This document shows positions 1 through 64,000 of a stretch of DNA of 64,000 bases, piece after piece. Numbering within the stretch: position 1 is the first letter of the stretch; each line of letters begins with the position of its first letter. The notes under the pieces are model-generated. The model did not search any database, was not told the origin of the DNA, and worked only from the letters and a program-made list of their open reading frames with translations. The position numbers and the translations under genes were made by a program. Origin of the DNA: Hyphomicrobiales bacterium (GTDB lineage: Bacteria > Pseudomonadota > Alphaproteobacteria > Rhizobiales > Rhizobiaceae); the NCBI GenBank assembly GCA_900489925.1, contig UEHQ01000034.1, positions 124,001 through 188,000 of the forward strand, in the 5' to 3' direction.

Positions 1-721
1 GCCGGTAGCGGTGGCCGGGATAGACCAGCCGCGCGGTGGAGACGATGTGCAGGCCTGACCAGGTGCGACGCCGGATCGTCAGACATGGCTCACTCCGCAG
101 GATCGTCAGAAGCCTGCACTCCCAGGCCTGTGGCATGGCCGCCTCGACGATGTGTTCGGAGCCGCTAAGCGGAGCTGCCGCGGTAAGATAGGCGTTCGGC
201 GTCAACGAGGAGAAATCTTGCTCGAGATAGTCGGGCGCAGCAGCCGGATTGACGAAGCGATCCTCGATCTGCACCGGCACGCCGTTTTCGGCATGGACGA
301 TCAGCGAGTGAAACACCGGTGCGCCGATGTCGAGCTCAAGCGCATCGGCAATCTCGGGAGAGGCCGGCTCTTGGGCAAGAACGATGATCGAAGCGTCGTG
401 CGTGTGGCCGCGTTCGGCGATTTCGTCAGCGATATTACGCACTTCGAAGAGCGCCGAATAGCCCTTGCGCTCGGCCACGAATGATCCAACGCCCTGGATG
501 CGGACCAGCTCGCCTTCGTTGGCGAGTTCGCGTAGCGCGCGGTTGGCGGTCATCTTGCTGACGCCGAGTTCCGAGACGAGCTCGTTTTCGGAGGGTACGC
601 GATGCTTCGGCGGCCACTCGCCGCTGTGGATGCGGTCGAGAATCATCTGCTTGACACCAGCGTAGAGCGGTGCGGTATCGTTTTCCGCAAGCTCGCGCTT
701 CATCTCGCCGGGACGCTTCAT
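1..721 (-). CDS. hutC: HutC-type GntR-family repressor, 3' end cut by window edge
   Basis: Reading the minus strand from the ATG at 721 gives 240 open codons that run off the left edge, so only the last few residues and the stop are missing (HutC proteins are usually about 240-250 residues). Residues about 15-85 form a GntR winged helix-turn-helix (VPSENELVSELGVSKMTAN, then RIQGVGSFVAE); residues about 95-240 match a UTRA effector-binding domain. HutC proteins repress histidine-utilisation genes and are released by urocanate. The gene is divergent from the amino-acid importer and lyase-like gene at 920-5614, its likely targets. A second in-frame ATG lies at 703. Whether the effector is urocanate is uncertain, because the lyase-like neighbour is not a canonical histidase. 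Confidence 0.85.
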   Translation of the reverse strand, partial: MKRPGEMKRELAENDTAPLYAGVKQMILDRIHSGEWPPKHRVPSENELVSELGVSKMTANRALRELANEGELVRIQGVGSFVAERKGYSALFEVRNIADEIAERGHTHDASIIVLAQEPASPEIADALELDIGAPVFHSLIVHAENGVPVQIEDRFVNPAAAPDYLEQDFSSLTPNAYLTAAAPLSGSEHIVEAAMPQAWECRLLTILRSEPCLTIRRRTWSGLHIVSTARLVYPGHRYR

Positions 722-793
722 TGCCTATTCCTTTTGCAGTAGCCGAGTCCGCTCGATAATCTGACTTTCCACTTGCATATCATAAAATATCTC

Positions 794-807
794 ATATGGT
801 ACCATAT
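794..807. promoter_or_regulatory. Candidate HutC operator (14-bp perfect palindrome)
   Basis: The sequence ATATGGTACCATAT is a perfect dyad in the 198-bp region between the divergent hutC-type gene and the importer. A weak -35 (TTGCAT, 773-778) and -10 (TATGGT, 796-801) with 17-bp spacing read toward the importer and overlap the palindrome. A central GT-AC dyad is typical of GntR-family sites. Assignment to this repressor is by position only. Confidence 0.55.
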
Positions 808-919
808 ACAACCTCCCGATTGGAGCTGCTCAACAAAAAAGCGGAACATCGGGCAAGCCGGCGCAGACCGGTATCATTTGGTCGCAAGGTCATCGCCAAT
901 TCAGAGGAGATTTTCATCG

Positions 920-1759
920 ATGAAATTCAACACGCTTCTTCTTTCCAGCGCCATTGCGCTTTCGGTTCTCGCCGCGCCGGTGGCGGCCAAGGATTGGAAG
1001 ACCGCCACCATCACGCTCGAGGGCGCCTATGCGCCTTGGAACATGACCAACGCCGACGGCACGCTTGGTGGCTTTGAGCCGGAGCTCGCCAAGGTTCTCT
1101 GCGAGCGCGCCAAGATCGACTGCAAGCTCGTGGCGTCCGATTGGGACGGCATGATCCCGGCGCTGAATGCCGGCAAGTTCGACGTGATCATGGATGCGCT
1201 GTCGATCACCGAAGACCGCAAGAAGGTCATCGGCTTCACGGTGCCTTACGCGGCAACCCCGGCTGCCTTTGCAACCGCCAAGGATAGTCCGCTGGCAAAC
1301 GCCGCAGGCACAGGCGCAACCATCAAAATGACGCCCGGCCAGACCGGCGTGAAGGAAATCGACGCACTGAAGGAAGCCTTCAAGGGCAAGACGATCGGCA
1401 TCCAGGCCGCAACCGTCTACGCCAAGTTCGTCTATGACAATTTCGGCGACATCGCCGAGATCCGCGAATACAAGACCGGCGCCGACCGCGATCTCGACCT
1501 GCAGAACGGCCGTATCGACCTCGGCTTCGATGACGCGGTCTATTTCGCCAATGCGTTCCAGTCCGCCAACGACTCGCTCGCCTTCACTGGCCCTGAAATC
1601 GTCGGCTCCATCTGGGGCGAGGGTGAAGGCCTTGGTGTTCGCCAGGCCGATACCGACCTGCGCGACAAGCTCAACGAAGCGATCAAGTCGGCTCTTGCCG
1701 ATGGCACCGTCAAGAACCTCTCGATGAAGTGGTTCAAGGTCGACGTCAGCCCGCAATAA
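920..1759 (+). CDS. Polar amino-acid ABC importer, periplasmic binding protein
   Basis: A 279-residue family 3 solute-binding protein (HisJ/ArgT/LAO type). The ATG at 920 is chosen over the longer open frame from 773 because it follows AGAGGAG and begins a clear signal peptide (KFNTLLLSS, hydrophobic core, cut near AAPVAA-KD at residue 20-23). The mature protein contains family features such as GAYAPWN near the start, DWDGMIPAL, DVIMDALSITEDRKK, and IGIQAATVYAKF. It should bind a cationic or aromatic amino acid or a derivative in the periplasm and hand it to the two permeases that follow. First gene of a six-gene run ending at 6785. The ligand cannot be read from the sequence. Confidence 0.88.
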   Translation: MKFNTLLLSSAIALSVLAAPVAAKDWKTATITLEGAYAPWNMTNADGTLGGFEPELAKVLCERAKIDCKLVASDWDGMIPALNAGKFDVIMDALSITEDRKKVIGFTVPYAATPAAFATAKDSPLANAAGTGATIKMTPGQTGVKEIDALKEAFKGKTIGIQAATVYAKFVYDNFGDIAEIREYKTGADRDLDLQNGRIDLGFDDAVYFANAFQSANDSLAFTGPEIVGSIWGEGEGLGVRQADTDLRDKLNEAIKSALADGTVKNLSMKWFKVDVSPQ

Positions 1760-1782
1760 TGCGCTTTCGGCGTAAGCCGGCA

Positions 1783-1812
1783 GTCCCGGTCTCCGGCTTC
1801 CTCGCCGGGGAC
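1783..1812 (+). promoter_or_regulatory. Hairpin between binding-protein and permease genes
   Basis: GTCCCGG (1783-1789) can pair with CCGGGGAC (1805-1812) with one bulge, in the 119-bp gap after the binding-protein stop. No T tract follows, so it looks like an intra-operon stabilising or attenuating hairpin and not a strong terminator. Confidence 0.45.
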
Positions 1813-1878
1813 CGCATGCTATTCTGACACCGTCACGAGAAGGGCGGGCACAAGAAGGACAAGCGTGGGGAACACGGT

Positions 1879-2604
1879 ATGGCAATCTTGCAATTGATTG
1901 GATTCGGCTCCGGTGGCTGGGGCGCGCTGCTTCTGCTCGCCGCGCTGATGACGCTCTGCGTAACGGCAACGGCGCTGGCGATCGGCGCCGTTCTCGGCGC
2001 GATCATCGCAGCGGCAAAGCTCTCCGGGCAGCCGATCCTGATCGCGCTCGGCAACGTCTACACAACGGTGTTTCGCGGCGTGCCGGAACTGCTGATCATT
2101 TACCTGATCTATTTCGGCGGCTCGTCAGCCGTGACCTCGATCGGCAAGGCGATGGGCTATGAGGGCTTTCTCGGGATGCCCTCGTTCATCGCGGGTGCGC
2201 TGGCCGTCGGCATCATCTCGGGGGCCTACCAGGCGGAGGTCTTTCGCGGTTCCTTTCTCGCGATTTCCAGGGGGGAACTCGAGGCGGCATCGGCGATCGG
2301 AATGCCCCGGCGGCTTCGCTTTCGCCGGATCATCATCCCGCAAGTTCTCCGACTGGCTATTCCCGGTCTCGGTAACGTCTGGCAGCTCAGCCTCAAGGAC
2401 TCGGCACTGATTTCGGTGACCGGCCTCGCGGAGCTGATGCGCACCAGCCAGGTCGCTGCCGGCTCCACGCGCCAGTATTTCCTCTTCTTCATCGTCGGCG
2501 GCATTCTCTATCTCGTCCTGACCAGCCTGTCCGACCGGGTCTTCAACGGTGCCGAGCGGCGAGCCAATCGCAGCATGCCGACGGCCGCCATGGGCAAGGC
2601 GTGA
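1879..2604 (+). CDS. Polar amino-acid ABC importer, permease (HisQ/GlnP type)
   Basis: A 241-residue inner-membrane protein with about five hydrophobic segments. The family hallmark EAA loop is present (GELEAASAIGMPRRLRFRRI, about residues 133-152), which docks on the ATPase. The stretch FRGVPELLIIYLIYFG (about 65-80) is typical of HisQ/HisM permeases. It follows the binding protein by 119 bp, including the hairpin, and is followed after 10 bp by a second permease, so the pair should form the heterodimeric membrane channel of one importer. Confidence 0.88.
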   Translation: MAILQLIGFGSGGWGALLLLAALMTLCVTATALAIGAVLGAIIAAAKLSGQPILIALGNVYTTVFRGVPELLIIYLIYFGGSSAVTSIGKAMGYEGFLGMPSFIAGALAVGIISGAYQAEVFRGSFLAISRGELEAASAIGMPRRLRFRRIIIPQVLRLAIPGLGNVWQLSLKDSALISVTGLAELMRTSQVAAGSTRQYFLFFIVGGILYLVLTSLSDRVFNGAERRANRSMPTAAMGKA

Positions 2605-2614
2605 GGATCGCACA

Positions 2615-3319
2615 ATGGATTTCGCTTTTCTTTCCCAGACCATGATGACCCTGCTCAAGGCCGTTCCGATGACCTTGGCGCTATTTTCGCTTTCGGTCTT
2701 CTTCGGCGGTATTCTTGCCCTTCTGATCGTGTGGATGCGCGTCGGCGGAAATCCGATCCTGTCGGCGATCGCCAAGGGCTACATCTTCGTCTTTCGCGGC
2801 TCGCCGCTGCTCATCCAGATGTTTCTGGTGTTCTACGGCCTCGGCCAGTTCGGCTTCATCCGCTATTCGTTCCTGTGGCCGTTTCTGCGTGAGCCTTTCG
2901 TCTGTGCCGTCCTCTCCTTGGCGCTCTGCACCGGAGGCTATTCAGCCGAAATCTTCCGTGGCGGCATTCGCGCCGTCTCCCCCCGCGAAATCGAGGCAGC
3001 CCGCTCGATCGGCATGTCGGGGGCTCTCCTCGTGCGGCGTATCCTTGCGCCGATCGCTTTCCGCCATGCACTCCCGGCCTATTCGACCGAGATCGTGCTG
3101 ATGATGAAATCGACCGCGCTGGCAAGCCTTGTCACGGTCTGGGAGGTCACGGGCGTCGCCCAGCGGCTGATTTCGCAGACCTATCGGACGATGGAAGTCT
3201 TTCTGTGCGCCGCCATCATCTACCTCGTTCTCAACTTCATCATTCTGCAGGCGATGTCCCTGCTCGAATACTCGCTCTCGCGCCACCGCCGCGCCATTCC
3301 GCCGGCACTGAAGGCGTAA
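2615..3319 (+). CDS. Polar amino-acid ABC importer, permease (HisM type)
   Basis: A 234-residue permease of the same family as its upstream neighbour. The start at 2615 gives [10 protein letters not shown] and lies 10 bp after the upstream stop, preceded by GAGGATCG; the open frame extends upstream to 2549 but that part overlaps the previous gene. Visible motifs: [19 protein letters not shown] (about 55-73) and the EAA loop [20 protein letters not shown] (about 123-142). Expected partner of the 1879-2604 permease and of the ATPase at 3348. Confidence 0.88.
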
Positions 3320-3347
3320 GATCAAAACGAACACGATTGGAGCTTTC

Positions 3348-4124
3348 ATGCCTGGCGTAACCCGACTTTCGGTCCGCAACATTCGCAAGAGCTTCGGTAC
3401 GCACGAAGTTCTGCGCGGGATTTCTCTCGACGCACAGGACGGCGACGTCATTTCCCTGCTCGGCGCCTCCGGCTCCGGCAAGTCGACCTTCTTGCGCTGC
3501 ATCAACCTTTTGGAAATAGCATCCGACGGCGACATCTTCGTCGACGGCGAAGAGATCCGCATGATTCACAAGGGCGGCGTTAGCCGGCCGGCGAGCCAGA
3601 AGCAGGTGGATCATATTCGCTCCGAACTCGGCATGGTCTTCCAGTCGTTCAATCTCTGGTCCCACATGACCATCCTGCAGAATGTGATCGAGGGGCCCGT
3701 CCACGTTCTCAAGCGGCCACGCGCAGAAGCCATCGCCGAAGCCGAGGCCCTTCTCGAAAAGGTGGGTATTGCCGACAAGCGGCATGCCTATCCCGCGCAT
3801 CTGTCCGGCGGCCAGCAACAGCGTGCGGCCATTGCGCGCGCGCTTGCCATGAAACCGAAGGTGATGCTCTTCGACGAGCCCACCTCGGCGCTCGACCCGG
3901 AGCTCGTCGGCGAAGTGCTGCGCGTCATGCGCGCCCTTGCCGAGGAAGGCATGACCATGCTGGTGGTGACGCATGAGATGAGCTTTGCCCGCAATGTCTC
4001 CAACCGCGTCGTCTTCATGAAGGAAGGGCTGGTCGAAAGCAGCGGTGCGCCTGATGAGATGTTCGGCGGCGGCGCGTCGCCGGCCTTCCGCCAGTTCATC
4101 GGCCATTTCGGAAACGGACAATGA
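3348..4124 (+). CDS. Polar amino-acid ABC importer, ATP-binding protein (HisP type)
   Basis: A 258-residue ABC ATPase. Walker A is GASGSGKST (residues 39-47), the signature is LSGGQQQR, Walker B is [12 protein letters not shown], followed by the H-loop in VVTHEMSFA. The spacing FLRCINLLE after Walker A is typical of polar amino-acid ATPases. It powers the importer formed with the two preceding permeases. Its stop overlaps the start of the lyase-like gene in ATGA (4121-4124), so uptake and breakdown are translationally coupled. Confidence 0.9.
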
Positions 4125-5614
4125 CCATCAGCATCGAGGGGACGCTAGGCTGGCGCGAGATCGCGCGGGTCGGCATGGGAGAAGAGCTTGCCCTTTCGCA
4201 AGGTGCCTGGGACCGCGTGGACAATGCCAGCCGCATCGTCGAACGCATCGTCGAAACCGGCGTGCGTGCCTACGGCGTCAACACCGGCGTCGGGGCTTTG
4301 TCGGACACCGTCGTCGACCGCGCTTCACAGAGCCGGCTGTCGCGCAATATTATCCTCAGCCATGCCTGCGGCGTTGGTCCCCTGCTCGAGGCCCGCGAGG
4401 TCCGCGCGATTATTGCAGCGCAGGTCGCCAATTTCGCGCACGGACATTCCGGCGTACGTCAGGAAATCCTTCGGCATCTCCTGACGTTTCTCGCCAAGGA
4501 CTGCATTCCCGAAGTGCCGTCGAAGGGATCCACCGGCTACCTCACCCACAACGCCCATACGGCGCTGGTTCTGATCGGTGAGGGGCGCGCTCGCGTTGCG
4601 GGTCGGTCCCTGAATGGCCGTGACGCACTGGACGCCATCGGTCTGCAACCCTTGGTTCTTGGCGCCAAGGAAGGGCTGAGCCTTGTCAACGGCACAGCCT
4701 GCGCAACGGGGCTCTCCAGCGTCGCAATGGCGCGGGCCGAACGGCTCCTGGACTGGGCCGACGCGATTGCCGCGCTGACGCTTGAGGCGGTCGGCTGCCA
4801 GATGGCCGCATTCGACGAGGCCGTGCTTGCCCTTCGTCCGTCGCCTGGCATTGCAAAGGTCGGCGCGTCGCTGCGCCATCGCCTCGAGGGCAGCGGCCTG
4901 ATTGCCGCTGCAATCGGCCGGCGCACCCAGGATGCGCTGAGCCTGCGCTCGGTGCCGCATGCCCACGGCGCGGCCCGCGATGTGTTCGAGCGGTCTGGCG
5001 AGGTGGTCGATCAGGAGCTGGCCTCCGTTACCGATAACCCGGCCGTTTCCGGGACAGCCGACAACCCGGTTGTCTCCTCCGAGGCGCATGCCGTCGCGCC
5101 GGCTTTGGCGCAGGCTGCCGACAGCCTAGCTATTGCCTTGGCGCAGATCGCCGCGATGAGCGAGCGACGGATGGACCGCCTGGTCAATCCGCTGGTCAGC
5201 GGTCTGCCGCCGTTTCTCGCCAGTGATGCCGGAAGCAATTCCGGCTTCATGATTGCGCAATACACGGCGGCAGCGCTCAGCAATGAAAACCGCCGCCTTG
5301 CAGCGCCCGCAGCGCTCGATGGCGGCCTAACCTCCGGCTTGCAGGAGGACTTTCTCGCCCATCCGACGGCGGCAGCCAACAAGCTGCTCTCGGTGATCGA
5401 CAATGCCGAATACATCCTTGCGATCGAACTGATGGCAGCCGCCCAGGCGCACGACTTTCTGGCGCCGGCTGCATCACGCGCCCGTGGGACCGATGCCGTT
5501 CACGCGGTTGCGCGCGCTGCCGTTTCGCATTACGCGGATGACCGCCCCCTGTCCGGCGATATGGAAAGGCTGCGAACGCTCATCGCAGACACCGTGCCAC
5601 CAGCAGCAGCTTGA
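4121..5614 (+). CDS. Aromatic amino-acid lyase family protein (HutH-like) without the canonical MIO triad
   Basis: A 497-residue protein of the histidine/phenylalanine ammonia-lyase fold. Family landmarks are kept: AYGVNTGVG (Tyr), NIILSHACG (His), [11 protein letters not shown] (Asn), QDALSLR (Gln and Arg), and [14 protein letters not shown]. However, the Ala-Ser-Gly that cyclises to the MIO electrophile in classical histidases is replaced: residues 136-144 read GSTGYLTHN, giving Ser137-Thr138-Gly139. The histidase Tyr280 position is Leu273. So it may act without MIO, or on a different substrate from histidine. It shares an ATGA overlap with the importer ATPase and is 10 bp from a flavoprotein oxidase. 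Membership of the fold is clear; the reaction is not. Confidence 0.85.
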
Positions 5615-5624
5615 AGGAACTCAC

Positions 5625-6785
5625 ATGACCGCAGAATATGATGTCGCCGTGATCGGCCTTGGCGCGATGGGAAGCGCCGCCCTTGCCTTTCTTTCGGCGC
5701 GTGGCGTCAAGACGATCGGTATCGATGCCTATTTCCCGGCCCATGCCTTGAGTTCATCGCACGGAGACAGCCGCCTTATCCGCCTCGGCTACTTCGAGGA
5801 TCCTTCCTATGTGCCGCTGCTGCGCCGCGCCTATCAGAACTGGCGTGCGCTGGAGGCGCGGCTTCGCAGCGATATCCTGACGATCACTGGCGTCCTGCAG
5901 ATCGGCGCTCCCGACAGCAAGATCGTCACCGGCACCCGCGCGTCATGCGCGATGCACGGTCTCGCCCATGAGGTGTTGGACAAGGCGGAGACGGCGCGTC
6001 GCTTTCCGGCCTTCCAGCTCGACAGCGACGATATCGCGGTTCTCGATCCGCAGGGCGGCTATCTCAGGCCGGAAGCAGCCGTGATGGGTTATATCAAACT
6101 CGCCGCCGAAGACGGTGCCGTTCTGCATTTTGGCGAGCGTGTCAGCGCGATCGAGCCCGACGATGGCGGTGTGACCATCCTTTCGGCGGCTGGGCGCTAC
6201 CGGGCTCGCAAGGTCATCGTGGCAACGGGATCATGGATCGCCGAGCTGGCGCCAACGTTGAAGGCGCATGCCGTTCCCATCCGTCAGGTTGTCGCCTGGT
6301 ACCAGCCGCGCGACGGCTTCGCCACGGAGCCGCACCGGATGCCGTGTTTCCTCCGGGACGAGGGATCGGATGGCTCGTATTTCGGCTTTCCGGCGATCGG
6401 TGGCGATGGTGTGAAAGTCGGTCGACATGCGCATTTTCGTGAGCCGATCGATCCGAACCAGCCGAATCCTGTGGTCAACGATGCCGACACGGCACTCCTC
6501 GACGGCTTCATCGCCAAGCGCGTGCCGGCTGCCGCCGGTTTACGGGTCAATGCCGTGACCTGCCGCTACACGATGTTGCCGAGCGAGGATTTTCTGCTCG
6601 ACTTCCTTCCCGGCAATTCGAATGTCGTCGTCGCGTCTCCGTGCTCCGGCCATGGCTTCAAGTTCACCAGCGTCGTCGGGGAAATCCTTGCGGACCTCGC
6701 CCTGGACGGAGGCACGGCCCTGCCGACGGATGCCTTCACTTTTGCCGCGATGGACCGTTTCATCGAAAGCCGAAAAGCGGCCTGA
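5625..6785 (+). CDS. solA: FAD-dependent oxidoreductase, SolA / monomeric sarcosine oxidase family
   Basis: A 386-residue DAO-family flavoprotein, the usual length for N-methyltryptophan or monomeric sarcosine oxidases. The start at 5625 follows GAAGGAACTCAC and puts the dinucleotide-binding motif IGLGAMGS near the N-terminus. SHGDSRLIRLGYFEDPSYV (about residues 45-63) and SGHGFKFTSVVGE near the C-terminus match the family. Cys313 in TCRYT sits where sarcosine oxidase attaches FAD covalently. Such enzymes demethylate or oxidise secondary amines to give an aldehyde, amine and H2O2. Ten bp after the lyase-like gene, it suggests that the imported substrate is N-methylated or becomes a secondary amine. 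The exact substrate is not shown. Confidence 0.8.
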   Translation: MTAEYDVAVIGLGAMGSAALAFLSARGVKTIGIDAYFPAHALSSSHGDSRLIRLGYFEDPSYVPLLRRAYQNWRALEARLRSDILTITGVLQIGAPDSKIVTGTRASCAMHGLAHEVLDKAETARRFPAFQLDSDDIAVLDPQGGYLRPEAAVMGYIKLAAEDGAVLHFGERVSAIEPDDGGVTILSAAGRYRARKVIVATGSWIAELAPTLKAHAVPIRQVVAWYQPRDGFATEPHRMPCFLRDEGSDGSYFGFPAIGGDGVKVGRHAHFREPIDPNQPNPVVNDADTALLDGFIAKRVPAAAGLRVNAVTCRYTMLPSEDFLLDFLPGNSNVVVASPCSGHGFKFTSVVGEILADLALDGGTALPTDAFTFAAMDRFIESRKAA

Positions 6786-6791
6786 TCCGTG

Positions 6792-7865
6792 TCACTCGCA
6801 GCGCACTCCGGTCGAAGGATCGAACAGGTGCACGGCCTCCGGGTCGAACGCTAGCGTCAGCGGTTCGCCGCTCACTACCTGGGTGCGTGGCGGAAGCGCC
6901 GCCATCAGGCGCTGCGAGCCTGCAAAGGCAGTCACCACCAGCTCAGGGCCCGTCAACTCGGCGACCTCGCATTTGGCCGTAATGGACGAGCCGTCCCCAC
7001 CAAGGCGAAGCGCTTCCGGTCGAATGCCAAGAACGAGCTTGTGGCCATTGTTAAGGTTCGCTTTCACCGTTGTCGGTACCGGCAGGACGCTGTCGCCGCC
7101 GTCGATCTGTAACTGGCCGTCGCGGACGGTGACGTTCAGCAAGTTCATCGGCGGAGCGCCGACGAAGGTGGCGACATAGAGGGTCGCAGGACGATTGTAG
7201 ATCTCCTCGGGCGTCGCGAGTTGTTCGATGCGACCGTCCCGCATCACGGCGATACGGGTGGCAAGCGTCATCGCCTCGATCTGGTCGTGCGTGACGTAAA
7301 CCACGGTCGTCTTCAGCATCTGGTGCAGACGCTTCAGCTCGGTGCGCATTTCCATGCGCAGCTTCGCGTCGAGGTTGGATAGCGGTTCATCGAAAAGAAA
7401 AACCTGCGGCTTGCGCACGAGCGCGCGGCCGATCGCGACGCGCTGCCGCTGGCCGCCCGAAAGCTGGCTTGGCTTGCGGTCCAGCAGGTTTTCAATCTGC
7501 AGCAATCTGGCCGCCTCGCGCACTGCCTTATCACGCACGTCCGCGGCGACTTTGCGCATTTCGAGACCGAAGCCAATATTCCGGTGCACGGTCAGGTTCG
7601 GGTAAAGCGCGTAGGACTGAAACACCATGGCGATGTCGCGATCCTTCGGGTGCACCCCGAGGATCGAACGTCCGCCGATCCTGATGTCGCCGCTCGTCGC
7701 CTCGGCAAGTCCGGCGATGATGTTGAGCAGCGTGGACTTGCCACAGCCGGACGATCCGAGCAGGACAAGGAATTCGCCACTCTCGAGCGCGATATCGATG
7801 CCTTTCAGCGTTTCGACCTCGCCGTAGGTCTTGCGAATAGTCTGGATTTCAAGCGCGCTCATCAA
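6792..7865 (-). CDS. Carbohydrate ABC importer ATPase (UgpC/MalK type)
   Basis: A 357-residue ATPase with a nucleotide-binding domain and a C-terminal regulatory OB (TOBE) domain. Walker A is GSSGCGKST (37-45), signature LSGGQRQR, Walker B VFLFDEPLSNLD, H-loop VVYVTHDQIEAM. It is the last gene of the minus-strand operon 12849 to 6792 and overlaps the kinase by 4 bp in ATGA. It should drive the two permeases at 9808-11537. MalK-type ATPases can serve several importers, so it might also power the ATPase-less importer at 51173-54332; that is inference. It is convergent with the flavoprotein gene, 6 bp away. Confidence 0.9.
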   Translation of the reverse strand: MMSALEIQTIRKTYGEVETLKGIDIALESGEFLVLLGSSGCGKSTLLNIIAGLAEATSGDIRIGGRSILGVHPKDRDIAMVFQSYALYPNLTVHRNIGFGLEMRKVAADVRDKAVREAARLLQIENLLDRKPSQLSGGQRQRVAIGRALVRKPQVFLFDEPLSNLDAKLRMEMRTELKRLHQMLKTTVVYVTHDQIEAMTLATRIAVMRDGRIEQLATPEEIYNRPATLYVATFVGAPPMNLLNVTVRDGQLQIDGGDSVLPVPTTVKANLNNGHKLVLGIRPEALRLGGDGSSITAKCEVAELTGPELVVTAFAGSQRLMAALPPRTQVVSGEPLTLAFDPEAVHLFDPSTGVRCE

Positions 7866-8788
7866 ACGGCCTCTTCGGAAACGGCAGATCCGCCATATGA
7901 ACGGGGAAGGGTGGATATGGCGCGCGAGGCAACCCGTGTGCCCACCTGCAAGCAGGCGGCAAGCGGTTTGTCGGCGGCAAGTGCAGCGAGGAACCCGGCG
8001 TTAAAGACATCGCCGGCGCCAATCGTATCCACGACCTTCACCACGGGTGCGTCGACGGAAAACAACTGGCCGTCTGGGCCGATCGCAAGCGCTCCATCCG
8101 GGCCGCGCTTGACCACGACGATTGCGCCTTCGGGCATGTGCGACCTGATTTCACGCGCGGCTTCGATCGGATCATCAAGGCCGGCGAGCGTCGTCGACTC
8201 GACCTCGTTGAGGAGCGCGATACCGCAGCGCGAGAGCCAGCGTCGGGTAGCGGCGCAATTTTTGTCCGTCCAGCCATCCAGCGGCCAGCCGGTATCGAGC
8301 GCCATCGTGATCTGGTGCTGTGTCGCCCAGTCGAAGAGTTCATCGTAGGCATTGGTCAGGTCGTCCGTCAGAAACGAGCCGCAGAGAAGCCCGTAGCCAC
8401 CGGAAAGCGTGGCGCCATCGAGAACAGCGAAAACATCCGCGAGGCTGAAACGCGGAAGGTGGCCACGGGTCGTGAAGAAGGTGCGCTCGCCGTCCGGATG
8501 CGTGATGCCGACGGACAGCGTCGTACCTTCCGGTCTGATCGGCCATCTGGCGGCTCTATTGCCGAAGGCTTCGCTCAGCCAGCGCCCGAACTGGTCACTT
8601 CCGACATTGGCAGCAATCTCGAAATTGATGCCAAGCGCCTCCCAGGCGAGCGCGCTGTTTCCGGCAGACCCGCCAACTCGCAACTCGTCGTGATCGACAA
8701 TGATTTCCGTGCCGGCCTTCGGCCAGGGTGCCGCGGGGCCGAGGATGAGGTCGACATTGACGTTGCCGATGACAGCTAGCGGCCGCAT
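7862..8788 (-). CDS. PfkB-family sugar kinase
   Basis: A 308-residue ribokinase/PfkB-family kinase. It begins MRPLAVIGNVNVDLILGPAA, the usual opening, has the glycine-rich region GGSAGNSALAWEALG (about 40-54), and ends with the second PfkB signature DTIGAGDVFNAGFLA that carries the catalytic Asp. It should phosphorylate a furanose-type sugar or a sugar conjugate in the cytoplasm. It sits directly between a SIS-domain protein and the importer ATPase. A PfkB kinase plus SIS protein is the arrangement of fructosamine (Amadori product) operons such as frl, as well as of some amino-sugar operons. Confidence 0.85.
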   Translation of the reverse strand: MRPLAVIGNVNVDLILGPAAPWPKAGTEIIVDHDELRVGGSAGNSALAWEALGINFEIAANVGSDQFGRWLSEAFGNRAARWPIRPEGTTLSVGITHPDGERTFFTTRGHLPRFSLADVFAVLDGATLSGGYGLLCGSFLTDDLTNAYDELFDWATQHQITMALDTGWPLDGWTDKNCAATRRWLSRCGIALLNEVESTTLAGLDDPIEAAREIRSHMPEGAIVVVKRGPDGALAIGPDGQLFSVDAPVVKVVDTIGAGDVFNAGFLAALAADKPLAACLQVGTRVASRAISTLPRSYGGSAVSEEAV

Positions 8789-9811
8789 TCATTCGCTCCG
8801 TGTAATCTTGGTCGAACGCACGGGCGTGCCGGCGTCGTCGACCCGGGCGTCGGCAAAGGCGATCATCAGTCGCTGTGCCGTCGGCAGCATCGCGAAGACC
8901 GCCGCAAGACCGGTTGCCGGCTTGAATGGCAAGGTGACGGTGCCGGGGACTGGCTCTTGGCCTGATGCGTCGAAGACGATGACGGGAGCCCCGGTCTCGA
9001 CGGCTGACACGGCCATGGCCGTCACCAGGCTCGCCGTATTGTCCTTGCCGCGGAAGAGGACCACGCCGATCGTCGGCCCAAGCATTTCCATCGGCCCGTG
9101 CCGAAGCTGGCCGCCTTCGAGCGAGAAGCAAGGGCGACGCGAAAGCTCCGTCAGGCCAAGCGCTAGCGCCTCGGCCACACCCTGTAAGCGCCGGCCCGAT
9201 GTTACCACAGTGGCAACATTTTCCAGCGCGGCAAGCGCATCAGCTATGCCGGGTTCTTCCGGAGCGGTCAGCGCTGCGATCGCAGCGCTCGGCTCCTCGC
9301 CCAACGCTGCGAGGATAGCGAGGTGCAGCGCGAAGGTGACGGTGAGACTGCGCGTTGCGGCAAAGGCGAGTTCGGTACCGCCGACGCCGACGAGAGAGGG
9401 CGCCGTGCGGGCCAGGAACGAACCACCCTCGAGCGTCAGGCCGAAGGTATCCGCGGTGCCGCCGGTTTCGTCGAACCAGCGCACGACCTCAGCGCTTTCG
9501 CCCGATTGCGATGTGACGAGCACCGTGCGTCCTTCGAGCGACAGCGGCTCCCCCAGTTGTTCGGACAGCGGCAAGGCGATCGCGTCGATGCCGAGCGCGC
9601 GATAGAGCGGCTCAACGGCGCGGCCAACGGCATGGGAGCCGCCCATGCCGAGCAGCAGCAGTCGCCCGGTCTTCTTGAGCGAGGCTGCAACGGCTTGAGC
9701 CGCGGCAGCGGCGCCTTCGTAGGAGGCAAGCGCATCGGCGTGCTGGCGGGCCATCTCGCGATCGATTGCAACAAGCCCGCTGGGTCGTGTTTTCTGATTG
9801 GTCATGGTCAT
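8789..9811 (-). CDS. SIS-domain sugar isomerase/deglycase-like protein
   Basis: A 340-residue protein with two SIS (sugar isomerase) domains, like the isomerase half of GlmS but without the glutaminase domain. Visible features are MGGSHAVGRAVEPLYR (about residues 57-72), the phosphosugar-binding VTSQSGESAEVVRW (about 98-111), and GGQLRHGPMEML in the second half, equivalent to the HGP segment of GlmS, AgaS and FrlB. It could remove an amine from a phosphorylated aminosugar or split a 6-phosphofructosamine. The start overlaps the permease stop (9808-9811); another ATG lies two codons downstream. Confidence 0.82.
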   Translation of the reverse strand: MTMTNQKTRPSGLVAIDREMARQHADALASYEGAAAAAQAVAASLKKTGRLLLLGMGGSHAVGRAVEPLYRALGIDAIALPLSEQLGEPLSLEGRTVLVTSQSGESAEVVRWFDETGGTADTFGLTLEGGSFLARTAPSLVGVGGTELAFAATRSLTVTFALHLAILAALGEEPSAAIAALTAPEEPGIADALAALENVATVVTSGRRLQGVAEALALGLTELSRRPCFSLEGGQLRHGPMEMLGPTIGVVLFRGKDNTASLVTAMAVSAVETGAPVIVFDASGQEPVPGTVTLPFKPATGLAAVFAMLPTAQRLMIAFADARVDDAGTPVRSTKITRSE

Positions 9812-10653
9812 CCCTTGACGCCGCCGCTGGTCAGCCCCGAAATCAGGGCACGTTGCATGACAAGACCGACCAGAACCGGTGGCAGGGCGGCAAGCACACC
9901 AGCGGTCGCGATCAGTCCGTAGTCGGAGACACGACCGCCGGCCAGATCGGCAATGGCAACCGTGAGTGTCTTGGCGCGCTGGTCGGAGGTGAACAACAGC
10001 GCATAGAAGAATTCGTCCCAGGCGAGCAGGAAGGCGAACAGCGCTGAGGTTGCCATGACAGGCATGGCGAGCGGCAGCGTGATGATCCGGAGCGTCTGGA
10101 ACAGGCCGGCGCCATCGATCATCGCTGCCGCTTCAATCTCTTTGGGAATGGAATCGAAGCCGGATTTCATCAGCCAGGTCGTGAAGGGCGCCAGGATCGT
10201 CAGATAGACGAGCGCGAGACCGAAGACGTTGTTCAGCATGCCGAGGTACGACAGACCCATGTAAAGCGGCACGGCCAGCGCAACCGGCGGCAGCATGTAG
10301 GTCGCAATCACCATCGACAGCGACCAGCCGACGGAGGGCGTGCGCGAGACAGCCCAGCCAGCGGGAATGGCAAGCGCAATCCCCGCGATCGTCGCCATGC
10401 CCGCGACTTCGATGCTGTTGCGCAGCGACGAGGTGAAGGCTGCACCGGCGCTGTTTTCCAATGTCGAGAGCAGGACGGCGTAACGCGAAAAGTCAGCGGT
10501 CTGTGGCCACCAGCGCAACGGCTTGGCAGCAAGGTCGGCAGCCGGCGAAATGCTCATGATGAAGAGCCAGAGGATCGGCGCGAGAATGACGGCCGCCAGA
10601 ACCAGCGCACACACGTAGATGAAGATCGAAAAGAGCGGGCTTCTGCGTTCCAT
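9808..10653 (-). CDS. Carbohydrate ABC importer permease (MalG type)
   Basis: A 281-residue permease with about six membrane segments. A longer open frame extends to 11553, but that part is only a shadow of the upstream permease; the start at 10653 begins MERRSPLFSIFIY and forms a 1-base TGATG overlap with that permease's stop. The EAA loop is EIEAAAMIDGAGLFQTLRII (about residues 170-189), and LAWDEFFYALLF near the C-terminus is typical of MalG-like subunits. Partner of 10653-11537. Confidence 0.9.
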   Translation of the reverse strand: MERRSPLFSIFIYVCALVLAAVILAPILWLFIMSISPAADLAAKPLRWWPQTADFSRYAVLLSTLENSAGAAFTSSLRNSIEVAGMATIAGIALAIPAGWAVSRTPSVGWSLSMVIATYMLPPVALAVPLYMGLSYLGMLNNVFGLALVYLTILAPFTTWLMKSGFDSIPKEIEAAAMIDGAGLFQTLRIITLPLAMPVMATSALFAFLLAWDEFFYALLFTSDQRAKTLTVAIADLAGGRVSDYGLIATAGVLAALPPVLVGLVMQRALISGLTSGGVKG

Positions 10654-11537
10654 CAGGCGGCACTCCCAGCGGTCTTGCGGACAAGGACGCCGTAGGCGGC
10701 AGCAAGCACCGTCACCAGCAGCGTCACCATCAGCGCGAGCGACGCCCCGGAGCCCGCCCGCTGGAAGGAGAACGCCTCCTGGTAAACCAGGATCGAAAGT
10801 GTGCGCGTGCTGTTTGCAGGGCCGCCGCGCGTCATCACCCAGATGATGTCGAAAACCTTGAACGCTTCGATCGTGCGCAGAACCAGCGCCACCATCAAGG
10901 GGCCCGCGAGGTAGGGCAGGATGACGAAGCGGAACCGGGAAAAAGGCCCGGCGCCATCGACCAGAGAGGCTGCCGTGATGTCTCGTGGAACCGCCTGCAG
11001 GGCGGCAAGCGCGATCAGCGCCACCAGGGGAAAGTTCTTCCAGCAATCCGCCACAATGAGCGCGGCCATCGCCGTGCCGGGTTCGCCAAGCCAAGAGCGG
11101 TAGGCGTCGATCAGGCCGAGTTGCGTGAGTGCTGCGTTGAGCGCGCCATATTCGGGATTGTAGATCAGTCGCCACAGGGTCGCGTTGACCACCGTCGGCA
11201 GAGCCCAGGGAAGGATCATGAGGGCTCGCAGGACCGCGCGTCCGTGGAAATTCTGGTTGAGAAGCAGAGCCGCGAGAACGCCGAGCACCATTTCGGCGGC
11301 AACCGAGACAATCGCGAACCAGGCCGTCGTTGCGAGCGTACGCTGGAAGTTTGATCCGGAAATCATCTTCACGTAATTGCCGAAACCGACGAAATTGCCC
11401 GCGGTGCCAACAAGCTTGGCATCGGTAAAGGAGAGGGTCACGGTGTCGACCAGCGGCCATCCGATGACGGCAATCATCACCACAAGCAGCGGCAACATCA
11501 ACAGCCACGCACGGGTTGTCATCCAGGTGCCGGACAT
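10653..11537 (-). CDS. Carbohydrate ABC importer permease (MalF/UgpA type)
   Basis: A 294-residue inner-membrane permease with about six hydrophobic segments, starting MSGTWMTTRAWLLMLPLLV. The EAA-type loop DITAASLVDGAGPFSRFRFV (about residues 187-206) contacts the ATPase. IEAFKVFDIIWVMTRGGPAN (about 227-246) is a hallmark of this family. It follows the binding protein by 73 bp, a gap filled by a strong hairpin, and overlaps the next permease by one base. Confidence 0.9.
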   Translation of the reverse strand: MSGTWMTTRAWLLMLPLLVVMIAVIGWPLVDTVTLSFTDAKLVGTAGNFVGFGNYVKMISGSNFQRTLATTAWFAIVSVAAEMVLGVLAALLLNQNFHGRAVLRALMILPWALPTVVNATLWRLIYNPEYGALNAALTQLGLIDAYRSWLGEPGTAMAALIVADCWKNFPLVALIALAALQAVPRDITAASLVDGAGPFSRFRFVILPYLAGPLMVALVLRTIEAFKVFDIIWVMTRGGPANSTRTLSILVYQEAFSFQRAGSGASLALMVTLLVTVLAAAYGVLVRKTAGSAA

Positions 11538-11574
11538 GGGCGCCCTCTCTCATTTCATCGGAATGGGATGGAAG

Positions 11575-11598
11575 CCAGGCGGCGGTCGCGCCGCCTGG
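11575..11598 (-). promoter_or_regulatory. Strong hairpin between binding-protein and permease genes
   Basis: CCAGGCGGCG (11575-11584) and CGCCGCCTGG (11589-11598) form a perfect 10-bp stem with a 4-base loop, 13 bp after the binding-protein stop on the minus strand. No T tract follows. It probably protects or sets the level of the binding-protein message relative to the permeases. Confidence 0.65.
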
Positions 11599-11610
11599 TG
11601 TTTGCAGGCC

Positions 11611-12849
11611 TTAGAGGCCGCTGTTGTCGGCAGCCGACTTCAGCGCATCTTCCGGCGACGACTGGCCGAGCAGAGATTCCTGGATCGCCTGCTGGAGGGC
11701 GGTCGAAAGCTCCTGATACTTCGGCGTCGTCGGGCGCGGATACATGGCTGCGAGGCCGACCTTGGCCGCGGAAATCAGCTCTTCCTGACCCTTGGTCACA
11801 GCCGGATCTTCATAGGACGATGCCCAGATCGGCAGGCTGAGCTTGGCATACTGATTCTGCGTCGCCTGCGAGGTCATGAAGGTGATGTACTTCCAGGCTT
11901 CGTCAGGATGCTTGCTGGCGGCCGTGATGCCGAGACCCATCGAACCGTTGACGGCGGATGCCTCGCTCTTGCCAGCAACACCCGGCGCCGGCACGACGCC
12001 GACCTTGCCCGCGACCTTGCTGTCCTTCGGGTCATTGGCCATGTTGTACATGTAGGTCCAGTTCAGCGCGAAGGCGGCGTCCCCGTTTTCAAAGACCTTG
12101 CGAACATCCTCCTCGAGGAATTCCTTGGAGTTCGGGTTGGTCAGGCCGGACTTGTAGCTCGAGACCATGTAGTTCAGCGCGTCGAGACCGCCGCCGCTCT
12201 GGAAGGCAGGCTTGCCGTCCTTCAGGAAGTCGCCCTTATAGGCGCTGACGAGGGTGGTATAGTCGCAGATCGCGGCTTCCGCCTGCGACCAGCTCCAGGC
12301 GATCGGCGTTGCCAGCAGGCCCTTGTCCTTGATGGTCTTCGCCTGCTCGGTCAACTCGTCCCAGGTCTTCGGCGGGGTCTTGATGCCGGCCTTTTCGAGG
12401 ATTTCCTTGTTGTAGAAGAGGTACTTCGTGTCGAGGATCCAAGGCATGCCGTAGTATTTGCCGTCATACTGGACGGTCGTCCAGGCACCCGGCAGGACAC
12501 CCTTCTTCATGTCGTCGCCGATCCGCGAGGATACATCAACGAGAACGTTGTTGCTCGCATACTCGGCCGGCCAGATGACGTCGAACAGGACGACGTCGTA
12601 ACCGCCACCCGAACCCTGCGCGAGCACGGTCTTGTCGTGCAGGCCTTCATAGGGAACGAATTCGAGATTGACCTTGACGTCGGGATTGGCCTTGGTGAAA
12701 GCGTCCGTCATGGCGCGGACATCAGCCTCGCTATAGGCCGCCTGCGCCATGAACAGCGCATTGATCGTCGTATCGGCAAAGGCATGCGGGGCAAAGGACG
12801 CTCCGATCAGGGCTGCGCCGAGCAGTGTCTTGTTTAAGGATTTCAACAT
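11611..12849 (-). CDS. Carbohydrate ABC importer, extracellular solute-binding protein
   Basis: A 412-residue family 1 solute-binding protein. The ATG at 12849 is preferred to the one 8 codons upstream because GGAGG sits 5 bases before it and it starts a good signal peptide (MLKSLNKTLLGAALIGASFA, cleavage near HAFAD, residue 25-27). The mature part shows GGGYDVVLFDVIWPAEYA, VPYEG, YYGMPWILDTKYLFYNKEIL and KTPPKTWDELTEQAK, typical for disaccharide or oligosaccharide binders. First gene of the minus-strand sugar operon and divergent from the ROK regulator at 13068. Confidence 0.9.
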   Translation of the reverse strand: MLKSLNKTLLGAALIGASFAPHAFADTTINALFMAQAAYSEADVRAMTDAFTKANPDVKVNLEFVPYEGLHDKTVLAQGSGGGYDVVLFDVIWPAEYASNNVLVDVSSRIGDDMKKGVLPGAWTTVQYDGKYYGMPWILDTKYLFYNKEILEKAGIKTPPKTWDELTEQAKTIKDKGLLATPIAWSWSQAEAAICDYTTLVSAYKGDFLKDGKPAFQSGGGLDALNYMVSSYKSGLTNPNSKEFLEEDVRKVFENGDAAFALNWTYMYNMANDPKDSKVAGKVGVVPAPGVAGKSEASAVNGSMGLGITAASKHPDEAWKYITFMTSQATQNQYAKLSLPIWASSYEDPAVTKGQEELISAAKVGLAAMYPRPTTPKYQELSTALQQAIQESLLGQSSPEDALKSAADNSGL

Positions 12850-13004
12850 TCCAGCCTCCAGTTTTTTTGACATTCACGCATTTCCGAGGGCGGCTGTGCG
12901 TCGCCATCGGCTATCGAAGAGGCACCAGTGGGCGGTGCCGAATTTCGGAGCGTCGTCCGAGCATTCTCGCTCTCTGCGTTCCCTGGAACTCTCCGGTTCC
13001 TTAT

Positions 13005-13025
13005 TAAGTCAATTGTCTTGACTTA
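13005..13025. promoter_or_regulatory. Candidate ROK-regulator operator (inverted repeat)
   Basis: TAAGTCAA (13005-13012) and TTGACTTA (13018-13025) form a perfect 8-bp inverted repeat around TTGTC. Each arm contains a TTGACT that could be the -35 element of one of the two divergent transcripts (sugar importer on minus, ROK gene on plus). The location fits a site where the ROK protein controls both genes. Confidence 0.6.
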
Positions 13026-13067
13026 TTTCTTCTTCAATATTCTACTGGTGTCAAGAGGGAATTGCGT

Positions 13068-14273
13068 ATGAACGACGTCCGCCCCATCAGGGCCAAGAGC
13101 GGTACCAACCACGAAGGCACCAGTGCCCATAACCGGCGCGTGATCATCGACGCGTTGAGGGTCAATGGTGCCTTGTCGCGGGCCGATCTGGCGCGGGCGA
13201 CGAGACTGACGAAGCAGACCGTTTCGAACATCATCGATGAACTGGAGCGCGACGGTCTCGTGAGTTCGCAGGAGGCGGTGAGAAAGGGTAGGGGGCAACC
13301 ATCGACGCCCTACGGCCTCGTGCCGGAAGGTGCATTTGCCATCGGCCTCCAGATCGACCGCTACACCACGCGGGCGCTTGCCGTCGACTTGGTCGGCAAC
13401 GTGCTGACCCGTGCAGAGGCGAACCTTCCTGCTGGTGGTCCGGCCAAGGGCGTCAAGGTCATTCTTGACCTGGTGGAAACGGTGCGCCGCGATCTCTCGG
13501 GCCTGGCGAAACAGTCGGAGCGTCGGCTTGTGGGTCTTGGCGCGGCAATGCCGGGGCCATTCGGCCTCGAGACGGCGGGTGACGACCCGTGGATGATGGG
13601 CGCATGGCAGAGCTTTCCACTTTTGGAGACTTTGGCAACCGGAACGGGGTTGAATGTCGGACTGCAGAACGACGCTGCCGCCTGTGCCACGGCCGAGCGG
13701 ATGATCGGCGCCGCGCACGGGCTCGATCACGCGGTATGTCTCTATCTCGGCTACGGTATCGGCGCCGGCCTCATCCTGGGCGGCGAGCTCTATAGCGGAG
13801 GAAACGGCAATGCCGGCGAGATCGGCATGGCGCTGTTGTCGCCAAGCGGCAACGCCACGCCGCTCGAACACCGGGCCGCGCTTTCGTCGCTGTACGAGCA
13901 TCTGGAAATCGATCCTGCCGATCCAACGGTCTACGACACAGTCAACAATCTCGCGGCCAAGGATGATCCGAGGGTCCGGTCCTGGATCGAGGCGGCGGCA
14001 ACGGATCTGCGCTGGAGCGTGCATCTGATCGAGACCATCTTCGATCCTCAGACGGTGATCCTGTGCGGCGGAGCACCGGAGGCGCTGGCAAGCCGCCTGC
14101 TTGCCGCCATGCAGCCGCTTCTGCCGTCGATCGCCGATCGTCGCGGCCGATCGATCCCGCGTCTGCAGCTCGGTATGACGGATCCGTGGGTCGTGGCGCT
14201 CGGTGCAGCGGCCGAGCCGATCAGCCGGGCCTTCGATCCACGGTTCTCGGCGATCCTCAAGGATTCGCTCTAA
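13068..14273 (+). CDS. ROK-family transcriptional regulator
   Basis: A 401-residue repressor with an N-terminal winged helix-turn-helix (about residues 23-80: LSRADLARATRLTKQTVSNI) and a C-terminal ROK (sugar-kinase-like) domain, with LGYGIGAGLILGGELYSGGN and NAGEIGMALLS in the ROK signature region. The ATG at 13068 follows AGAGGG; an in-frame TTG lies 6 bases upstream. It is divergent from the carbohydrate importer operon and likely senses the imported sugar or its phosphate. Confidence 0.88.
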   Translation: MNDVRPIRAKSGTNHEGTSAHNRRVIIDALRVNGALSRADLARATRLTKQTVSNIIDELERDGLVSSQEAVRKGRGQPSTPYGLVPEGAFAIGLQIDRYTTRALAVDLVGNVLTRAEANLPAGGPAKGVKVILDLVETVRRDLSGLAKQSERRLVGLGAAMPGPFGLETAGDDPWMMGAWQSFPLLETLATGTGLNVGLQNDAAACATAERMIGAAHGLDHAVCLYLGYGIGAGLILGGELYSGGNGNAGEIGMALLSPSGNATPLEHRAALSSLYEHLEIDPADPTVYDTVNNLAAKDDPRVRSWIEAAATDLRWSVHLIETIFDPQTVILCGGAPEALASRLLAAMQPLLPSIADRRGRSIPRLQLGMTDPWVVALGAAAEPISRAFDPRFSAILKDSL

Positions 14274-14282
14274 GACCAGCGT

Positions 14283-14768
14283 TCATCGGTGAATCGGATC
14301 GATCCAGCGTACGTCCTCCGGCTTTTCGATCGGTTCTATATCGAGATTGACCACGACAGGATCCTGGCCTGAGCGAACGACCACGCATTCCAGCGTTTCG
14401 TTCTTGCTCGCGTTGATCTCCTGATGTGGCACGTAGGGTGGCACGAAGATGAAGTCGCCCGGACCCGCTTCCGCGGTATATTCCAGATGGTCGCCCCACC
14501 GCATGCGTGCTGTCCCCTTCACGACATAGATGATGCTTTCGAGGTCGCCATGATGGTGAGCGCCCGTCTTGGCATTGGCACGGATGGTCACCGTGCCCGC
14601 CCAGATCTTTTCAGCGCCGGCGCGCGCATTGTCGATGGCTGTCGCGCGGTTCATCCCCGGTGTCTGCGCCGTGTTGGGGTCGAGCGCATTGCCGGGAATA
14701 ACCTGGACGCCATGCTCGCGCCAATCGATGGGGGCGTGGTGATCGTGGTCGCCATGATCGCTGGTCAA
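14283..14768 (-). CDS. Cupin-domain protein
   Basis: A 161-residue single cupin. Residues about 65-125 carry the metal-site motifs: GAHHHGDLESIIYVVKG (His and Glu ligands) and GDFIFVPPYVPHQEIN (last His). The N-terminus is His/Asp rich (MTSDHGDHDHHAP), which could bind metal. Single cupins of this type include sugar isomerases, dioxygenases and small regulators; the substrate is not evident. It is convergent with the ROK gene, 9 bp apart. Confidence 0.7.
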   Translation of the reverse strand: MTSDHGDHDHHAPIDWREHGVQVIPGNALDPNTAQTPGMNRATAIDNARAGAEKIWAGTVTIRANAKTGAHHHGDLESIIYVVKGTARMRWGDHLEYTAEAGPGDFIFVPPYVPHQEINASKNETLECVVVRSGQDPVVVNLDIEPIEKPEDVRWIDPIHR

Positions 14769-14838
14769 TCGTCGTCTCCTTGGCGAGGTATCATCGGCGC
14801 ATCATACGCCCGCACCTTGTCCGGGCAAGCGCGATCGG

Positions 14839-15171
14839 TCAGATGCCGCGAATGCCGGAAAGATCGTCGAGCTTCTCGCGCAGCCTGCGCTTGACGTCGT
14901 CGTCCTGCTGATCCATCGCCGTGACCAGATCCCGAAGGGTCCCGCGCAGACCATGAATCTGGTCCACAAGGTCGATGATGAGATCGACGCCCGCTTCGTT
15001 GACGCCCATGCTCCGCGTCAGATCGAGGATGAGCCGCCCACGGGCGACATCGGCATCCCGGAACTCGCGGGTGCCGGTGTGCGCGTCGGGAACCAGCCAT
15101 CCCTGTTCGACCCAGATATCCAGCACGGTGACGTCGATTTTCAGGTAACGGCGGAATTCAAGGTCGTTCAT
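14839..15171 (-). CDS. cbpM: Chaperone modulator CbpM-like protein
   Basis: A 110-residue protein with a MerR-like helical fold: MNDLEFRRYLKIDVTVLDIW, GWLVPDAHTGTREFRDADVARG, then a long helix to the end. This matches CbpM, which binds the J-domain of CbpA and inhibits it. Its start overlaps the stop of the CbpA-like gene (15168-15171), the usual cbpA-cbpM arrangement. Confidence 0.8.
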   Translation of the reverse strand: MNDLEFRRYLKIDVTVLDIWVEQGWLVPDAHTGTREFRDADVARGRLILDLTRSMGVNEAGVDLIIDLVDQIHGLRGTLRDLVTAMDQQDDDVKRRLREKLDDLSGIRGI

Positions 15172-16091
15172 GACTGATCTCCCATGCTCTTTCGCGGATC
15201 CTGCGGATTGGCGGGTGTCCAGCTGTTCATGAAATCCGTCAGTTGCTGGTCAGGCGCGTCAGGCAAGACGATCTTTAGCGACACATAGATGTCGCCGGCG
15301 CCCCCGCCGCGTTTCGGCACTCCCTTCCCCTTCAGCCGCAAGACCTTGCCGCTGTTGGAATTGGCAGGCAGGGTCAGGTTCACGGCGCCCGATGGGGTCG
15401 GCACACGCACCTTGCCACCCAGCACCGCCTCTGAAAGCGAGATCGGCAGCTCGAAGCGGATGTCATCGCCATCGCGCACATAAAAACGATGCGGCCGGAC
15501 ATGGATTTCAACCAGCGCATCGCCGGAGGCTGCGCCGCCGATGCCCGGATCTCCCTTGCCCTTCAATCTCAAGGTCTGGCCGTCGCGGGTGCCTGCCGGT
15601 ATCTGCAGGTCGAGCGCGGGGCCATCAGGCAGTCTGATCTGGGTTTTCGTGCCGTTCACCGCATCGAGGAAGTCGACTTCCATCGAGAAGTGCCTGTCAC
15701 CGCCCTGTGCGCGGAATTCCCGACCGCCGTGAGCACGCCGGGAAAAGAAGCTCGAGAAGACATCGTCGTTCTCGCCAAAATCGGCAAAGCCGCCGCTGTT
15801 GTGATACGGGCCGCTTGCGCCATCCGCGGACGCGTACTCGCGGTAGTAGTTGCGCGGTGCCTGTTCCGCACCGTTGATGTCGATCTCACCCCGGTCGAAA
15901 CGGCCGCGCTTTTCCTCGTCGCTCAGAATCTCATAGGCCGCGGAGACCTGCTTGAACCGCTCTTCGGCACTCTTGTCTCCGGGGTTGAGATCGGGATGTA
16001 GTTTCTTGGCAAGCTTGCGAAATGCGCTCTGAATATCTTTTTGCGTGGCGTCCTTCTTAACGCCGAGAAGCTCGTATGGATCGCGGCTCAT
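15168..16091 (-). CDS. cbpA: CbpA-type DnaJ co-chaperone
   Basis: A 307-residue J-protein of the zinc-finger-less class. The J-domain occupies about residues 1-70 (DPYELLGVKKDATQKDIQSA, with HPD at about 33-35). A Gly/Ser/Phe-rich linker (about 95-130) leads to two C-terminal beta domains that bind substrate (LPDGPALDLQIPAGTRDGQT; VRVPTPSGAVNLTLPANSNS). It should deliver misfolded proteins to DnaK. No CxxCxGxG repeats are present, so it is not DnaJ itself. Confidence 0.88.
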   Translation of the reverse strand: MSRDPYELLGVKKDATQKDIQSAFRKLAKKLHPDLNPGDKSAEERFKQVSAAYEILSDEEKRGRFDRGEIDINGAEQAPRNYYREYASADGASGPYHNSGGFADFGENDDVFSSFFSRRAHGGREFRAQGGDRHFSMEVDFLDAVNGTKTQIRLPDGPALDLQIPAGTRDGQTLRLKGKGDPGIGGAASGDALVEIHVRPHRFYVRDGDDIRFELPISLSEAVLGGKVRVPTPSGAVNLTLPANSNSGKVLRLKGKGVPKRGGGAGDIYVSLKIVLPDAPDQQLTDFMNSWTPANPQDPRKSMGDQS

Positions 16092-16190
16092 AAATGTCTC
16101 CGGTTCATCCGGCGGAAATCGCCGGCTTTTGCCGATATATAGGTTGGAGACTTTGCTCCGACGAGAGGCGCCGCGGCGCCCGGCAGCACA

Positions 16191-16706
16191 TCAGTTACGC
16201 TTGAGATTAAGCTCGCTGGTCACGACCTGCTGGCCCGAGTCAGGGTCCTTGTCGATGGTCCGGATGCGGATCGCGTCATTGCCGAGCCGCTGGATCGTCA
16301 TGCTGGCCGTGCGATCGCCATTGATGAGTTTGGACCATGTCACGGCAAGATTGATCGCATCGCCGCTGCGGCCGCCATTCAGGCTCGATACGCCGCCCGA
16401 AGGACCGATGTATTTGCCGGCATAACGTGTGCCGGTAACCGCTATATTGGCCGACACCGCCCTGGAAACGACGAGAAGCCCCTTACAGGTCCCATTCATG
16501 GAGAGGGCCTGGCCGTCGGCTTTGGATTGGAAATTGCAGCGCAGATTGATCGGTGAGGAAGCCGTCGTCCGCTTCATCATGCCTCCGCCGGTCCAATCAC
16601 CGGCAAGCGACTGCAGAAATGGCGCCTCGTTGGCGGCAAAGACGACTTCGGGGAAAGCGATCGCAAGGAAAAGCAAAGCGAGAACCGGCCTGCCAAAGCG
16701 TATCAT
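16191..16706 (-). CDS. Secreted hypothetical protein
   Basis: A 171-residue protein with a signal peptide (MIRFGRPVLALLFLAIAFPE, cut near VFAAN, about residue 25). The ATG at 16706 follows AAGGGGG by 6 bases; a further in-frame ATG at 16736 lacks this. The mature part is beta-rich with repeated Gly/Ser and reads AGDWTGGGMMKRTT, NFQSKADGQALSMNGTCKG, and AGKYIGPSGGVSSLNGG, resembling lipocalin-like periplasmic proteins of rhizobia. No catalytic motif is seen. The message leader contains the large dyad at 16713-16751. Confidence 0.7.
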   Translation of the reverse strand: MIRFGRPVLALLFLAIAFPEVVFAANEAPFLQSLAGDWTGGGMMKRTTASSPINLRCNFQSKADGQALSMNGTCKGLLVVSRAVSANIAVTGTRYAGKYIGPSGGVSSLNGGRSGDAINLAVTWSKLINGDRTASMTIQRLGNDAIRIRTIDKDPDSGQQVVTSELNLKRN

Positions 16707-16712
16707 GGCATT

Positions 16713-16751
16713 CCCCCTTGTGCGATTATGGCTCATAAATGCACAAGGGGG
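16713..16751 (-). promoter_or_regulatory. 11-bp inverted repeat covering the ribosome binding site
   Basis: CCCCCTTGTGC (16713-16723) and GCACAAGGGGG (16741-16751) are perfect inverted repeats 17 bases apart. In the minus-strand message of the secreted protein, the second arm contains the ribosome binding site AAGGGGG, which ends 6 bases before the ATG at 16706. Folding would therefore hide the site. It could equally be a protein-binding dyad. Confidence 0.65.
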
Positions 16752-16784
16752 CGCAAAGTTCCCGACTTTCGTCTGGTCGTATGA

Positions 16785-17552
16785 TTAGGCGACGGTCAGG
16801 TGCAGGCGCGTTTCGCCATCAAGGACGATTTCGATCGTTCCCGGCGCTTCAAGTTCGATCGCACCGCACAGCGTTCCCGTCGTGACCAGAGCGCCCGCCT
16901 TGAGCGAACTTTCGGGCCTCAGGCCGTCATTGGCGTAGGCCAGCAGCCAGGTGAGGACGTCGCCCTTGGGGTGCTGCGCCGGCGCGTCGTAGATCGACTG
17001 TCCGTTCAGTGTGACCTTCAGGGGAGTTCCGCTTGCTGTGTCGATCGCCGATTTGGCGACTGTCGGGCCGAGGACGTAGCCGTTGTTGCCGAGACGGTCG
17101 GCCAGGAAAAGCAGGAACGAATCCTTTCCGCTCTCCTCGATCGCGCTCACCAGCAGTTCTGCACCGAGATGAACTGTGGCAATGGCATCGACCAATTCGG
17201 CCCTGGTGTAGCTGCCATTGTGGCGCACCGGCAGATCTTTTCCGAGGCGCACGGCAATCTCGGCTTCGAACTTGATCCCCTTGTGCCAGGGGATCTGGGC
17301 GCCGGAATCGGCCTGGACATAAGGATGCAGGGGAGCGGTAACGGCCTGACCGTCAGGAGAAACGGTCACCTTCCAGGCATTGCTCGCAATCCCCTCGTCG
17401 GCGGCGAGAAAGTTCTGGGCGTCCATCGCGTGATGCAGATCGCCAGGCAGCGAGAAGCTTGCCGTCGGCGCCTGTTTGCCCGCGCGATGCAGGCTGTGAA
17501 GCCGGGCCGCCAGGGCGCGGGGATCGAAAGGTGCGGCGGCTGAGCCTGCCAT
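16785..17552 (-). CDS. FAH-family protein, 2-keto-4-pentenoate hydratase-like
   Basis: A 255-residue protein of the fumarylacetoacetase/MhpD superfamily. The ATG at 17552 follows GGAGGCACACC; an upstream extension to 17597 is less likely. Motifs include GIKFEAEIAVRLGKDLP (acidic metal ligand), VHLGAELLVSAIEESGKDSF, and GDVLTWLLAYANDGLRPE followed by GALVTTGTLCGAIEL, as in hydratases and oxaloacetate decarboxylases. It would act on a 2-oxo acid with Mg2+. It lies just upstream of the rhamnose operon's 3' end, but nothing ties it to rhamnose use. Confidence 0.75.
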   Translation of the reverse strand: MAGSAAAPFDPRALAARLHSLHRAGKQAPTASFSLPGDLHHAMDAQNFLAADEGIASNAWKVTVSPDGQAVTAPLHPYVQADSGAQIPWHKGIKFEAEIAVRLGKDLPVRHNGSYTRAELVDAIATVHLGAELLVSAIEESGKDSFLLFLADRLGNNGYVLGPTVAKSAIDTASGTPLKVTLNGQSIYDAPAQHPKGDVLTWLLAYANDGLRPESSLKAGALVTTGTLCGAIELEAPGTIEIVLDGETRLHLTVA

Positions 17553-17633
17553 GGTGTGCCTCCTCCATCGTTTTACGAGTCGCCACTCTATCGGCAACGG
17601 TCGGATGGGGCGAGGGGATGATTGGAAAGACTG

Positions 17634-19016
17634 TTATGCCATCGCCGCATACCAGGCGCGGCGATAGGCCGCGAGCCCAGGTATTTCCAAGGGTACGAAC
17701 TGTCTTTCCGTTCCCGTCGGCGGCTTTACTCCTGTCAACAAGGCTGCACCCTGGCTGGTGCCGGTGGATCCGGGCACTGCGATGACGGGTCGTCCGGTCA
17801 GGGCGGCCAGGATTGCCAGGTAGGTATCGTTGAGCGAGAACGGGCCTTCCACGATGGTCGGGCCGCCGGCGCCGATCAGCTCAAGGCAGGCCTCGTTCAT
17901 TAGCGCGAGATAGCAGCACATGCCGGCGTAGCGTTCAGCAGCGCTTGCATCCTCGGCGTTGATCCAGCGCGCGGCCTTGCCCGGGAAGGGGCCCGAGCCA
18001 GGGGCTGTGTTCGGCAGCAGCATCAGACCCTTGCCGACCACTGCGGCAAGCGCTGCCGATGCGTCGTCGGCGGACACCGGGCCGATCTCTGCCGACAAAA
18101 TCTCGAACTCCCTGCCGCCCATGAAGCGCGAGGAGGGCACGGCGCGACCATAGGCATCGACATTGGCCAGCGCATCGCGCCTGGGGTCGAGATGCTCGAG
18201 GTCACCACCGACGCCGAAGTTGATCACCCAGGTGCCCGTCGAGACCACGCCAAAGGGCGCTGGCCGGCTGACGAGATGGGGCAGCAACGACGCGTTTGAA
18301 TCGTGGATGCCGCAATAGACGGGTACGTTGCCCTTCAGTCCGATGCTGTCGGCAATCTCAGGCAGTACGGGTCCGAGCGCGTCGAAGGCGGAACGGATCG
18401 GCGCCATCAGGTCGCGAATTCCGAGCGTATCGACGAGCGAGGAATAGCGACCGTCCCTGGGGTTCCAGAGGTCGGTGTGGCACCCAAGTGACGTCACTTC
18501 ATTCGACAAGACGCCCGTCAGGCGTGCAGCCCAGTACTGCGGATAGGTCACGATGGCGGCGACCCGCGCGAAGTCATCGGCGAAGGCCGTCTTCTGATAA
18601 TGCAGTTGCGCGCCGACATTCAGCCCCATCGCCTGGTGCGGCGAGAACGTTTCCTCGAAGGGCGGCCGGAGTTCGGCATAGGCGTCGACGATCTCTTGCG
18701 GGTAAGCGTGCTCATAGTCCAGCACCGGCATGGCCAGATCGCCCTTGGCGTCCAGCAACGCCGCCGAGGCGCCGTGGGTCGTGATCGAGATTGCATCGAA
18801 GCCGGGCTGCTGCGCAAAGCTCTTGAGAGCGCCAAGCGTGAACGCCCAGAGAGCCTCGACATCGTAATGCGGATAGATGCCGTCCCTGATGACCGTATTC
18901 GGCGTCTTTACCGCAGCAATCTCGGCACCGGTGCTGCCGTCGAGAACGACGACTTTCGCATTGGTCTTGCCGATGTCGAGAACGGCGATGCGGCTGTATG
19001 TCTGTTTATCGGTCAT
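17634..19016 (-). CDS. rhaK: RhaK, FGGY-family sugar kinase of L-rhamnose catabolism
   Basis: A 460-residue FGGY kinase: N-terminal [19 protein letters not shown] (phosphate loop), [18 protein letters not shown] (catalytic region), and a C-terminal FGGY domain with [14 protein letters not shown]. It would phosphorylate L-rhamnulose. In R. leguminosarum, RhaK is also needed for activity of the RhaSTPQ importer (established for that species). Last gene of the rhaRSTPQMK run; its start overlaps rhaM's stop in ATGA (19013-19016). Confidence 0.9.
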
Positions 19017-19333
19017 GGCATGTGGAAGACGGTGACGAGATCGCTCTGGACGGGAGAATTGTCCGGGTTGGTCGCCATGATGTCACCCATATGCGCCCAC
19101 CACTTCTTCATGACGGGGTGCTCGGGCAGGCTTGCCATGGTGTTGTCGCTCGTGCGCGTCAGAACGCCGAAGAGCGTGTTGGTCTCGCGGTCCAGGTGGA
19201 TCGAGTAGTCGCTGGCGCCCGACTGGTGCAGCAGATCGACCAGTTCCGGCCAGATTTCGTCATGACGCTTCTTGTACTCGGCTTCCATGCCGGGATTGAG
19301 CGTCATCTTGAAGGCGTGCTTTTCCAAGGTCAT
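19013..19333 (-). CDS. rhaM: L-rhamnose mutarotase
   Basis: A 106-residue RhaM/RhaU-family protein: [38 protein letters not shown] (catalytic His), [17 protein letters not shown], and the terminal MVTV-like region. It interconverts alpha and beta anomers of L-rhamnose in the cytoplasm. ATGA overlaps join it to both rhaQ and rhaK. Confidence 0.93.
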
Positions 19334-20343
19334 TTGGAGCTCATGGCTTTGATGCGGCGGGCGATGATCGGGATCGCGATGGTAATGATCAGCAGCAGGC
19401 CGATGAATATCGACATGACGATGCCTGGAACGTTGAGGAGGCCGAGGCCGAAGGTGACGAGGCCCATGACGAAGGCCGCGATGACGACGCCGCCGATCTT
19501 GCCGGAGCCGCCGAGGATCGAAACGCCGCCGAGAACGACCATGGTCACGACCTCGAGTTCCCAGCCCTGCGCGATCGACGGACGGGTCGAGCCGAGACGG
19601 GAGGTCAGGCAGACCGAGGCGATGCCGCTCATCACGCCTGTCAGCACGAAGAGAATGAACTTCACCCGCTCGACCGGGATACCGGAGAAACGGGCAGCGA
19701 AATCATTGTTGCCGATCGTGTAAACCTGACGGCCGAAGTTCGTGGCGTGCAGGAGGATGGCGAAGAGGATCGCCAGCACGATGAACAGCACGAACTCGAA
19801 GGAAAAGACCCAGACGACGTAACCCTGGCCGAAGAAGGCGAAGTCCTCAGGGTAACCACCATAAGCCTGGTCGCCGAGGACGATGTAGGAAATGCCGCGA
19901 AACAGGCTCATCGTGCCGATGGTCACGACGATAGACGGCAGTTTCAGTACCGAGACCAGGAATCCGTTGAACATGCCGCAGAGCAGGCCGACACCGACGC
20001 CGATGGCGACGAGACCAGGCGCGCCAACGCCAACCTGGGCAGCAGCGCCCATGGCCGTCGACGCGAGCGCGATGATGGCCGCGACCGAAAGATCGATCTC
20101 GCCTGATATGACGAGCAGCGCCATGGCAAAGGCGATCATTGCCTTTTCGGTAAAGTTGAAGGTCGCGTCGGAGAGGTTCCAGGCATCCAGGAAGTAGGGC
20201 GATGCCAGCGAATTGAAGATGAAGATCAGGACCGCGACACCGAAGAGCAGGACTTCCCAGCTCGACATGATGCGCTTGAACGGCGTTCCGAGACGATCCG
20301 GAATGACGCGCTTTTCAGCGGGCGTGGAAACGACGGTGCTCAT
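19330..20343 (-). CDS. rhaQ: L-rhamnose ABC importer permease RhaQ
   Basis: A 337-residue RbsC-type permease with eight to ten hydrophobic segments. [19 protein letters not shown] and [26 protein letters not shown]-type segments carry the GEIDLSV and NGxLV-LPxIVVTIGT motifs of this family, and [20 protein letters not shown] is near residue 245. It pairs with RhaP. Overlaps: ATGA with rhaP upstream and with rhaM downstream. Confidence 0.92.
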
Positions 20344-21341
20344 GCTGCCACCTCTGCTGGAGTTTCCGCTGCGGCCTTGTCACGCAGGATGATGCGGCCA
20401 CGGTTGCGCTCGCGCCTTGCGTTGAAGACGACAGCGAGGATGATGACGGTGCCGGAGATCGCCATCTGCGTGAACGGCGAGATGCCGATGACAGGCAGCG
20501 CGTTCTTGATGACACCGAGGAAGAGGGCGCCGAGCACCGTGCCGATGACCGAACCCACGCCTCCGGCGATCGAGATGCCGCCGATGACGCAGGCCGCAAC
20601 ACTGTCGAGCTCGAAGCCGTTGGCGATATCGACATAGGCGACCGCGTAGCGCGACACCCAGAGATAGCTTGCGAGACCCGCCAGCGCACCGGACAGAACG
20701 AAGGCAAGGAACTTCGTCCAGCCGACATCGATACCGGCGTAGACTGCTGCCGTTGGATTGCCGCCTGCGGCGTAGGTCGAACGGCCGAACTGGGTGTACT
20801 TCAGCAGCATGTAGATCAGCGCGACGATGATGATCGCAGCCCAGCTCAGGATCGGCATGCCGAGGACAACCGTGCGCGGAACATTCAGGAATGTCGCGGT
20901 CATCTGGTGCGCGTTGACCCATTCACCGCCCGACAGCACGAAGGCCATACCACGGTAGATGGTCAGTGTACCGAGCGTCACGACGATCGGCGGAATTTCA
21001 AGCGCCCACACCAGGAAGCCGTTGATCGCGCCGAGAAAGGCACCGATCAGGATGGCGGCGAGGATCAGGACGATCAGCGGCAAATCCGGATGAGCGGCGT
21101 TCAGCATCGCGATCGCCATGCCGGTGAAGGCGAGATTGGCGGCAACGGACAGGTCGATCGACTTGGTCAGGATAACCGTCATCTGGGCAAGCGCCAGGAT
21201 GATCAGGATCGATGTGTCGTTGAAGATGCCGGCGAGGTTGCCAGGCGTCGCGAAGCCCTGGGCTCGCGTCGAGAAGACCGCGACCATCACCGCGATGATG
21301 ATGAAGAGCAGCGTTTCGCGTTTTTTCAGGAGTCTGGACAT
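20340..21341 (-). CDS. rhaP: L-rhamnose ABC importer permease RhaP
   Basis: A 333-residue RbsC-type permease. Visible family motifs: AQMTVILTKSIDLSVAANLA (about 52-71), NGFLVWALEIPPIVVTLGTL (about 107-126), and ELDSVAACVIGGISIAGGVG (about 243-262). It follows rhaT by 10 bp and overlaps rhaQ by 4 bp. With RhaQ it forms the rhamnose channel. Confidence 0.92.
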   Translation of the reverse strand: MSRLLKKRETLLFIIIAVMVAVFSTRAQGFATPGNLAGIFNDTSILIILALAQMTVILTKSIDLSVAANLAFTGMAIAMLNAAHPDLPLIVLILAAILIGAFLGAINGFLVWALEIPPIVVTLGTLTIYRGMAFVLSGGEWVNAHQMTATFLNVPRTVVLGMPILSWAAIIIVALIYMLLKYTQFGRSTYAAGGNPTAAVYAGIDVGWTKFLAFVLSGALAGLASYLWVSRYAVAYVDIANGFELDSVAACVIGGISIAGGVGSVIGTVLGALFLGVIKNALPVIGISPFTQMAISGTVIILAVVFNARRERNRGRIILRDKAAAETPAEVAA

Positions 21342-21351
21342 GCTGGTACCC

Positions 21352-22887
21352 TCAAGCGTTACCGGTGGCAGCGCGCACCAGCGTTTCCGGCGTCAGGTCC
21401 TTGCGCTCGAAGAGGCCGGCAGACAGGCCCTCCTTCATGACAAGAACGCGGTCGGACATTCCGATGATCTCAGGCAGCTCGGACGAGATCATGATGATGG
21501 ACAGGCCTTCGGCGGCGAGCTCGCTGATGAAGCCGTGCACGGCAGCCTTCGAGCCGATATCGATGCCCTTGGTAGGCTCGTCGAGAATGATGACCTTCGG
21601 CAGCGTTGCCAGCCACTTCCCGATGACGACCTTCTGCTGGTTGCCGCCCGATAGCGTGCCGACTGGAACCGACAGGGCCGCCGCGCGCAGATCGAGCCGC
21701 TCGGCATATTTGCGGGCAAGCGCGAACTCGTTGGCGGCCTTCAGAAAGCCCTTGCGCGAGGTGCGCCCGAGCGAAGGCAGGGTCATGTTCTGGTAAATCG
21801 GCATCGGCAGCGCCAGGCCATGGCGACCACGCTCTTCCGGCACATAGACGATGCCGGCCTTGATCGCGTCGAGCGGCGAGTTGATGCTGATCTCCCTGCC
21901 GTCGAGCGTCAGCTTGCCGGATAGAGGCTTGGTGATGCCGAACAGCGACTGGCAAAGCTCGGAACGACCGGCACCGATCAGACCGTAGATGCCGAGGATC
22001 TCACCTTTGCGCAGCGTCAGCGAGATATCGCGGAATTCCGTCTGGTGACAGTATTTCTCGACCTGCAAAACCGGCGCGCCGATGGCGACGTCGATCTTCG
22101 GGAAAGCGTTCTCGACGTCGCGGCCGACCATCAGGCGAACGATGTCGTCCTGCGGCGTGGTCTTCAGCTTGCCGTGGCCGACGGCCTTGCCGTCGCGGAA
22201 AACGACGAAGTTGTCGGCGATCTCATAGAGCTCGTCGAACTTGTGACTGATGAAGAGGATCGCCTTGCCCTGCGCCTTCAGGCCTTCGACAATGCGGAAA
22301 AGATCGTCGATTTCCTTGCGTGACAGGGCTGCGGTCGGCTCGTCCATGATGACGATGCGGGCCTCGATCGACAGTGCGCGCGAGATCGCCACGAGATGGC
22401 GCTGCGCAATCGAGAGGTCCTTCAGGCGGATCGTCGGATCGATATTGCTTTCGAGCGAGGTCAGCAGCGCCTTGGCGCGGCTGTTCATCAGCTTCCAGTC
22501 GATCGTGCGGAATTTCGTTCGCGGCGCATGGCCGAGGAAGATGTTTTCGGCAACCGTCAGCTCGTCGAAAAGCACGGTTTCCTGATGGATGGCGGTCACG
22601 CCCGCGTCGATCGCAGCCTGTGCGTTGGCAAAGCTGGTCGGCTTGCCGTCGACGATGATCTCGCCTTCGTTCGGCCGGTAGATGCCGGTCAGGATCTTGA
22701 CGAGGGTCGACTTGCCTGCGCCGTTTTCGCCGATCAGGGCAGTGACCTTGCCGGGATAGAGCGCGATGCTGACGTTGTCGAGCGCCTTCACGCCGGGGAA
22801 GATCTGCGAGATGCCGCGCATCTCAAGGATGGCGGGTGCATCAGCGGCATTGACGTCCGCGACAGGTTGTTGAAGGGCAGTGTTCAT
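21352..22887 (-). CDS. rhaT: L-rhamnose ABC importer ATPase RhaT
   Basis: A 511-residue tandem ATPase of the RbsA/MglA type. The first domain has Walker A GENGAGKST, signature region LSIAQRHLVAIARAL-like (here LSIAQRHLVAISRAL), and Walker B IVIMDEPTAAL. The second domain has the degenerate GLIGAGRSEL loop and LSGGNQQKVVIGKW with VIILDEPTKGIDIGSK, the usual asymmetry. It powers RhaPQ. It is separated from rhaS by 72 bp that contain a hairpin. Confidence 0.93.
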   Translation of the reverse strand: MNTALQQPVADVNAADAPAILEMRGISQIFPGVKALDNVSIALYPGKVTALIGENGAGKSTLVKILTGIYRPNEGEIIVDGKPTSFANAQAAIDAGVTAIHQETVLFDELTVAENIFLGHAPRTKFRTIDWKLMNSRAKALLTSLESNIDPTIRLKDLSIAQRHLVAISRALSIEARIVIMDEPTAALSRKEIDDLFRIVEGLKAQGKAILFISHKFDELYEIADNFVVFRDGKAVGHGKLKTTPQDDIVRLMVGRDVENAFPKIDVAIGAPVLQVEKYCHQTEFRDISLTLRKGEILGIYGLIGAGRSELCQSLFGITKPLSGKLTLDGREISINSPLDAIKAGIVYVPEERGRHGLALPMPIYQNMTLPSLGRTSRKGFLKAANEFALARKYAERLDLRAAALSVPVGTLSGGNQQKVVIGKWLATLPKVIILDEPTKGIDIGSKAAVHGFISELAAEGLSIIMISSELPEIIGMSDRVLVMKEGLSAGLFERKDLTPETLVRAATGNA

Positions 22888-22916
22888 CAGCGTTTACCAG
22901 TGTTCAATGGGAAAGT

Positions 22917-22938
22917 CCCGGCGGCCTGAACCGCCGGG
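22917..22938 (-). promoter_or_regulatory. Hairpin between rhaS and rhaT
   Basis: CCCGGCGG (22917-22924) and CCGCCGGG (22931-22938) form a perfect 8-bp stem with a 6-base loop just after the rhaS stop on the minus strand. It probably raises rhaS message stability relative to the downstream genes. Confidence 0.6.
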
Positions 22939-22959
22939 TTTGGTTCGTCCAAGCGAGGC

Positions 22960-23955
22960 TTAGAAAACCTTCGAGAACTGGTCGATGTTCGAAGCGTTGT
23001 AGATGAACGGATCGGCCATTGCGGCTTCGCCCTTTTCATCAACCTTGATCTTGCCCATGCGGCCAGCTTCGATTTCGGTGCCCGGCTTGCCGGTCGCGTC
23101 ACCCTTTACGAGGTGATAGGCGATCTGCGTTGCGGAGTAGCCGAGGTCGATCGGGTTCCAGATCGCGAATTCCTTCGTCGCACCGGACTTGATCGCACCG
23201 GCCATTTCGGACGGCAGGCCAAGACCCGTTACGTAGACCTTGCCGACGAGACCCTTGTCTTCGACGACCTTGGACGCAGCCAGAACGCCGACCGTCGTCG
23301 GAGCGACGATGACCTTGACGTTCGGGTTGGACTTCAGCAGGCCTTCGGCTTCACGATAGGACTTGTCCGAAAGGTCGTCGCCGTAGACGGTGGTGACGAG
23401 GTTCAGGCCAGCGAAGTCCTTGAGCTGCTTCTTCATCTGGTCGATCCAGATGTTCTGGTTCGTCGAGGTGGTGGTTGCCGACAGGATGGCGAAGTCACCC
23501 TTACCGCCTTCCAGATGATCCTTGACGAGCGTCAGGCACATCTTGCCGATCAGTTCGTTGGACGATGGGTTCAGCTGCAGGATACGGCCGTCCTTGTTGA
23601 CGCCGGAATCCCAGGAGATGACCTTGATGCCGCGCTGCTTGGCCTTCTTGAGGGCCGGGATGACAGCGTCGGGATCGTTGGCGGAGATCGCGATGGCGTC
23701 GACGCCCTGCGCGATCAGCGAGTTGATGACTTCGATCTGGCCTTCGGCCGTCGTCGAGGTCGGGCCGGTGTAGATGACTTCCACGCCGCCGAGTTCCTTG
23801 GCTGCTTCCTGTGCGCCCTTGTTGGCGGCTTCAAAGAAGCCGTTACCGAGAGACTTCACCACCAGGCCGATCTTGATGTCCTTGGCGCTTGCAGCGCCTG
23901 CCATCAAGGCGACGGCAAAGGCAACGCCTACTGCCAGTGTTTTTGCGAGTTTCAT
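22960..23955 (-). CDS. rhaS: L-rhamnose-binding periplasmic protein RhaS
   Basis: A 331-residue family 2 (ribose-type) binding protein. Signal peptide: MKLAKTLAVGVAFAVALMAG, cleavage near ASA-KD (residue 24). The mature protein begins DIKIGLVVKSLGNGFFEAAN and shows VEVIYTGPTSTTAEGQIEVI, DAIAISANDPDAVIPALKKA and VISWDSGVN. The ribosome site GGGAGG lies 8 bases before ATG. It captures L-rhamnose for RhaTPQ. Confidence 0.92.
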   Translation of the reverse strand: MKLAKTLAVGVAFAVALMAGAASAKDIKIGLVVKSLGNGFFEAANKGAQEAAKELGGVEVIYTGPTSTTAEGQIEVINSLIAQGVDAIAISANDPDAVIPALKKAKQRGIKVISWDSGVNKDGRILQLNPSSNELIGKMCLTLVKDHLEGGKGDFAILSATTTSTNQNIWIDQMKKQLKDFAGLNLVTTVYGDDLSDKSYREAEGLLKSNPNVKVIVAPTTVGVLAASKVVEDKGLVGKVYVTGLGLPSEMAGAIKSGATKEFAIWNPIDLGYSATQIAYHLVKGDATGKPGTEIEAGRMGKIKVDEKGEAAMADPFIYNASNIDQFSKVF

Positions 23956-24005
23956 GCTTTATCCTCCCACGTTGTTAAGACTTGAATACATCCTGCCGGT
24001 GCCAC

Positions 24006-24815
24006 TCATGCGACCGACGAGGAATCCTCCTTCGCTTGCGAGATCGTGCTCGCAACGACGAGCCGGATGCCCGCATCTTCGATCATCCGTCCGGCTTCCT
24101 CGGGAATGCCGTCATCGGTAATGATCGTAGAAACACGGTCGAGCGGGCACAGAATGAGGCTCGACCGGCGGTTAAACTTGCTGGAATCGACCATGACGAC
24201 GAGTTCGTCGGCCTGATGCATCAGCTTCTGTTCGCTCTGAATGATCTGCGCGTCGGCTTCCATGATGCCGAGCGGGCCGACGCCCTGCGCACCGATGAAG
24301 AAGCGCCGCGCATAGAAATTGCGAATGGCGTCGTTGTCGAAGGGCGAGAGGATCAGGCTCTGCTCACGATAGATCACGCCGCCAGGCACGGTGACCGTGT
24401 TCTTCGAGTGCTTGACCAGATGTTCGGCGATCGCAAAAGAGTTGGTCATGACCTGCATGCGATGCGCGGCCATGAAATGCACCATCTGGAAGGTGGTCGT
24501 GCCACCATTGATGATGATCGCATCGCCCGGATCGCACAAATCGACGGCTGCGCGAGCGATTGAGCGTTTTTTATCGATGTTGACTGATTCTGAAACCCGG
24601 AAAGGGCGCCCGGCCAGATTTCCGAGCTGTGGCGGATGCACCGCCTCGGCGCCACCCCGCACACGGCGGATCTTTCCCTGCACATGAAGGGCCGCGATGT
24701 CACGCCGGATCGTCGCCTCGGAAGCCTCTGTCAATTCGGAAATATCCTGAATCGTGATGACAGACTTTTCCTGAACGGCGCTCAGTATGATGCGATGGCG
24801 TTCGCGTTCGTGCAT
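24006..24815 (-). CDS. rhaR: DeoR-family regulator RhaR
   Basis: A 269-residue DeoR-type repressor. The ATG at 24815 follows AGGAGGAACCCC and is preferred over an upstream ATG at 24866. The N-terminal HTH spans about residues 10-60 (ITIQDISELTEASEATIRRD), followed by the sugar-phosphate-sensing DeoRC domain (INGGTTTFQMVHFM; SEQKLMHQADELVVMVDSSK). In R. leguminosarum, RhaR negatively controls both rha transcripts. The first gene of the minus-strand rha operon, so it is likely autoregulated. Confidence 0.92.
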   Translation of the reverse strand: MHERERHRIILSAVQEKSVITIQDISELTEASEATIRRDIAALHVQGKIRRVRGGAEAVHPPQLGNLAGRPFRVSESVNIDKKRSIARAAVDLCDPGDAIIINGGTTTFQMVHFMAAHRMQVMTNSFAIAEHLVKHSKNTVTVPGGVIYREQSLILSPFDNDAIRNFYARRFFIGAQGVGPLGIMEADAQIIQSEQKLMHQADELVVMVDSSKFNRRSSLILCPLDRVSTIITDDGIPEEAGRMIEDAGIRLVVASTISQAKEDSSSVA

Positions 24816-24856
24816 GGGGTTCCTCCTAGCTTGCTTATTTCGTAGTTGCGACATTG

Positions 24857-24929
24857 TGTCAATCAAAAACGATCAAGAATTTTCATATTGCGCTGCACAA
24901 TAATCGAATTTGATCGTTTTCGATTGACA
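24857..24929. promoter_or_regulatory. Rha divergent promoters with 20-bp inverted-repeat operator
   Basis: TGTCAATCAAAAACGATCAA (24857-24876) and TTGATCGTTTTCGATTGACA (24910-24929) are inverted repeats matching at 19 of 20 positions, 33 bp apart. Each arm ends in TTGACA reading outward, a good -35. On plus, GATACC at 24948-24953 is a possible -10 for rhaD (18-bp spacing). On minus, AATAAG at 24839-24834 is a possible -10 for rhaR (17-bp spacing). RhaR bound to both arms would block both promoters. Confidence 0.75.
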
Positions 24930-25014
24930 ATGTCCATTTCGATGAGCGATACCGTCACCGCAAAGGGCGCGGAGTTCGTTCGTGCGTCCAAGAAATTTTA
25001 CATGGGAGGATGAC

Positions 25015-27111
25015 ATGGCGGCAACCGTCCGGCTTCTTGATAATCGTTGGGACGATTCATATGCGGCAGGCCTCGATGAGCCTGGAAAGCTGCTTTATCG
25101 CTCGAATCTGCTGGGTGCTGACAAGCGCATCACCAATTATGGCGGCGGCAATACGTCTGCGAAGGTCATGGAAACCGACCCTCTGACCGGCGAGAAGGTC
25201 AAGGTTCTCTGGGTCAAGGGTTCGGGCGGCGATGTCGGCACCATCAAGCTCGACGGCTTCGCCACCCTTTACCAGGACAAGCTGGACTCGCTGAAGGGCA
25301 TCTACAAGGGCGTTGAAGACGAAGACCGCATGGTCGGCTTCCTTCCGCATTGCACCTACAACCTCAATAGCCGCGCCGCTTCGATCGACACGCCGCTGCA
25401 TGGTTTCGTGCCCTTCACGCATGTCGACCATATGCATCCCGATGCGATCATCGCGATCGCTGCCTCGAAGAACTCCAAGGAATTGACGCAGCAGATCTTC
25501 GGTGCTGACATCGGTTGGCTGCCCTGGCGCCGCCCGGGCTTCCAGCTCGGCCTCGACCTCGAAGCCTTCGTCAAGGCGAACCCGAATTCCAAGGGCGTCG
25601 TGCTCGAAAGCCATGGTCTCTTCACCTGGGCGAACGACGCAAAGGCCTGCTACGAGCTGACGCTCGACATCATCAACAAGGCAATCGTCTGGTTTGCCGA
25701 AAAGACCGAGGGCAAGACGATCTTCGGTGGTGCTGCTACGCAGAGCCTGCCGGTTGAACAGCGCCGCGCCATTGCCGCCCGCCTGATGCCTGAAATCCGC
25801 GGCCGGATCGGCAAGGCGGAACGCAAGCTCGGCCACTTCGACGACCAGGATGCCGTTCTCGAATTCGTCAACTCGAAGAACCTGCAGCCGCTCGGCGCGC
25901 TCGGCACCAGCTGCCCGGACCACTTCCTGCGCACCAAGATCCGCCCGCTGATCGTCGACTTCGACCCGGCAAAGCCGGATGTGGATGCGATCGTTGCTGG
26001 TCTCGACAAGGCTCTCGAAGAGTACCGCGCCGACTACGCGCGCTACTACAACGACTGCAAGCATGACAATTCGCCCGCCATGCGCGATGCGAACCCGGTC
26101 ATCTTCCTCGTTCCCGGCGTCGGCATGCTGTCCTTTGCCCGCGACAAGGCAACGGCGCGCATCGCCAGCGAGTTCTACGTCAACGCCATCAACGTCATGC
26201 GCGGCGCGTCGACCGTTTCTGAGTATCAGGGACTGCCGGAGCAGGAAGCGTTCGATATCGAGTACTGGCTGCTCGAGGAAGCCAAGCTTCAGCGCATGCC
26301 GAAGCCGAAAAGCCTGGCCGGCAAGGTCGCCTTCGTCACCGGCGGCGCAGGCGGCATCGGCCGTGCGACGGCTGCCCGCCTGATCGGCGAGGGTGCCTGT
26401 GTGGTTCTGGCCGATATCGACCAGGAAGCGCTCGATAGCACGAAGGCCGATTTCGCCAAGCAGTTCGGCGGCGATGCCGTTCGCGGCGTCAAGCTCGACG
26501 TGACCAGGGAAGACGGCGTGATCTCGTCCTTCGCGGAAGCCTGCGTCGAATTCGGCGGCGTCGATATCCTCGTCTCGAACGCCGGTATTGCCTCGTCCGC
26601 GCCGATCGAAAGCACTGAGCTTTCGATGTGGAACAAGAACATCGACATCCTGGCGACCGGCTACTTCCTGGTTTCGCGCGAAGCCTTCCGCCTGTTCCGC
26701 AAGCAGAACCTCGGCGGCAACGTCGTATTCGTCGCCTCAAAGAACGGCCTGGCATCGTCTCCGAACGCTGCCGCCTACTGCACGGCCAAGGCTGCCGAGA
26801 TCCATCTCGCACGTTGCCTGGCGCTCGAAGGCGCGGAAGCCGGCATTCGCGTCAACACCGTCAACCCGGATGCGGTCCTGCGCGGATCGAAGATCTGGAA
26901 CGGCGAGTGGCGCGAACAGCGTGCGGCATCGTCGAAGATCGAAATCAACGAGCTGGAGGAGCACTACCGCAAGCGCTCCATGCTGAAGCTCAACGTCTTC
27001 CCTGAAGACATCGCCGAAGCGATCTACTTCCTGGCGTCCGATCTGTCGGCAAAGTCCACCGGCAACATCATCAACGTCGATGCCGGCAACGCGCAGAGCT
27101 TCCCGCGCTAA
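25015..27111 (+). CDS. rhaD: Bifunctional rhamnulose-1-phosphate aldolase / short-chain dehydrogenase
   Basis: A 698-residue fusion; the ATG at 25015 follows GGGAGG. Residues about 1-400 are a class II aldolase/adducin domain (RITNYGGGNTSAKV; HVDHMHPDA; VLESHGLFTW), cleaving L-rhamnulose 1-phosphate. Residues about 430-698 are an SDR with TGGAGGIGRATAARL for NAD and the YCTAK catalytic pair, likely oxidising the L-lactaldehyde product. Such fusions are typical of rhizobial rhaD. It starts the plus-strand rhaDI operon, divergent from rhaR. Confidence 0.93.
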   Translation: MAATVRLLDNRWDDSYAAGLDEPGKLLYRSNLLGADKRITNYGGGNTSAKVMETDPLTGEKVKVLWVKGSGGDVGTIKLDGFATLYQDKLDSLKGIYKGVEDEDRMVGFLPHCTYNLNSRAASIDTPLHGFVPFTHVDHMHPDAIIAIAASKNSKELTQQIFGADIGWLPWRRPGFQLGLDLEAFVKANPNSKGVVLESHGLFTWANDAKACYELTLDIINKAIVWFAEKTEGKTIFGGAATQSLPVEQRRAIAARLMPEIRGRIGKAERKLGHFDDQDAVLEFVNSKNLQPLGALGTSCPDHFLRTKIRPLIVDFDPAKPDVDAIVAGLDKALEEYRADYARYYNDCKHDNSPAMRDANPVIFLVPGVGMLSFARDKATARIASEFYVNAINVMRGASTVSEYQGLPEQEAFDIEYWLLEEAKLQRMPKPKSLAGKVAFVTGGAGGIGRATAARLIGEGACVVLADIDQEALDSTKADFAKQFGGDAVRGVKLDVTREDGVISSFAEACVEFGGVDILVSNAGIASSAPIESTELSMWNKNIDILATGYFLVSREAFRLFRKQNLGGNVVFVASKNGLASSPNAAAYCTAKAAEIHLARCLALEGAEAGIRVNTVNPDAVLRGSKIWNGEWREQRAASSKIEINELEEHYRKRSMLKLNVFPEDIAEAIYFLASDLSAKSTGNIINVDAGNAQSFPR

Positions 27112-27122
27112 GTCAAATTGCT

Positions 27123-27145
27123 GCGGCGGGCCTTATGCCCGCCGC
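27123..27145 (+). promoter_or_regulatory. Intergenic hairpin rhaD-rhaI
   Basis: GCGGCGGGC (27123-27131) and GCCCGCCGC (27137-27145) form a perfect 9-bp stem with a 5-base loop in the 63-bp gap. No T run follows, so readthrough into rhaI is expected, perhaps reduced. Confidence 0.6.
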
Positions 27146-27174
27146 GTCTCATTCAAATATCTCGGGAGGAACTC

Positions 27175-28467
27175 ATGGCCGAGTCCAAAATCGCGCAGGA
27201 TGTGATTGCGCAGGAAAACGACAAGCGCGCATCCGCGCTCAAATCCGATTACGAAGCGCTGGGCGCCAATCTTTCGCGCCGTGGCGTGGACATTGAAAAC
27301 ATCACCCGTCGCGTCTCCGAATTCTTCGTGGCCGTTCCCTCCTGGGGCGTCGGCACCGGCGGCACGCGCTTTGCCCGCTTCCCCGGCACCGGCGAACCGC
27401 GCGGAATCTTCGACAAGCTGGACGATTGCTCCGTCATCAACGAGCTGACCCGCGCAACGCCGAACGTCTCGCTCCACATTCCGTGGGACAAGACCGACGT
27501 GAAGGAATTGAAGGCAAAGGGCGATCAGCTCGGCCTCGGCTTCGACGCGATGAACTCCAACACCTTCTCCGACGCGCCCGGCCAGGCCCATTCCTATAAG
27601 TATGGTTCGCTCAGCCACACCGACGCGGCTACGCGCGCGCAGGCCGTCGAGCACAACATCGAATGCATCGAGATCGGCAAGGCGATCGGCTCCAAGGCGC
27701 TGACCGTCTGGGTCGGTGACGGTTCGAACTTCCCGGGCCAAAGCAATTTCACGAAAGCCTTCGAACGCTATCTCGCCTCGATGGCCGACATCTACAAGGC
27801 TCTGCCTGACGATTGGAAGCTGTTCTCCGAGCACAAGATGTACGAGCCGGCCTTCTATTCGACGGTCGTACAGGACTGGGGCACCAACTACCTGATCGCT
27901 CAGACGCTCGGGCCGAAGGCGCATTGCCTCGTCGACCTCGGCCACCATGCGCCGAACACCAATATCGAGATGATCGTCGCCCGCCTGATCCAGTTCGGCA
28001 AGCTCGGCGGCTTCCACTTCAACGACTCGAAGTATGGCGACGACGACCTCGACGCTGGTTCGATCGAGCCTTACCGCCTGTTCCTCGTCTTCAACGAGCT
28101 GGTCGAGGCCGAGCAGCGCGGCGTCAACGACTTCAACCCGGCGCACATGATCGACCAGTCGCATAACGTGACCGACCCGATCGAAAGCCTGATCAACAGC
28201 GCCAACGAAATCCGCCGCGCCTACGCGCAGGCGCTGATCGTCGACCGCAAGGCGCTCACAGGCTTCCAGGACGAAAACGACGCCCTGATGGCGACCGAAA
28301 CCCTGAAGCGCGGTTATCGCACCGATGTCGAGCCGATCCTGGCGGAAGCCCGCCGTCGCGCCGGCGGCGCGATCGATCCGGTCGCCACCTACCGCGCCAG
28401 CGGCTATCGCAAGAAGGTCGCCGCGGAGCGTCCTGCATCCGTCGGCGGTGGCGGCGGTATCATCTGA
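27175..28467 (+). CDS. rhaI: L-rhamnose isomerase (catabolic)
   Basis: A 430-residue xylose-isomerase-like TIM-barrel protein of the rhizobial/pseudomonad L-rhamnose isomerase group. ATG at 27175 follows GGGAGGAACTC. It shows VPSWGVGTGGTRFARFPG, LTVWVGDGSNFPGQSNFTKA, SEHKMYEPAFYSTVVQDWG (metal-binding Glu and Asp region), VDLGHHAPNTNIEM and FHFNDSKYGDDDLDAG. It turns L-rhamnose into L-rhamnulose for RhaK. The C-terminus ends in a Gly-rich VGGGGGII. Confidence 0.92.
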   Translation: MAESKIAQDVIAQENDKRASALKSDYEALGANLSRRGVDIENITRRVSEFFVAVPSWGVGTGGTRFARFPGTGEPRGIFDKLDDCSVINELTRATPNVSLHIPWDKTDVKELKAKGDQLGLGFDAMNSNTFSDAPGQAHSYKYGSLSHTDAATRAQAVEHNIECIEIGKAIGSKALTVWVGDGSNFPGQSNFTKAFERYLASMADIYKALPDDWKLFSEHKMYEPAFYSTVVQDWGTNYLIAQTLGPKAHCLVDLGHHAPNTNIEMIVARLIQFGKLGGFHFNDSKYGDDDLDAGSIEPYRLFLVFNELVEAEQRGVNDFNPAHMIDQSHNVTDPIESLINSANEIRRAYAQALIVDRKALTGFQDENDALMATETLKRGYRTDVEPILAEARRRAGGAIDPVATYRASGYRKKVAAERPASVGGGGGII

Positions 28468-28487
28468 GCCTCCCAAGGCCTATCTCG

Positions 28488-28527
28488 CCGGGCCGCTGCT
28501 GACAAAGCAGTGGCCCGGTTTCGTTTT
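28488..28527 (+). terminator. Rho-independent terminator of rhaDI
   Basis: CCGGGCC-gCTGCT pairs with AGCAG-t-GGCCCGG around GACAA (28488-28518), followed by TTTCGTTTT. It stands 20 bp after the rhaI stop. Confidence 0.85.
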
Positions 28528-28590
28528 GGAGAGTGCATGGTGGCGAGATGGTGAGCCGCCTCGTGGGGGAGGGACGATCGCCGTACCTGG

Positions 28591-29370
28591 CTAGAGGATG
28601 TAGCTGATGGGATCGTTGCTGATGGGGTGCGGAAAGACGCCCATCTCCACTCCGAAAACCGACTTCAGCACATCGAACCGCACGATTTCCGCCGGCGTCC
28701 CGTGCGCTGAGATTTGGCCGCTCTTCAGGGCGACGATTTCGTCACTATAGCGAGCCGCCAAATTGATATCGTGAAGGACGACGACGATCGTCAGTCCGCG
28801 CTCGTGGCTGATCTCTCGCAGAAGAGCCAGAACGCCGTCCTGATGCAGGAGATCGAGGGCCGACGTCGGCTCATCGAGAAGCAGGCATTGCGCATTCTGT
28901 GCGAGCATCATCGCAATCCATGCGCGCTGCCTCTCACCGCCCGACATGCTTGCGACGGAACTATCCGCGAAGCGCGCGAGATCGGTCCTCTCGATCGCGT
29001 CTTCGACCAGCTTGCGGTCGCTGCTCGTGAATCGACCGAGCGTTCCATGCCAGGGGAAACGACCGAGGGCCACCAGTTCGCTGACGGTCATGCCGTCGGT
29101 GTGCGGGGTAAACTGCGGCATGTAGGCGACCAAACGTGCGAACGCGCGGCTGCCCCAATTCGGCAGGGCTGCGCCCTGCAGGCTGGCGGTGCCGGACGTC
29201 GGTGTGACCTGCCGCGCCATGATCTTCAGAAGCGTGCTCTTGCCGCTGCCGTTCTGGCCCACCAAGCCATAGACGCGTCCGCGCTCAAGTGTCAGGTCTA
29301 TTCCCGAAAGGATGGTCTTTCCTTCCGCGCGATAGGTAATCTGCGACATGGTGAGGAATGGCGTGGACAT
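28591..29370 (-). CDS. Iron-siderophore-type ABC ATPase (FhuC family), apparently orphan
   Basis: A 259-residue ATPase of the FhuC/FepC family if started at 29370 (MSTPFLTMSQITYRAEGKTI); in-frame ATGs also lie at 29412 and 29349, and no strong ribosome site decides between them. Walker A is GQNGSGKST, signature MSGGERQR, Walker [33 protein letters not shown] is the family Q-loop region. Neither a binding protein nor a permease is adjacent, so its partners must be encoded elsewhere. No clear Irr or RirA box was seen upstream. Confidence 0.8.
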   Translation of the reverse strand: MSTPFLTMSQITYRAEGKTILSGIDLTLERGRVYGLVGQNGSGKSTLLKIMARQVTPTSGTASLQGAALPNWGSRAFARLVAYMPQFTPHTDGMTVSELVALGRFPWHGTLGRFTSSDRKLVEDAIERTDLARFADSSVASMSGGERQRAWIAMMLAQNAQCLLLDEPTSALDLLHQDGVLALLREISHERGLTIVVVLHDINLAARYSDEIVALKSGQISAHGTPAEIVRFDVLKSVFGVEMGVFPHPISNDPISYIL

Positions 29371-29509
29371 GTGCGGTATCTCTAGCTGGCTCTCGGGTGC
29401 CGAACACGGCATCTAGCGCTCTGCTAAACTTTACCGACGTTGTCAACTTACCAGCGCTGTTCAACGGGGAATTATTGCGATTGAGTCACTTCGAGTTCGG
29501 ATCGTGCCG

Positions 29510-30334
29510 TCAGCCCGCTCGAAACCAGGGCTGACTTTTCCACAAGATGTAAAGGCTGGCGGCAAAGATGATCCAGCGGAAGACACGTGTCAGGGCGCCC
29601 TTCTGCCCGGCCAGCCTGGTTGATGCGATCGTTCCAAGAATACCGCCGCCCATCCCGCCTGCGATGAAGTACCCCGCGATATGCCAGTCAACCAGCCCCG
29701 AAAGCGTGTAGTTGATCGCCGTCGTCAGGCCGAACGTGCCGACCGCCAACAGCGATGTTCCGACCGCATTGATGACGGGCATCCTTGTGGCAAGGAGCAA
29801 GCCTGGCACGATCAGAAATCCGCCGCCGATGCCAAAAAAGCCGGAGCAAAGTCCGGTCAGCAATGCGACAAGACTCGTCTTCCAATGGGTGCGCGTGGTC
29901 AGGCAGCCAGGGGTGAGTTCGCCAGTCGATCTTGTGTTGGGCATGACGAAGCTGACGAACATCATCAGCAGTCCGAACATGAAGAGCAGGCTTTGGCCGT
30001 CGACAATCTTGCCGAGGCTGGAGCCCAGATAGGCGCCGAACGAACCGGCGATCGCGAAGATTAAAGCACAACGCCACCAGACATGGCCTCGAACGGTATG
30101 GCCGATGAGATTGAGGTAGGCATTGAAGGAAACGGTCAGCGCGCCAGTTCCGATGGCGGTGTGTACGTCCTTGATGCCAACGACATAGATCAGAAGCGGC
30201 GTCGCGAGGATGGAACCGCCGCCGCCGATCAACCCAAGAGAAAAACCGATCAATGAGCCGGAGCTAAGGGCGAGCAGGAGCTGTTGAAGCGAGTATTCCA
30301 CCTTGGCGCTACCACACCGCTCCTGGGAGGGCAT
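29510..30334 (-). CDS. TauE/SafE-family sulfite/sulfonate exporter
   Basis: A 274-residue membrane protein with about eight hydrophobic segments and two repeats of the family (GSLIGFSLGLIGGGGSILAT; TGLCSGFFGIGGGFLIVPGL). The start could be the ATG at 30334, which overlaps the dioxygenase gene by 26 bp, or a GTG at 30295. It follows an ETHE1-like enzyme, as in the BigR operon of Agrobacterium and Xylella, where it is thought to export sulfite. Confidence 0.83.
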   Translation of the reverse strand: MPSQERCGSAKVEYSLQQLLLALSSGSLIGFSLGLIGGGGSILATPLLIYVVGIKDVHTAIGTGALTVSFNAYLNLIGHTVRGHVWWRCALIFAIAGSFGAYLGSSLGKIVDGQSLLFMFGLLMMFVSFVMPNTRSTGELTPGCLTTRTHWKTSLVALLTGLCSGFFGIGGGFLIVPGLLLATRMPVINAVGTSLLAVGTFGLTTAINYTLSGLVDWHIAGYFIAGGMGGGILGTIASTRLAGQKGALTRVFRWIIFAASLYILWKSQPWFRAG

Positions 30335-31181
30335 TGAGTGGAATCTTCAGGTAACGCCGGCCGCATTCTTCGATAGGAGGAAGCTCGCCGCCGCGGATGT
30401 TCACCTGCAGCGCCTGAAGAATGAGCTTGGGCATTGCGAGTGTCTTGTCACGGGCCTCCCGGAGCGCGACGAAGGCGGCTGCAGACTTGCCGGCCACGTG
30501 CGGGTTGCTCGCCTTCTGCTCAGCCACGGTGCTCATCCATCGGGCGTCGCGGCCGCCGGGGCAGTAGTCATGGCCGGTGAACAGCCGGGTTGCATCCGGC
30601 AGCGCCAGAATTGCCCGGATCGAGTTCCAGAGCTGCTCGGCATTGCCGCCTGGAAAATCCGCGCGTGCCGAACCGCTGTCCGGCATGAACAGGGTATCGT
30701 GAATGAAGGCAGCGTCGCCGATCAGATAGGTGATCGACGCCAGCGTATGACCGGGCGAGTGCATCACCCTCGCTTCGAGTTCGCCGATGCGGAAGGTCTC
30801 TCCGTCAGCAAACAGCCGGTCCCATTGCGACCCATCACACGGGAAGTCCGGCCAATCGTAGATATCCCTCCAGATCCGCTGCACATCTTTGACATGCTCG
30901 CCAATCGCCGTCGGAGCCCCGGTCTTGGCCCTCAGGTATTTCGCCGCGGAGAAGTGATCGGCATGGGGATGGGTGTCAAGAATCCACTCGACGGACAGCC
31001 CCTCGTTATCGATATGCGCCAGAATGGCGTCCGCGTTGACTGTTGCCGTCGCACCGGATTTTTCATCGAAATCGAGTACAGGATCGATGATCGCGCATTT
31101 TCTCGTGACCGGATCGGAGACGACGTACTGGATACTGCCGGTGCGGCGGTCATAAAAGCCAGCAACATCAGGCCGTTGCAT
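30309..31181 (-). CDS. blh: ETHE1/Blh-like persulfide dioxygenase (metallo-beta-lactamase fold)
   Basis: A 290-residue MBL-fold enzyme; start MQRPDVAGFYDRRTGSIQYV at 31181, inside the 3' end of the previous gene. The metal motif is HPHADH (residues 71-76), followed by SPGHT and DTLFMPDSGSARADFPGG, the signature that separates persulfide dioxygenases (ETHE1, Blh) from glyoxalase II. It would oxidise a thiol persulfide to sulfite using Fe(II) and O2. C-terminal segments GHDYCPGG and NPHV are also family features. It overlaps the class V enzyme by 14 bp. Confidence 0.85.
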   Translation of the reverse strand: MQRPDVAGFYDRRTGSIQYVVSDPVTRKCAIIDPVLDFDEKSGATATVNADAILAHIDNEGLSVEWILDTHPHADHFSAAKYLRAKTGAPTAIGEHVKDVQRIWRDIYDWPDFPCDGSQWDRLFADGETFRIGELEARVMHSPGHTLASITYLIGDAAFIHDTLFMPDSGSARADFPGGNAEQLWNSIRAILALPDATRLFTGHDYCPGGRDARWMSTVAEQKASNPHVAGKSAAAFVALREARDKTLAMPKLILQALQVNIRGGELPPIEECGRRYLKIPLNALPGAVW

Positions 31182-32673
31182 AGACAAGGCCCCTGGTTTC
31201 GCGGGCGACCGGATAGAAGATCGCGCGGGCTGGGTCAAAGCCATAGTCCCCTTCGAACGCGGTCGCGTCGGCCGCCAGCCTGGCAACCGAGCCGATGATG
31301 AAGTCGACCTTTTCGTCCGATAAAAGCACGCTGAAGTTCAGCCGTGTGAAACCCGGCTTCTGCATCTCGTCGCCAGCCAGAATGGCCGATCGGATGCGCT
31401 CGGATTGTTGCGCGTCGATATCGAGGAGCCTGTGCACGTAAGGTCCAGCGCAGGCGCAGCCTCCGCGCGCCTGTATGCCGAAACGATCGCTGAGTATGCG
31501 GGTAATCAGTTGTTGGTGCACGTATCCGCCGCTGCCGTTTCTGACACGGAAGGAAAAGATCGGCAGCCGCTCTAGGCCGGGAAGGCCCAGGAGTTCCAGC
31601 TGTGGAACGTCGCGCCAGGCCGAGAACGCGCGCTGCGTCAGTTCACGATTGCGCTTCTGCATTCGATCCATGCCGATGGCGTCTTTGACGATGAATGCAA
31701 GTGCGGCCCTGATATCGCCGACGACATTCGGCGTACCTGCTTCTTCGCGTGTCTCCAGGCTATCGCTGTAGTCATGCCGCTCCGGGCTGACGAACTTGAC
31801 GGTCCCGCCGCCGGGCCAAGATGGTTTTGTCGCGACAACGCTATCGCGGCGTACGATCAAGATCCCTGATGCCCCGGGCCCGCCGATGAACTTATGCGGT
31901 GACACCACGATGGCATCGATGTCTGCCGCGTCGCCCGGCGTCATCGATATTGGCAGATACGGGCCGGCGCCCGCGAAGTCCCAGATCATTTTGGCGCCTG
32001 CCGCCTTCACCACGCGTGTGATACCGGCGACGTCGCTGGCTATGCCTGAAATGTTCGAGGCTGCGGAGAGCGTGCAGATGGTTGGGCGCGTCGAGGCGCC
32101 CTGAAGGGCGTCTTCCAACTGGGAAAGATCCGGACCGCCGGTCGGAGCCTCGGCCAGTTCGATGATCTCCGCGCCGCTCTCGCGCCAGGGAAGAATGTTG
32201 GAATGGTGCTCGTAGGGTCCGATGATGATCCGTACAGCTTTGCCTGCCACGGCGGCCTCGCGCACGCCAAAAAGCGCAACAAGTCGGTTGAGACCGGCGG
32301 TCGCACCGGATCCGGTGAAAATCACCGCATGCTCCTGCGTCGCGCCACAGAACTCGCCAATCATCGCCCGCGCTTCGCGCCGCATCCGGGTCATGAACCC
32401 GCCGCAGAACGATGCTTCGGTGTGACTGTTGGCGTAGTAAGGCAGAACCTCCTCAAGCACGAAGGTTTCGATCTGGCGCAGTGCCCGACCCGAAGCAACG
32501 TAGTCGGCGTAGACGAGGTTCTTCATCCCGTAGGGACCTTCCACCTGAGCCGTGGCGCCGATCAGGCCGTCGCTCAGATCGGTCATGACCGAGCCTGCCG
32601 CCAAGGCATGGCGGAAACGGGCCAACGGAGTGGCTTTTTCACCCGGATGACAAGGGACAGCTTGGGCCTGCAT
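31168..32673 (-). CDS. Class V aminotransferase / cysteine-desulfurase-like enzyme
   Basis: A 501-residue PLP enzyme of the NifS/SufS superfamily, longer than SufS (about 405) by N- and C-terminal extensions. The PLP lysine is K261 in VVSPHKFIGG; EHHSN (155-159) binds the cofactor; RGGCACAGPY carries Cys406 and Cys408 where desulfurases have the persulfide-forming cysteine. It may release sulfur as persulfide from cysteine or a related thiol for the next gene's dioxygenase. GGGAGG stands 10 bases before the ATG. Divergent from the Lrp-type gene. Confidence 0.8.
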   Translation of the reverse strand: MQAQAVPCHPGEKATPLARFRHALAAGSVMTDLSDGLIGATAQVEGPYGMKNLVYADYVASGRALRQIETFVLEEVLPYYANSHTEASFCGGFMTRMRREARAMIGEFCGATQEHAVIFTGSGATAGLNRLVALFGVREAAVAGKAVRIIIGPYEHHSNILPWRESGAEIIELAEAPTGGPDLSQLEDALQGASTRPTICTLSAASNISGIASDVAGITRVVKAAGAKMIWDFAGAGPYLPISMTPGDAADIDAIVVSPHKFIGGPGASGILIVRRDSVVATKPSWPGGGTVKFVSPERHDYSDSLETREEAGTPNVVGDIRAALAFIVKDAIGMDRMQKRNRELTQRAFSAWRDVPQLELLGLPGLERLPIFSFRVRNGSGGYVHQQLITRILSDRFGIQARGGCACAGPYVHRLLDIDAQQSERIRSAILAGDEMQKPGFTRLNFSVLLSDEKVDFIIGSVARLAADATAFEGDYGFDPARAIFYPVARETRGLVYATA

Positions 32674-32775
32674 TTCGAACGTCCTCCCGCGTGTAGGTAT
32701 TGACGTCGAATCTAATCTGCTTCAGGCTCAAAAAACTCACCTATTTTTTGGCATTTTCATCACGGATTGGGTCGC

Positions 32776-33258
32776 ATGATCGAGCAAGCGGCAAAAATAG
32801 ATGTTTTTGATCTGAAGATTCTGACCACGTTGCAGAAGGATTCGGGGCTTTCGCAGCGGGACCTAGCCGAAGCGGTCGGCCTGTCCCAAAATGCATGCTG
32901 GCGGCGGCTTCAACGATTGCACTCGATAGGCATGATCCGGGGCTCGCACGCCAACATCGACCTGAGCGCGCTTGGGCTTGATCTGACGGTATTCGTGATG
33001 ATCCGCACTCGCCACCATTCCAGGGAATGGATCGAGAGCTTCAGAAAGCACGTCGAACAACTGCCCGAGGTGATCGATTTCTACAGGATCGGCGGCGACT
33101 GGGATTACCTGATCAAGGTCGTGACGAGGGGCATGGCGGGTTATGACGCCTTCTACCAGAAGCTCGTCGCAAGCTTCGACCTAGCGACCGTCACAGGCAT
33201 CTTCTCGATGGAAGCAATCATCAACAACCGGCCGCTCGACCTTAGCCGCATTCGATAG
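32776..33258 (+). CDS. Lrp/AsnC-family regulator
   Basis: A 160-residue protein: HTH at about residues 10-60 (LDLKIL-like FDLKILTTLQKDSGLSQRDL, then VGLSQNACWRRLQRL) and a RAM ligand-binding domain (FVMIRTRHHSREWIES; VIDFYRIGGDWDYLIKVV). In-frame TTG at 32767 is an alternative start. Divergent from the desulfurase-persulfide dioxygenase-TauE operon, 102 bp apart, so it likely controls it in response to an amino acid such as cysteine. Confidence 0.88.
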   Translation: MIEQAAKIDVFDLKILTTLQKDSGLSQRDLAEAVGLSQNACWRRLQRLHSIGMIRGSHANIDLSALGLDLTVFVMIRTRHHSREWIESFRKHVEQLPEVIDFYRIGGDWDYLIKVVTRGMAGYDAFYQKLVASFDLATVTGIFSMEAIINNRPLDLSRIR

Positions 33259-33282
33259 ACGCGGCTAACACCTCAACCGGGC

Positions 33283-34182
33283 CTAATCCAGCATCACCAT
33301 GAAGGCAGGTATCTGCTCCTCGAAAAACCGCGAGAAGGATGCGATGCGCGGTGGCAAGGCCTGGTAGGGAGGATAATAGAGTGTCAGCCAGAGTTCCGGT
33401 GGCGACCAGCCGCGCAGGACATGCACGAGGCGGCCGCTCCTGAGGTGCTCGGCGATATGAAATCCCGGCAGCATCGCGACGCCCGCACCATCGGCCGCCA
33501 TATCGGCAAGAACCTCGCCGTTGTTGGCGCTGAATGCCCGGCCGGCCGCGATGGTGATGCTCGAGCCCCCATCTGACAGGACCCAGTTTTCCCGACGGCT
33601 CTCGCCGCTATAGGCCAGGCAATCATCCGGCGTCAGTTCGCTCGGATGTTCCATCTCGGTGAACCGGCTTCCCGGCGCCGCCACGAGGATCCTGGGAACG
33701 ACGCGTATCTTTCGCCAGATGGTGAATTTGTCGGAAGGCGCCGATGAGATGCGGATCGCGAGATCATAGTCGTCGTCGACGATATTGACCAAGCCGTCCG
33801 AGAGCGAAATCTCGAAGCACATTTTCGGGTAAAGTTCGCGAAACCCCGAGAGAATGGGAGGCAGCACCGTCTTGCCGAACCAGGTCGGCGCGCTGATCCG
33901 CAGTCGCCCCTGGTCCGCCTTGTGGGCATTCTTGACGTCACGTCGAGCGCTCTCGAGTGCCTCGACCGCCGGCTGGATCTGTGCGGCAAACACCGCACCA
34001 TCCGTCGTCAGTGACACTTGGCGGGTCGTACGCACGAACAACTGGACACCAAGGTCGTCTTCCAGTGCCGCGATCGCTCGCGTGACGGCCGCCGGGGTCA
34101 TGTCGAGTTCGCGGGCGACCTGCGCGAAGTTGCGCTTCTCGGCGGCCAGCAGGAAGGTTTTCAGGGCTTTATAATCATTCAT
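33283..34182 (-). CDS. LysR-family transcriptional regulator
   Basis: A 299-residue LysR protein: HTH residues about 1-60 (FLLAAEKRNFAQVARELDMT, ITRAIAALEDDLGVQLFVRT-like) and a periplasmic-binding-like effector domain. It is divergent from the dioxygenase-led cluster at 34296, with a likely site at 34201-34230 that recurs at 38497. The proteins it would control handle aromatic or quinone compounds. Confidence 0.9.
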   Translation of the reverse strand: MNDYKALKTFLLAAEKRNFAQVARELDMTPAAVTRAIAALEDDLGVQLFVRTTRQVSLTTDGAVFAAQIQPAVEALESARRDVKNAHKADQGRLRISAPTWFGKTVLPPILSGFRELYPKMCFEISLSDGLVNIVDDDYDLAIRISSAPSDKFTIWRKIRVVPRILVAAPGSRFTEMEHPSELTPDDCLAYSGESRRENWVLSDGGSSITIAAGRAFSANNGEVLADMAADGAGVAMLPGFHIAEHLRSGRLVHVLRGWSPPELWLTLYYPPYQALPPRIASFSRFFEEQIPAFMVMLD

Positions 34183-34200
34183 CTCGATTATTTCAAAAAA

Positions 34201-34230
34201 CGCAATTCAATCGAGAGAAATATTGCAATT
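34201..34230. promoter_or_regulatory. Candidate LysR operator, copy 1
   Basis: A 30-bp element: CGCAATT (34201-34207), AATCGA (34209-34214) and TGCAATT (34224-34230). The same three blocks with almost exactly the same spacing recur at 38497-38526. It lies in the 113-bp gap between the divergent LysR gene and the dioxygenase gene. Confidence 0.6.
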
Positions 34231-34295
34231 CCGGCGATCAATCAACCCGCCTATATCTCTGTTCATCGAAACGGCAACGCAGAAAGGCACGGGCC

Positions 34296-35228
34296 ATGAT
34301 CAAGGATATCAAGGGACTGCATCACGTCACCTCCATGGCGTCGGATGCGCAGCAGAACAACAAGTTCTTCACCAACACGCTCGGCCTTCGCCGGGTAAAG
34401 AAGACCGTCAACTTCGACGAACCCAGCGTCTACCACCTCTACTACGGCGACGAAAACGGCACGCCTGGTACCGTCATGACCTACTTTCCGTTCCCGCACA
34501 TGATGACCGGTCGGCCGGGCGTTGGCGAGGTTGGTGAAACCCAGTTCTCCATCCCCAAGGGTTCGCTGGCCTTCTGGAAGGAGCGCCTCATTGCCCAGAA
34601 CGTCGGCGGCCTCCAGACAGACACGGTCTTCGGCGACAACCGGTTGCGGTTCATCGGTCCCGACGGCGACGGCTTCGCTCTGGTCGAGAAGAACGACGAC
34701 ATCAGGGCACCATGGCTAGCAGAGGGCATTTCAGCAGACAACGCGATCCGCGGCTTTTCAGGCGCTCGCTTCAACCTTCGCGATACGACAGCAACCGAAG
34801 AGCTCCTGGGCTTCATGGGCTATGAGCGCGCCGATGCCGAGGCTGACGTCAAGCGGTTCATCATCCCCGGCGGCAACGGTGCCGATACGATCGACCTTGC
34901 GACCCTTCCCAACACGCCGTTTGCGCGTCAGGGTGCCGGCTCGGTTCATCACATCGCCTTTGCGGTCGACAATCGAGAAAAGCAGCTCGAAGTGCGCAAG
35001 GCTCTGATGGACACGGGCTACCAGGTAACACCGGTCATCGATCGCGATTACTTCTGGGCCATCTACTTCCGGACGCCCGGCGGGATCCTGTTCGAGATCG
35101 CCACCAACGAACCCGGTTTCAACCGCGACGAGGATACCGCTCACCTCGGCGAAGCACTGAAGCTGCCGAACAGGTATGAGCCATTCCGCAACAAGATCGA
35201 GGCCAGCCTGGCCCCGCTTGCTGCATAA
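34296..35228 (+). CDS. Ring-cleaving dioxygenase of the VOC superfamily (MhqO-like)
   Basis: A 310-residue protein with two glyoxalase/bleomycin-resistance-like modules. LHHVTSMASDAQQNNKFF (first metal His, about residue 9-10), SVYHLYYGDENGTPGTVMTY, then VHHIAFAVDNREKQLEVRK (second His) and GGILFEIATNEPGF (Glu ligand). This matches the MhqO/LinE group that opens hydroquinone-type rings with Fe(II). First gene after the LysR divergent promoter. Confidence 0.85.
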   Translation: MIKDIKGLHHVTSMASDAQQNNKFFTNTLGLRRVKKTVNFDEPSVYHLYYGDENGTPGTVMTYFPFPHMMTGRPGVGEVGETQFSIPKGSLAFWKERLIAQNVGGLQTDTVFGDNRLRFIGPDGDGFALVEKNDDIRAPWLAEGISADNAIRGFSGARFNLRDTTATEELLGFMGYERADAEADVKRFIIPGGNGADTIDLATLPNTPFARQGAGSVHHIAFAVDNREKQLEVRKALMDTGYQVTPVIDRDYFWAIYFRTPGGILFEIATNEPGFNRDEDTAHLGEALKLPNRYEPFRNKIEASLAPLAA

Positions 35229-35281
35229 CATCCGGCGCGTCTGACTAGCGCCAGCAACCAAGATATAGTCCGCCTTTGACA

Positions 35282-35303
35282 GGCTGCCTGAGGCCAGGCA
35301 GCC
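35282..35303 (+). promoter_or_regulatory. Intergenic hairpin
   Basis: GGCTGCCTG (35282-35290) and CAGGCAGCC (35295-35303) form a perfect 9-bp stem with a 4-base loop between the dioxygenase and hydrolase genes, without a T tract. Confidence 0.6.
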
Positions 35304-35368
35304 GACCACCGAAGGCTTGTCATTTTCAAATGCCAAACACGGCACCAAAATCTAAATGGAGTAATCAA

Positions 35369-36058
35369 ATGTCCAAGCTCGAAGTCCTGACCCCCGCAAA
35401 CAGCCAGCTCATCTTCATCGACCAGCAGCCGCAGATGGCCTTCGGCGTACAATCGATCGACCGCCAGACGCTCAAGAACAACGTCGTCGGCCTCGCCAAG
35501 GCAGCCAGGATTTTCGATATCCCAACCACCATCACCACCGTGGAAACGGGATCCTTCTCGGGCCACACCTATCCGGAACTGCTCGCCGTATACCCGGAGA
35601 ACGACATTCTCGAGCGCACGTCGATGAACTCCTGGGATGACCAGAACGTCCGCGATGCGCTGGCGCAGAATGCCGCCAGCGGCCGCAAGAAGATTATCGT
35701 TTCGGGCCTCTGGACCGAAGTCTGCAACACGACGTTCGCCCTGTCCGCCCTGCACGACGTACCCGATTATGAGATCTACATGGTTGCCGACGCCTCCGGC
35801 GGAACCTCTGCCGACGCACACAAATATGCGATGGACCGCATGGTCCAGGCCGGCGTCATTCCGGTCACCTGGCAGCAGGTCCTGCTTGAATGGCAGCGCG
35901 ACTGGGCTCGCCGCGAAACCTACGATGCGGTTACGGCCTTGGTGAAAGAACATTCCGGCGCCTACGGCATGGGCATCGATTACGCCTACACCATGGTTCA
36001 CAAGGCCGCCGAGCGGGTCACGCACGGCAAGCGCATCGGGCCGAACCCCGCAAAGTAA
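35369..36058 (+). CDS. Isochorismatase-family hydrolase (YcaC-like)
   Basis: A 229-residue cysteine hydrolase. The ATG at 35369 is preferred (MSKLEVLTPANSQLIFIDQQ) over an upstream frame start at 35276. Asp in LIFIDQQPQMAFG (about 20) and Cys in SGLWTEVCNTTFALSAL form two members of the catalytic triad; ERTSMNSWDDQNV follows the YcaC pattern. Substrate unknown. Flanked on both sides by intergenic hairpins. Confidence 0.85.
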   Translation: MSKLEVLTPANSQLIFIDQQPQMAFGVQSIDRQTLKNNVVGLAKAARIFDIPTTITTVETGSFSGHTYPELLAVYPENDILERTSMNSWDDQNVRDALAQNAASGRKKIIVSGLWTEVCNTTFALSALHDVPDYEIYMVADASGGTSADAHKYAMDRMVQAGVIPVTWQQVLLEWQRDWARRETYDAVTALVKEHSGAYGMGIDYAYTMVHKAAERVTHGKRIGPNPAK

Positions 36059-36071
36059 GCATTCAAGCAAA

Positions 36072-36102
36072 GCCGCTCTGGCGAGAACTCCGTCAGAGCG
36101 GC
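36072..36102 (+). promoter_or_regulatory. Intergenic hairpin
   Basis: GCCGCTCTG (36072-36080) and CAGAGCGGC (36094-36102), a perfect 9-bp stem with a 13-base loop between the hydrolase and XapX genes. No T tract. Confidence 0.55.
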
Positions 36103-36128
36103 CGCCGTTTCACATCAGGAAAAATGTC

Positions 36129-36416
36129 ATGAAACTCTACCTCATGTCGCTGGGCGCCGGGTTGCTGGTCGGTATTGTCTACAGCCTTCTCAACGTTCGT
36201 TCGCCAGCGCCGCCGGTCATCGCCCTGATCGGTCTTCTGGGTATCCTCGTCGGCGAGCAGATCATTCCTCTTGCAAAGAGCCTGTGGGGCAGGGAGCCGG
36301 CCGTCGTCTCCTGGATCGGCCAGGTCAAGCCTCACATGTTTGGTCACCTGCCAAAGGCAGAGAGCCGCGATGACATTGTCGTGTCTCGCCAAGAGCGGCC
36401 CAACTCTGATAGCTGA
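36129..36416 (+). CDS. XapX-domain membrane protein
   Basis: A 95-residue protein with two membrane segments (about residues 3-20 and 29-49): MKLYLMSLGAGLLVGIVYSL, then RSPAPPVIALIGLLGILVGE, the XapX domain. A cytoplasmic tail follows. The family is named for a gene near xanthosine phosphorylase; its role is unknown, but it often accompanies isochorismatase and amidohydrolase genes as here. Confidence 0.85.
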   Translation: MKLYLMSLGAGLLVGIVYSLLNVRSPAPPVIALIGLLGILVGEQIIPLAKSLWGREPAVVSWIGQVKPHMFGHLPKAESRDDIVVSRQERPNSDS

Positions 36417-36506
36417 CGCGGCAGGAGGAGATTCGTCTTGCGGCAGGTGTGTGCCCGGCGCAAGGCTTTGATTTCAATCTTAATAATGAAGCCTGGAGCA
36501 TATCTC

Positions 36507-38381
36507 ATGTTCGCCGACGTCATACTCCATCACGGTGTTTTCACCACGCTCGATCGCAGCAATCCAACAGCAAGTGCCGTCGCCATCAAGGACGGAACAT
36601 TCCTGGCCGTCGGTGGCGACAAGGAGATCATGGCTCATGCCGGTCCCGATACGAAGGTCATCGACCTGAAGGGCAAGCGTGTGCTTCCCGGGCTGATCGA
36701 CAACCACACCCACGTTGTCCGTGGCGGGCTGAACTTCAACATGGAGTTGCGCTGGGACGGCGTGCGGTCGCTTGCCGACGCGATGGACATGCTGAAGCGC
36801 CAGGTCGAGATCACGCCGGCGCCGCAATGGGTGCGCGTGGTTGGTGGCTTCACCGAGCACCAGTTCGTCGAGAAGCGTCTTCCCACGATCGACGAGATCA
36901 ACGCCATCGCGCCCGACACCCCGGTTTTCCTGCTGCACCTCTACGACCGGGCGCTGCTGAACGGCGCAGCCCTCCGGGCGGTCGGCTACACCAGGGATAC
37001 GCCAAACCCGCCGGGCGGCGAGATCACCCGCGACGCCAACGGCAATCCGACCGGGATGCTGCTCGCCAAGCCGAATGCCGGCATTCTCTACTCGACGCTT
37101 GCCAAGGGGCCGAAGCTGCCTTTCGAGTATCAGGTCAATTCGACGCGCCACTTCATGCGCGAACTCAACCGTCTTGGTGTCACCGGCGTCATCGATGCGG
37201 GGGGCGGCTTCCAGAATTATCCCGACGACTACGAGGTCATCCAGACGCTGTCTGACGAAGGCCAGATGACCGTTCGACTGGCCTACAACCTCTTCACCCA
37301 GAAGCCGAAGGCCGAGAAGGAGGATTTTCTCAACTGGACCTCCTCGGTCAAATACAAGCAGGGAACCGATTACTTCCGGCACAACGGCGCCGGCGAGATG
37401 CTCGTCTTCTCCGCCGCCGATTTCGAAGACTTCCGCCAGCCACGCCCTGACATGCCGCCGGAGATGGAAGGTGAACTCGAGGAGGTTGTGCGCGTTCTCG
37501 CGGAAAACCGCTGGCCGTGGCGCCTTCACGCCACCTACGACGAGACGATCTCTCGCGCGCTTGATGTGTTCGAGAAGGTGAACCAGGACATTCCGCTCGA
37601 AGGCCTGAACTGGTTCTTCGATCATGCCGAGACGATCTCCGACCGCTCGATCGACCGCATCGCGGCCCTTGGCGGTGGCATCGCCACCCAGCACCGCATG
37701 GCTTATCAGGGCGAATATTTCGTCGAGCGCTACGGCCACGGCGTGGCTGAAGCCACCCCGCCGATCGCACGCATGCTTGAGAAGGGCGTCAATGTCTCGG
37801 CCGGCACGGACGCGACCCGCGTCGCCTCCTATAATCCCTGGGTTTCGCTGTCCTGGATGATTACCGGCAAGACGGTGGGCGGCATGCAGCTTTACCCGCG
37901 CGCCAACTGCCTCGACCGCGAAACGGCGCTGCGCATGTGGACAGAGAAGGTCACCTGGTTCTCGAACGAAGAGGGAAAGAAGGGCAGGATCGAAAAGGGT
38001 CAGTTCGCCGACCTCATCGTGCCGAGCAAGGACTTCTTCGCCTGTGCGGAAGATGAGATCTCCTTCCTGACTGCGGATCTGACCATGGTTGGCGGCAAGG
38101 TCGTCTACGGCGCGGGCGACTTCAAGGCTCTCGACGAGAGCGACATACCTCCGGCTATGCCCGATTGGTCACCTGTTCGCCGGTTCGGCGGCTACGCTGC
38201 CTGGGGCGAGCCGGAAGGCGCGGGGCGCCACTCGCTGCGCCGCACGGCGATCGCCTCTTGCGGCTGCGCCAATGATTGTGGTGTCCATGGCCACGATCAC
38301 GCAGGCGCCTGGACCAAATTGCCGATCTCGGACCTCAAGGGCTTCTTCGGGGCGCTCGGCTGCTCCTGCTGGGCGGTGTAA
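36507..38381 (+). CDS. YtcJ-type metal-dependent amidohydrolase with Cys/His-rich tail
   Basis: A 624-residue amidohydrolase. The start at 36507 (MFADVILHHGVFTTLDRSNP) follows GGAG by 8 bases; frames up to 36438 are open but less likely. The metal motif HTHVV is in LPGLIDNHTHVVRGG (about residues 60-75); further ligands appear in HATYDETISRALDVFEK, FDHAETI, and GTDATRVASYNPW. Amidohydrolases of this group are longer than 540 residues. The last 40 residues hold five Cys and three His (SCGCANDCGVHGHDH; LGCSCWAV), an unusual tail. Substrate unknown. Confidence 0.85.
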   Translation: MFADVILHHGVFTTLDRSNPTASAVAIKDGTFLAVGGDKEIMAHAGPDTKVIDLKGKRVLPGLIDNHTHVVRGGLNFNMELRWDGVRSLADAMDMLKRQVEITPAPQWVRVVGGFTEHQFVEKRLPTIDEINAIAPDTPVFLLHLYDRALLNGAALRAVGYTRDTPNPPGGEITRDANGNPTGMLLAKPNAGILYSTLAKGPKLPFEYQVNSTRHFMRELNRLGVTGVIDAGGGFQNYPDDYEVIQTLSDEGQMTVRLAYNLFTQKPKAEKEDFLNWTSSVKYKQGTDYFRHNGAGEMLVFSAADFEDFRQPRPDMPPEMEGELEEVVRVLAENRWPWRLHATYDETISRALDVFEKVNQDIPLEGLNWFFDHAETISDRSIDRIAALGGGIATQHRMAYQGEYFVERYGHGVAEATPPIARMLEKGVNVSAGTDATRVASYNPWVSLSWMITGKTVGGMQLYPRANCLDRETALRMWTEKVTWFSNEEGKKGRIEKGQFADLIVPSKDFFACAEDEISFLTADLTMVGGKVVYGAGDFKALDESDIPPAMPDWSPVRRFGGYAAWGEPEGAGRHSLRRTAIASCGCANDCGVHGHDHAGAWTKLPISDLKGFFGALGCSCWAV

Positions 38382-38411
38382 ACCGAGCGAACTCGTTATG
38401 AGGCTTACCGA

Positions 38412-38439
38412 ACGGGCAGCAGATCGCTGCCCGTTTTTT
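38412..38439 (+). terminator. Rho-independent terminator
   Basis: ACGGGCAGC (38412-38420), loop AGATC, GCTGCCCGT (38426-38434), followed by a run of six T. It ends the first part of the LysR-controlled cluster. Confidence 0.9.
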
Positions 38440-38496
38440 GCTTTCCGGCCCGCGCCGACAAGCGATCCGTTGAGCTCAACCGACTATTGCGAAATT

Positions 38497-38526
38497 CGCA
38501 ATTAAATCGAAACTATTGGTGCAATT
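38497..38526. promoter_or_regulatory. Candidate LysR operator, copy 2
   Basis: CGCAATT (38497-38503), AATCGA (38505-38510) and TGCAATT (38520-38526) repeat the element at 34201 with equal spacing. It overlaps TTGCGAA-a-TTCGCAA (38487-38501). It stands 88 bp before the alpha/beta hydrolase gene and after the terminator, so it likely gives that gene its own promoter. Confidence 0.6.
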
Positions 38527-38613
38527 GTTGGCGGCAATCTTTCAGGCCAATATCACTCCATCAGACGAACACAGCGCGCTTCAAACAAGCAGCGGAGATC
38601 GCGGGAGCAGACA

Positions 38614-39597
38614 ATGACCAACCATTCTTTATCTCTTACTCGCCGCCACGCACTGCTTTCTGGAGCTGCCGTTGCCGCTTCCATCGCATTTCCTCAGTTC
38701 AACTCCGCCGCCAACGCGGCTTCCTCCTCTACCTCCACCTCAATCGAAGGAAACCAGACCATGGGCTTTATCACCACCAAAGACGGCACCGAAATCTTCT
38801 ACAAGGACTGGGGTTCCAAGGACGCGCAGCCGATCATGTTCCATCATGGCTGGCCACTGTCGTCGGACGACTGGGATGCGCAGATGCTGTTCTTCCTCTC
38901 CAAGGGCTACCGCGTTATTGCTCACGATCGCCGCGGCCACGGCCGCTCGGCTCAGGTCTCCGACGGCCATGACATGGATCACTACGCCTCGGACGCCTTC
39001 GCCGTCGTCGAAGCCCTCGATCTCAAGAACGTCATTCATATCGGACACTCGACAGGTGGTGGCGAAGTGGCCCGCTATGTCGCCAAGCACGGCGAGCCGG
39101 CCGGTCGCGTCGCCAAGGCTGTTCTGGTTTCCGCCGTTCCGCCGCTGATGCTGAAGACGGACGCCAATCCGGAAGGTCTGCCAATCGAAGTCTTCGATGG
39201 TTTCCGTGCTGCCCTTGCCGCAAACCGCGCACAGTTCTTCCGCGATGTTCCGGCCGGCCCCTTCTACGGCTTCAACCGCGACGGCGCCAAGGTTCAGGAG
39301 GGCGTTATCCAGAATTGGTGGCGGCAGGGCATGATGGGCGGCGCCAAGGCGCATTACGACGGCATCAAGGCCTTTTCCGAGACGGATCAGACTGATGACC
39401 TGAAGTCGATCTCCGTCCCGACGCTCGTCCTGCACGGCGAGGATGACCAGATCGTGCCAATTGCCGACTCTGCCCTGAAATCTGCGAAGCTGCTGAAAAA
39501 CAGCACGCTGAAGACCTATCCCGGCTTCTCGCATGGCATGCTGACTGTCAACGCCGATGTGCTGAATGCGGATCTTCTGGCTTTCATCAAGGCGTAA
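38614..39597 (+). CDS. Alpha/beta hydrolase (cofactor-free haloperoxidase type) with Tat-like signal
   Basis: A 327-residue protein. Residues 7-20 ([14 protein letters not shown]) look like a twin-arginine signal, with a possible cut near NAASSS (about 35). The catalytic fold begins at Met50 ([17 protein letters not shown]). Catalytic triad: Ser in GHSTGGGE, Asp in [10 protein letters not shown], His in GFSHGML. GAAGGAAACCAGACC precedes the internal ATG at 38761, so a cytoplasmic form is also possible. It resembles non-heme chloroperoxidases and arylesterases. Confidence 0.85.
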
Positions 39598-39610
39598 CAG
39601 CCCAAGCATT

Positions 39611-39639
39611 GGTCCGCCGCCGCTTGCCGGCGGTGGACC
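39611..39639 (+). promoter_or_regulatory. Intergenic hairpin
   Basis: GGTCCGCCGCCG pairs with CGGCGGTGGACC-type sequence (12 bp with one G-T pair) around CTTGC, between the hydrolase and DUF1275 genes; no T run follows. Confidence 0.5.
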
Positions 39640-39675
39640 TCCCCCGGCAAAGAACAGAAACGATCGGATAGCCTC

Positions 39676-40353
39676 ATGAAATCCCCCTCCCTCCCGCTTC
39701 TGCTGAGTTTCAACGGCGGCTACGTCGACACGCTCGGCTTCCTTGCCCTTTCGGGGCTGTTTACTGCCCATGTGACCGGCAACTTCGTGACCTTCGGCGC
39801 GACGGTTGCGCTCGGCACGGCCGGCGCCCTTCCGAAGCTTCTGGCCCTCCCGGTCTTCTGTGTCATCGTCTTTCTATCTCGCCTGGCGGGCATCTGCCTG
39901 CAGCGGCGGAACCTGCCGGTGGTCAGGCCGCTTCTCTTCGTCAAATTCCTGCTGCTGGCCGCCGTTGCCGCCTATGCCCTCTATCATGGCCCGTTTGTTG
40001 CCAGCGAAAGCCTTGTCATGCTGGTCGTCGGCATGACGCTTGTGTCAGCCATGGCAATCCAAAATGCCGTCCACCGGGCGCACTTTCCCAAGGCACCGCC
40101 ATCGACGCTGATGACGGGAACGACGACGCAGATCATGCTGGATCTGGCGGATCTCCTGGTCGGCGTCAAAGGTGAACAGACCACCGCGGCGGCGGCCCGT
40201 ATCAAGCGAATGATCGTCGCAGTGATAGCCTTTGCCGTTGGCTGCGGGCTCGGAGCGCTCGGCTTCATCGTAGCTCCTGCCGCTGCCTTCCTCGTGCCTG
40301 CCGTTACCGCCGCCCTGGGATTGTTCCTCAACCCGGCGGGATCTGAAGCCTAA
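39676..40353 (+). CDS. DUF1275 (YoaK) family membrane protein
   Basis: A 225-residue protein with about six membrane segments, starting MKSPSLPLLLSFNGGYVDTL and continuing AHVTGNFVTFGA, the conserved opening of the YoaK/DUF1275 family. MAIQNAVHRAHFP and STLMTGTTTQIMLD are also typical. Function unknown. It follows the alpha/beta hydrolase by 78 bp. Confidence 0.85.
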   Translation: MKSPSLPLLLSFNGGYVDTLGFLALSGLFTAHVTGNFVTFGATVALGTAGALPKLLALPVFCVIVFLSRLAGICLQRRNLPVVRPLLFVKFLLLAAVAAYALYHGPFVASESLVMLVVGMTLVSAMAIQNAVHRAHFPKAPPSTLMTGTTTQIMLDLADLLVGVKGEQTTAAAARIKRMIVAVIAFAVGCGLGALGFIVAPAAAFLVPAVTAALGLFLNPAGSEA

Positions 40354-40367
40354 GCTCTCACCGCCGA

Positions 40368-40769
40368 TCAATTCGGAAAATGTTCGACATGCGTTTCGGC
40401 CGTCCGGCCGAAATAGAGGACGCGGCGGCCGCTGAAGGAGACCATGTAACCCGCGCACCCGGCCGCCTTCACCTGCTCGCAAAAGGCCCCGTAACTGTAA
40501 TCTGGCGGATTCGCCTGCGCCCAGCGGACCAATCGCGCGACAGCAATCGGATCAAAGGCGGCGGCGACCGGAGCGTCGGAAGCTTTCATGTCCAACGTCA
40601 CGCTATCCCCGTCGGGCAGGTAATAGACTTGGCCATTGCGCCGATAATCCACGCTATAGCCTTCGAAGCCCGCGTTGATCAGTCGGCCCACGATTTCCGG
40701 GAAACCGAGACTGCCGTCATGGGCAGCATCAAGACAGGTTTTGGCAATCGAAATGCGTTCCGCGTCCAC
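40368..40769 (-). CDS. DUF1398-family protein
   Basis: A 133-residue soluble protein matching the DUF1398 (YbcV-like) family: AHDGSLGFPEIVGRLINAGF, YSVDYRRNGQVYYLPDGDS, and CAGYMVSFSGRRVLYFGRTA with the end HVEHFPN. Function unknown. Convergent with the DUF1275 gene, 15 bp apart. Confidence 0.8.
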   Translation of the reverse strand: MDAERISIAKTCLDAAHDGSLGFPEIVGRLINAGFEGYSVDYRRNGQVYYLPDGDSVTLDMKASDAPVAAAFDPIAVARLVRWAQANPPDYSYGAFCEQVKAAGCAGYMVSFSGRRVLYFGRTAETHVEHFPN

Positions 40770-40812
40770 GGCGGTTATCCTTCCGTTTGAGGTCCCGTAA
40801 ATCTGGAAACGG

Positions 40813-41286
40813 CTATTCCACGGGAATATCAGTCAATCCCCGTCGCTCGATAAGGGCTTTCAGTATCCGTTCAAGCGATGCATGTTCGTCGGCACTCAGA
40901 ACGCCGAAGTATTCGCTGTCATTCTGATCGGCGAGGGAGGCCAAGCGTGGCACCTTGCTACGCCCGTCCTCTGTGAGGAAGAGGCTGTGTGCCCGCTTAT
41001 CGCTCTCATTGTCGGTGCGGCCGACCAGGCCTTTGGCCAGGAGCCGATCGGCCAGCTTGCTGATCGCCCCCTTGGTCATTCCCATTTTTTCAGCCAGTGT
41101 CGATGGCGCCAGCGCTTCTGCTTCGTACAGCGAACGCATGAAAACCCATTCGGCCACGGTGACGTCTTCCGCGGCAATCTTTCTGGCAAAGTCATATGAG
41201 ACGGCGTTCGAAACCATCCTCATCCAGTAGCCAGTGTGTTTCGTCAGATCGGAGACAGGCAACGCGACAACCTCATTTGTTGACAA
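40813..41286 (-). CDS. MarR-family transcriptional regulator
   Basis: A 157-residue MarR protein with a winged HTH (about residues 55-120: STLAEKMGMTKGAISKLADR, LLAKGLVGRTDNESDKRAHS). The longest frame begins at a TTG (41286) that lies inside the dyad at 41280-41317; the next good candidates are a TTG at 41262 or an internal ATG, so the start is uncertain. The dyad suggests autoregulation. Confidence 0.85.
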   Translation of the reverse strand: MSTNEVVALPVSDLTKHTGYWMRMVSNAVSYDFARKIAAEDVTVAEWVFMRSLYEAEALAPSTLAEKMGMTKGAISKLADRLLAKGLVGRTDNESDKRAHSLFLTEDGRSKVPRLASLADQNDSEYFGVLSADEHASLERILKALIERRGLTDIPVE

Positions 41287-41317
41287 GGAAACTAAACCGA
41301 TATGGTTTCCTAGTCAA
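41280..41317. promoter_or_regulatory. Candidate MarR operator
   Basis: TTGACAAGGAAAC (41280-41292) and GTTTCCTAGTCAA (41305-41317) are inverted repeats with 12 of 13 positions matching, 12 bp apart, overlapping the likely MarR start. Confidence 0.7.
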
Positions 41318-41396
41318 CCAATATCGTCGACCATATACCGAGAGGCGGTTGCGCTGCCCGTAGACGGTCATTTGTTCCCGCCGGTGGGTCAAACAG

Positions 41397-41428
41397 AAAG
41401 GGCCGCCGCTTCAACAGCGACGGCCCTT
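41397..41428 (-). terminator. Rho-independent terminator of the 69-residue gene
   Basis: On the minus strand, AAGGGCCGtCGCT pairs with AGCGgCGGCCCTT around GTTGA, followed by TCTGTTT. It lies 26 bp after the stop of the small gene at 41454. Confidence 0.75.
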
Positions 41429-41453
41429 GCAGGGGCAGGGAAAAGCCCGAAAC

Positions 41454-41663
41454 TCAGCAATAGCTGCAGGTCGCAGCCGGATTGTTCGAAATCACGTTCA
41501 GGAACTTGCTCACGGGGGAGACGCGTTGCTCGCGTTTGCGGGCTGCGGTCTCGAGGAGTTGCTTGAAATCGTCAAGCTTCACGCCATCGGCGCGCATCAC
41601 CATGGCGATCAGTGGGTCGCGAAGGGCTTCGGATATTGTCAGGTCGTTTCTGGTCTTTGTCAT
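41454..41663 (-). CDS. Small hypothetical protein with Cys-x-x-Cys end
   Basis: A 69-residue protein. The ATG at 41663 is strongly supported by AGGAGG 8 bases upstream. The sequence shows ISEALRDPLIAMVMRADGVK, then LDDFKQLLETAARKREQ (helical), a basic stretch, and the end SNNPAATCSYC, with two Cys as the only cysteines. No signal peptide is seen. It is divergent from the TetR gene across operator-like dyads and has its own terminator, so it is a true transcription unit. Function unknown; it is not a recognised RiPP precursor. Confidence 0.75.
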   Translation of the reverse strand: MTKTRNDLTISEALRDPLIAMVMRADGVKLDDFKQLLETAARKREQRVSPVSKFLNVISNNPAATCSYC

Positions 41664-41749
41664 GGCGTATTCCTCCTTTCGTGGGCAGTCGCCCGTGTTC
41701 CACTCCTGTTGCAATGCCCTCTCGGCATTGACTTCCGCAAGGAGTGGTG

Positions 41750-41789
41750 TTACCGGTAAGTAACAATGCATTTGTTACCGATCGGTCAC
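41750..41789. promoter_or_regulatory. Candidate TetR operators (two dyads)
   Basis: TTACCGGTAA (41750-41759) is a perfect dyad. GTTACCGATCGGTCAC (41774-41789) is a near-perfect dyad with core ACCGATCGGT, the pattern of many TetR sites. They sit between the small gene and the TetR gene. Confidence 0.7.
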
Positions 41790-41793
41790 ATGG

Positions 41794-42417
41794 ATGTCAA
41801 GGACCTTGTCCTCAAAAAAATCAGAAACTTCGAGCGTTCTATCTTTGGCTAACAAAAACGAAAAGATCCCCCCGCGGGAGCGAATTGTGTCCACCGCAGC
41901 CGAGCTTTTTCGCGAGCACGGCATTCGCGGGATTGGCGTTGATGCCATCGCTGACGCAGCACTGACCAACAAGATGACACTCTACCGTCACTTCGGCTCC
42001 AAGGACGAACTCGTGTGCGAAACATTGCGCCGAGCCTCGGAAAAGGCCGAGGCGATCTGGCGTGATCTCGAGGCGGCCCATCCGGGTGAACCGCGCGCGC
42101 AGCTGGTCGCCTGGGTGGAAGCCCGGACCCAGAGCCTTTGTGGTCAGCATGTCGGCTGTGATCTGGCCAACGCGGCCATCGAGCTGAAAGGCGAGGGGCA
42201 TCCGGCCTATGGCGTTATCGAGCGCCACAAGGCCGAACAGCGCGACAGGCTTGAGGCACTCTGTCTTGCAGCCGGTGCGCGCGAACCCAAACTCCTTGCT
42301 GATACGCTGACCCTTCTCCTGGAGGGAGCGCGCGTGACCCATCAGGCGATGGGGAGCGACAGCTGTTGCAGCCATTTTTCCAACGCCTGCAATGCGGCGA
42401 TCACGGCTTTCGCCTGA
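41794..42417 (+). CDS. TetR-family transcriptional regulator
   Basis: A 207-residue protein. HTH at about residues 28-75: IVSTAAELFREHGIRGIGVD and ADAALTNKMTLYRHFGSKDE. The ligand-binding part contains GCDLANAAIEL and a C-terminal SCCSHFSNAC with three Cys. The ATG at 41794 is only 4 bp after the dyad and lacks a ribosome site; a TTG at 41845 would remove 17 poorly conserved residues. It probably controls itself and the divergent small gene. Confidence 0.85.
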   Translation: MSRTLSSKKSETSSVLSLANKNEKIPPRERIVSTAAELFREHGIRGIGVDAIADAALTNKMTLYRHFGSKDELVCETLRRASEKAEAIWRDLEAAHPGEPRAQLVAWVEARTQSLCGQHVGCDLANAAIELKGEGHPAYGVIERHKAEQRDRLEALCLAAGAREPKLLADTLTLLLEGARVTHQAMGSDSCCSHFSNACNAAITAFA

Positions 42418-42495
42418 TCCGCGGGCTCGTTCGTTGGAACCTTACCGCTTTGCGGCCGTTTTCCAGTATCTGGAAAGCACAAGTGAAGCGCCGAG

Positions 42496-42684
42496 ATGAA
42501 CTACACTTATCTCCACCACCTGTATCGCAAGCGGGCCGAGCTGGAAGCAAAGCTCGAGTTGTATGATGCGCGCGATTGTTTCGGAGATGAGGAGATCAAC
42601 GACGGGACGGGAGACGATCTTCGTCTACGGCTCGAAGAGATCGCCGAGGAAATCGAACGGCTGGAACACTCGCCGTCCGCCTAG
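42496..42684 (+). CDS. Small hypothetical protein
   Basis: A 62-residue, strongly charged protein (MNYTYLHHLYRKRAELEAKL, ending EEIERLEHSPSA) that should form a helical hairpin or short coiled coil. GAAGCGCCGAG precedes the ATG weakly. Its stop overlaps the convergent DUF1810 gene by 4 bp. Function unknown. Confidence 0.5.
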   Translation: MNYTYLHHLYRKRAELEAKLELYDARDCFGDEEINDGTGDDLRLRLEEIAEEIERLEHSPSA

Positions 42685-43118
42685 GAAGCCGCATCCAGCA
42701 ATTGTATGGTGCGCTCGTCGAAGATGCCGTTGAAGAAGCGATCGATGACTGCATGAAACGGTGATCCGTGATCGCTGATCGCGGCAAACAGGGTCATGCA
42801 CGAGCAGAGCTTCAGATCATCAGGCGAGCCGAAGATATCATGCGCGGAGACGCCCGTGTTGCCCAACACGGCGTCGACACAGCGGACTAGTCGGCTGCCG
42901 AGGATTGGATCGGCCAGATAGGCCGTCGCCTCCTCGGCGGAACGAATCGCATATTTTTCCGCCATGAAGGACGTACCGAGCCCAGCTATCTGAGGGAAGA
43001 TGAACCACATCCAGTGTGACCGCTTGCGTCCAGACCTGAGCTCTTCCAGAGCCCTGGCGTAGACGCCATTCTGTGCGTCGATAAAGCGGTCGAGATCGTA
43101 GTCGATGACAGCGGACAT
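42681..43118 (-). CDS. DUF1810-family protein
   Basis: A 145-residue protein of the DUF1810 family: DLDRFIDAQNGVYARALEEL, RKRSHWMWFIFPQIAGLG and VRCVDAVLGNTGVSAHDIFG. The SHWMWFIFPQ motif is diagnostic. Function unknown; members are soluble, calpastatin-like by name only. Confidence 0.85.
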   Translation of the reverse strand: MSAVIDYDLDRFIDAQNGVYARALEELRSGRKRSHWMWFIFPQIAGLGTSFMAEKYAIRSAEEATAYLADPILGSRLVRCVDAVLGNTGVSAHDIFGSPDDLKLCSCMTLFAAISDHGSPFHAVIDRFFNGIFDERTIQLLDAAS

Positions 43119-43181
43119 GTCCGGCCCTCCCTTGCACCTAACTATATCGGCAATCGGGGATTTCCATGCCTTGGTGTCTGA

Positions 43182-43499
43182 TCAGCAAGACTTGTCGGGG
43201 TAGGGGCTGTGCTCGCGGCAAAAGTCGACCGCTGGAAGGGATTCGGAAATCGCGCCGACGGTCTGGGTGTCGATTGGGGATGCCAGAGGCCCACCCAGAT
43301 GAACTGTCAAGGCTGCAATGCCGAGTAGTATCAATGCTCCAAAAACAACAAGTGTTTCGCCGACGGAAAGGCGATTTGCGCCGATGTGCCGGGCGTGTTC
43401 GACATATTCATATTCAGCCTCACTGCCTGTCTGTCCATCCGCTGTGTGACGATGCACCAAATTGCCCGTCGCCGGATCCCAAATCTCGCTGCTAGCCAT
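43182..43499 (-). CDS. Hypothetical single-span membrane protein
   Basis: A 105-residue protein with ATG at 43499 after GGAG. N-terminal soluble part (MASSEIWDPATGNLVHRHTA, acidic stretch EAEYEYVEHARH), one membrane segment (about residues 47-66), and a short C-terminal tail with two Cys (DFCREHSPYPDKSC). No known domain recognised. The 223-bp region upstream to the amidase gene shows no further gene. Confidence 0.5.
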   Translation of the reverse strand: MASSEIWDPATGNLVHRHTADGQTGSEAEYEYVEHARHIGANRLSVGETLVVFGALILLGIAALTVHLGGPLASPIDTQTVGAISESLPAVDFCREHSPYPDKSC

Positions 43500-43722
43500 T
43501 TCTAAAACTCCTATATAGCACCAGCCGCCTGGGCCGACGCAGTCGGACCGGCGGTTTGCGCACGCGACCCCCATGTGTGTTGGCAGCCGACAAAGTGAAA
43601 GACCGAATACACAAACTCAGTGTTCATAAAATCGAACCAATCGGTTTGATCTGGTTTCTGGGCTTGGCTCGGAGCAGAAATTCGGCTTAGGTCGGGCACC
43701 ATCCAATTTCTCGGATAACCCC

Positions 43723-45093
43723 ATGACGAAATCATTTGGCGCGATGTCGGTCGCGCAGCTTTCCGTTCTCATTCAGAGTGCCGCGGTCGATCCGGTCGAG
43801 GTGACTGAAGCGGTTATCGATGGGATCGAGCGTCACCCGGACCAGTCGATCTTCACCACTTTGCTCAAGGATCGGGCGCTGACGGAGGCAAAAGCATCGT
43901 CCGTGCGCCTGAAGGCGGGGCGCTCGCTCGGGATGCTCGACGGGATTCCGATCGCCTGGAAGGATCTCTTCGACATCGAGGGGCGCGCGACGACGGCCGG
44001 CTCGACGATACTTGCCAAAGCTCCAGCAGCAAAAACGGATGCAGCAGTCGTCACCGCCTTGAAGCAGGCCGGCATGATTTCACTCGGCTGCACCAATATG
44101 AGCGAGTTCGCCTTCTCGGGCCTCGGCGTCAATCCGCACTACGGAACACCGCACAATCCGCATGGCCGAGATGTGCCCCGCATTCCCGGCGGTTCGTCGT
44201 CAGGCGCCGGCGTCGTGGTCGCGGCCGGGCTTGCGCCCGTGGCCATGGGAACAGATACGGGCGGATCCGTACGCATCCCGGCAGCCTTCAACGGCATCGT
44301 TGGCTACAAGGCAACGCGCGGCCGCTATGCCATGGATGGGGTGTTCCCACTGGCGAAAAGCCTCGACTCACTCGGCCCGCTTTGCCGGACCGTCCAGGAT
44401 GCGGTGTGGATCGACGCGGCAATGAGGGGTCTGACAGCCCCGACTATCGCCCATGGCGCGATCAACGGGATCGATATCGTCGTGCCGACGACCGTTGTTT
44501 TCGAGGGGGCAGAGGCCGGGGTGGTTGCCGCCTTCGAGGCCGCGCTCGAGCGATTGGCCAAAGCGGGAGCCAGGATCAGTAGGATCACCATCCCGGCCTT
44601 CGACGAGATACTCGATGTGATGGCCAAGCACGGGGCACTGGCAACCGCCGAAGCCTTCGCCCTGCATCGCGAGCGCCTGGCAGGGCCGGAGGTCGCCGGC
44701 ATGGATCCTCGCGTGGTCATGCGAACGCGGCTTGGCGAGACGATCAGCCTGCCTGATTATCTTGCACTGCTCGAAGTGCGCCAGCGTCTGGTGCATGACG
44801 TTGAACGGTTGCTCGGCAACAGCTTTGTCGCATTCCCCAGTGTCGCCCATGTTGCGCCACCGATTGCGCCGCTCGAGGTCGACGACGCACTTTTTGTCTC
44901 GACCAACGGCAAGACGCTTCGCAACACCATGCTCGGAAATTTCCTGGACTGGTGCGGTGCGTCGATCCCCTGCGGCACCGGCGACGCCGAAATGCCCGTC
45001 GGCCTCCTGCTTTCTGCAGTGGGGAAACGTGACGAGGCACTGCTCAGCATTGCACTTTCGGCAGAAGCAGTGGTTCGGGGAGATTTCGTTTGA
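43723..45093 (+). CDS. Amidase-signature-family hydrolase
   Basis: A 456-residue amidase. The Ser-cis-Ser-Lys triad is visible: Lys80 in GIPIAWKDLFD, cis-Ser at 158-159 in GGSSSGAG, and the nucleophile Ser182 in GTDTGGSVRIPA. It hydrolyses an amide or carbamoyl group; the true substrate is unknown. It heads a plus-strand set with the isomerase (50 bp) and aldolase (20 bp) genes. Confidence 0.88.
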   Translation: MTKSFGAMSVAQLSVLIQSAAVDPVEVTEAVIDGIERHPDQSIFTTLLKDRALTEAKASSVRLKAGRSLGMLDGIPIAWKDLFDIEGRATTAGSTILAKAPAAKTDAAVVTALKQAGMISLGCTNMSEFAFSGLGVNPHYGTPHNPHGRDVPRIPGGSSSGAGVVVAAGLAPVAMGTDTGGSVRIPAAFNGIVGYKATRGRYAMDGVFPLAKSLDSLGPLCRTVQDAVWIDAAMRGLTAPTIAHGAINGIDIVVPTTVVFEGAEAGVVAAFEAALERLAKAGARISRITIPAFDEILDVMAKHGALATAEAFALHRERLAGPEVAGMDPRVVMRTRLGETISLPDYLALLEVRQRLVHDVERLLGNSFVAFPSVAHVAPPIAPLEVDDALFVSTNGKTLRNTMLGNFLDWCGASIPCGTGDAEMPVGLLLSAVGKRDEALLSIALSAEAVVRGDFV

Positions 45094-45143
45094 AATTCCA
45101 AGGCGTTGCTGCCTAGATAGGCGAGGAGCGAGGAGGAGAATGC

Positions 45144-46004
45144 ATGGCTCAGAATCTGGAAAATGGACGGTTCGCCGTTTCGACGTGGTCGCTGCACCGA
45201 CTTTTGGGGGCGACCTATCCCTACAGCCCGGACCCGGACAAGAGCGCCGCGCGCAAGGAACCCTATGGGCCGGGCGCTGCCGAACTGATCGAAATCCCCA
45301 GGCAGCTTGCTGATCGGGGGATTGGTCGGCTCGAGATCTGCTCTTTCCACTTGCCGAGCCTTGACCGCGCCTATATCGCGGAACTGCGCGACGCACTCGC
45401 GCGCTCCGGCGTGCGGTTGCAGACGCTGCTCGTCGAAGACGGCGATCCGAGCAGCCCGCAGACAGCGGAGCGCGACATCCGTTGGATTGCCGGCTGGGTC
45501 GAGATTGCTGCAGCGCTCGGCGCGGACAACATGCGCGTCATTGCAGGCAAACAGGCGCCGACCGACGAGAACCTGACGCGGGCTGCCGGGCATCTTTCCT
45601 GGCTGGCGTCTCAGGCACAGGGGAGCGGCGTCCGCGTCGTCACCGAAAACTGGTTCGACCTGCTGCCGTCGCCTCGCGAGATGAATTGGCTGCTTGATCG
45701 CACTGGCGGCGAGATCGGGCTCAACGGCGATCTCGGCAATTGGTCGGCGCCGGCGAAATATGCCGGCCTTGCCGATATCATGCGCCGCGCCGAAATCTGC
45801 CACGCCAAGGCGGACTACAACGCGTCCGGCCTCGATGCCGATGACTATCGCAGGTCACTCGAAGCGTGCCGGCAGGCCGGATACGAAGGCCCCTATACGC
45901 TGATCTACGATTCCCCGTTCTTCGCCGACGAGTGGGACGGGATCCTGCTGCAGAAGGCGTTTATCGAAGAGTTTTATGAGGAAAAGCAGCGGGCCGCAGG
46001 CTGA
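45144..46004 (+). CDS. Sugar phosphate isomerase/epimerase (xylose-isomerase-like TIM barrel)
   Basis: A 286-residue AP endonuclease family 2 barrel. AGGAGGAG lies 5 bases before ATG at 45144. Metal-ligand candidates: Glu in GRLEICSFHLPSL, Glu in RVVTENWFDLLP, Asp in LNGDLGNWS, His in EICHAKADYN, and Glu-free end TLIYDSPFF. The family interconverts keto- and aldo-sugars or epimers; the substrate is unknown. Confidence 0.82.
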   Translation: MAQNLENGRFAVSTWSLHRLLGATYPYSPDPDKSAARKEPYGPGAAELIEIPRQLADRGIGRLEICSFHLPSLDRAYIAELRDALARSGVRLQTLLVEDGDPSSPQTAERDIRWIAGWVEIAAALGADNMRVIAGKQAPTDENLTRAAGHLSWLASQAQGSGVRVVTENWFDLLPSPREMNWLLDRTGGEIGLNGDLGNWSAPAKYAGLADIMRRAEICHAKADYNASGLDADDYRRSLEACRQAGYEGPYTLIYDSPFFADEWDGILLQKAFIEEFYEEKQRAAG

Positions 46005-46024
46005 GCTGCAAAAAGGAGACTGGC

Positions 46025-46822
46025 ATGAGCGGTTCAACCACGATCGAGGGCTTCGCGAAGCGGATCAGAAGCGGCGAGGGCGGTGGAATGATTTCCGCCT
46101 GGGTCGGAATTCCGGATCCACTGTTCGTCAACCACCTGGCACAGGAAGCCTTCGATGCGGTGGTGCTGGATCTGCAGCACGGCGTCTGGGACATGGCGGC
46201 GGCCGCCAACGGCATCGGCCAGGGCCGTCTTGCCGGAAAACCGGTGGTGGCACGCATTCCGGTCGGCGACTTCGCTCTGGCATCACGACTGCTCGACGCG
46301 GGTGCTTCCGGCATTATCGCGCCGATGATCAATTCGGTCGCCGACGCCGAGGCATTTGCAAAGGCGACCAAGTATCCGCCACTCGGCGAGCGCAGTTGGG
46401 GTCCGACGCTCGCCGTCAACCACACGGGGCTTTCGCCGAGCACCTATCTCGCGACGGCAAACGAAGAGACTGTCGCGATCGCGATGATCGAGACGCGAGC
46501 GGCACTCGATGCCGCCGACGAAATTCTGCGTGTGAAAGGCATCGACGGCATCTTCGTGGGACCGTCCGACCTGTCGATCGCGCTGTCGGATGGTGCGAAG
46601 CTCGCACCCGACACGCCTGAGATGGATGCCGTTCTCAAGCACCTGATCGCGCGATGCCGTGCGCATGGGAAGTTCGCCTGCGTCTTCGGAAGCAATGGTG
46701 AACGGGCCGGCGAACTGCTGAAAATGGGCTTCGATTTCGTTATTGCCGGTGCGGACACGCAACAGCTGCGTTCGGGCGCCGCCAGTGCGATCGCGGCGGC
46801 CCGCAAGGTCCAGGCGGGCTGA
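46025..46822 (+). CDS. HpcH/HpaI-family 2-oxo-acid aldolase
   Basis: A 265-residue class II pyruvate aldolase. Motifs: VVLDLQHGVWD (His), VARIPVGD, SAGIIAPM-like GASGIIAPMINS, AMIETRAALDAADEIL (metal Glu) and GIFVGPSDLSIAL (metal Asp). AAGGAG stands before the ATG. It splits 4-hydroxy-2-oxo acids into pyruvate and an aldehyde, a sensible end step after the isomerase. Confidence 0.87.
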   Translation: MSGSTTIEGFAKRIRSGEGGGMISAWVGIPDPLFVNHLAQEAFDAVVLDLQHGVWDMAAAANGIGQGRLAGKPVVARIPVGDFALASRLLDAGASGIIAPMINSVADAEAFAKATKYPPLGERSWGPTLAVNHTGLSPSTYLATANEETVAIAMIETRAALDAADEILRVKGIDGIFVGPSDLSIALSDGAKLAPDTPEMDAVLKHLIARCRAHGKFACVFGSNGERAGELLKMGFDFVIAGADTQQLRSGAASAIAAARKVQAG

Positions 46823-46823
46823 G

Positions 46824-47495
46824 CTACCGCAGGCCCAACCAGATGACGTGGCGGGCTCCGCCACGTTTTCCGTTTGCGCGCGTGTTGACCGCTTCGACCT
46901 GAAAGCCGCAATCGCGCATCCGGCGGGTGAAGCTGGCATCGGGACCGGACGACCAGACGGCAAGCACACCGCCTTTTCGCAGGGCATCGCGGGATGCGCG
47001 CAGTCCGTTGAAATCATAAAGGCCGTCGTTGGATTGCCGGGTCAGGCCATCAGGCCCGTTGTCGACGTCGAGAAGGATGGCGTCGAATTTCGCCTTGCTG
47101 GAGCGGATGAGGGCGCTGACATCGCTTTGATGGATCGTGACGCGCGGGTCGTCAAGGCAACCCTTGAACACTTCGGTCATCGGACCACGCGCCCAGGCGA
47201 TGACGGCGGGCACGAGTTCGGCAACGACGACGCTTGCGTCCGGAGGCAGGATGGCGAGCGCCGCGCGCAGCGTGAAGCCCATGCCGAGGCCACCGATCAG
47301 GATCTGCGGCCGCGCCCGATCCTTGATCCTGTCGTGGGAGAGCGTCGCGAGCGCTTCTTCCGATCCGCTCAAGCGGCTGTTCATCAGCTCGTTGGAGCCG
47401 AGCATGATCGAAAACTCGCTGCCGCGCTGCTTCAGGCGCAATTCGCCGGCCTCTCCGGGAATGGGAGCGGAATCGAGCTGGATCCAGGGGAGCAT
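46824..47495 (-). CDS. Spermidine-synthase-like methyltransferase-fold protein
   Basis: A 223-residue protein; ATG at 47495 (MLPWIQLDSAPIPGEAGE) after GAGG. It has the Rossmann methyltransferase motifs IGGLGMGFTLRAAL, VVAELVPAVIAWARG and FDAILLDVDNGPDGL, as in SpeE-type proteins, but is shorter than spermidine synthase (about 280). Annotators usually call it spermidine synthase-like; its reaction is unknown. Convergent with the aldolase, 1 bp apart. Confidence 0.7.
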   Translation of the reverse strand: MLPWIQLDSAPIPGEAGELRLKQRGSEFSIMLGSNELMNSRLSGSEEALATLSHDRIKDRARPQILIGGLGMGFTLRAALAILPPDASVVVAELVPAVIAWARGPMTEVFKGCLDDPRVTIHQSDVSALIRSSKAKFDAILLDVDNGPDGLTRQSNDGLYDFNGLRASRDALRKGGVLAVWSSGPDASFTRRMRDCGFQVEAVNTRANGKRGGARHVIWLGLR

Positions 47496-47591
47496 GTCGG
47501 TCGGGCCTCGCGTTGAAGCCGCCCCGTAGCACAAAACAACACCGCCGCGAACCTTAAACAAGGATCGCGGCATTATGGCGTGTTCTGCAGA

Positions 47592-47873
47592 CTACCGGTT
47601 ATCCACGCATGCTGGGTTGGTTGTCCTGGTGTGGCGCTGATTTGGCGGGCAGGTCCATTGGATGGATTTTGGCGTGTTTGTCGTGCTGCCGGTTTCGAAG
47701 GCATCGAACGGGATGGCAAAGCCGCCGCTCGGAGATTCATCTGCACGCGAGGTCCCGAGCGGGGCGGAACCATCGAAGCGGCCGCTGCTGTCCATGCCCA
47801 TGTTGGCCTGGGCGAAGATGCTGCCGGCAAAGCCAAGTGTGATGATTGAGGTCATTGCGATAAGCTTGTACAT
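47592..47873 (-). CDS. Small secreted hypothetical protein
   Basis: A 93-residue protein with a signal peptide (MYKLIAMTSIITLGFAGSIF, cut near AQA-NM, residue 22-24). The mature part is Gly/Ser/Asp-rich (GMDSSGRFDGSAPLG) and ends with two Cys (WTCPPNQRHTRTTNPACVD) that could form a disulfide. AAGAGG lies 8 bases before ATG. No known domain. Confidence 0.55.
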   Translation of the reverse strand: MYKLIAMTSIITLGFAGSIFAQANMGMDSSGRFDGSAPLGTSRADESPSGGFAIPFDAFETGSTTNTPKSIQWTCPPNQRHTRTTNPACVDNR

Positions 47874-47966
47874 GATCGAAACCTCTTCGCGTTCCTTGAA
47901 CAGGTAGAAAGATAGCGCGCGAAGCGGTTTTGGACCAGAGACGCGCGTTACCTATTTCGTACTGCT

Positions 47967-48608
47967 CTAGCGCGCCGCCCAGTTCGCGCCGCGGCGGAAA
48001 ATGGTCCGCATCTGAGGCACCGAAAACTCCTTGGCCTGATGCCCAAGCGAGGAGTAGAAGACCCGCCCCTTGCCATACTTGCGCTTCCAGGCAACGGGCA
48101 TCACGACGCCGTCGATCCAGTAGGCGTGATCACCTGTAAATGTGGTTGTTGCCAACACTTCGTTCGAGGGATCGACGTGCATGTAGTACTGCTCGGAGGT
48201 GTAGGGGAAATCGGCGATCCCTTCCATGACCGGATCGTCAGGACGGGTGATGTTGACGGTGTAGTCGATGATGTTGCCGGGATGGGCAACCCACTGGCCA
48301 CCGACGATGAACTGATACTCCACGCAATCGCGGAAGCTGTCGCCTGCGCCGCCATGGTAGCCGGCAAGGCCGACCCCACCCTCGATGGCGGCTGCAAGGT
48401 TCTTGATCTCTTCCTTTTCGATCTTCGACATGGTGACGATCGGGACGACCAGCGAAAGGTCATGCACGGAGGGGTCGGCAAAGGCTTCGGTCGTGTGCTC
48501 GACATAGACCTTGAAACCATCCTCCTCGAGAATGTCCTTGATGATGGCCGCGCATTCCTGCGGCTCGTGCCCGCTCCATCCGCCCCATACGATCAGTGCT
48601 TCGCGCAT
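47967..48608 (-). CDS. ThuA-domain protein
   Basis: A 213-residue ThuA-family protein (glutamine-amidotransferase-like fold): MREALIVWGGWSGHEPQECA, GGVGLAGYHGGAGDSFRDCV, and YGKGRVFYSSLGH. ThuA and ThuB of Sinorhizobium convert trehalose and related disaccharides to 3-keto forms. It follows a Gfo/Idh/MocA gene by 18 bp, the same partnership as thuAB, but the substrate here is not shown. Confidence 0.85.
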   Translation of the reverse strand: MREALIVWGGWSGHEPQECAAIIKDILEEDGFKVYVEHTTEAFADPSVHDLSLVVPIVTMSKIEKEEIKNLAAAIEGGVGLAGYHGGAGDSFRDCVEYQFIVGGQWVAHPGNIIDYTVNITRPDDPVMEGIADFPYTSEQYYMHVDPSNEVLATTTFTGDHAYWIDGVVMPVAWKRKYGKGRVFYSSLGHQAKEFSVPQMRTIFRRGANWAAR

Positions 48609-48626
48609 GCTATTTCCTCCTGATGA

Positions 48627-49727
48627 TTACTTGCCCAGCCGTCCGTCGACGAGGGACTCCGAAAGCGGCGCGGGCCGTTCGGTCTGCGTTGTGATGGCGA
48701 TCGTGCGTCCCGTTTCCGAGGCGGTATGAAAGGCTTCCATGACCTCGAGCACATGCAGCGCGAGGCTGCCGTTTGCCCGGTGCGGCCGATTGGAGCGAAT
48801 GGCATGGGCAAGGTCGGCAACGCCGATCGAGCGGTAGTTGCCATCGGCATAAGGTGCGCTCAGCGGCTGCTGTTCGAAGGCGCCGCCCTTCTTCAGGAGT
48901 TCGACCTCGCCGCCGAAATGATTGGGGTCGGGAACGATCAGCGTTCCCTCTGTGCCATAGATTTCCAGCGGCACATGCTTGTGTCCGGCGACATCGAAAC
49001 TCATGCCGATCTGCACGACCGCGCCATTGGCAAAAGCCATGAGGCCCGAAACATGCGTGGGAACATGCACCGGGATATGCTCGCCGTTGCGCGGTTCGCT
49101 GGTGATGATGCGCTCCTTGCGCGGAGTCACCGCGAAACCGGCGACCTGGGCGACAGGGCCAAACAGGTTGACGAGATCGGTGATGTAATAGGGTCCCATG
49201 TCGAGCATCGGGCCGCCGCCGACCTCGTAGTAGAAGGCCGGGTTCGGATGCCATCGTTCGTGGCCAGGGCACATGAAGGTCGCCGTGCCGCCGACCGGCT
49301 GGCCGATAACGCCCTGATCGATCAGCGCACGTGCCGTCTGGTGGCCGCCGCCGAGGAAGGTGTCAGGGGCCGCGCCAATCCGCAAACCCTTCGCCTTGGC
49401 AGCGTCAGCCAGCGTCTTGCCCTCGGCGAAGTTGATACCGAGCGGCTTTTCCGAATAGGTGTGCTTGCCGGCGGCCAGCGCCTGCAGGCCAACCGCGACA
49501 TGCGCTTTCGGGACCGTCAGATTGACGATGATCTCGATTTTTGGATCGGCAAAGAGCTGGTCGATGCTTCGGGCCGGTACGTTGAACTCGGCGGCCTTTG
49601 CTTCGGCCAACGCATGATTGAGGTCGGCCACGCCCCGGATGTCGAGGATGGGGAAAGAGGCCATGGCCTTCAGATAGGCGCCGGAAATATTGCCGCACCC
49701 GATGATGCCGATACCGACTTTTTCCAT
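48627..49727 (-). CDS. Gfo/Idh/MocA-family oxidoreductase (ThuB-like)
   Basis: A 366-residue NAD(P)-dependent dehydrogenase: VGIGIIGCGNISGAYLKAMA at the N-terminus binds the cofactor, and EKPLGINFAEGKTL holds the catalytic Lys motif EKP. HERWHPNPAFYYEVGGGPML continues the family pattern with the ligand His region. It would oxidise a sugar or polyol. In a minus-strand operon with the ROK and ThuA genes. Confidence 0.87.
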   Translation of the reverse strand: MEKVGIGIIGCGNISGAYLKAMASFPILDIRGVADLNHALAEAKAAEFNVPARSIDQLFADPKIEIIVNLTVPKAHVAVGLQALAAGKHTYSEKPLGINFAEGKTLADAAKAKGLRIGAAPDTFLGGGHQTARALIDQGVIGQPVGGTATFMCPGHERWHPNPAFYYEVGGGPMLDMGPYYITDLVNLFGPVAQVAGFAVTPRKERIITSEPRNGEHIPVHVPTHVSGLMAFANGAVVQIGMSFDVAGHKHVPLEIYGTEGTLIVPDPNHFGGEVELLKKGGAFEQQPLSAPYADGNYRSIGVADLAHAIRSNRPHRANGSLALHVLEVMEAFHTASETGRTIAITTQTERPAPLSESLVDGRLGK

Positions 49728-49762
49728 TGTTTTCCTCCCGATGGATTGTTCGATGCTGTGCG

Positions 49763-50962
49763 CTAGAGCGCAGGTCCTGTGGTGTTCCAGGGTGACTCGT
49801 AGAGTTCGTAGAGCGCGACCGCTGCTGCTCCCTGCGCCCAGAAGTCATCCGTCGAATCGTCAAAGACGAGTTCCGCGACCCCTTGCAGGGACGGGGGGAT
49901 GGCGAGGGCATAGGCATTGCGCAGGCTGTTGAGGAAGGGCTCGCCAAGCGCAAGGCTGGAGCCGACGAGAATGACGCGCGGCGGCGCGAAGATCGTGACG
50001 ATATTGGCGACAGCAACACCGACGGCTTCGCCCGCACGGATGGCGGCGCTGATCAGCGTATTGTCTTCGGCCTTGATGAGCGCCTGCGCGTGAGTCATGC
50101 CACGCCCGAGCCGGATGGCTTCAGCGAAGCGGCCGCCCACCGGCTGCTCTCCTAATATTTCGCTTTCCCCCGCCTGGCTGGACAGACGCACGATGCCGCG
50201 CGGTCCCATGCCGAGCACGAGGTCTCCGAGATTGTGGCTGAGGCCGCCGGCACCACGAAACAGCTGGTTGCCATGGAGCACACCAAGACCCAGCGTCTGT
50301 TCCAGTGAAATCAGCACCATGTCTTCAAGGTCGCGGGCCTTGCCGAACCAGTGATGCGCCAGCGTAATGGCATGGGCATCGCTTTCCACGATCGTCGGCG
50401 TATTCAGCCGGGCCGTCATCTCGGCGGCGAAATCGACGTTGGTGTCGCGGAAGATCGGGCTGCTGCGAACATGCCCGGTGCGGTGCTCGATCACACCCGG
50501 CAGGCCGAGACAGACGGTATCGACGTCCTCCAGCGACAGGCCGGCATCGACGACGCAGCGCCGTACGCCGTCTTCAACGAGATCTGCAATCACCCCGATC
50601 GGCTGGCGGTCGATGCGGATCGGCAGGGGCAGCTTCGACAGCACGTCGCCGCGAAAATCCGTGACCACGAAAACCAGCCTGTTGGCCGCGATCTTGGCGC
50701 CGACGACGCGGGCGGCGTCCGGGTTGAGCTCCAGCATGACCCGGGGGCGACCACGCGCTGCCTCGTTGCGGATATCACCTTCGTGGCGCGGCAGGATGAG
50801 ACCGTCGTCGAGCAGCGAGGCGGTGATGGCCGAAACTGTTGTCGTCGACAGTTGCGTGCGTTCGCTGATCTCGACGCGGGAGATCGGCCCATGCCGGCGG
50901 ACCGTATCCAGCACGTTCAAGCGATTGATCGCGCGCATCAATTCCGGATCTGCGGTCTTCAT
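49763..50962 (-). CDS. ROK-family transcriptional regulator
   Basis: A 399-residue repressor with N-terminal HTH (about residues 20-75: ISRVEISERTQLSTTTVSAI) and ROK domain (VLISLEQTLGLGVLHGNQLF and NLGDLVLGMGPRG). ATG at 50962 is chosen; 51004 is also in frame. Divergent from the importer at 51173; the inverted sites at 51017-51125 are likely its operators. Confidence 0.88.
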   Translation of the reverse strand: MKTADPELMRAINRLNVLDTVRRHGPISRVEISERTQLSTTTVSAITASLLDDGLILPRHEGDIRNEAARGRPRVMLELNPDAARVVGAKIAANRLVFVVTDFRGDVLSKLPLPIRIDRQPIGVIADLVEDGVRRCVVDAGLSLEDVDTVCLGLPGVIEHRTGHVRSSPIFRDTNVDFAAEMTARLNTPTIVESDAHAITLAHHWFGKARDLEDMVLISLEQTLGLGVLHGNQLFRGAGGLSHNLGDLVLGMGPRGIVRLSSQAGESEILGEQPVGGRFAEAIRLGRGMTHAQALIKAEDNTLISAAIRAGEAVGVAVANIVTIFAPPRVILVGSSLALGEPFLNSLRNAYALAIPPSLQGVAELVFDDSTDDFWAQGAAAVALYELYESPWNTTGPAL

Positions 50963-51016
50963 TTGGTCTGGCCAGGCTCTTCTTGCTTCTGCCGAAACAG
51001 GCAATATTTTCGTCGG

Positions 51017-51125
51017 TATGCGAATTAAATAGCTTCAGGATTCATGGCCTTGTCAAGGCAAATCTACCAATTTCAAGGAGGGGAGTTGACATTCCGGCAA
51101 ACCTCCCGATCATTTAATCCGCATA
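51017..51125. promoter_or_regulatory. Widely spaced inverted sites and promoter before the importer
   Basis: TATGCGAATTAAAT (51017-51030) and ATTTAATCCGCATA (51112-51125) are inverted copies matching at 13 of 14 positions, 81 bp apart. TTGACA at 51086-51091 could be the -35 for the importer; the -10 (about 51109-51115) touches the right-hand site. Looping by the ROK repressor would cover the promoter. Confidence 0.65.
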
Positions 51126-51172
51126 AGGGAAAAAATTGTAGAGGACGATTTTCCCCTTCAGGAGGAGAACCC

Positions 51173-52483
51173 ATGTTTGACAATCAGAGGGCGAAAGCCC
51201 TGCTTCGCAGCCGTTTCATTGCCCGTTCCGCTGCCACCGGACTGGCGCTTCTGATTGCCGCCGGCAGTGCCGCGGCTGACACCACGATCAAGTGGATGCA
51301 TCTCGAAATCGATCCCAACTACCTCGCCGTCTGGCAGAAGATCGCCGGCAAATATGAGGCCGAGCATCCCGGCGTGAAGGTCGAGATGCAGTTCCTGGAA
51401 AACGAGGCGTTCAAGGCCAAGCTTCCGACATTGCTGCAGTCCAGCGACGCGCCTGACCTGTTCTACAGCTGGGGCGGCGGCGTGCTGAAGCAGCAGCTTG
51501 TGACCGGCGCCTTGATGGACCTGACGGAGGCCATGAACGCCAAGGATGGCGCCTGGCTGAAGAGCTACAACCCCGCTTCCGTCAAGGGCTTGAGCTACGA
51601 CGGAAAGATCGGCGCGGTACCATACAGCGTCGGCACGGTATCATTCTTCTACAACAAGGCGTTGTTCGCGAAGGCCGGCGTCGACGCCACGACGATCAAG
51701 ACCTGGGATGACTTCCTGGCCGCCGTGAAGAAGATCAAGGATGCCGGCATCGTGCCGATCGCTGGCGGTGGCGGCGAGAAATGGCCGATCCACTTCTACT
51801 GGAGCTACCTCGTGATGCGCGACGGCGGCCAGAAGGTCTTCGACGCTGCCAAGAATGGCCAGGGCGAAGGCTTCAAGGATCCGGCAGTCATCAAGGCCGG
51901 CGAGCAACTCGCCGAGTTGGGCAAGCTAGAGCCCTTCCAGCCAGGCTATCTCGGCGCCACATGGCCGCAGACGCTTGGTGTCTTCGGTGACGGCAAGGCA
52001 GCGATGATCCTTGGCTTTCAGAACACCGAGGCAAACCAGCGCACCAATTCCGGCGACAAGAAGGGTCTGGCTGGTGACAATATCGGCCGGTTCGCCTTCC
52101 CGGCGGTCACTGGTGGAGCAGGGGCTGTGACCGATACGCTCGGTGGCCTGAACGGCTGGGCGGTGACCAAGAAGGCGCCGCCTGAAACGCTCGATTTCCT
52201 GGCTTATCTCACCAACGCCGAAAACGAGCGGGCCATGGCCAAGGCCGGCATGATCATTCCCGTCGCGGTCGGAGCCGAAGACGGCGTGACCGATCCGCTG
52301 CTGCATGAATCCGCCGAACAGCTGGCGCATTCGACCTGGCACCAGAACTTCTTCGACCAGGATCTCGGACCTTCCGTCGGACGCGTCGTCAACGACGTGT
52401 CGGTTGCGATCGTCTCCGGCCAGATGAGCTCGGAGGATGGCGCCCAGCAGATCCAGGACGCTTTCGAGCAGGATCAGTTCTGA
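51173..52483 (+). CDS. Carbohydrate ABC importer, extracellular solute-binding protein
   Basis: A 436-residue family 1 binding protein. ATG at 51173 follows AGGAGGAGAACCC; the signal peptide is long, with an n-region (FDNQRAKALLRSRFIARSAA) and a core ending near AAAD (about residue 36). Mature motifs: DAPDLFYSWGGGVLKQQLV, GAVPYSVGTVSFFYNKALFA, and TWDDFLAAVKKIKDAGIVP. No MalK-type ATPase is adjacent to this operon. Confidence 0.9.
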   Translation: MFDNQRAKALLRSRFIARSAATGLALLIAAGSAAADTTIKWMHLEIDPNYLAVWQKIAGKYEAEHPGVKVEMQFLENEAFKAKLPTLLQSSDAPDLFYSWGGGVLKQQLVTGALMDLTEAMNAKDGAWLKSYNPASVKGLSYDGKIGAVPYSVGTVSFFYNKALFAKAGVDATTIKTWDDFLAAVKKIKDAGIVPIAGGGGEKWPIHFYWSYLVMRDGGQKVFDAAKNGQGEGFKDPAVIKAGEQLAELGKLEPFQPGYLGATWPQTLGVFGDGKAAMILGFQNTEANQRTNSGDKKGLAGDNIGRFAFPAVTGGAGAVTDTLGGLNGWAVTKKAPPETLDFLAYLTNAENERAMAKAGMIIPVAVGAEDGVTDPLLHESAEQLAHSTWHQNFFDQDLGPSVGRVVNDVSVAIVSGQMSSEDGAQQIQDAFEQDQF

Positions 52484-52494
52484 TCAGGACCATC

Positions 52495-52520
52495 GCGGCG
52501 CGGGAGAGCTCTCGCGCCGC
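52495..52520 (+). promoter_or_regulatory. Hairpin between binding-protein and permease genes
   Basis: GCGGCGCG (52495-52502) and CGCGCCGC (52513-52520) form an 8-bp stem that can extend inward through AGAG and CTCT. TATTTTCTATT follows, so it might terminate part of the transcripts. Confidence 0.65.
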
Positions 52521-52549
52521 TATTTTCTATTCGGAATATGAGGTCACCC

Positions 52550-53491
52550 ATGGCCAATGTCAGCGCCGCCACCGCCATTCGGCCCCTGCGCGTTCCAGCC
52601 ACGGCATCCGCCCGGCGAAAGCACCCGGCCGTGGCCGGCCGCCTGCCGGTGCTGCTGTTGTTCCTGCCGCCGGCGTTGCTCCTGTTTTCGATCTTCGTCA
52701 TCCTGCCAATGGGCGAGGCGGCCTGGTACAGCCTTTACAAATGGGACGGCTACGGGCTCCCGACGCAGTATGTCGGCCTCCGCAACTTCGAACTTCTATT
52801 CAAGAATGGCGCTTTCGTCACCGCATTGAAAAACAATGCGATGATCATGGTCATCTCGATCGCGATCCAGATCCCGCTGGCGATCTGGCTGGCGATGATG
52901 CTGGCGCATCGCATCGCCGGCGTCGTGCTCTTCCGGCTGATCTTCTTCTTGCCCTATGTGCTTGCTGACGTAGCTGCCGGCCTCATCTGGCGTTTCGTCT
53001 ATGACGGCGACTACGGCCTCTTCGCGTCGATCGCCCATCTTCTCGGCGTCGAAACCCCCTATGTGCTGGCCGACAAGGATCTGGCGATGTACGCGGTGCT
53101 GGGCGTGATCGTCTGGAAGTATTTCGGCTTCCATATGATGCTCTTCATCGCCGGCCTGCAATCGCTGGACAAGAGCGTGCTCGAGGCCGCGGAGATCGAC
53201 GGTGCCAGTGGCTGGCAACGTTTCCGCTATATCACCCTGCCGCTGCTCGGCTCGACGGTCCGCCTGTCGGTGTTCTTTGCCGTCGTCGGCTCGCTGCAGC
53301 TCTTCGACCTCATCATGCCGCTGACGGGCGGTGGGCCGTTCAATGCGACGCAGACGATGGTGACGTTCCTGTTCAATTTCGGTGTCGCCCGCATGCAGGT
53401 CGGGCTTGGAAGCGCCGTCGGCGTGGTTCTCTTCCTGATCTGCGTCACCCTTGCCTTCGGCTACAAACGGATATTCATGCGCCATGACTGA
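52550..53491 (+). CDS. Carbohydrate ABC importer permease (MalF/UgpA type)
   Basis: A 313-residue permease; ATG at 52550 follows GAGGTCACCC. About six membrane segments after a basic N-terminus. Family loop: LEAAEIDGASGWQRFRYITL (about residues 208-227) and LQLFDLIMPLTGGGPFNATQ (about 247-266). It overlaps the next permease by 8 bp. Confidence 0.9.
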   Translation: MANVSAATAIRPLRVPATASARRKHPAVAGRLPVLLLFLPPALLLFSIFVILPMGEAAWYSLYKWDGYGLPTQYVGLRNFELLFKNGAFVTALKNNAMIMVISIAIQIPLAIWLAMMLAHRIAGVVLFRLIFFLPYVLADVAAGLIWRFVYDGDYGLFASIAHLLGVETPYVLADKDLAMYAVLGVIVWKYFGFHMMLFIAGLQSLDKSVLEAAEIDGASGWQRFRYITLPLLGSTVRLSVFFAVVGSLQLFDLIMPLTGGGPFNATQTMVTFLFNFGVARMQVGLGSAVGVVLFLICVTLAFGYKRIFMRHD

Positions 53492-54332
53492 CGTCGTCAC
53501 ATCCGAGCGGCTTAGCGCCGGCACCAAAGTCTACCTCTACACCTCGCTGGTCATCATCTCCGCGATCGTGCTGATCCCGCTGATGACCACCGCCCTCGGC
53601 GGCTTCAAGGATCTGGGCGACCTGCGCACCAATCCCTTCGGCCTGCCGGTCGAGTGGCATGCGGAGAACTATACCGACATTCTGTTTGGCGACCGATACT
53701 GGCGGCAGATGGTCAACTCGCTGATCATCGCTGCATTGACGGTGTTTCTCACCGTTTCGGTTTCGGCGATGGCCGCCTTCAGCTTCGCGCATGTGCGTTT
53801 CTTCGGCGCGGATTTCCTGCTGAACTATTTTCTGATCGGGCTCATGTTTCCGGCAGCGACCGCGATCCTGCCGCTGTTCATTCGTATCCGCGATCTCGGA
53901 TTGCTCAACACCTACTGGGGCGTAGTGCTGCCGCAGGTCGCCTTCGGGCTCGGCATGAGCATCCTTCTCTTCAGAAACTATTTTCGCAACCTTCCGGAAG
54001 AATTGTTCCAGGCCGCCATTGTCGATGGCTGCGGCTACATGCGCTTCTTCTGGCACATCTGCCTGCCGCTCTCGCGCCCGATTATCGCAACCGTCAGCAT
54101 CATCTCCTTCGTCGGCAGCTGGAACAGCTACATCCTGCCGCTGATCATCCTGAATTCGGAGAAGATGTATCCCTGGCCGCTCGGGATCATGGTCTATCGC
54201 GGGGAGTTCGGAACCGCCTGGCAGCTGGTGCTTGCCTTCATCACTTTGACCATCGCGCCGACCATCGTCGTGTTCTTCCTGGCGCAGAAGCATATCATCG
54301 CCGGCTTGACCGCGGGCGCGGTCAAGTCCTGA
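53484..54332 (+). CDS. Carbohydrate ABC importer permease (MalG type)
   Basis: A 282-residue permease with about six segments, starting MTDVVTSERLSAGTKVYLYT. The EAA loop is ELFQAAIVDGCGYMRFFWHI (about residues 173-192), then VGSWNSYILPLIIL. Last gene of the importer; no ATPase gene follows. Convergent with the SDR gene, 21 bp apart. Confidence 0.9.
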   Translation: MTDVVTSERLSAGTKVYLYTSLVIISAIVLIPLMTTALGGFKDLGDLRTNPFGLPVEWHAENYTDILFGDRYWRQMVNSLIIAALTVFLTVSVSAMAAFSFAHVRFFGADFLLNYFLIGLMFPAATAILPLFIRIRDLGLLNTYWGVVLPQVAFGLGMSILLFRNYFRNLPEELFQAAIVDGCGYMRFFWHICLPLSRPIIATVSIISFVGSWNSYILPLIILNSEKMYPWPLGIMVYRGEFGTAWQLVLAFITLTIAPTIVVFFLAQKHIIAGLTAGAVKS

Positions 54333-54353
54333 CGCGAAGGGGCGTGACGGTGG

Positions 54354-55118
54354 CTAGCCGAAGACAAGGCCACCGTCGACGATGAGGTTTTGCCCGGTGA
54401 CGGCACGTGCCCACGGGCTTGCGAAGAAGAGAACCGCGTCGGCCGCTTCCTCCGGCGTCGTCACCCGGCGAAGCGGTGTGCTGGCCGCGATCAGCTCAAA
54501 CACCGCGTCAGGGGTCGCACTGCTTGCCTGGGTCGTCCGCAACAGACCGCCAGACACCATGTTGACGGTGATGCCGAGTGGCCCGAGTTCGGCCGCCGCA
54601 GTGCGCGTCAGCGACAGGAGGGCGCCCTTGGCGGCCGTATAGTCGTGATAGGGAACGACCGGGTTCTGGAAGAGGTTGGTGCCGATCGTCACGATGCGCC
54701 CGAACCCGGCTGCGGCCATGCCCGGCCGTGCCGACTGGATCAGGTTCAGCGCTCCCTTCACGGCCGTGTCGAGTTGCGCCGTCATCGCCTCCCATGCGAG
54801 CTGATCAAGCTTCGGACGTTGGTCGCCGTTGAAGCTGAAATCGGTCAGGGCGTTGTGCACAAGCGTGGTCGGCACGCCCAAGCTGTTCGTGACGTCAGAC
54901 ACCATGCGCCTGACGGCGGCGGCATCGCGGATATCGGCCTGGAACGCCTTGGTGCGGTCGCCAAGGCTGGCCGCCAGAGCTTCGGCTTCGCTGCGGCTAT
55001 TGCGATAATTGATCGCGACCTTCGCCCCTTCGCGGGCAAAGGCAGTGGCAATGGCGGCGCCGAGGCCGCGGGCGCCGCCGGTGACGATGACCGTCTGTTC
55101 GCTGAGCGCTAGTGTCAT
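54354..55118 (-). CDS. Short-chain dehydrogenase/reductase (FabG-like), coupled to thiD
   Basis: A 254-residue classical SDR. TGGARGLGAAIATAFAREGA (about 12-31) binds NAD(P); Tyr and Lys appear in YHDYTAAKGALLSL; the C-terminus GQNLIVDGGLVFG is typical of FabG-like reductases. Its start at 55118 overlaps thiD's stop as ATGA, so it is translated with the thiamine salvage genes. A role in thiamine metabolism is not established. Confidence 0.85.
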   Translation of the reverse strand: MTLALSEQTVIVTGGARGLGAAIATAFAREGAKVAINYRNSRSEAEALAASLGDRTKAFQADIRDAAAVRRMVSDVTNSLGVPTTLVHNALTDFSFNGDQRPKLDQLAWEAMTAQLDTAVKGALNLIQSARPGMAAAGFGRIVTIGTNLFQNPVVPYHDYTAAKGALLSLTRTAAAELGPLGITVNMVSGGLLRTTQASSATPDAVFELIAASTPLRRVTTPEEAADAVLFFASPWARAVTGQNLIVDGGLVFG

Positions 55119-55936
55119 TTCGAATACCCTTCTTTTGTCTGCCAAAGTTCATGAAAATGCTGCACAGGCCCATGTCCCGCGCCGACATCCAGCGTGTCGG
55201 CCTTGGCCACCGCGCCAGCCAGATAGGCCTTGGCGGTCGCAATCGCCTGCACCAACGTCGCGCCCTTCGCGAGTTCGGCCGCCAGCGCGCTCGAGAGCGT
55301 GCAGCCCGTGCCATGCGTGTTCGCCGTTGGTACGCGAGCGGCTTCGAACCAGCTCAGCCCCTCGGCGCTCGCCAGCACATCCGGGCTCTCGGGGCCGGCG
55401 AGATGGCCGCCCTTGACCAGCACGGCAGCAGAACCGAGCGCGCGAAGCCTTTGTGCCTGATCGGCCATCTCCGCGCGGCTTTCTGCCGGCTGCACATGAA
55501 GAAGTGCTGCCGCCTCCGGAAGGTTGGGTGTCAGTAGCGTGGCGAGCGGCAGCAGCCGGCGGGTCAGCACGTCGACTGCCTCAGGGTCGAGAAGATTGGC
55601 GCCGCCCTTTGCGACCATCACCGGATCGAGGACGATCGGAATATCGCGATGAGACTGCAGCACTGTCGCGACGGCGTCGGCGATCTCGGCATTGGCGATC
55701 ATGCCGATCTTGACCGCATCCACCCTCACATCGGCGAAAACGGCCTTTATCTGGTCGCCGACGAAGGCGGCCGGCACGAGATGCACACCGCTAACCCCCT
55801 TCGTGTTTTGCGCGGTCAGCGCTGTCAGCGCCGCCATGCCATAGACACCGCGCGCCGCGAAGGCCTTGAGATCGGCTTGAATGCCGGCCCCGCCAGACGG
55901 GTCCGAGCCGGCGATGGATAGAACGTTGCGGATCAT
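55115..55936 (-). CDS. thiD: Hydroxymethylpyrimidine / phosphomethylpyrimidine kinase
   Basis: A 273-residue ThiD: VLSIAGSDPSGGAGIQADLK at the N-terminus, DPVMVAKGGANLLDPEAVD, VLVKGGHL and TNTHGTGCTLSSALAAELAK (anion hole and catalytic Cys). It phosphorylates HMP twice for joining with the thiazole. ATGA overlaps at both ends (with thiE and the SDR). Confidence 0.93.
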   Translation of the reverse strand: MIRNVLSIAGSDPSGGAGIQADLKAFAARGVYGMAALTALTAQNTKGVSGVHLVPAAFVGDQIKAVFADVRVDAVKIGMIANAEIADAVATVLQSHRDIPIVLDPVMVAKGGANLLDPEAVDVLTRRLLPLATLLTPNLPEAAALLHVQPAESRAEMADQAQRLRALGSAAVLVKGGHLAGPESPDVLASAEGLSWFEAARVPTANTHGTGCTLSSALAAELAKGATLVQAIATAKAYLAGAVAKADTLDVGAGHGPVQHFHELWQTKEGYSK

Positions 55937-56568
55937 TTCTGTGCCTTTCGAATGACGCCTGCAATGTCGCGAGCGGCTCTTTCCGGATCGCTCGTGCCAC
56001 AGATGGCGGAGACGACGGCCAGTCCACCGGCGCCGGCAGCGAAGACATCACGGACATGCGTGGCCTTGAGGCCACCGATTGCCACGGCGGGCACCGGGCA
56101 GACATCGACAAGCCTGGCGAGGCCGTCAAAGCCGATCGGCTGCTTGTGATCGGGCTTGGTGGCGGTGGCAAAGACCGGTCCAATCCCGGCATAGTCGACG
56201 ATATCTGGATCGACCGCAGCCGCCAGCGCTTCGGTCTCGACCGAAAGGCCGAGGATCATGTCAGGGCCGATGCGCTCGCGTGCGGCGCGCGCACCGAGAT
56301 CGTCCTGGCCGATATGGAGGCCATGGGCGCCGATGGCGATCGCCGCGTCCACGTCGTCGTTGACGATGAGCGCCGCCCCCGTGCCTGCGAGCACCGTTTT
56401 CAGGGCGCGGCCGGTCTCGATCATCCGCGCCGTGTCGGCGTTCTTGTCGCGCAACTGCACGATCGTCGCACCGCCTGCAACCGCCGCCCGGGCCGTCTCG
56501 ACCATGCCGATACCGACGCAAAGATCCGGATCAAGGACGAGGTAGAGCGATAGGTCGAACTGTTTCAT
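55933..56568 (-). CDS. thiE: Thiamine-phosphate synthase
   Basis: A 211-residue ThiE, with ATG at 56568 (MKQFDLSLYLVLDP) overlapping thiM's stop as ATGA; the longer frame to 56781 lies inside thiM. Motifs: VQLRDKNADTARMI, LIVNDDVDAAIAIGAHGLHI, GQDDLGARAARE, and GPVFATATKPDHKQPIGFDG. It joins HMP-PP and thiazole phosphate to thiamine phosphate. Confidence 0.92.
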   Translation of the reverse strand: MKQFDLSLYLVLDPDLCVGIGMVETARAAVAGGATIVQLRDKNADTARMIETGRALKTVLAGTGAALIVNDDVDAAIAIGAHGLHIGQDDLGARAARERIGPDMILGLSVETEALAAAVDPDIVDYAGIGPVFATATKPDHKQPIGFDGLARLVDVCPVPAVAIGGLKATHVRDVFAAGAGGLAVVSAICGTSDPERAARDIAGVIRKAQK

Positions 56569-57368
56569 GCCGAATGGATCCTTGCGTGGCTGTCGAGAAA
56601 CGCGCCGTCGATGCGCGCGAGACCGTCGAGGAAGCGGACGGCGAACGAGCCCGGTCCCGCGGCATCGCGGGCAGCCGCTTCGCCAGCGACGGCAAAGGTC
56701 GCAAGCGCTGCGATCGTTGCTTCGAAGGGAGCGTCGGGGCGGATCGCGGCGAATGCGCCGACAAGGCAAGTCAGGGAGCAACCGAGCGCCGTCACTTGCG
56801 GCATCAACGGCGAGCCGCCATCAATGCGAACCGCCCTGCTGCCGTCGGTGACGAAATCAGTCGCGCCGGTGACGGCAACGACGGCTCCGTGTCTCTCGGC
56901 CAGCAATCGCGCGGACGCCTCGGCCTGTTCCACCGGATCACGGCTGTCGACACCCTGGCCCCGGCTCGCGCCACCTGCGAGCGCGATGATCTCGGAGGCA
57001 TTGCCGCGGATTACCGTGGGCTGAAGCTCAAGCAGCGACGCCACCGCTTCCCGTCGGAAAGCCGTGGCGTAGTGGGCGACGGGATCGAGCACCCAGGGTT
57101 TGCGATTGTCCCTTGCGGCGGTGGCAGCAGCACACATGCCTCGCATCCAGCCGGCCGACAGCGTTCCGATATTGATCGTCAGCGCCCCTGCAATGCCGGC
57201 GAACTCGCCGGCTTCCTCCTCGGCGTGAACCATGGCCGGCGACGCGCCGGTTGCCAGCAGCACGTTGGCGGCAATGTTCATCGCGACGAAATTGGTGATG
57301 CAGTGGACGAGCGGCGGCTGTGCGCGCAAGGCTTCAAGCTGCCTGCCCGGTGATGTCTGGTCTTGCAT
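56565..57368 (-). CDS. thiM: Hydroxyethylthiazole kinase
   Basis: A 267-residue ThiM: HCITNFVAMNIAANVLLATG, ASPAMVHAEEEAGEFAGIAG, LDPVAHYATAFR, RGNASEIIALAG, GATDFVTDG and TALGCSLTCLVGAFAAI. It salvages thiazole. ATG at 57368 follows AAAGGGGC, which the hairpin at 57372-57390 can hide. First gene of the operon and downstream of a TPP riboswitch. Confidence 0.93.
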   Translation of the reverse strand: MQDQTSPGRQLEALRAQPPLVHCITNFVAMNIAANVLLATGASPAMVHAEEEAGEFAGIAGALTINIGTLSAGWMRGMCAAATAARDNRKPWVLDPVAHYATAFRREAVASLLELQPTVIRGNASEIIALAGGASRGQGVDSRDPVEQAEASARLLAERHGAVVAVTGATDFVTDGSRAVRIDGGSPLMPQVTALGCSLTCLVGAFAAIRPDAPFEATIAALATFAVAGEAAARDAAGPGSFAVRFLDGLARIDGAFLDSHARIHSA

Positions 57369-57371
57369 ATT

Positions 57372-57390
57372 GCCCCTTTCAAGCGGGGGC
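57372..57390 (-). promoter_or_regulatory. Hairpin hiding the thiM ribosome binding site
   Basis: On the minus strand, GCCCC (57390-57386) pairs with GGGGC (57376-57372), the latter containing the Shine-Dalgarno sequence of thiM 3 bases before ATG. It is a natural expression platform for translational control by the upstream aptamer. Confidence 0.6.
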
Positions 57391-57433
57391 GAGACGCGAG
57401 GGACGACACGCAAAGGGCGGGCAAGTCCCGAGC

Positions 57434-57510
57434 GACTCCCTCCGCCAGCATTATCTGGTTCAGGTTCAAAGGGTACTTCTCAGCCCGCCTTCCGGCGTGC
57501 GCCCCTGTCT
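57434..57510 (-). ncRNA. TPP (THI-box) riboswitch
   Basis: The minus strand reads GGGGCGCACGCC, then GGCGGGCTGAGA, then ACCCTTTGAACCTGAACCAG, ATAATGCTGGCG and GAGGGAGTC. The invariant CTGAGA, ACCCTTTGAACCTGA and ATAATGC-type blocks are in order, giving a complete aptamer ending about 65 bases before thiM. It senses thiamine pyrophosphate and lowers thiMED expression. Confidence 0.95.
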
Positions 57511-57616
57511 CTCATCGCGGATGTTTTCGCAGAGAAGGCGATGCCTGTCACCACAAAAATGGATGCCGCAGGCTTCTGCGGCATCCCGTCCCGATCTCTC
57601 GCCTGCTGCCCAAGGA

Positions 57617-59017
57617 CTATTCGGCTGCCTGGTAGACGCCGTCACGCAACGAGGAAGTCCGAGGGCCCAATGCGGCTGCCAAGGTCACCACCGCCGCCAG
57701 GGTGGCGATGAAGGTGATGCCCGCAAAGTACGGGTCCCAGCCCCAGTTGGCGGCCGCGCCGAAAATCGCGGACGCTGCCGCAAGCACAATGCCGCCGCCG
57801 ATCTGGAATGAGGCGAAGAGGAGCCCGGACGCCAAGCCCGACTTGTCTTCGTCAACATCCGACAGGGCTGCGACCTGAACGGACGGGTATGTCATCGCAT
57901 AACCGACGCCAAGCGGGATCTGGGACAATGCGACCAGCCAGATGGGGTTGATGTGTCCGACGCTCAGGATCCAGAAGATGTAGCTGAAGGCCTGCAAGGC
58001 GACACCAAGCGTCATCAGTCCGGTGGTGCCGCGGTTCTGTGCGAACGTCGCAAAGCGCGGCGCGAGGAACATCACGCAGACGCCGCCGAAGGCGAAGCAG
58101 AAACCGGTCGCAAAGGCCGACCAGCCAATGACGTTCTGGTAGTAGAGCGTCGCAATAAACTGAAAGCCGACATAGACGCCCTGGAAGAGGGCGGCAATTG
58201 CGTTGGCATGGCTGAGCTTGGCGCGGCGAAAGATGCCAAGCGGTACCATTGGCTCGGCATGGCGCGACTCGACGAGAAGAAAGAGGCCGATCAGGATCAC
58301 TGCGGCGAGCAATGACGCCCAGGTGGGAAACGCGGCCCAACCGGAAGCGGCCGCATTGGTGATGCCGAATACGAAGAGCAGCAGGCCGGGGGTGATCGTC
58401 AGCGCGCCGGCCCAGTCGAACGACGGGCGCGGGCCTGTCCGCCGCTGGTCGGCAGGCAGCACGAACGGTGCAAGGGCAAGCGCGATAAGCGCAACCGGAG
58501 CACCCATTACGAGCGTCGCCCGCCAGCTGAAGATTGTGGCGGCACCACCCAGAACCATGCCGAGGACGAAACCGGTGGCGCCGGTCGAGGCAAAGACGCC
58601 GAGCGCTTTCGCGCGGGCGCTTCCTTCGCCGAACACGGAGAGCAGGAGTGCCAGAGCCGCCGGGGCCGTGAAGGCCGCGGCAATGCCCTTGATCAGGCGC
58701 GCGGCAATCAAGGTCGGGCCGCTATCGACGAAGGCGCCGGCGATGCTGGCCGCAGCGAAGACGCCGAGCGACCAAAGAAAGACGCGACGGTGGCCGAAGA
58801 CATCGGCAACACGGCCGCCGAGCAGCAGGAAGCCGCCATAACCGAGCACATAGGCGCTGACTGCCCACTGTAGCGAGGTGGCCTTCATGCCGAGCTCGGC
58901 CTGAATGGCCGGCAGTGCCACGCCGATCGTTGAGACATCCATCGCATCAAGAAAATTGGCGGCGCAGAGCAGCAGCAACGCGAGCCCGGCTCCGCCTTTG
59001 GATTGGGAAATAGTCAT
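57617..59017 (-). CDS. MFS drug-type exporter (DHA2 family)
   Basis: A 466-residue permease with about 14 membrane segments. Motif A appears as GGRVADVFGHRRVFLWSLG (about 76-94); the beginning LDAMDVSTIGVALPAIQAEL is the EmrB/QacA pattern. GAAGGAAC precedes the ATG. Divergent from a LysR regulator at 59135. Confidence 0.88.
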   Translation of the reverse strand: MTISQSKGGAGLALLLLCAANFLDAMDVSTIGVALPAIQAELGMKATSLQWAVSAYVLGYGGFLLLGGRVADVFGHRRVFLWSLGVFAAASIAGAFVDSGPTLIAARLIKGIAAAFTAPAALALLLSVFGEGSARAKALGVFASTGATGFVLGMVLGGAATIFSWRATLVMGAPVALIALALAPFVLPADQRRTGPRPSFDWAGALTITPGLLLFVFGITNAAASGWAAFPTWASLLAAVILIGLFLLVESRHAEPMVPLGIFRRAKLSHANAIAALFQGVYVGFQFIATLYYQNVIGWSAFATGFCFAFGGVCVMFLAPRFATFAQNRGTTGLMTLGVALQAFSYIFWILSVGHINPIWLVALSQIPLGVGYAMTYPSVQVAALSDVDEDKSGLASGLLFASFQIGGGIVLAAASAIFGAAANWGWDPYFAGITFIATLAAVVTLAAALGPRTSSLRDGVYQAAE

Positions 59018-59134
59018 CGGTGATCGTTCCTTCTGTGCTGGCGCGCGGGAGGTGCTGACGCCAGAGGAACGAGAAAATGTACATCTCCCAAACCTATTGC
59101 AAATTGATAGTAACCATGCCAGGTATTACTAGAA

Positions 59135-60094
59135 ATGATGAATGATGCGACCCTTCGAAAAATAGACCTGAATCTGCTGCTGGCTTTCTCCGTCTTGATG
59201 CAGGAGCGCAACGTCAGCCGTGCGGCCGAGCGGCTGCTTCTTGGCCAACCAGGTCTGTCCGCGGCGCTTAAGCGGCTGCGCGAGACATTGGATGACGAGC
59301 TGTTCGTGCGGGTTGGGCGCGGGTTGCAGCCGACCCCCCGGGCGCTTGCAATCGCTCCGGCGATCGAGGATGCCCTTTCCGGGATCGAACGCGCTATCAG
59401 GCCGCCGGCAGCCTTCGACCCCGCAAGTTGGCAGGGTGAGTTCAAGATCGGCATGTGCGACAATCTGGAGTCGGCGTTTTTCGGCCCGCTGATCGCGCGC
59501 ATGCGCGAAGTAGCGCCCGGCGCCCGGCTGATTGGAGTGGCGTCCGACAAGCGAGACGCGGCACGCATGCTGGACGAAGGCGAATATGACTTCAGCGTTG
59601 CGGTGCATGACGAGCCGGCATCGTGGCACATCCGCGCGCCCTTATTCAGCCAATCATCCGTCTGCGTCTACGATCCCGGTCAGTTGAACCTCAAGGCCCC
59701 GTTGAAGATCGAGGATTTCATCGGGGCCGCGCACGTCACGGTCTCGTTCGAAGGTAATAGCGTCAACAATATCGACGTGGCGCTCGGCCGGGCCGGGCTG
59801 CGTCGCCAGGTGGTGGCGACAGTGCCGCGCTTCTCCGCGCTGCCGACAGCGCTTCGTGCCATGCCGGCGATCGCGACCATTCCGGAATCGATTGCCCGCT
59901 GTATGGCGCAACTGCATGGATTGGCGATCTCCGCTCCGCCACTGGAGCTGCCGGCCGATCCCGTCACGATGCTCTATCGACGGGTCGATCGCGCCGATGG
60001 GCGGTCCGTCTGGTTCCGCAGCCTGTTCATCGAGGTCGTTTCGGCAGCCCTCAAGGCATCGGGCTGCAGCATGGGCGTCTCGATGGCAGCCTGA
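59135..60094 (+). CDS. LysR-family transcriptional regulator
   Basis: A 319-residue LysR protein of the NodD/LinR-like group: IDLNLLLAFSVLMQERNVSR, AAERLLLGQPGLSAALKRLR and LFVRVGRGLQPTPRAL form the HTH region, followed by the effector domain. Divergent from the MFS exporter across 117 bp, so it likely controls it. Confidence 0.88.
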   Translation: MMNDATLRKIDLNLLLAFSVLMQERNVSRAAERLLLGQPGLSAALKRLRETLDDELFVRVGRGLQPTPRALAIAPAIEDALSGIERAIRPPAAFDPASWQGEFKIGMCDNLESAFFGPLIARMREVAPGARLIGVASDKRDAARMLDEGEYDFSVAVHDEPASWHIRAPLFSQSSVCVYDPGQLNLKAPLKIEDFIGAAHVTVSFEGNSVNNIDVALGRAGLRRQVVATVPRFSALPTALRAMPAIATIPESIARCMAQLHGLAISAPPLELPADPVTMLYRRVDRADGRSVWFRSLFIEVVSAALKASGCSMGVSMAA

Positions 60095-60106
60095 TCCCCG
60101 GCTGCT

Positions 60107-60577
60107 TCAGGTTCCGTTTTCCTTGATTGCCTCCATGGCAACGAAGGTCGAGGTGTTGGCAACGAAGGGCAGGCTGGAGATCTTCTCGCCGAGAACCTGC
60201 CGGTAGTTTGCAATATCGGAAGTGCGGATCTTGAGGAGGTAGTCGAAGGCACCGGCGATCATGTGGCACTCCTCGACCTCTTGAAGCTTCCGGACAGCGA
60301 CATTGAACGCATTCAGGGCGTTTTCCCTGGTGTCGGAGAGTTTCACCTCTGTAAACGCGACGTGATTCCTGCCAAGCTTGTTGACGTCGATGATGGCGCG
60401 AAAGCCGAGAATATAGCCGTCTTCGATCAGCCTTTTCAGTCTGACCTGGCAAGGCGTGTTCGACAGGCCGACGTGTTTCGCGAGGTCGGTAACCGACATT
60501 CTGCCGTCGCTCATCAGTGCCTCGATTATCTTGTAATCGAATTGGTCGATTTCTCTGCCTTGAACCGAGCTGGCCAC
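60107..60577 (-). CDS. putR: Lrp/AsnC-family regulator of putA (PutR type)
   Basis: A 156-residue Lrp protein: FDYKIIEALMSDGRMSVTDL, VGLSNTPCQVRLKRLIEDGY (HTH), and a RAM domain (VEECHMIAGAFDYLLKIRT). Divergent from putA, as putR is in Agrobacterium and Rhodobacter, where it activates putA with proline. A long AT-rich region separates the two (120 bp). Confidence 0.88.
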   Translation of the reverse strand: MASSVQGREIDQFDYKIIEALMSDGRMSVTDLAKHVGLSNTPCQVRLKRLIEDGYILGFRAIIDVNKLGRNHVAFTEVKLSDTRENALNAFNVAVRKLQEVEECHMIAGAFDYLLKIRTSDIANYRQVLGEKISSLPFVANTSTFVAMEAIKENGT

Positions 60578-60696
60578 AGTTATTACCTTTAGAGCGACGA
60601 TTTAATGGCGAATTACAGAAATCGTGGCGCCAAATCAAGTAAAATTGACTTTTTCACATCTGCTATCTTGAGGCACGTCCGGATCAGGAGCAAACG

Positions 60697-63600
60697 ATGA
60701 CGATCAATGAAGGCGCTGTAGTCGCCGAATCCACTCTAGAACAGGCGCCAGGTGCCGCAAATCCTTTTGATGGTTTTGCCCCGGCGATCCGGCCGCAGAG
60801 TGAACTGCGCAAGGCAATCACGGATGCTTACCGGACGCCCGAGACGGTCTGCGTCCCGCGGCTCGTTGCTGCTGCGGCTCTTCCCGAGAAGGTCAGGCAA
60901 GCTGCGGCCGAGACGGCGCGCAAGCTGGTCGAAGCGCTCCGCGCCAAGCACAAGGGCACTGGCGTGGAAGGTCTCGTGCATGAGTACTCGCTGTCCAGCC
61001 AGGAAGGCGTGGCGCTGATGTGCCTTGCCGAGGCGCTGCTGCGTATCCCGGATACAGCGACCCGTGACGCCCTCATTCGCGACAAGATTTCCGAGGGTGA
61101 TTGGAAGGCCCATCTCGGCGGCGGGCGCTCGCTGTTCGTCAACGCGGCGACCTGGGGTCTCGTGGTCACCGGCAAGCTGACCTCGACGGTCAACGATCGC
61201 AGTCTTTCGGCAGCACTGACACGCTTGATTGCCCGCTGTGGCGAACCGGTCATCCGGCGCGGTGTCGACATGGCGATGCGCATGATGGGCGAACAATTCG
61301 TCACCGGTGAGACGATCGACGAAGCCTTGCAGCGCGCCAAGGCGCTTGAGCAGCGCGGCTTCCGCTATTCCTACGACATGCTCGGCGAGGCAGCAACGAC
61401 GGGCGCCGACGCGGAGCGCTACTACAAGGACTACGAAACGGCGATCCATGCGATCGGCAAGGCGTCCGATCGCCGTGGCATCTATGAAGGCCCCGGCATC
61501 TCGATCAAGCTGTCGGCGCTGCATCCGCGCTATTCGCGCGCCCAGGGCTCGCGTGTCATGGCCGAACTGCTGCCCAAGGTGAAGGCGCTGGCGCTGATCG
61601 CGAAATCCTATGATATCGGCCTCAACATCGACGCGGAGGAAGCCGACCGGCTGGAACTGTCGCTCGATCTCCTTGAAGCCCTTTGCCTCGACGACGATCT
61701 TGCCGGCTGGAACGGCATGGGCTTCGTCGTTCAGGCCTATGGTAAGCGGTGCCCGTTCGTCCTCGATTATATCATCGATCTCGCCCGCCGCGCCGGCCGT
61801 CGCATCATGGTGCGCCTGGTCAAGGGCGCCTATTGGGACGCCGAAATCAAGCGCGCCCAGGTCGACGGTCTTGAAGACTTCCCTGTTTTCACGCGTAAGG
61901 TCTACACCGACGTTTCCTACATCGCTTGCGCCAAGAAGCTGCTGGCGGCAACCGATGCGGTGTTCCCGCAGTTCGCCACGCACAATGCCCAAACACTGGC
62001 GACCATCTACCAGATGGCGGGGTCGGACTATCACACCGGCAAATACGAGTTCCAATGCCTGCACGGCATGGGCGAACCGCTTTACGACGAGGTCGTCGGC
62101 CGCCAGAATCTGAACCGTCCGTGCCGGATCTACGCGCCGGTCGGCACCCATGAAACGCTGCTTGCCTATCTGGTGCGCCGCCTCCTGGAAAACGGCGCGA
62201 ACTCCTCCTTCGTCAACCGGATCGCCGATCCGAACGTGTCGATCGCGGAAATGGTCGCCGACCCGGTCGAAGCCGTTTCAAAGATGGCGGTCGTCGGCCA
62301 GAAGCACGACAAGATCGCGCTGCCTGCGGACCTCTACGGCCTGCGCAAGAATTCGGAAGGCCTCGATCTCTCCAATGAAGCCGTGCTGCAGCAACTGACC
62401 GACGCGTTGAAGGCAAGCGCCACCGGCGGCTGGACGGCCGCCCCTCGCCAGACGATCAATCCCGGTTCGACTCGTGATGTTCTCAATCCTGCCGACAAGC
62501 GCGATCTCGTCGGCAGCGTTCGCGAGGCAAGTCTCGAGGAAACGTCTGCCGCCGCCGCGGCGGCGCTGGGTGCGGCATCGTCATGGGCAACGGTATCGCC
62601 CGGCGACAGGGCGGCGCTGCTCGACCGTGCTGCCGATCTGATGCAGGCCCGTATCGAAACGCTGCTCGGCCGGATCATCCGCGAGGCCGGGAAGTCCGTG
62701 CAGAATGCGATTGCCGAAGTCCGCGAAGCCATCGACTTCCTGCGCTACTACGCCGAGCAGGCCCGCCGTACGCTGGGGCCGTCGCATGCGCCGCTCGGCC
62801 CGGTCGTTTGCATCAGCCCATGGAACTTCCCGCTGGCCATCTTTGCCGGGCAGGTTGCCGCCGCGCTCGTCGCTGGCAACCCGGTGCTCGCCAAGCCGGC
62901 TGAAGAGACGCCGCTGATTGCTGCGGAAGCCGTCAGGATCCTGCATGAAGCGGGTGTTCCCGGCGACGTCCTGCAGTTGGTGCCGGGCGATGGCCGGGTA
63001 GGGGCCGCGCTGGTGGCCGCGCCTGAAACCGCCGCGGTAATGTTCACCGGATCGACCGAGGTTGCCCGCCTGATCCAGGCTGAGCTTGCAAAGCGGCTCT
63101 CGAAAAGCGGTCGTCCGATTCCCCTGATCGCCGAGACCGGCGGCCAGAATGCGATGATCGTCGATTCCTCCGCGCTTGCCGAACAGGTTGTCGGCGACGT
63201 CATCGCCTCGGCCTTCGATAGCGCCGGGCAGCGTTGCTCGGCTCTGCGCATCCTTTGCCTTCAGGAAGACGTTGCAGACCGTACGCTGGCTATGCTCAAG
63301 GGCGCTTTGCGCGAGCTGTCGATCGCCAATACCAATCGCCTTGCCGCCGATATCGGGCCGGTAATCACCGCCGACGCCAAGGATATCATCGAAACGCATA
63401 TTGCCTCGATGCAGGCTCTCGGTCGCAGCGTCGAGCGCGTGCAGCTGCCGCAGGCGGCACAGCACGGCACCTTCGTCGCGCCGACCATCATCGAACTTCA
63501 GGAAATCTCCGACCTGAAACGCGAGGTCTTCGGGCCGGTCCTCCACGTCATCCGCTGGCGTCGTCAGGACCTTGATCGGCTCATCGACAGCATCAACGGC

Positions 63601-64000
63601 ACCGGCTATGGCCTGACGTTTGGCCTGCATACCCGTCTCGACGAAACCATTGCCAACGTAACGTCGCGCGTCAAAGCCGGTAATCTCTACGTGAACCGGA
63701 ACGTCATCGGCGCTGTTGTCGGCGTGCAGCCTTTCGGTGGTCGCGGACTGTCGGGTACCGGCCCCAAGGCCGGCGGGCCGCTTTATCTCGGTCGTCTCGT
63801 CACCACGCCGCCGATCCCGCCGCAGCACAGCTCGGTCTACAGCGATCCGGTTCTCTCCGATTTCGCCAAGTGGCTCGACCAGCAGGGCCTCGAGGACGAG
63901 GCGGAAATGGCGCGCACGCTGGGCAGCCAGTCGGCACTTGGCCTGCACAGCGAGCTCGCTGGCCCGGTCGGCGAACGCAATCTCTATGCGCTGCACGCGC
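60697..64000 (+). CDS. putA: Bifunctional proline dehydrogenase / P5C dehydrogenase, 3' end cut by window edge
   Basis: The frame from ATG at 60697 (MTINEGAVVAESTLEQAP, after AGGAG) stays open to the right edge: 1101 residues visible of about 1230. There is no N-terminal ribbon-helix-helix domain, agreeing with a separate PutR. The FAD proline dehydrogenase domain covers about residues 120-480 (YEGPGISIKLSALHPRY; VRLVKGAYWDAEIKRAQ). The NAD-dependent aldehyde dehydrogenase covers about 560-1030, with Glu813 in IAETGGQN and the catalytic Cys847 in SAGQRCSALR. It turns proline into glutamate on the inner membrane. Confidence 0.93.
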   Translation, partial: MTINEGAVVAESTLEQAPGAANPFDGFAPAIRPQSELRKAITDAYRTPETVCVPRLVAAAALPEKVRQAAAETARKLVEALRAKHKGTGVEGLVHEYSLSSQEGVALMCLAEALLRIPDTATRDALIRDKISEGDWKAHLGGGRSLFVNAATWGLVVTGKLTSTVNDRSLSAALTRLIARCGEPVIRRGVDMAMRMMGEQFVTGETIDEALQRAKALEQRGFRYSYDMLGEAATTGADAERYYKDYETAIHAIGKASDRRGIYEGPGISIKLSALHPRYSRAQGSRVMAELLPKVKALALIAKSYDIGLNIDAEEADRLELSLDLLEALCLDDDLAGWNGMGFVVQAYGKRCPFVLDYIIDLARRAGRRIMVRLVKGAYWDAEIKRAQVDGLEDFPVFTRKVYTDVSYIACAKKLLAATDAVFPQFATHNAQTLATIYQMAGSDYHTGKYEFQCLHGMGEPLYDEVVGRQNLNRPCRIYAPVGTHETLLAYLVRRLLENGANSSFVNRIADPNVSIAEMVADPVEAVSKMAVVGQKHDKIALPADLYGLRKNSEGLDLSNEAVLQQLTDALKASATGGWTAAPRQTINPGSTRDVLNPADKRDLVGSVREASLEETSAAAAAALGAASSWATVSPGDRAALLDRAADLMQARIETLLGRIIREAGKSVQNAIAEVREAIDFLRYYAEQARRTLGPSHAPLGPVVCISPWNFPLAIFAGQVAAALVAGNPVLAKPAEETPLIAAEAVRILHEAGVPGDVLQLVPGDGRVGAALVAAPETAAVMFTGSTEVARLIQAELAKRLSKSGRPIPLIAETGGQNAMIVDSSALAEQVVGDVIASAFDSAGQRCSALRILCLQEDVADRTLAMLKGALRELSIANTNRLAADIGPVITADAKDIIETHIASMQALGRSVERVQLPQAAQHGTFVAPTIIELQEISDLKREVFGPVLHVIRWRRQDLDRLIDSINGTGYGLTFGLHTRLDETIANVTSRVKAGNLYVNRNVIGAVVGVQPFGGRGLSGTGPKAGGPLYLGRLVTTPPIPPQHSSVYSDPVLSDFAKWLDQQGLEDEAEMARTLGSQSALGLHSELAGPVGERNLYALHA

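Follow-up and report, generated by a model that had tools for sequence, protein, structure and literature searches.

We found that, within the window (the whole stretch of 64,000 nucleotides that was analysed), a gene for a lyase of the histidase fold that lacks the MIO precursor triad is coupled to its own ABC importer and lies in a cluster with a divergently transcribed HutC-family repressor gene (Table 1), the first two of these points as a preliminary description of the DNA had proposed. Taking the modelled fold and the observed residue pattern, gene neighbourhood, regulator family and operators of sister operons together, we think it on balance probable that this enzyme would convert an Nalpha-methylated histidine, hercynine first, into urocanate and a methylated amine, opening a lateral way into histidine breakdown under the control of HutC. 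Hercynine (trimethylhistidine) would be the most likely single substrate, with dimethyl- or monomethylhistidine next. The stop codon of the ATPase gene and the start codon of the lyase gene do overlap as ATGA (4121-4124), as described earlier. The cluster shares a regulator of this family with the HutC-bearing hut operons of rhizobia and enterobacteria, but it differs from them in consisting of importer, MIO-less lyase and oxidase, without HutU, HutI or HutF.

Table 1 Features of the lyase gene cluster, in window coordinates
Feature	Position	Strand	Basis
hutC, GntR/UTRA repressor of the HutC family, divergent	2..721	-	TIGR02018, NF011575, PF07702 + PF00392; 3' end beyond window edge
Conserved promoter element CATATGGTACCATATACAAC, candidate operator, in the gap between hutC and importer operon	793..812	.	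Intergenic alignment
Periplasmic substrate-binding protein (SBP), family 3	920..1759	+	PF00497; octopine-/nopaline-binding proteins are closest solved relatives
ABC permease, HisQ/ArtQ-like	1879..2604	+	PF00528; NF011714 176 bits, below cut-off
ABC permease, ArtM/HisM-like	2615..3319	+	PF00528; NF008336 180 bits, below cut-off
ABC ATPase, HisP-like	3348..4124	+	PF00005; NF007908 336 bits, below cut-off
Histidase-fold lyase without MIO, 497 aa, predicted Nalpha-methylated histidine lyase forming urocanate	4121..5614	+	PF00221 472 bits
Lyase codons K135-G-S-T-G-Y140, shortened loop where HutH has KGSVG-ASGD	4523..4540	+	Alignment
Lyase codon Leu273 (HutH Tyr280 position)	4937..4939	+	Alignment
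SolA/MTOX-like flavin amine oxidase; N-methyl amino acids are the predicted substrates	5625..6785	+	NF008425 412 bits, cut-off 257

The lyase is 35.2% identical to Pseudomonas putida HutH, which was also the top Foldseek match (TM 0.92, 1gkj) of its predicted AF2 structure (pLDDT 88.3), and it scored 461.1 bits against the hutH model TIGR01225, below the cut-off of 539.15. In the alignment the triad Ala-Ser-Gly (or Thr-Ser-Gly) is absent and Leu273 occupies the position of P. putida HutH Tyr280, which upholds two of the earlier claims. A third, that Ser137-Thr138-Gly139 replaces Ala-Ser-Gly, had to be corrected: these residues align with the conserved Ser-Val-Gly just upstream of the triad (HutH KGSVG-ASGD-LAPLAH), ruling out Thr138 as an MIO variant or a failed MIO serine. 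The ASGD stretch of HutH is instead represented by the single Tyr140, in a loop shorter by 3 residues, and Ala324 stands at HutH Phe329, a change that the preliminary description did not mention. The other Tyr, His, Asn, Gln and Arg landmarks are indeed kept: Tyr51, His81, Asn190, Gln270 and Arg276, along with Glu409 and with Met377 and Tyr381 at HutH positions 382 and 386, so that the enzyme shares with HutH (TIGR01225; P. putida 1gkm) the fold and Tyr53, His83, Asn195, Gln277, Arg283, Met382 and Glu414. By analogy with HutH, we take Tyr51 and His81 to be the beta-proton machinery, Arg276 to serve the carboxylate, and Met377 and Glu409 to be imidazole surroundings; HutH His83, Met382 and Glu414, presumably the imidazole-site residues, all have their equivalents in the window lyase.

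The same pattern runs through the family. All 117 GY-L-type rows of the alignment, including the window gene (L007), are without ASG and have Leu at the Tyr280 position; Tyr is found there in 32 of the 33 ASG rows, the remaining row being cut short. Judged by these aligned sequences, the loss of the triad together with the Leu is not a matter of chance. Close relatives of the lyase were present in 54 of 59 genomes of the same genus (best match 77-84% identical), and among 40 genomes from other families of the order there was one 58% relative, the remainder reaching ~40% at best. One of the 54 genomes, G041, has the lyase gene in two pieces (83% and 74%). Many rhizobia of soil and plants carry an operon with this MIO-less histidase look-alike, and in plasmid records the close relatives, where annotated, are named histidine ammonia-lyase despite the missing triad. 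A 37-row tree placed the ergothionase of Treponema denticola (6s7j) with L006, L126, L128 and L129 on a branch apart from the window lyase (support 100/100), and required two changes when the Mycetohabitans aminomutase (Thr-Ser-Gly) was counted as MIO. The separate MIO losses that this tree suggests were not retained, as a single clade of all MIO-less rows was not rejected (p-AU 0.566) and one change suffices in a 33-row tree without the long rows L006, L126, L127 and L133.

On sequence grounds, neighbourhood and regulator point to the histidine pathway. The regulator scored 295 bits against TIGR02018 (cut-off 220), with GntR and UTRA domains present (PF00392, PF07702), and 297 bits against a second HutC model, NF011575, under the cut-off of 424. 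Among 80 loci of lyase relatives, hutC lies within 6 kb of the lyase gene in 68 and hut enzyme genes occur in the flanks of 31, in several arrangements, a likeness to the surroundings of HutH; nine loci (Mesorhizobium, Aminobacter) had none of the partners sought, which counts against the proposed reading. Pseudomonas HutC is released by urocanate, according to an excerpt of PMC12977541. A hutC gene by itself does not prove urocanate, because the locus of a different MIO-less lyase, L128, also has an adjacent hutC.

An alignment of 55 intergenic regions, the window's among them, contains the conserved block CATATGGTACCATATACAAC. The consensus HutC operator TGTAN2TACA was found in none of these 55 regions, a point against the proposed reading; in a scan of the window promoter the best match had 3 mismatches. 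In all 10 sister loci of the OpuAC type (Agrobacterium-type), the operator TTGTATAGACAA stands upstream of the importer operon, and matches to TGTATANACA in these loci were those operators only, in 194,826 bases of the strand read. The identical 12-mer occurs twice in a true hut operon, L120, on an Escherichia coli plasmid. The motifs scanned require flanking TT/AA; on the plus strand of 24 further loci, at ≤1 mismatch, the operator was found only in L119, L120 and L122, leaving 21 without a site (L118, L121 and L124 included), and 10 of 10 rhizobial loci containing hut genes were likewise without one under these settings. The genome's own hut promoter contains TGTATATACA, although the rhizobial hut loci scanned negative.

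In the mechanism that we propose, the importer would take up an Nalpha-methylated L-histidine; the compound is probably taken up rather than made, because a search of the genome for EgtD (PF10017) gave no hit. With its conserved histidase residues the lyase would abstract the beta proton, and the methylated amine would depart directly, a nitrogen that is already a quaternary or held-protonated leaving group making the electrophile dispensable, while Tyr140, Leu273 and Ala324 would free space filled in HutH by MIO, Tyr280 and Phe329. Urocanate would then relieve HutC and enter HutU, HutI and HutF. A hercynine-like reading draws on ergothionase, a trimethylamine-eliminating enzyme that shares both the Leu and the missing triad, and the mechanism predicted here would resemble its own, with a methylated amine eliminated from a histidine derivative. 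An N-methylated histidine-like substrate, as first put forward, is still the best reading in view of HutC, the hut neighbourhood, the sister operators and the histidase-like imidazole site; an aromatic betaine in the general sense, offered beside it, is less likely than a histidine derivative.

The flavoprotein encoded after the lyase (5625-6785) belongs, as stated in the preliminary description, to the sarcosine oxidase family and has the covalent-FAD Cys, here Cys313. Equivalents of MSOX H45, R49, R52, K265, H269, C315, Y317 and K348, which we take to be catalytic or FAD-linked positions, are all kept in the alignment. With MSOX and N-methyl-L-tryptophan oxidase (SolA) it has in common this Cys, the catalytic residues and a score above the NF008425 cut-off; against TIGR01377 it reached 263 bits, under the cut-off of 480, and it differs from MSOX in Met245 to Leu, Tyr254 to Phe and its placement in a hut-type operon. 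Removal of methyl groups by this protein is plausible from its sequence, and an oxidase gene lies near the lyase in 37 of 80 relatives. It would act on mono- or dimethylhistidine and so supply histidine to the ordinary HutH. A wider scheme for rhizobia, possible but doubtful, would have two arms, both under the HutC repressor: an MIO-free hercynine lyase that yields urocanate and trimethylamine, and an N-methylhistidine oxidase that turns mono- and dimethylhistidine back into histidine. Each of the three products that EgtD makes in fungi and actinomycetes would then be usable for carbon and nitrogen. Neither a hercynine lyase nor such a two-armed pathway for the Nalpha-methylated histidines turned up in searches of open-access papers.

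The degree of methylation is addressed by the binding proteins. The window SBP has octopine- and nopaline-binding proteins as best solved matches (5ore, 195 bits; 5ot8, 185 bits), the motif RIDLxFDD is present in 57 of 57 SBP relatives, and an Asp takes the place of OccJ Asn and NocT Ser, at what we assume to be the amine site of HisJ Asp161. The 10 OpuAC-type loci have an SBP of unrelated type, yet their lyases are 73-76% identical to that of the window. At three of the five cage positions of EgtUC (N339, Y341 and Y443, by alignment), Asp, Asp and Gln stand in these SBPs (10/10) and in those found beside the L119 and L124 lyases; EgtUC E375 and R379 are kept in all of them. All have an aromatic residue at 293, and the 10 have a further one at 419. 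The SBPs of L126 and L128 keep Asn339, Tyr341 and Tyr443 and the aromatic at 293, with Ala at 419 in L128 and Gly at 375 in L126 as exceptions, and those of L118 and L121 retain in the alignment the three Trp of E. coli ProX, presumably its betaine box, which counts for the proposed reading. Acids at the amine site suggest, as far as sequence can tell, a substrate amine still bearing hydrogen, which disfavours hercynine for the window branch and favours lower methylation or even histidine. The view that a betaine importer proves a quaternary substrate did not hold for this branch, given the Asp, Asp and Gln at EgtUC 339, 341 and 443; such importers are not proof in any case, because Sinorhizobium meliloti HutXWV, of the ProU family, takes histidine.

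Could the window lyase itself be an ergothionase, splitting ergothioneine, or the sulfonate of it, into thiourocanate and trimethylamine? The preliminary description named ergothionase as a lyase that has this fold but no MIO. The T. denticola enzyme (loop SSIG-E-GD, Leu at HutH position 280) agrees with this, and PMC13405746 likewise states the lack of MIO; among the references of that paper is one on an ergothioneine-sulfonate pathway in A. radiobacter. Sister locus L118 is accompanied by genes of a thiohydantoin-type pathway. We nevertheless consider this assignment unlikely and rejected it as the best reading, given an identity of 29.5%, a histidase-like Met382 where ergothionase has Gly, and the missing Lys at 386, which we assume to be an essential ergothionase residue: Tyr381 is found here in the window lyase, Lys in 6s7j, L006, L126 and L128, and Ala in L129. 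Further differences are the loop (GEGD in ergothionase, GY in the window) and Ser at position 195 of ergothionase. The genome also has a separate lyase, L006, with ergothionase as its best solved relative and with S-Me-thiohydantoin desulfurase and hydantoinase genes beside it; domains of these two types were found in none of the 7 window cluster genes scanned, and HutC and hut genes indicate urocanate. Within the sister branch, L121 and L135 (hutC ~3-5 kb off) keep Met382/Tyr386, whereas L118 has Gln382/Leu386 in an operon with S-Me-thiohydantoin desulfurase-like and hydantoinase-like genes, a contrast that counts for the proposed reading.

It is similarly not likely that the substrate is plain histidine, turned over by the lyase independently of MIO and brought in by the importer, although the HisJ-type Asp of the window SBP and the acids in the Opu-type cage are in keeping with this, and in the stretches examined of Klebsiella L119 and Priestia L125 the MIO-less lyase is the sole HutH-like gene beside hutU and hutI. 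Free ammonium, as released by HutH, leaves poorly when MIO is absent. The genome moreover encodes a canonical ASG-type HutH beside HutU, HutI, HutF and HutC, next to which another ordinary histidase would be superfluous.

Two other substrates appear improbable. A histidine with some other Nalpha substituent, for instance an opine-like N-carboxyalkyl histidine split into urocanate and an amino acid, would suit the octopine- and nopaline-binding relatives of the SBP and the departure of secondary amines without MIO in other lyases, but not the Asp that replaces OccJ Asn and NocT Ser, the conservation of the lyase beside an unrelated SBP type, or the MTOX-type oxidase, which fits N-methyl groups. 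A substrate unrelated to histidine, another betaine or an aromatic N-methyl amino acid (N-methyltryptophan, hypaphorine), would agree with the oxidase exceeding the NCBIfam N-methyl-L-tryptophan oxidase cut-off and with the L128 lyase, which lies beside CoA-transferase, MaoC and SDR genes, as for an aryl acrylate, and has hutC next to it, yet hut genes are near, sister operons have a HutC-type operator and, unlike L128, the window lyase keeps the HutH imidazole-site residues.

If the reading as an Nalpha-methylated histidine lyase is true, a widespread rhizobial gene is misnamed, and the breakdown of hercynine or N-methylhistidine would have genes assigned to it. The fold would gain MIO-free C-N-breaking enzymes that bind plain imidazole, so that the way in which the amine departs could be compared cleanly between them, HutH and ergothionase. 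Rhizobia would also be linked to the methylated histidines of soil fungi and actinomycetes, and may be a source of trimethylamine.

The lyase that lacks the MIO triad (Ala-Ser-Gly, ASG) is a real and fixed feature. It is a member of PF00221 (472 bits) that does not reach the curated histidase cut-offs. When it was aligned with KGSVG-ASGD-LAPLAH of P. putida HutH, our numbering reference, the triad and the next Asp proved absent, with one Tyr remaining; the Ser-Thr-Gly that the preliminary description had placed at the triad is the normal Ser-x-Gly that precedes it. HutH Tyr280 and Phe329 correspond to Leu273 and Ala324, and Tyr51, His81, Asn190, Gln270, Arg276, Met377 and Glu409 are retained. 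We gathered 153 lyase rows: 117 with the shortened Gly-Tyr loop (GY-L), 33 with ASG and 3 others. Leu occupies position 280 in all 117 GY-L rows, which include the window gene itself (L007) and are mostly close relatives of one another, and Tyr in 32 of the 33 ASG rows, the last row being incomplete; the three others (T. denticola ergothionase, 6s7j, and the Rhizobium lyases L006 and L126) lack MIO too; their loops differ, and they carry Leu. An AlphaFold2 model of the window lyase (pLDDT 88.3) matched HutH best (TM 0.92; ergothionase, TM 0.89), but its pocket could not be read because residues 398-413, including Glu409, were poorly predicted.

The window lyase is a new variant among histidase-fold lyases, predicted to be ergothionase-like in action, and we do not claim that it is an ergothionase. 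The T. denticola ergothionase (SSIG-E-GD and QDPLSF) likewise lacks MIO and carries Leu, but differs at HutH positions 195, 382 and 386, where it has Ser, Gly and Lys; the Lys at 386 is reportedly among its essential residues. The window's own genome encodes three lyases of the PF00221-type family. One is a canonical ASG-type HutH beside HutU, HutI, HutF and HutC. Another, L006, has the loop GCAD, Lys at 386 and 6s7j as its closest solved relative, and this ergothionase-like locus is therefore the better candidate there for an ergothioneine-type job; its region may encode a pathway for ergothioneine or thiourocanate in the Rhizobium studied here. In a 37-row tree, 6s7j, L006, L126, L128 and L129 were separate from the window group, and a single clade of all MIO-less lyases was not rejected by a tree test.

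Coordinates of the window cluster, its surroundings and the other lyase loci
Feature	Coordinates	Strand	Remarks
Window	G000:C69:124001-188000		Within a 6.1-Mb genome
hutC	2-721	minus	Leftmost gene of cluster
Importer and catabolic genes		plus	Order: substrate-binding protein, two permeases, ATPase, lyase, SolA-like flavoprotein
Lyase	4121-5614	plus	497 aa
Apparent sugar-uptake operon adjoining the cluster	6792-14273	minus	MsmK-like ATPase, PfkB-like kinase, SIS-like protein, permeases, SBP; also a ROK-like regulator on plus strand (all named by eye from ORF translations)
Lyase of a same-genus genome	G041:C23:37391-38817		Split into two pieces that overlap and differ in frame; may be a pseudogene or an assembly error
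Rhizobium L006 region	L006:7188-14419		Hydantoinase-like and Zn hydrolase-like genes (by eye), S-Me-thiohydantoin desulfurase-like gene (Pfam), urocanase homologue
Klebsiella plasmid locus	L119:1-12295		hut-type cluster hutI, hutU, hutD, hutC, hutF with OpuAC importer; MIO-less lyase is the only HutH-like gene listed for this stretch. Lyase matches in 199 Klebsiella plasmid records (loop not confirmed per record), some annotated ordinary hutH
Priestia megaterium plasmid locus	L125:549-9452		HutU, HutI, agmatinase-family gene, two MFS transporters, MIO-less GY-L lyase; the loop thus also occurs in a Gram-positive
Rhizobium L126 locus	L126:1301-9374		MIO-less lyase, loop GAGD; betaine-type SBP with most cage residues retained, ornithine cyclodeaminase-family gene, two LLM flavoenzymes
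Rhizobium L128 locus	L128:1991-12673		MIO-less lyase, loop GAAD; SBP and ornithine cyclodeaminase-family gene as in L126; hutC, CoA-transferase, MaoC, SDR genes
S. meliloti pSymA lyase	L129:6893-8533		MIO-less, loop GQAD; carries the annotation hutH. Nearby: ABC transporter genes and one gene with the annotation dimethylsulfoniopropionate lyase

The window's close relatives in named collections belong to Rhizobium and its neighbours. We surveyed the best 80 of at least 573 loci, drawn from named genomes; these are related, so that counts are not independent events, and some flanks end at contig ends. In this set, the 6 kb around the lyase hold hutC in 68 loci, a window-type binding protein in 57, an OpuAC-type one in 10 (8 from genomes named Agrobacterium; L083 and L096 from genomes named Rhizobium) and the oxidase in 37, which all have the window-type binding protein as well. 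Enzyme genes of the hut pathway lie in flanks of about 9 kb in 31. Nine Mesorhizobium and Aminobacter loci lack all of these partners. The ATPase stop and lyase start share ATGA in the window, and ATGA opens the lyase match in 48 of the 57 surveyed loci with a window-type ATPase. The hut genes lie left or right of the lyase and on either strand, and immediately before it, with no importer between, as in L068, L072 and L073; these varied arrangements indicate that the lyase-hut link arose more than once or was reshuffled. In the 10-kb stretch preceding the window, read by eye, we recognised nadA-, nadB-, nadC- and PhnD-like genes and no further catabolic genes.

PMC12977541 describes HutC as binding TGTA-N2-TACA and being released by urocanate. 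We found TTGTATAGACAA, one base different from the published consensus, just upstream of the importer genes in all 10 OpuAC-type operons, and across the 194,826 bases of these loci, in the strand read, TGTATANACA matched only at those sites. The same 12-mer occurs twice in a hut operon with a normal ASG histidase (L120). The predicted control of the lyase operon by a urocanate-responsive repressor suggests that the lyase product is urocanate. This argument is limited: the OpuAC-type site is absent from the window's own promoter, which carries a conserved block, CATATGGTACC.TATACAAC, instead; a scan of 24 further loci gave no HutC-type site within one mismatch in 21 of them; and a hutC gene also lies beside the unlike lyase of L128.

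Bearing on the substrate, the sister-branch lyases L121 and L135 retain Met382/Tyr386, as in the window enzyme, and have a ProX-type importer and hutC as neighbours, with hutF in addition at L121. L118 has Gln382/Leu386, and around it are hydrolase genes, a urocanase homologue and a gene resembling S-Me-thiohydantoin desulfurase. Residues and neighbours fit a plain imidazole for the L121/L135 type; for L118 they fit an imidazole carrying sulfur at position 2. The binding proteins of L118 and L121 retain the three Trp of the E. coli ProX betaine box, and hercynine is the natural guess for this branch.

In the window branch, a search with a single OpuAC protein (L080) gave Lmo1422 and then the ergothioneine-binding EgtUC as closest solved relatives. 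Aligned with the EgtUC cage as described in PMC9732360, all 10 OpuAC proteins retain E375 and R379 (imidazole, carboxylate) and have aromatics at 293 and 419, but carry Asp at cage positions 339 and 341 and Gln at 443. The window binding protein retains an Asp at a site that is Asn in octopine-binding and Ser in nopaline-binding proteins. In methyl-lysine readers, acids in the cage favour lower methylation; by this analogy, the window-branch importers tell against a trimethylammonium substrate. The SolA-like oxidase scores above the curated N-methyl-L-tryptophan oxidase cut-off with the MSOX catalytic set present, and its predicted activity would fit lower methylation states. We propose an Nalpha-methylated histidine as substrate; hercynine is the first candidate, though not a firm one given the acids at the importer amine and cage sites, and mono- or dimethylhistidine is next. 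EgtD was not found in the window's own genome, and the compound should therefore come from outside; a reference title in PMC11089744 names fungi and actinomycetes as hercynine producers.

The lyases of L126 and L128 are predicted to act, perhaps, on other aromatic betaines. The window lyase most likely serves the hut pathway.
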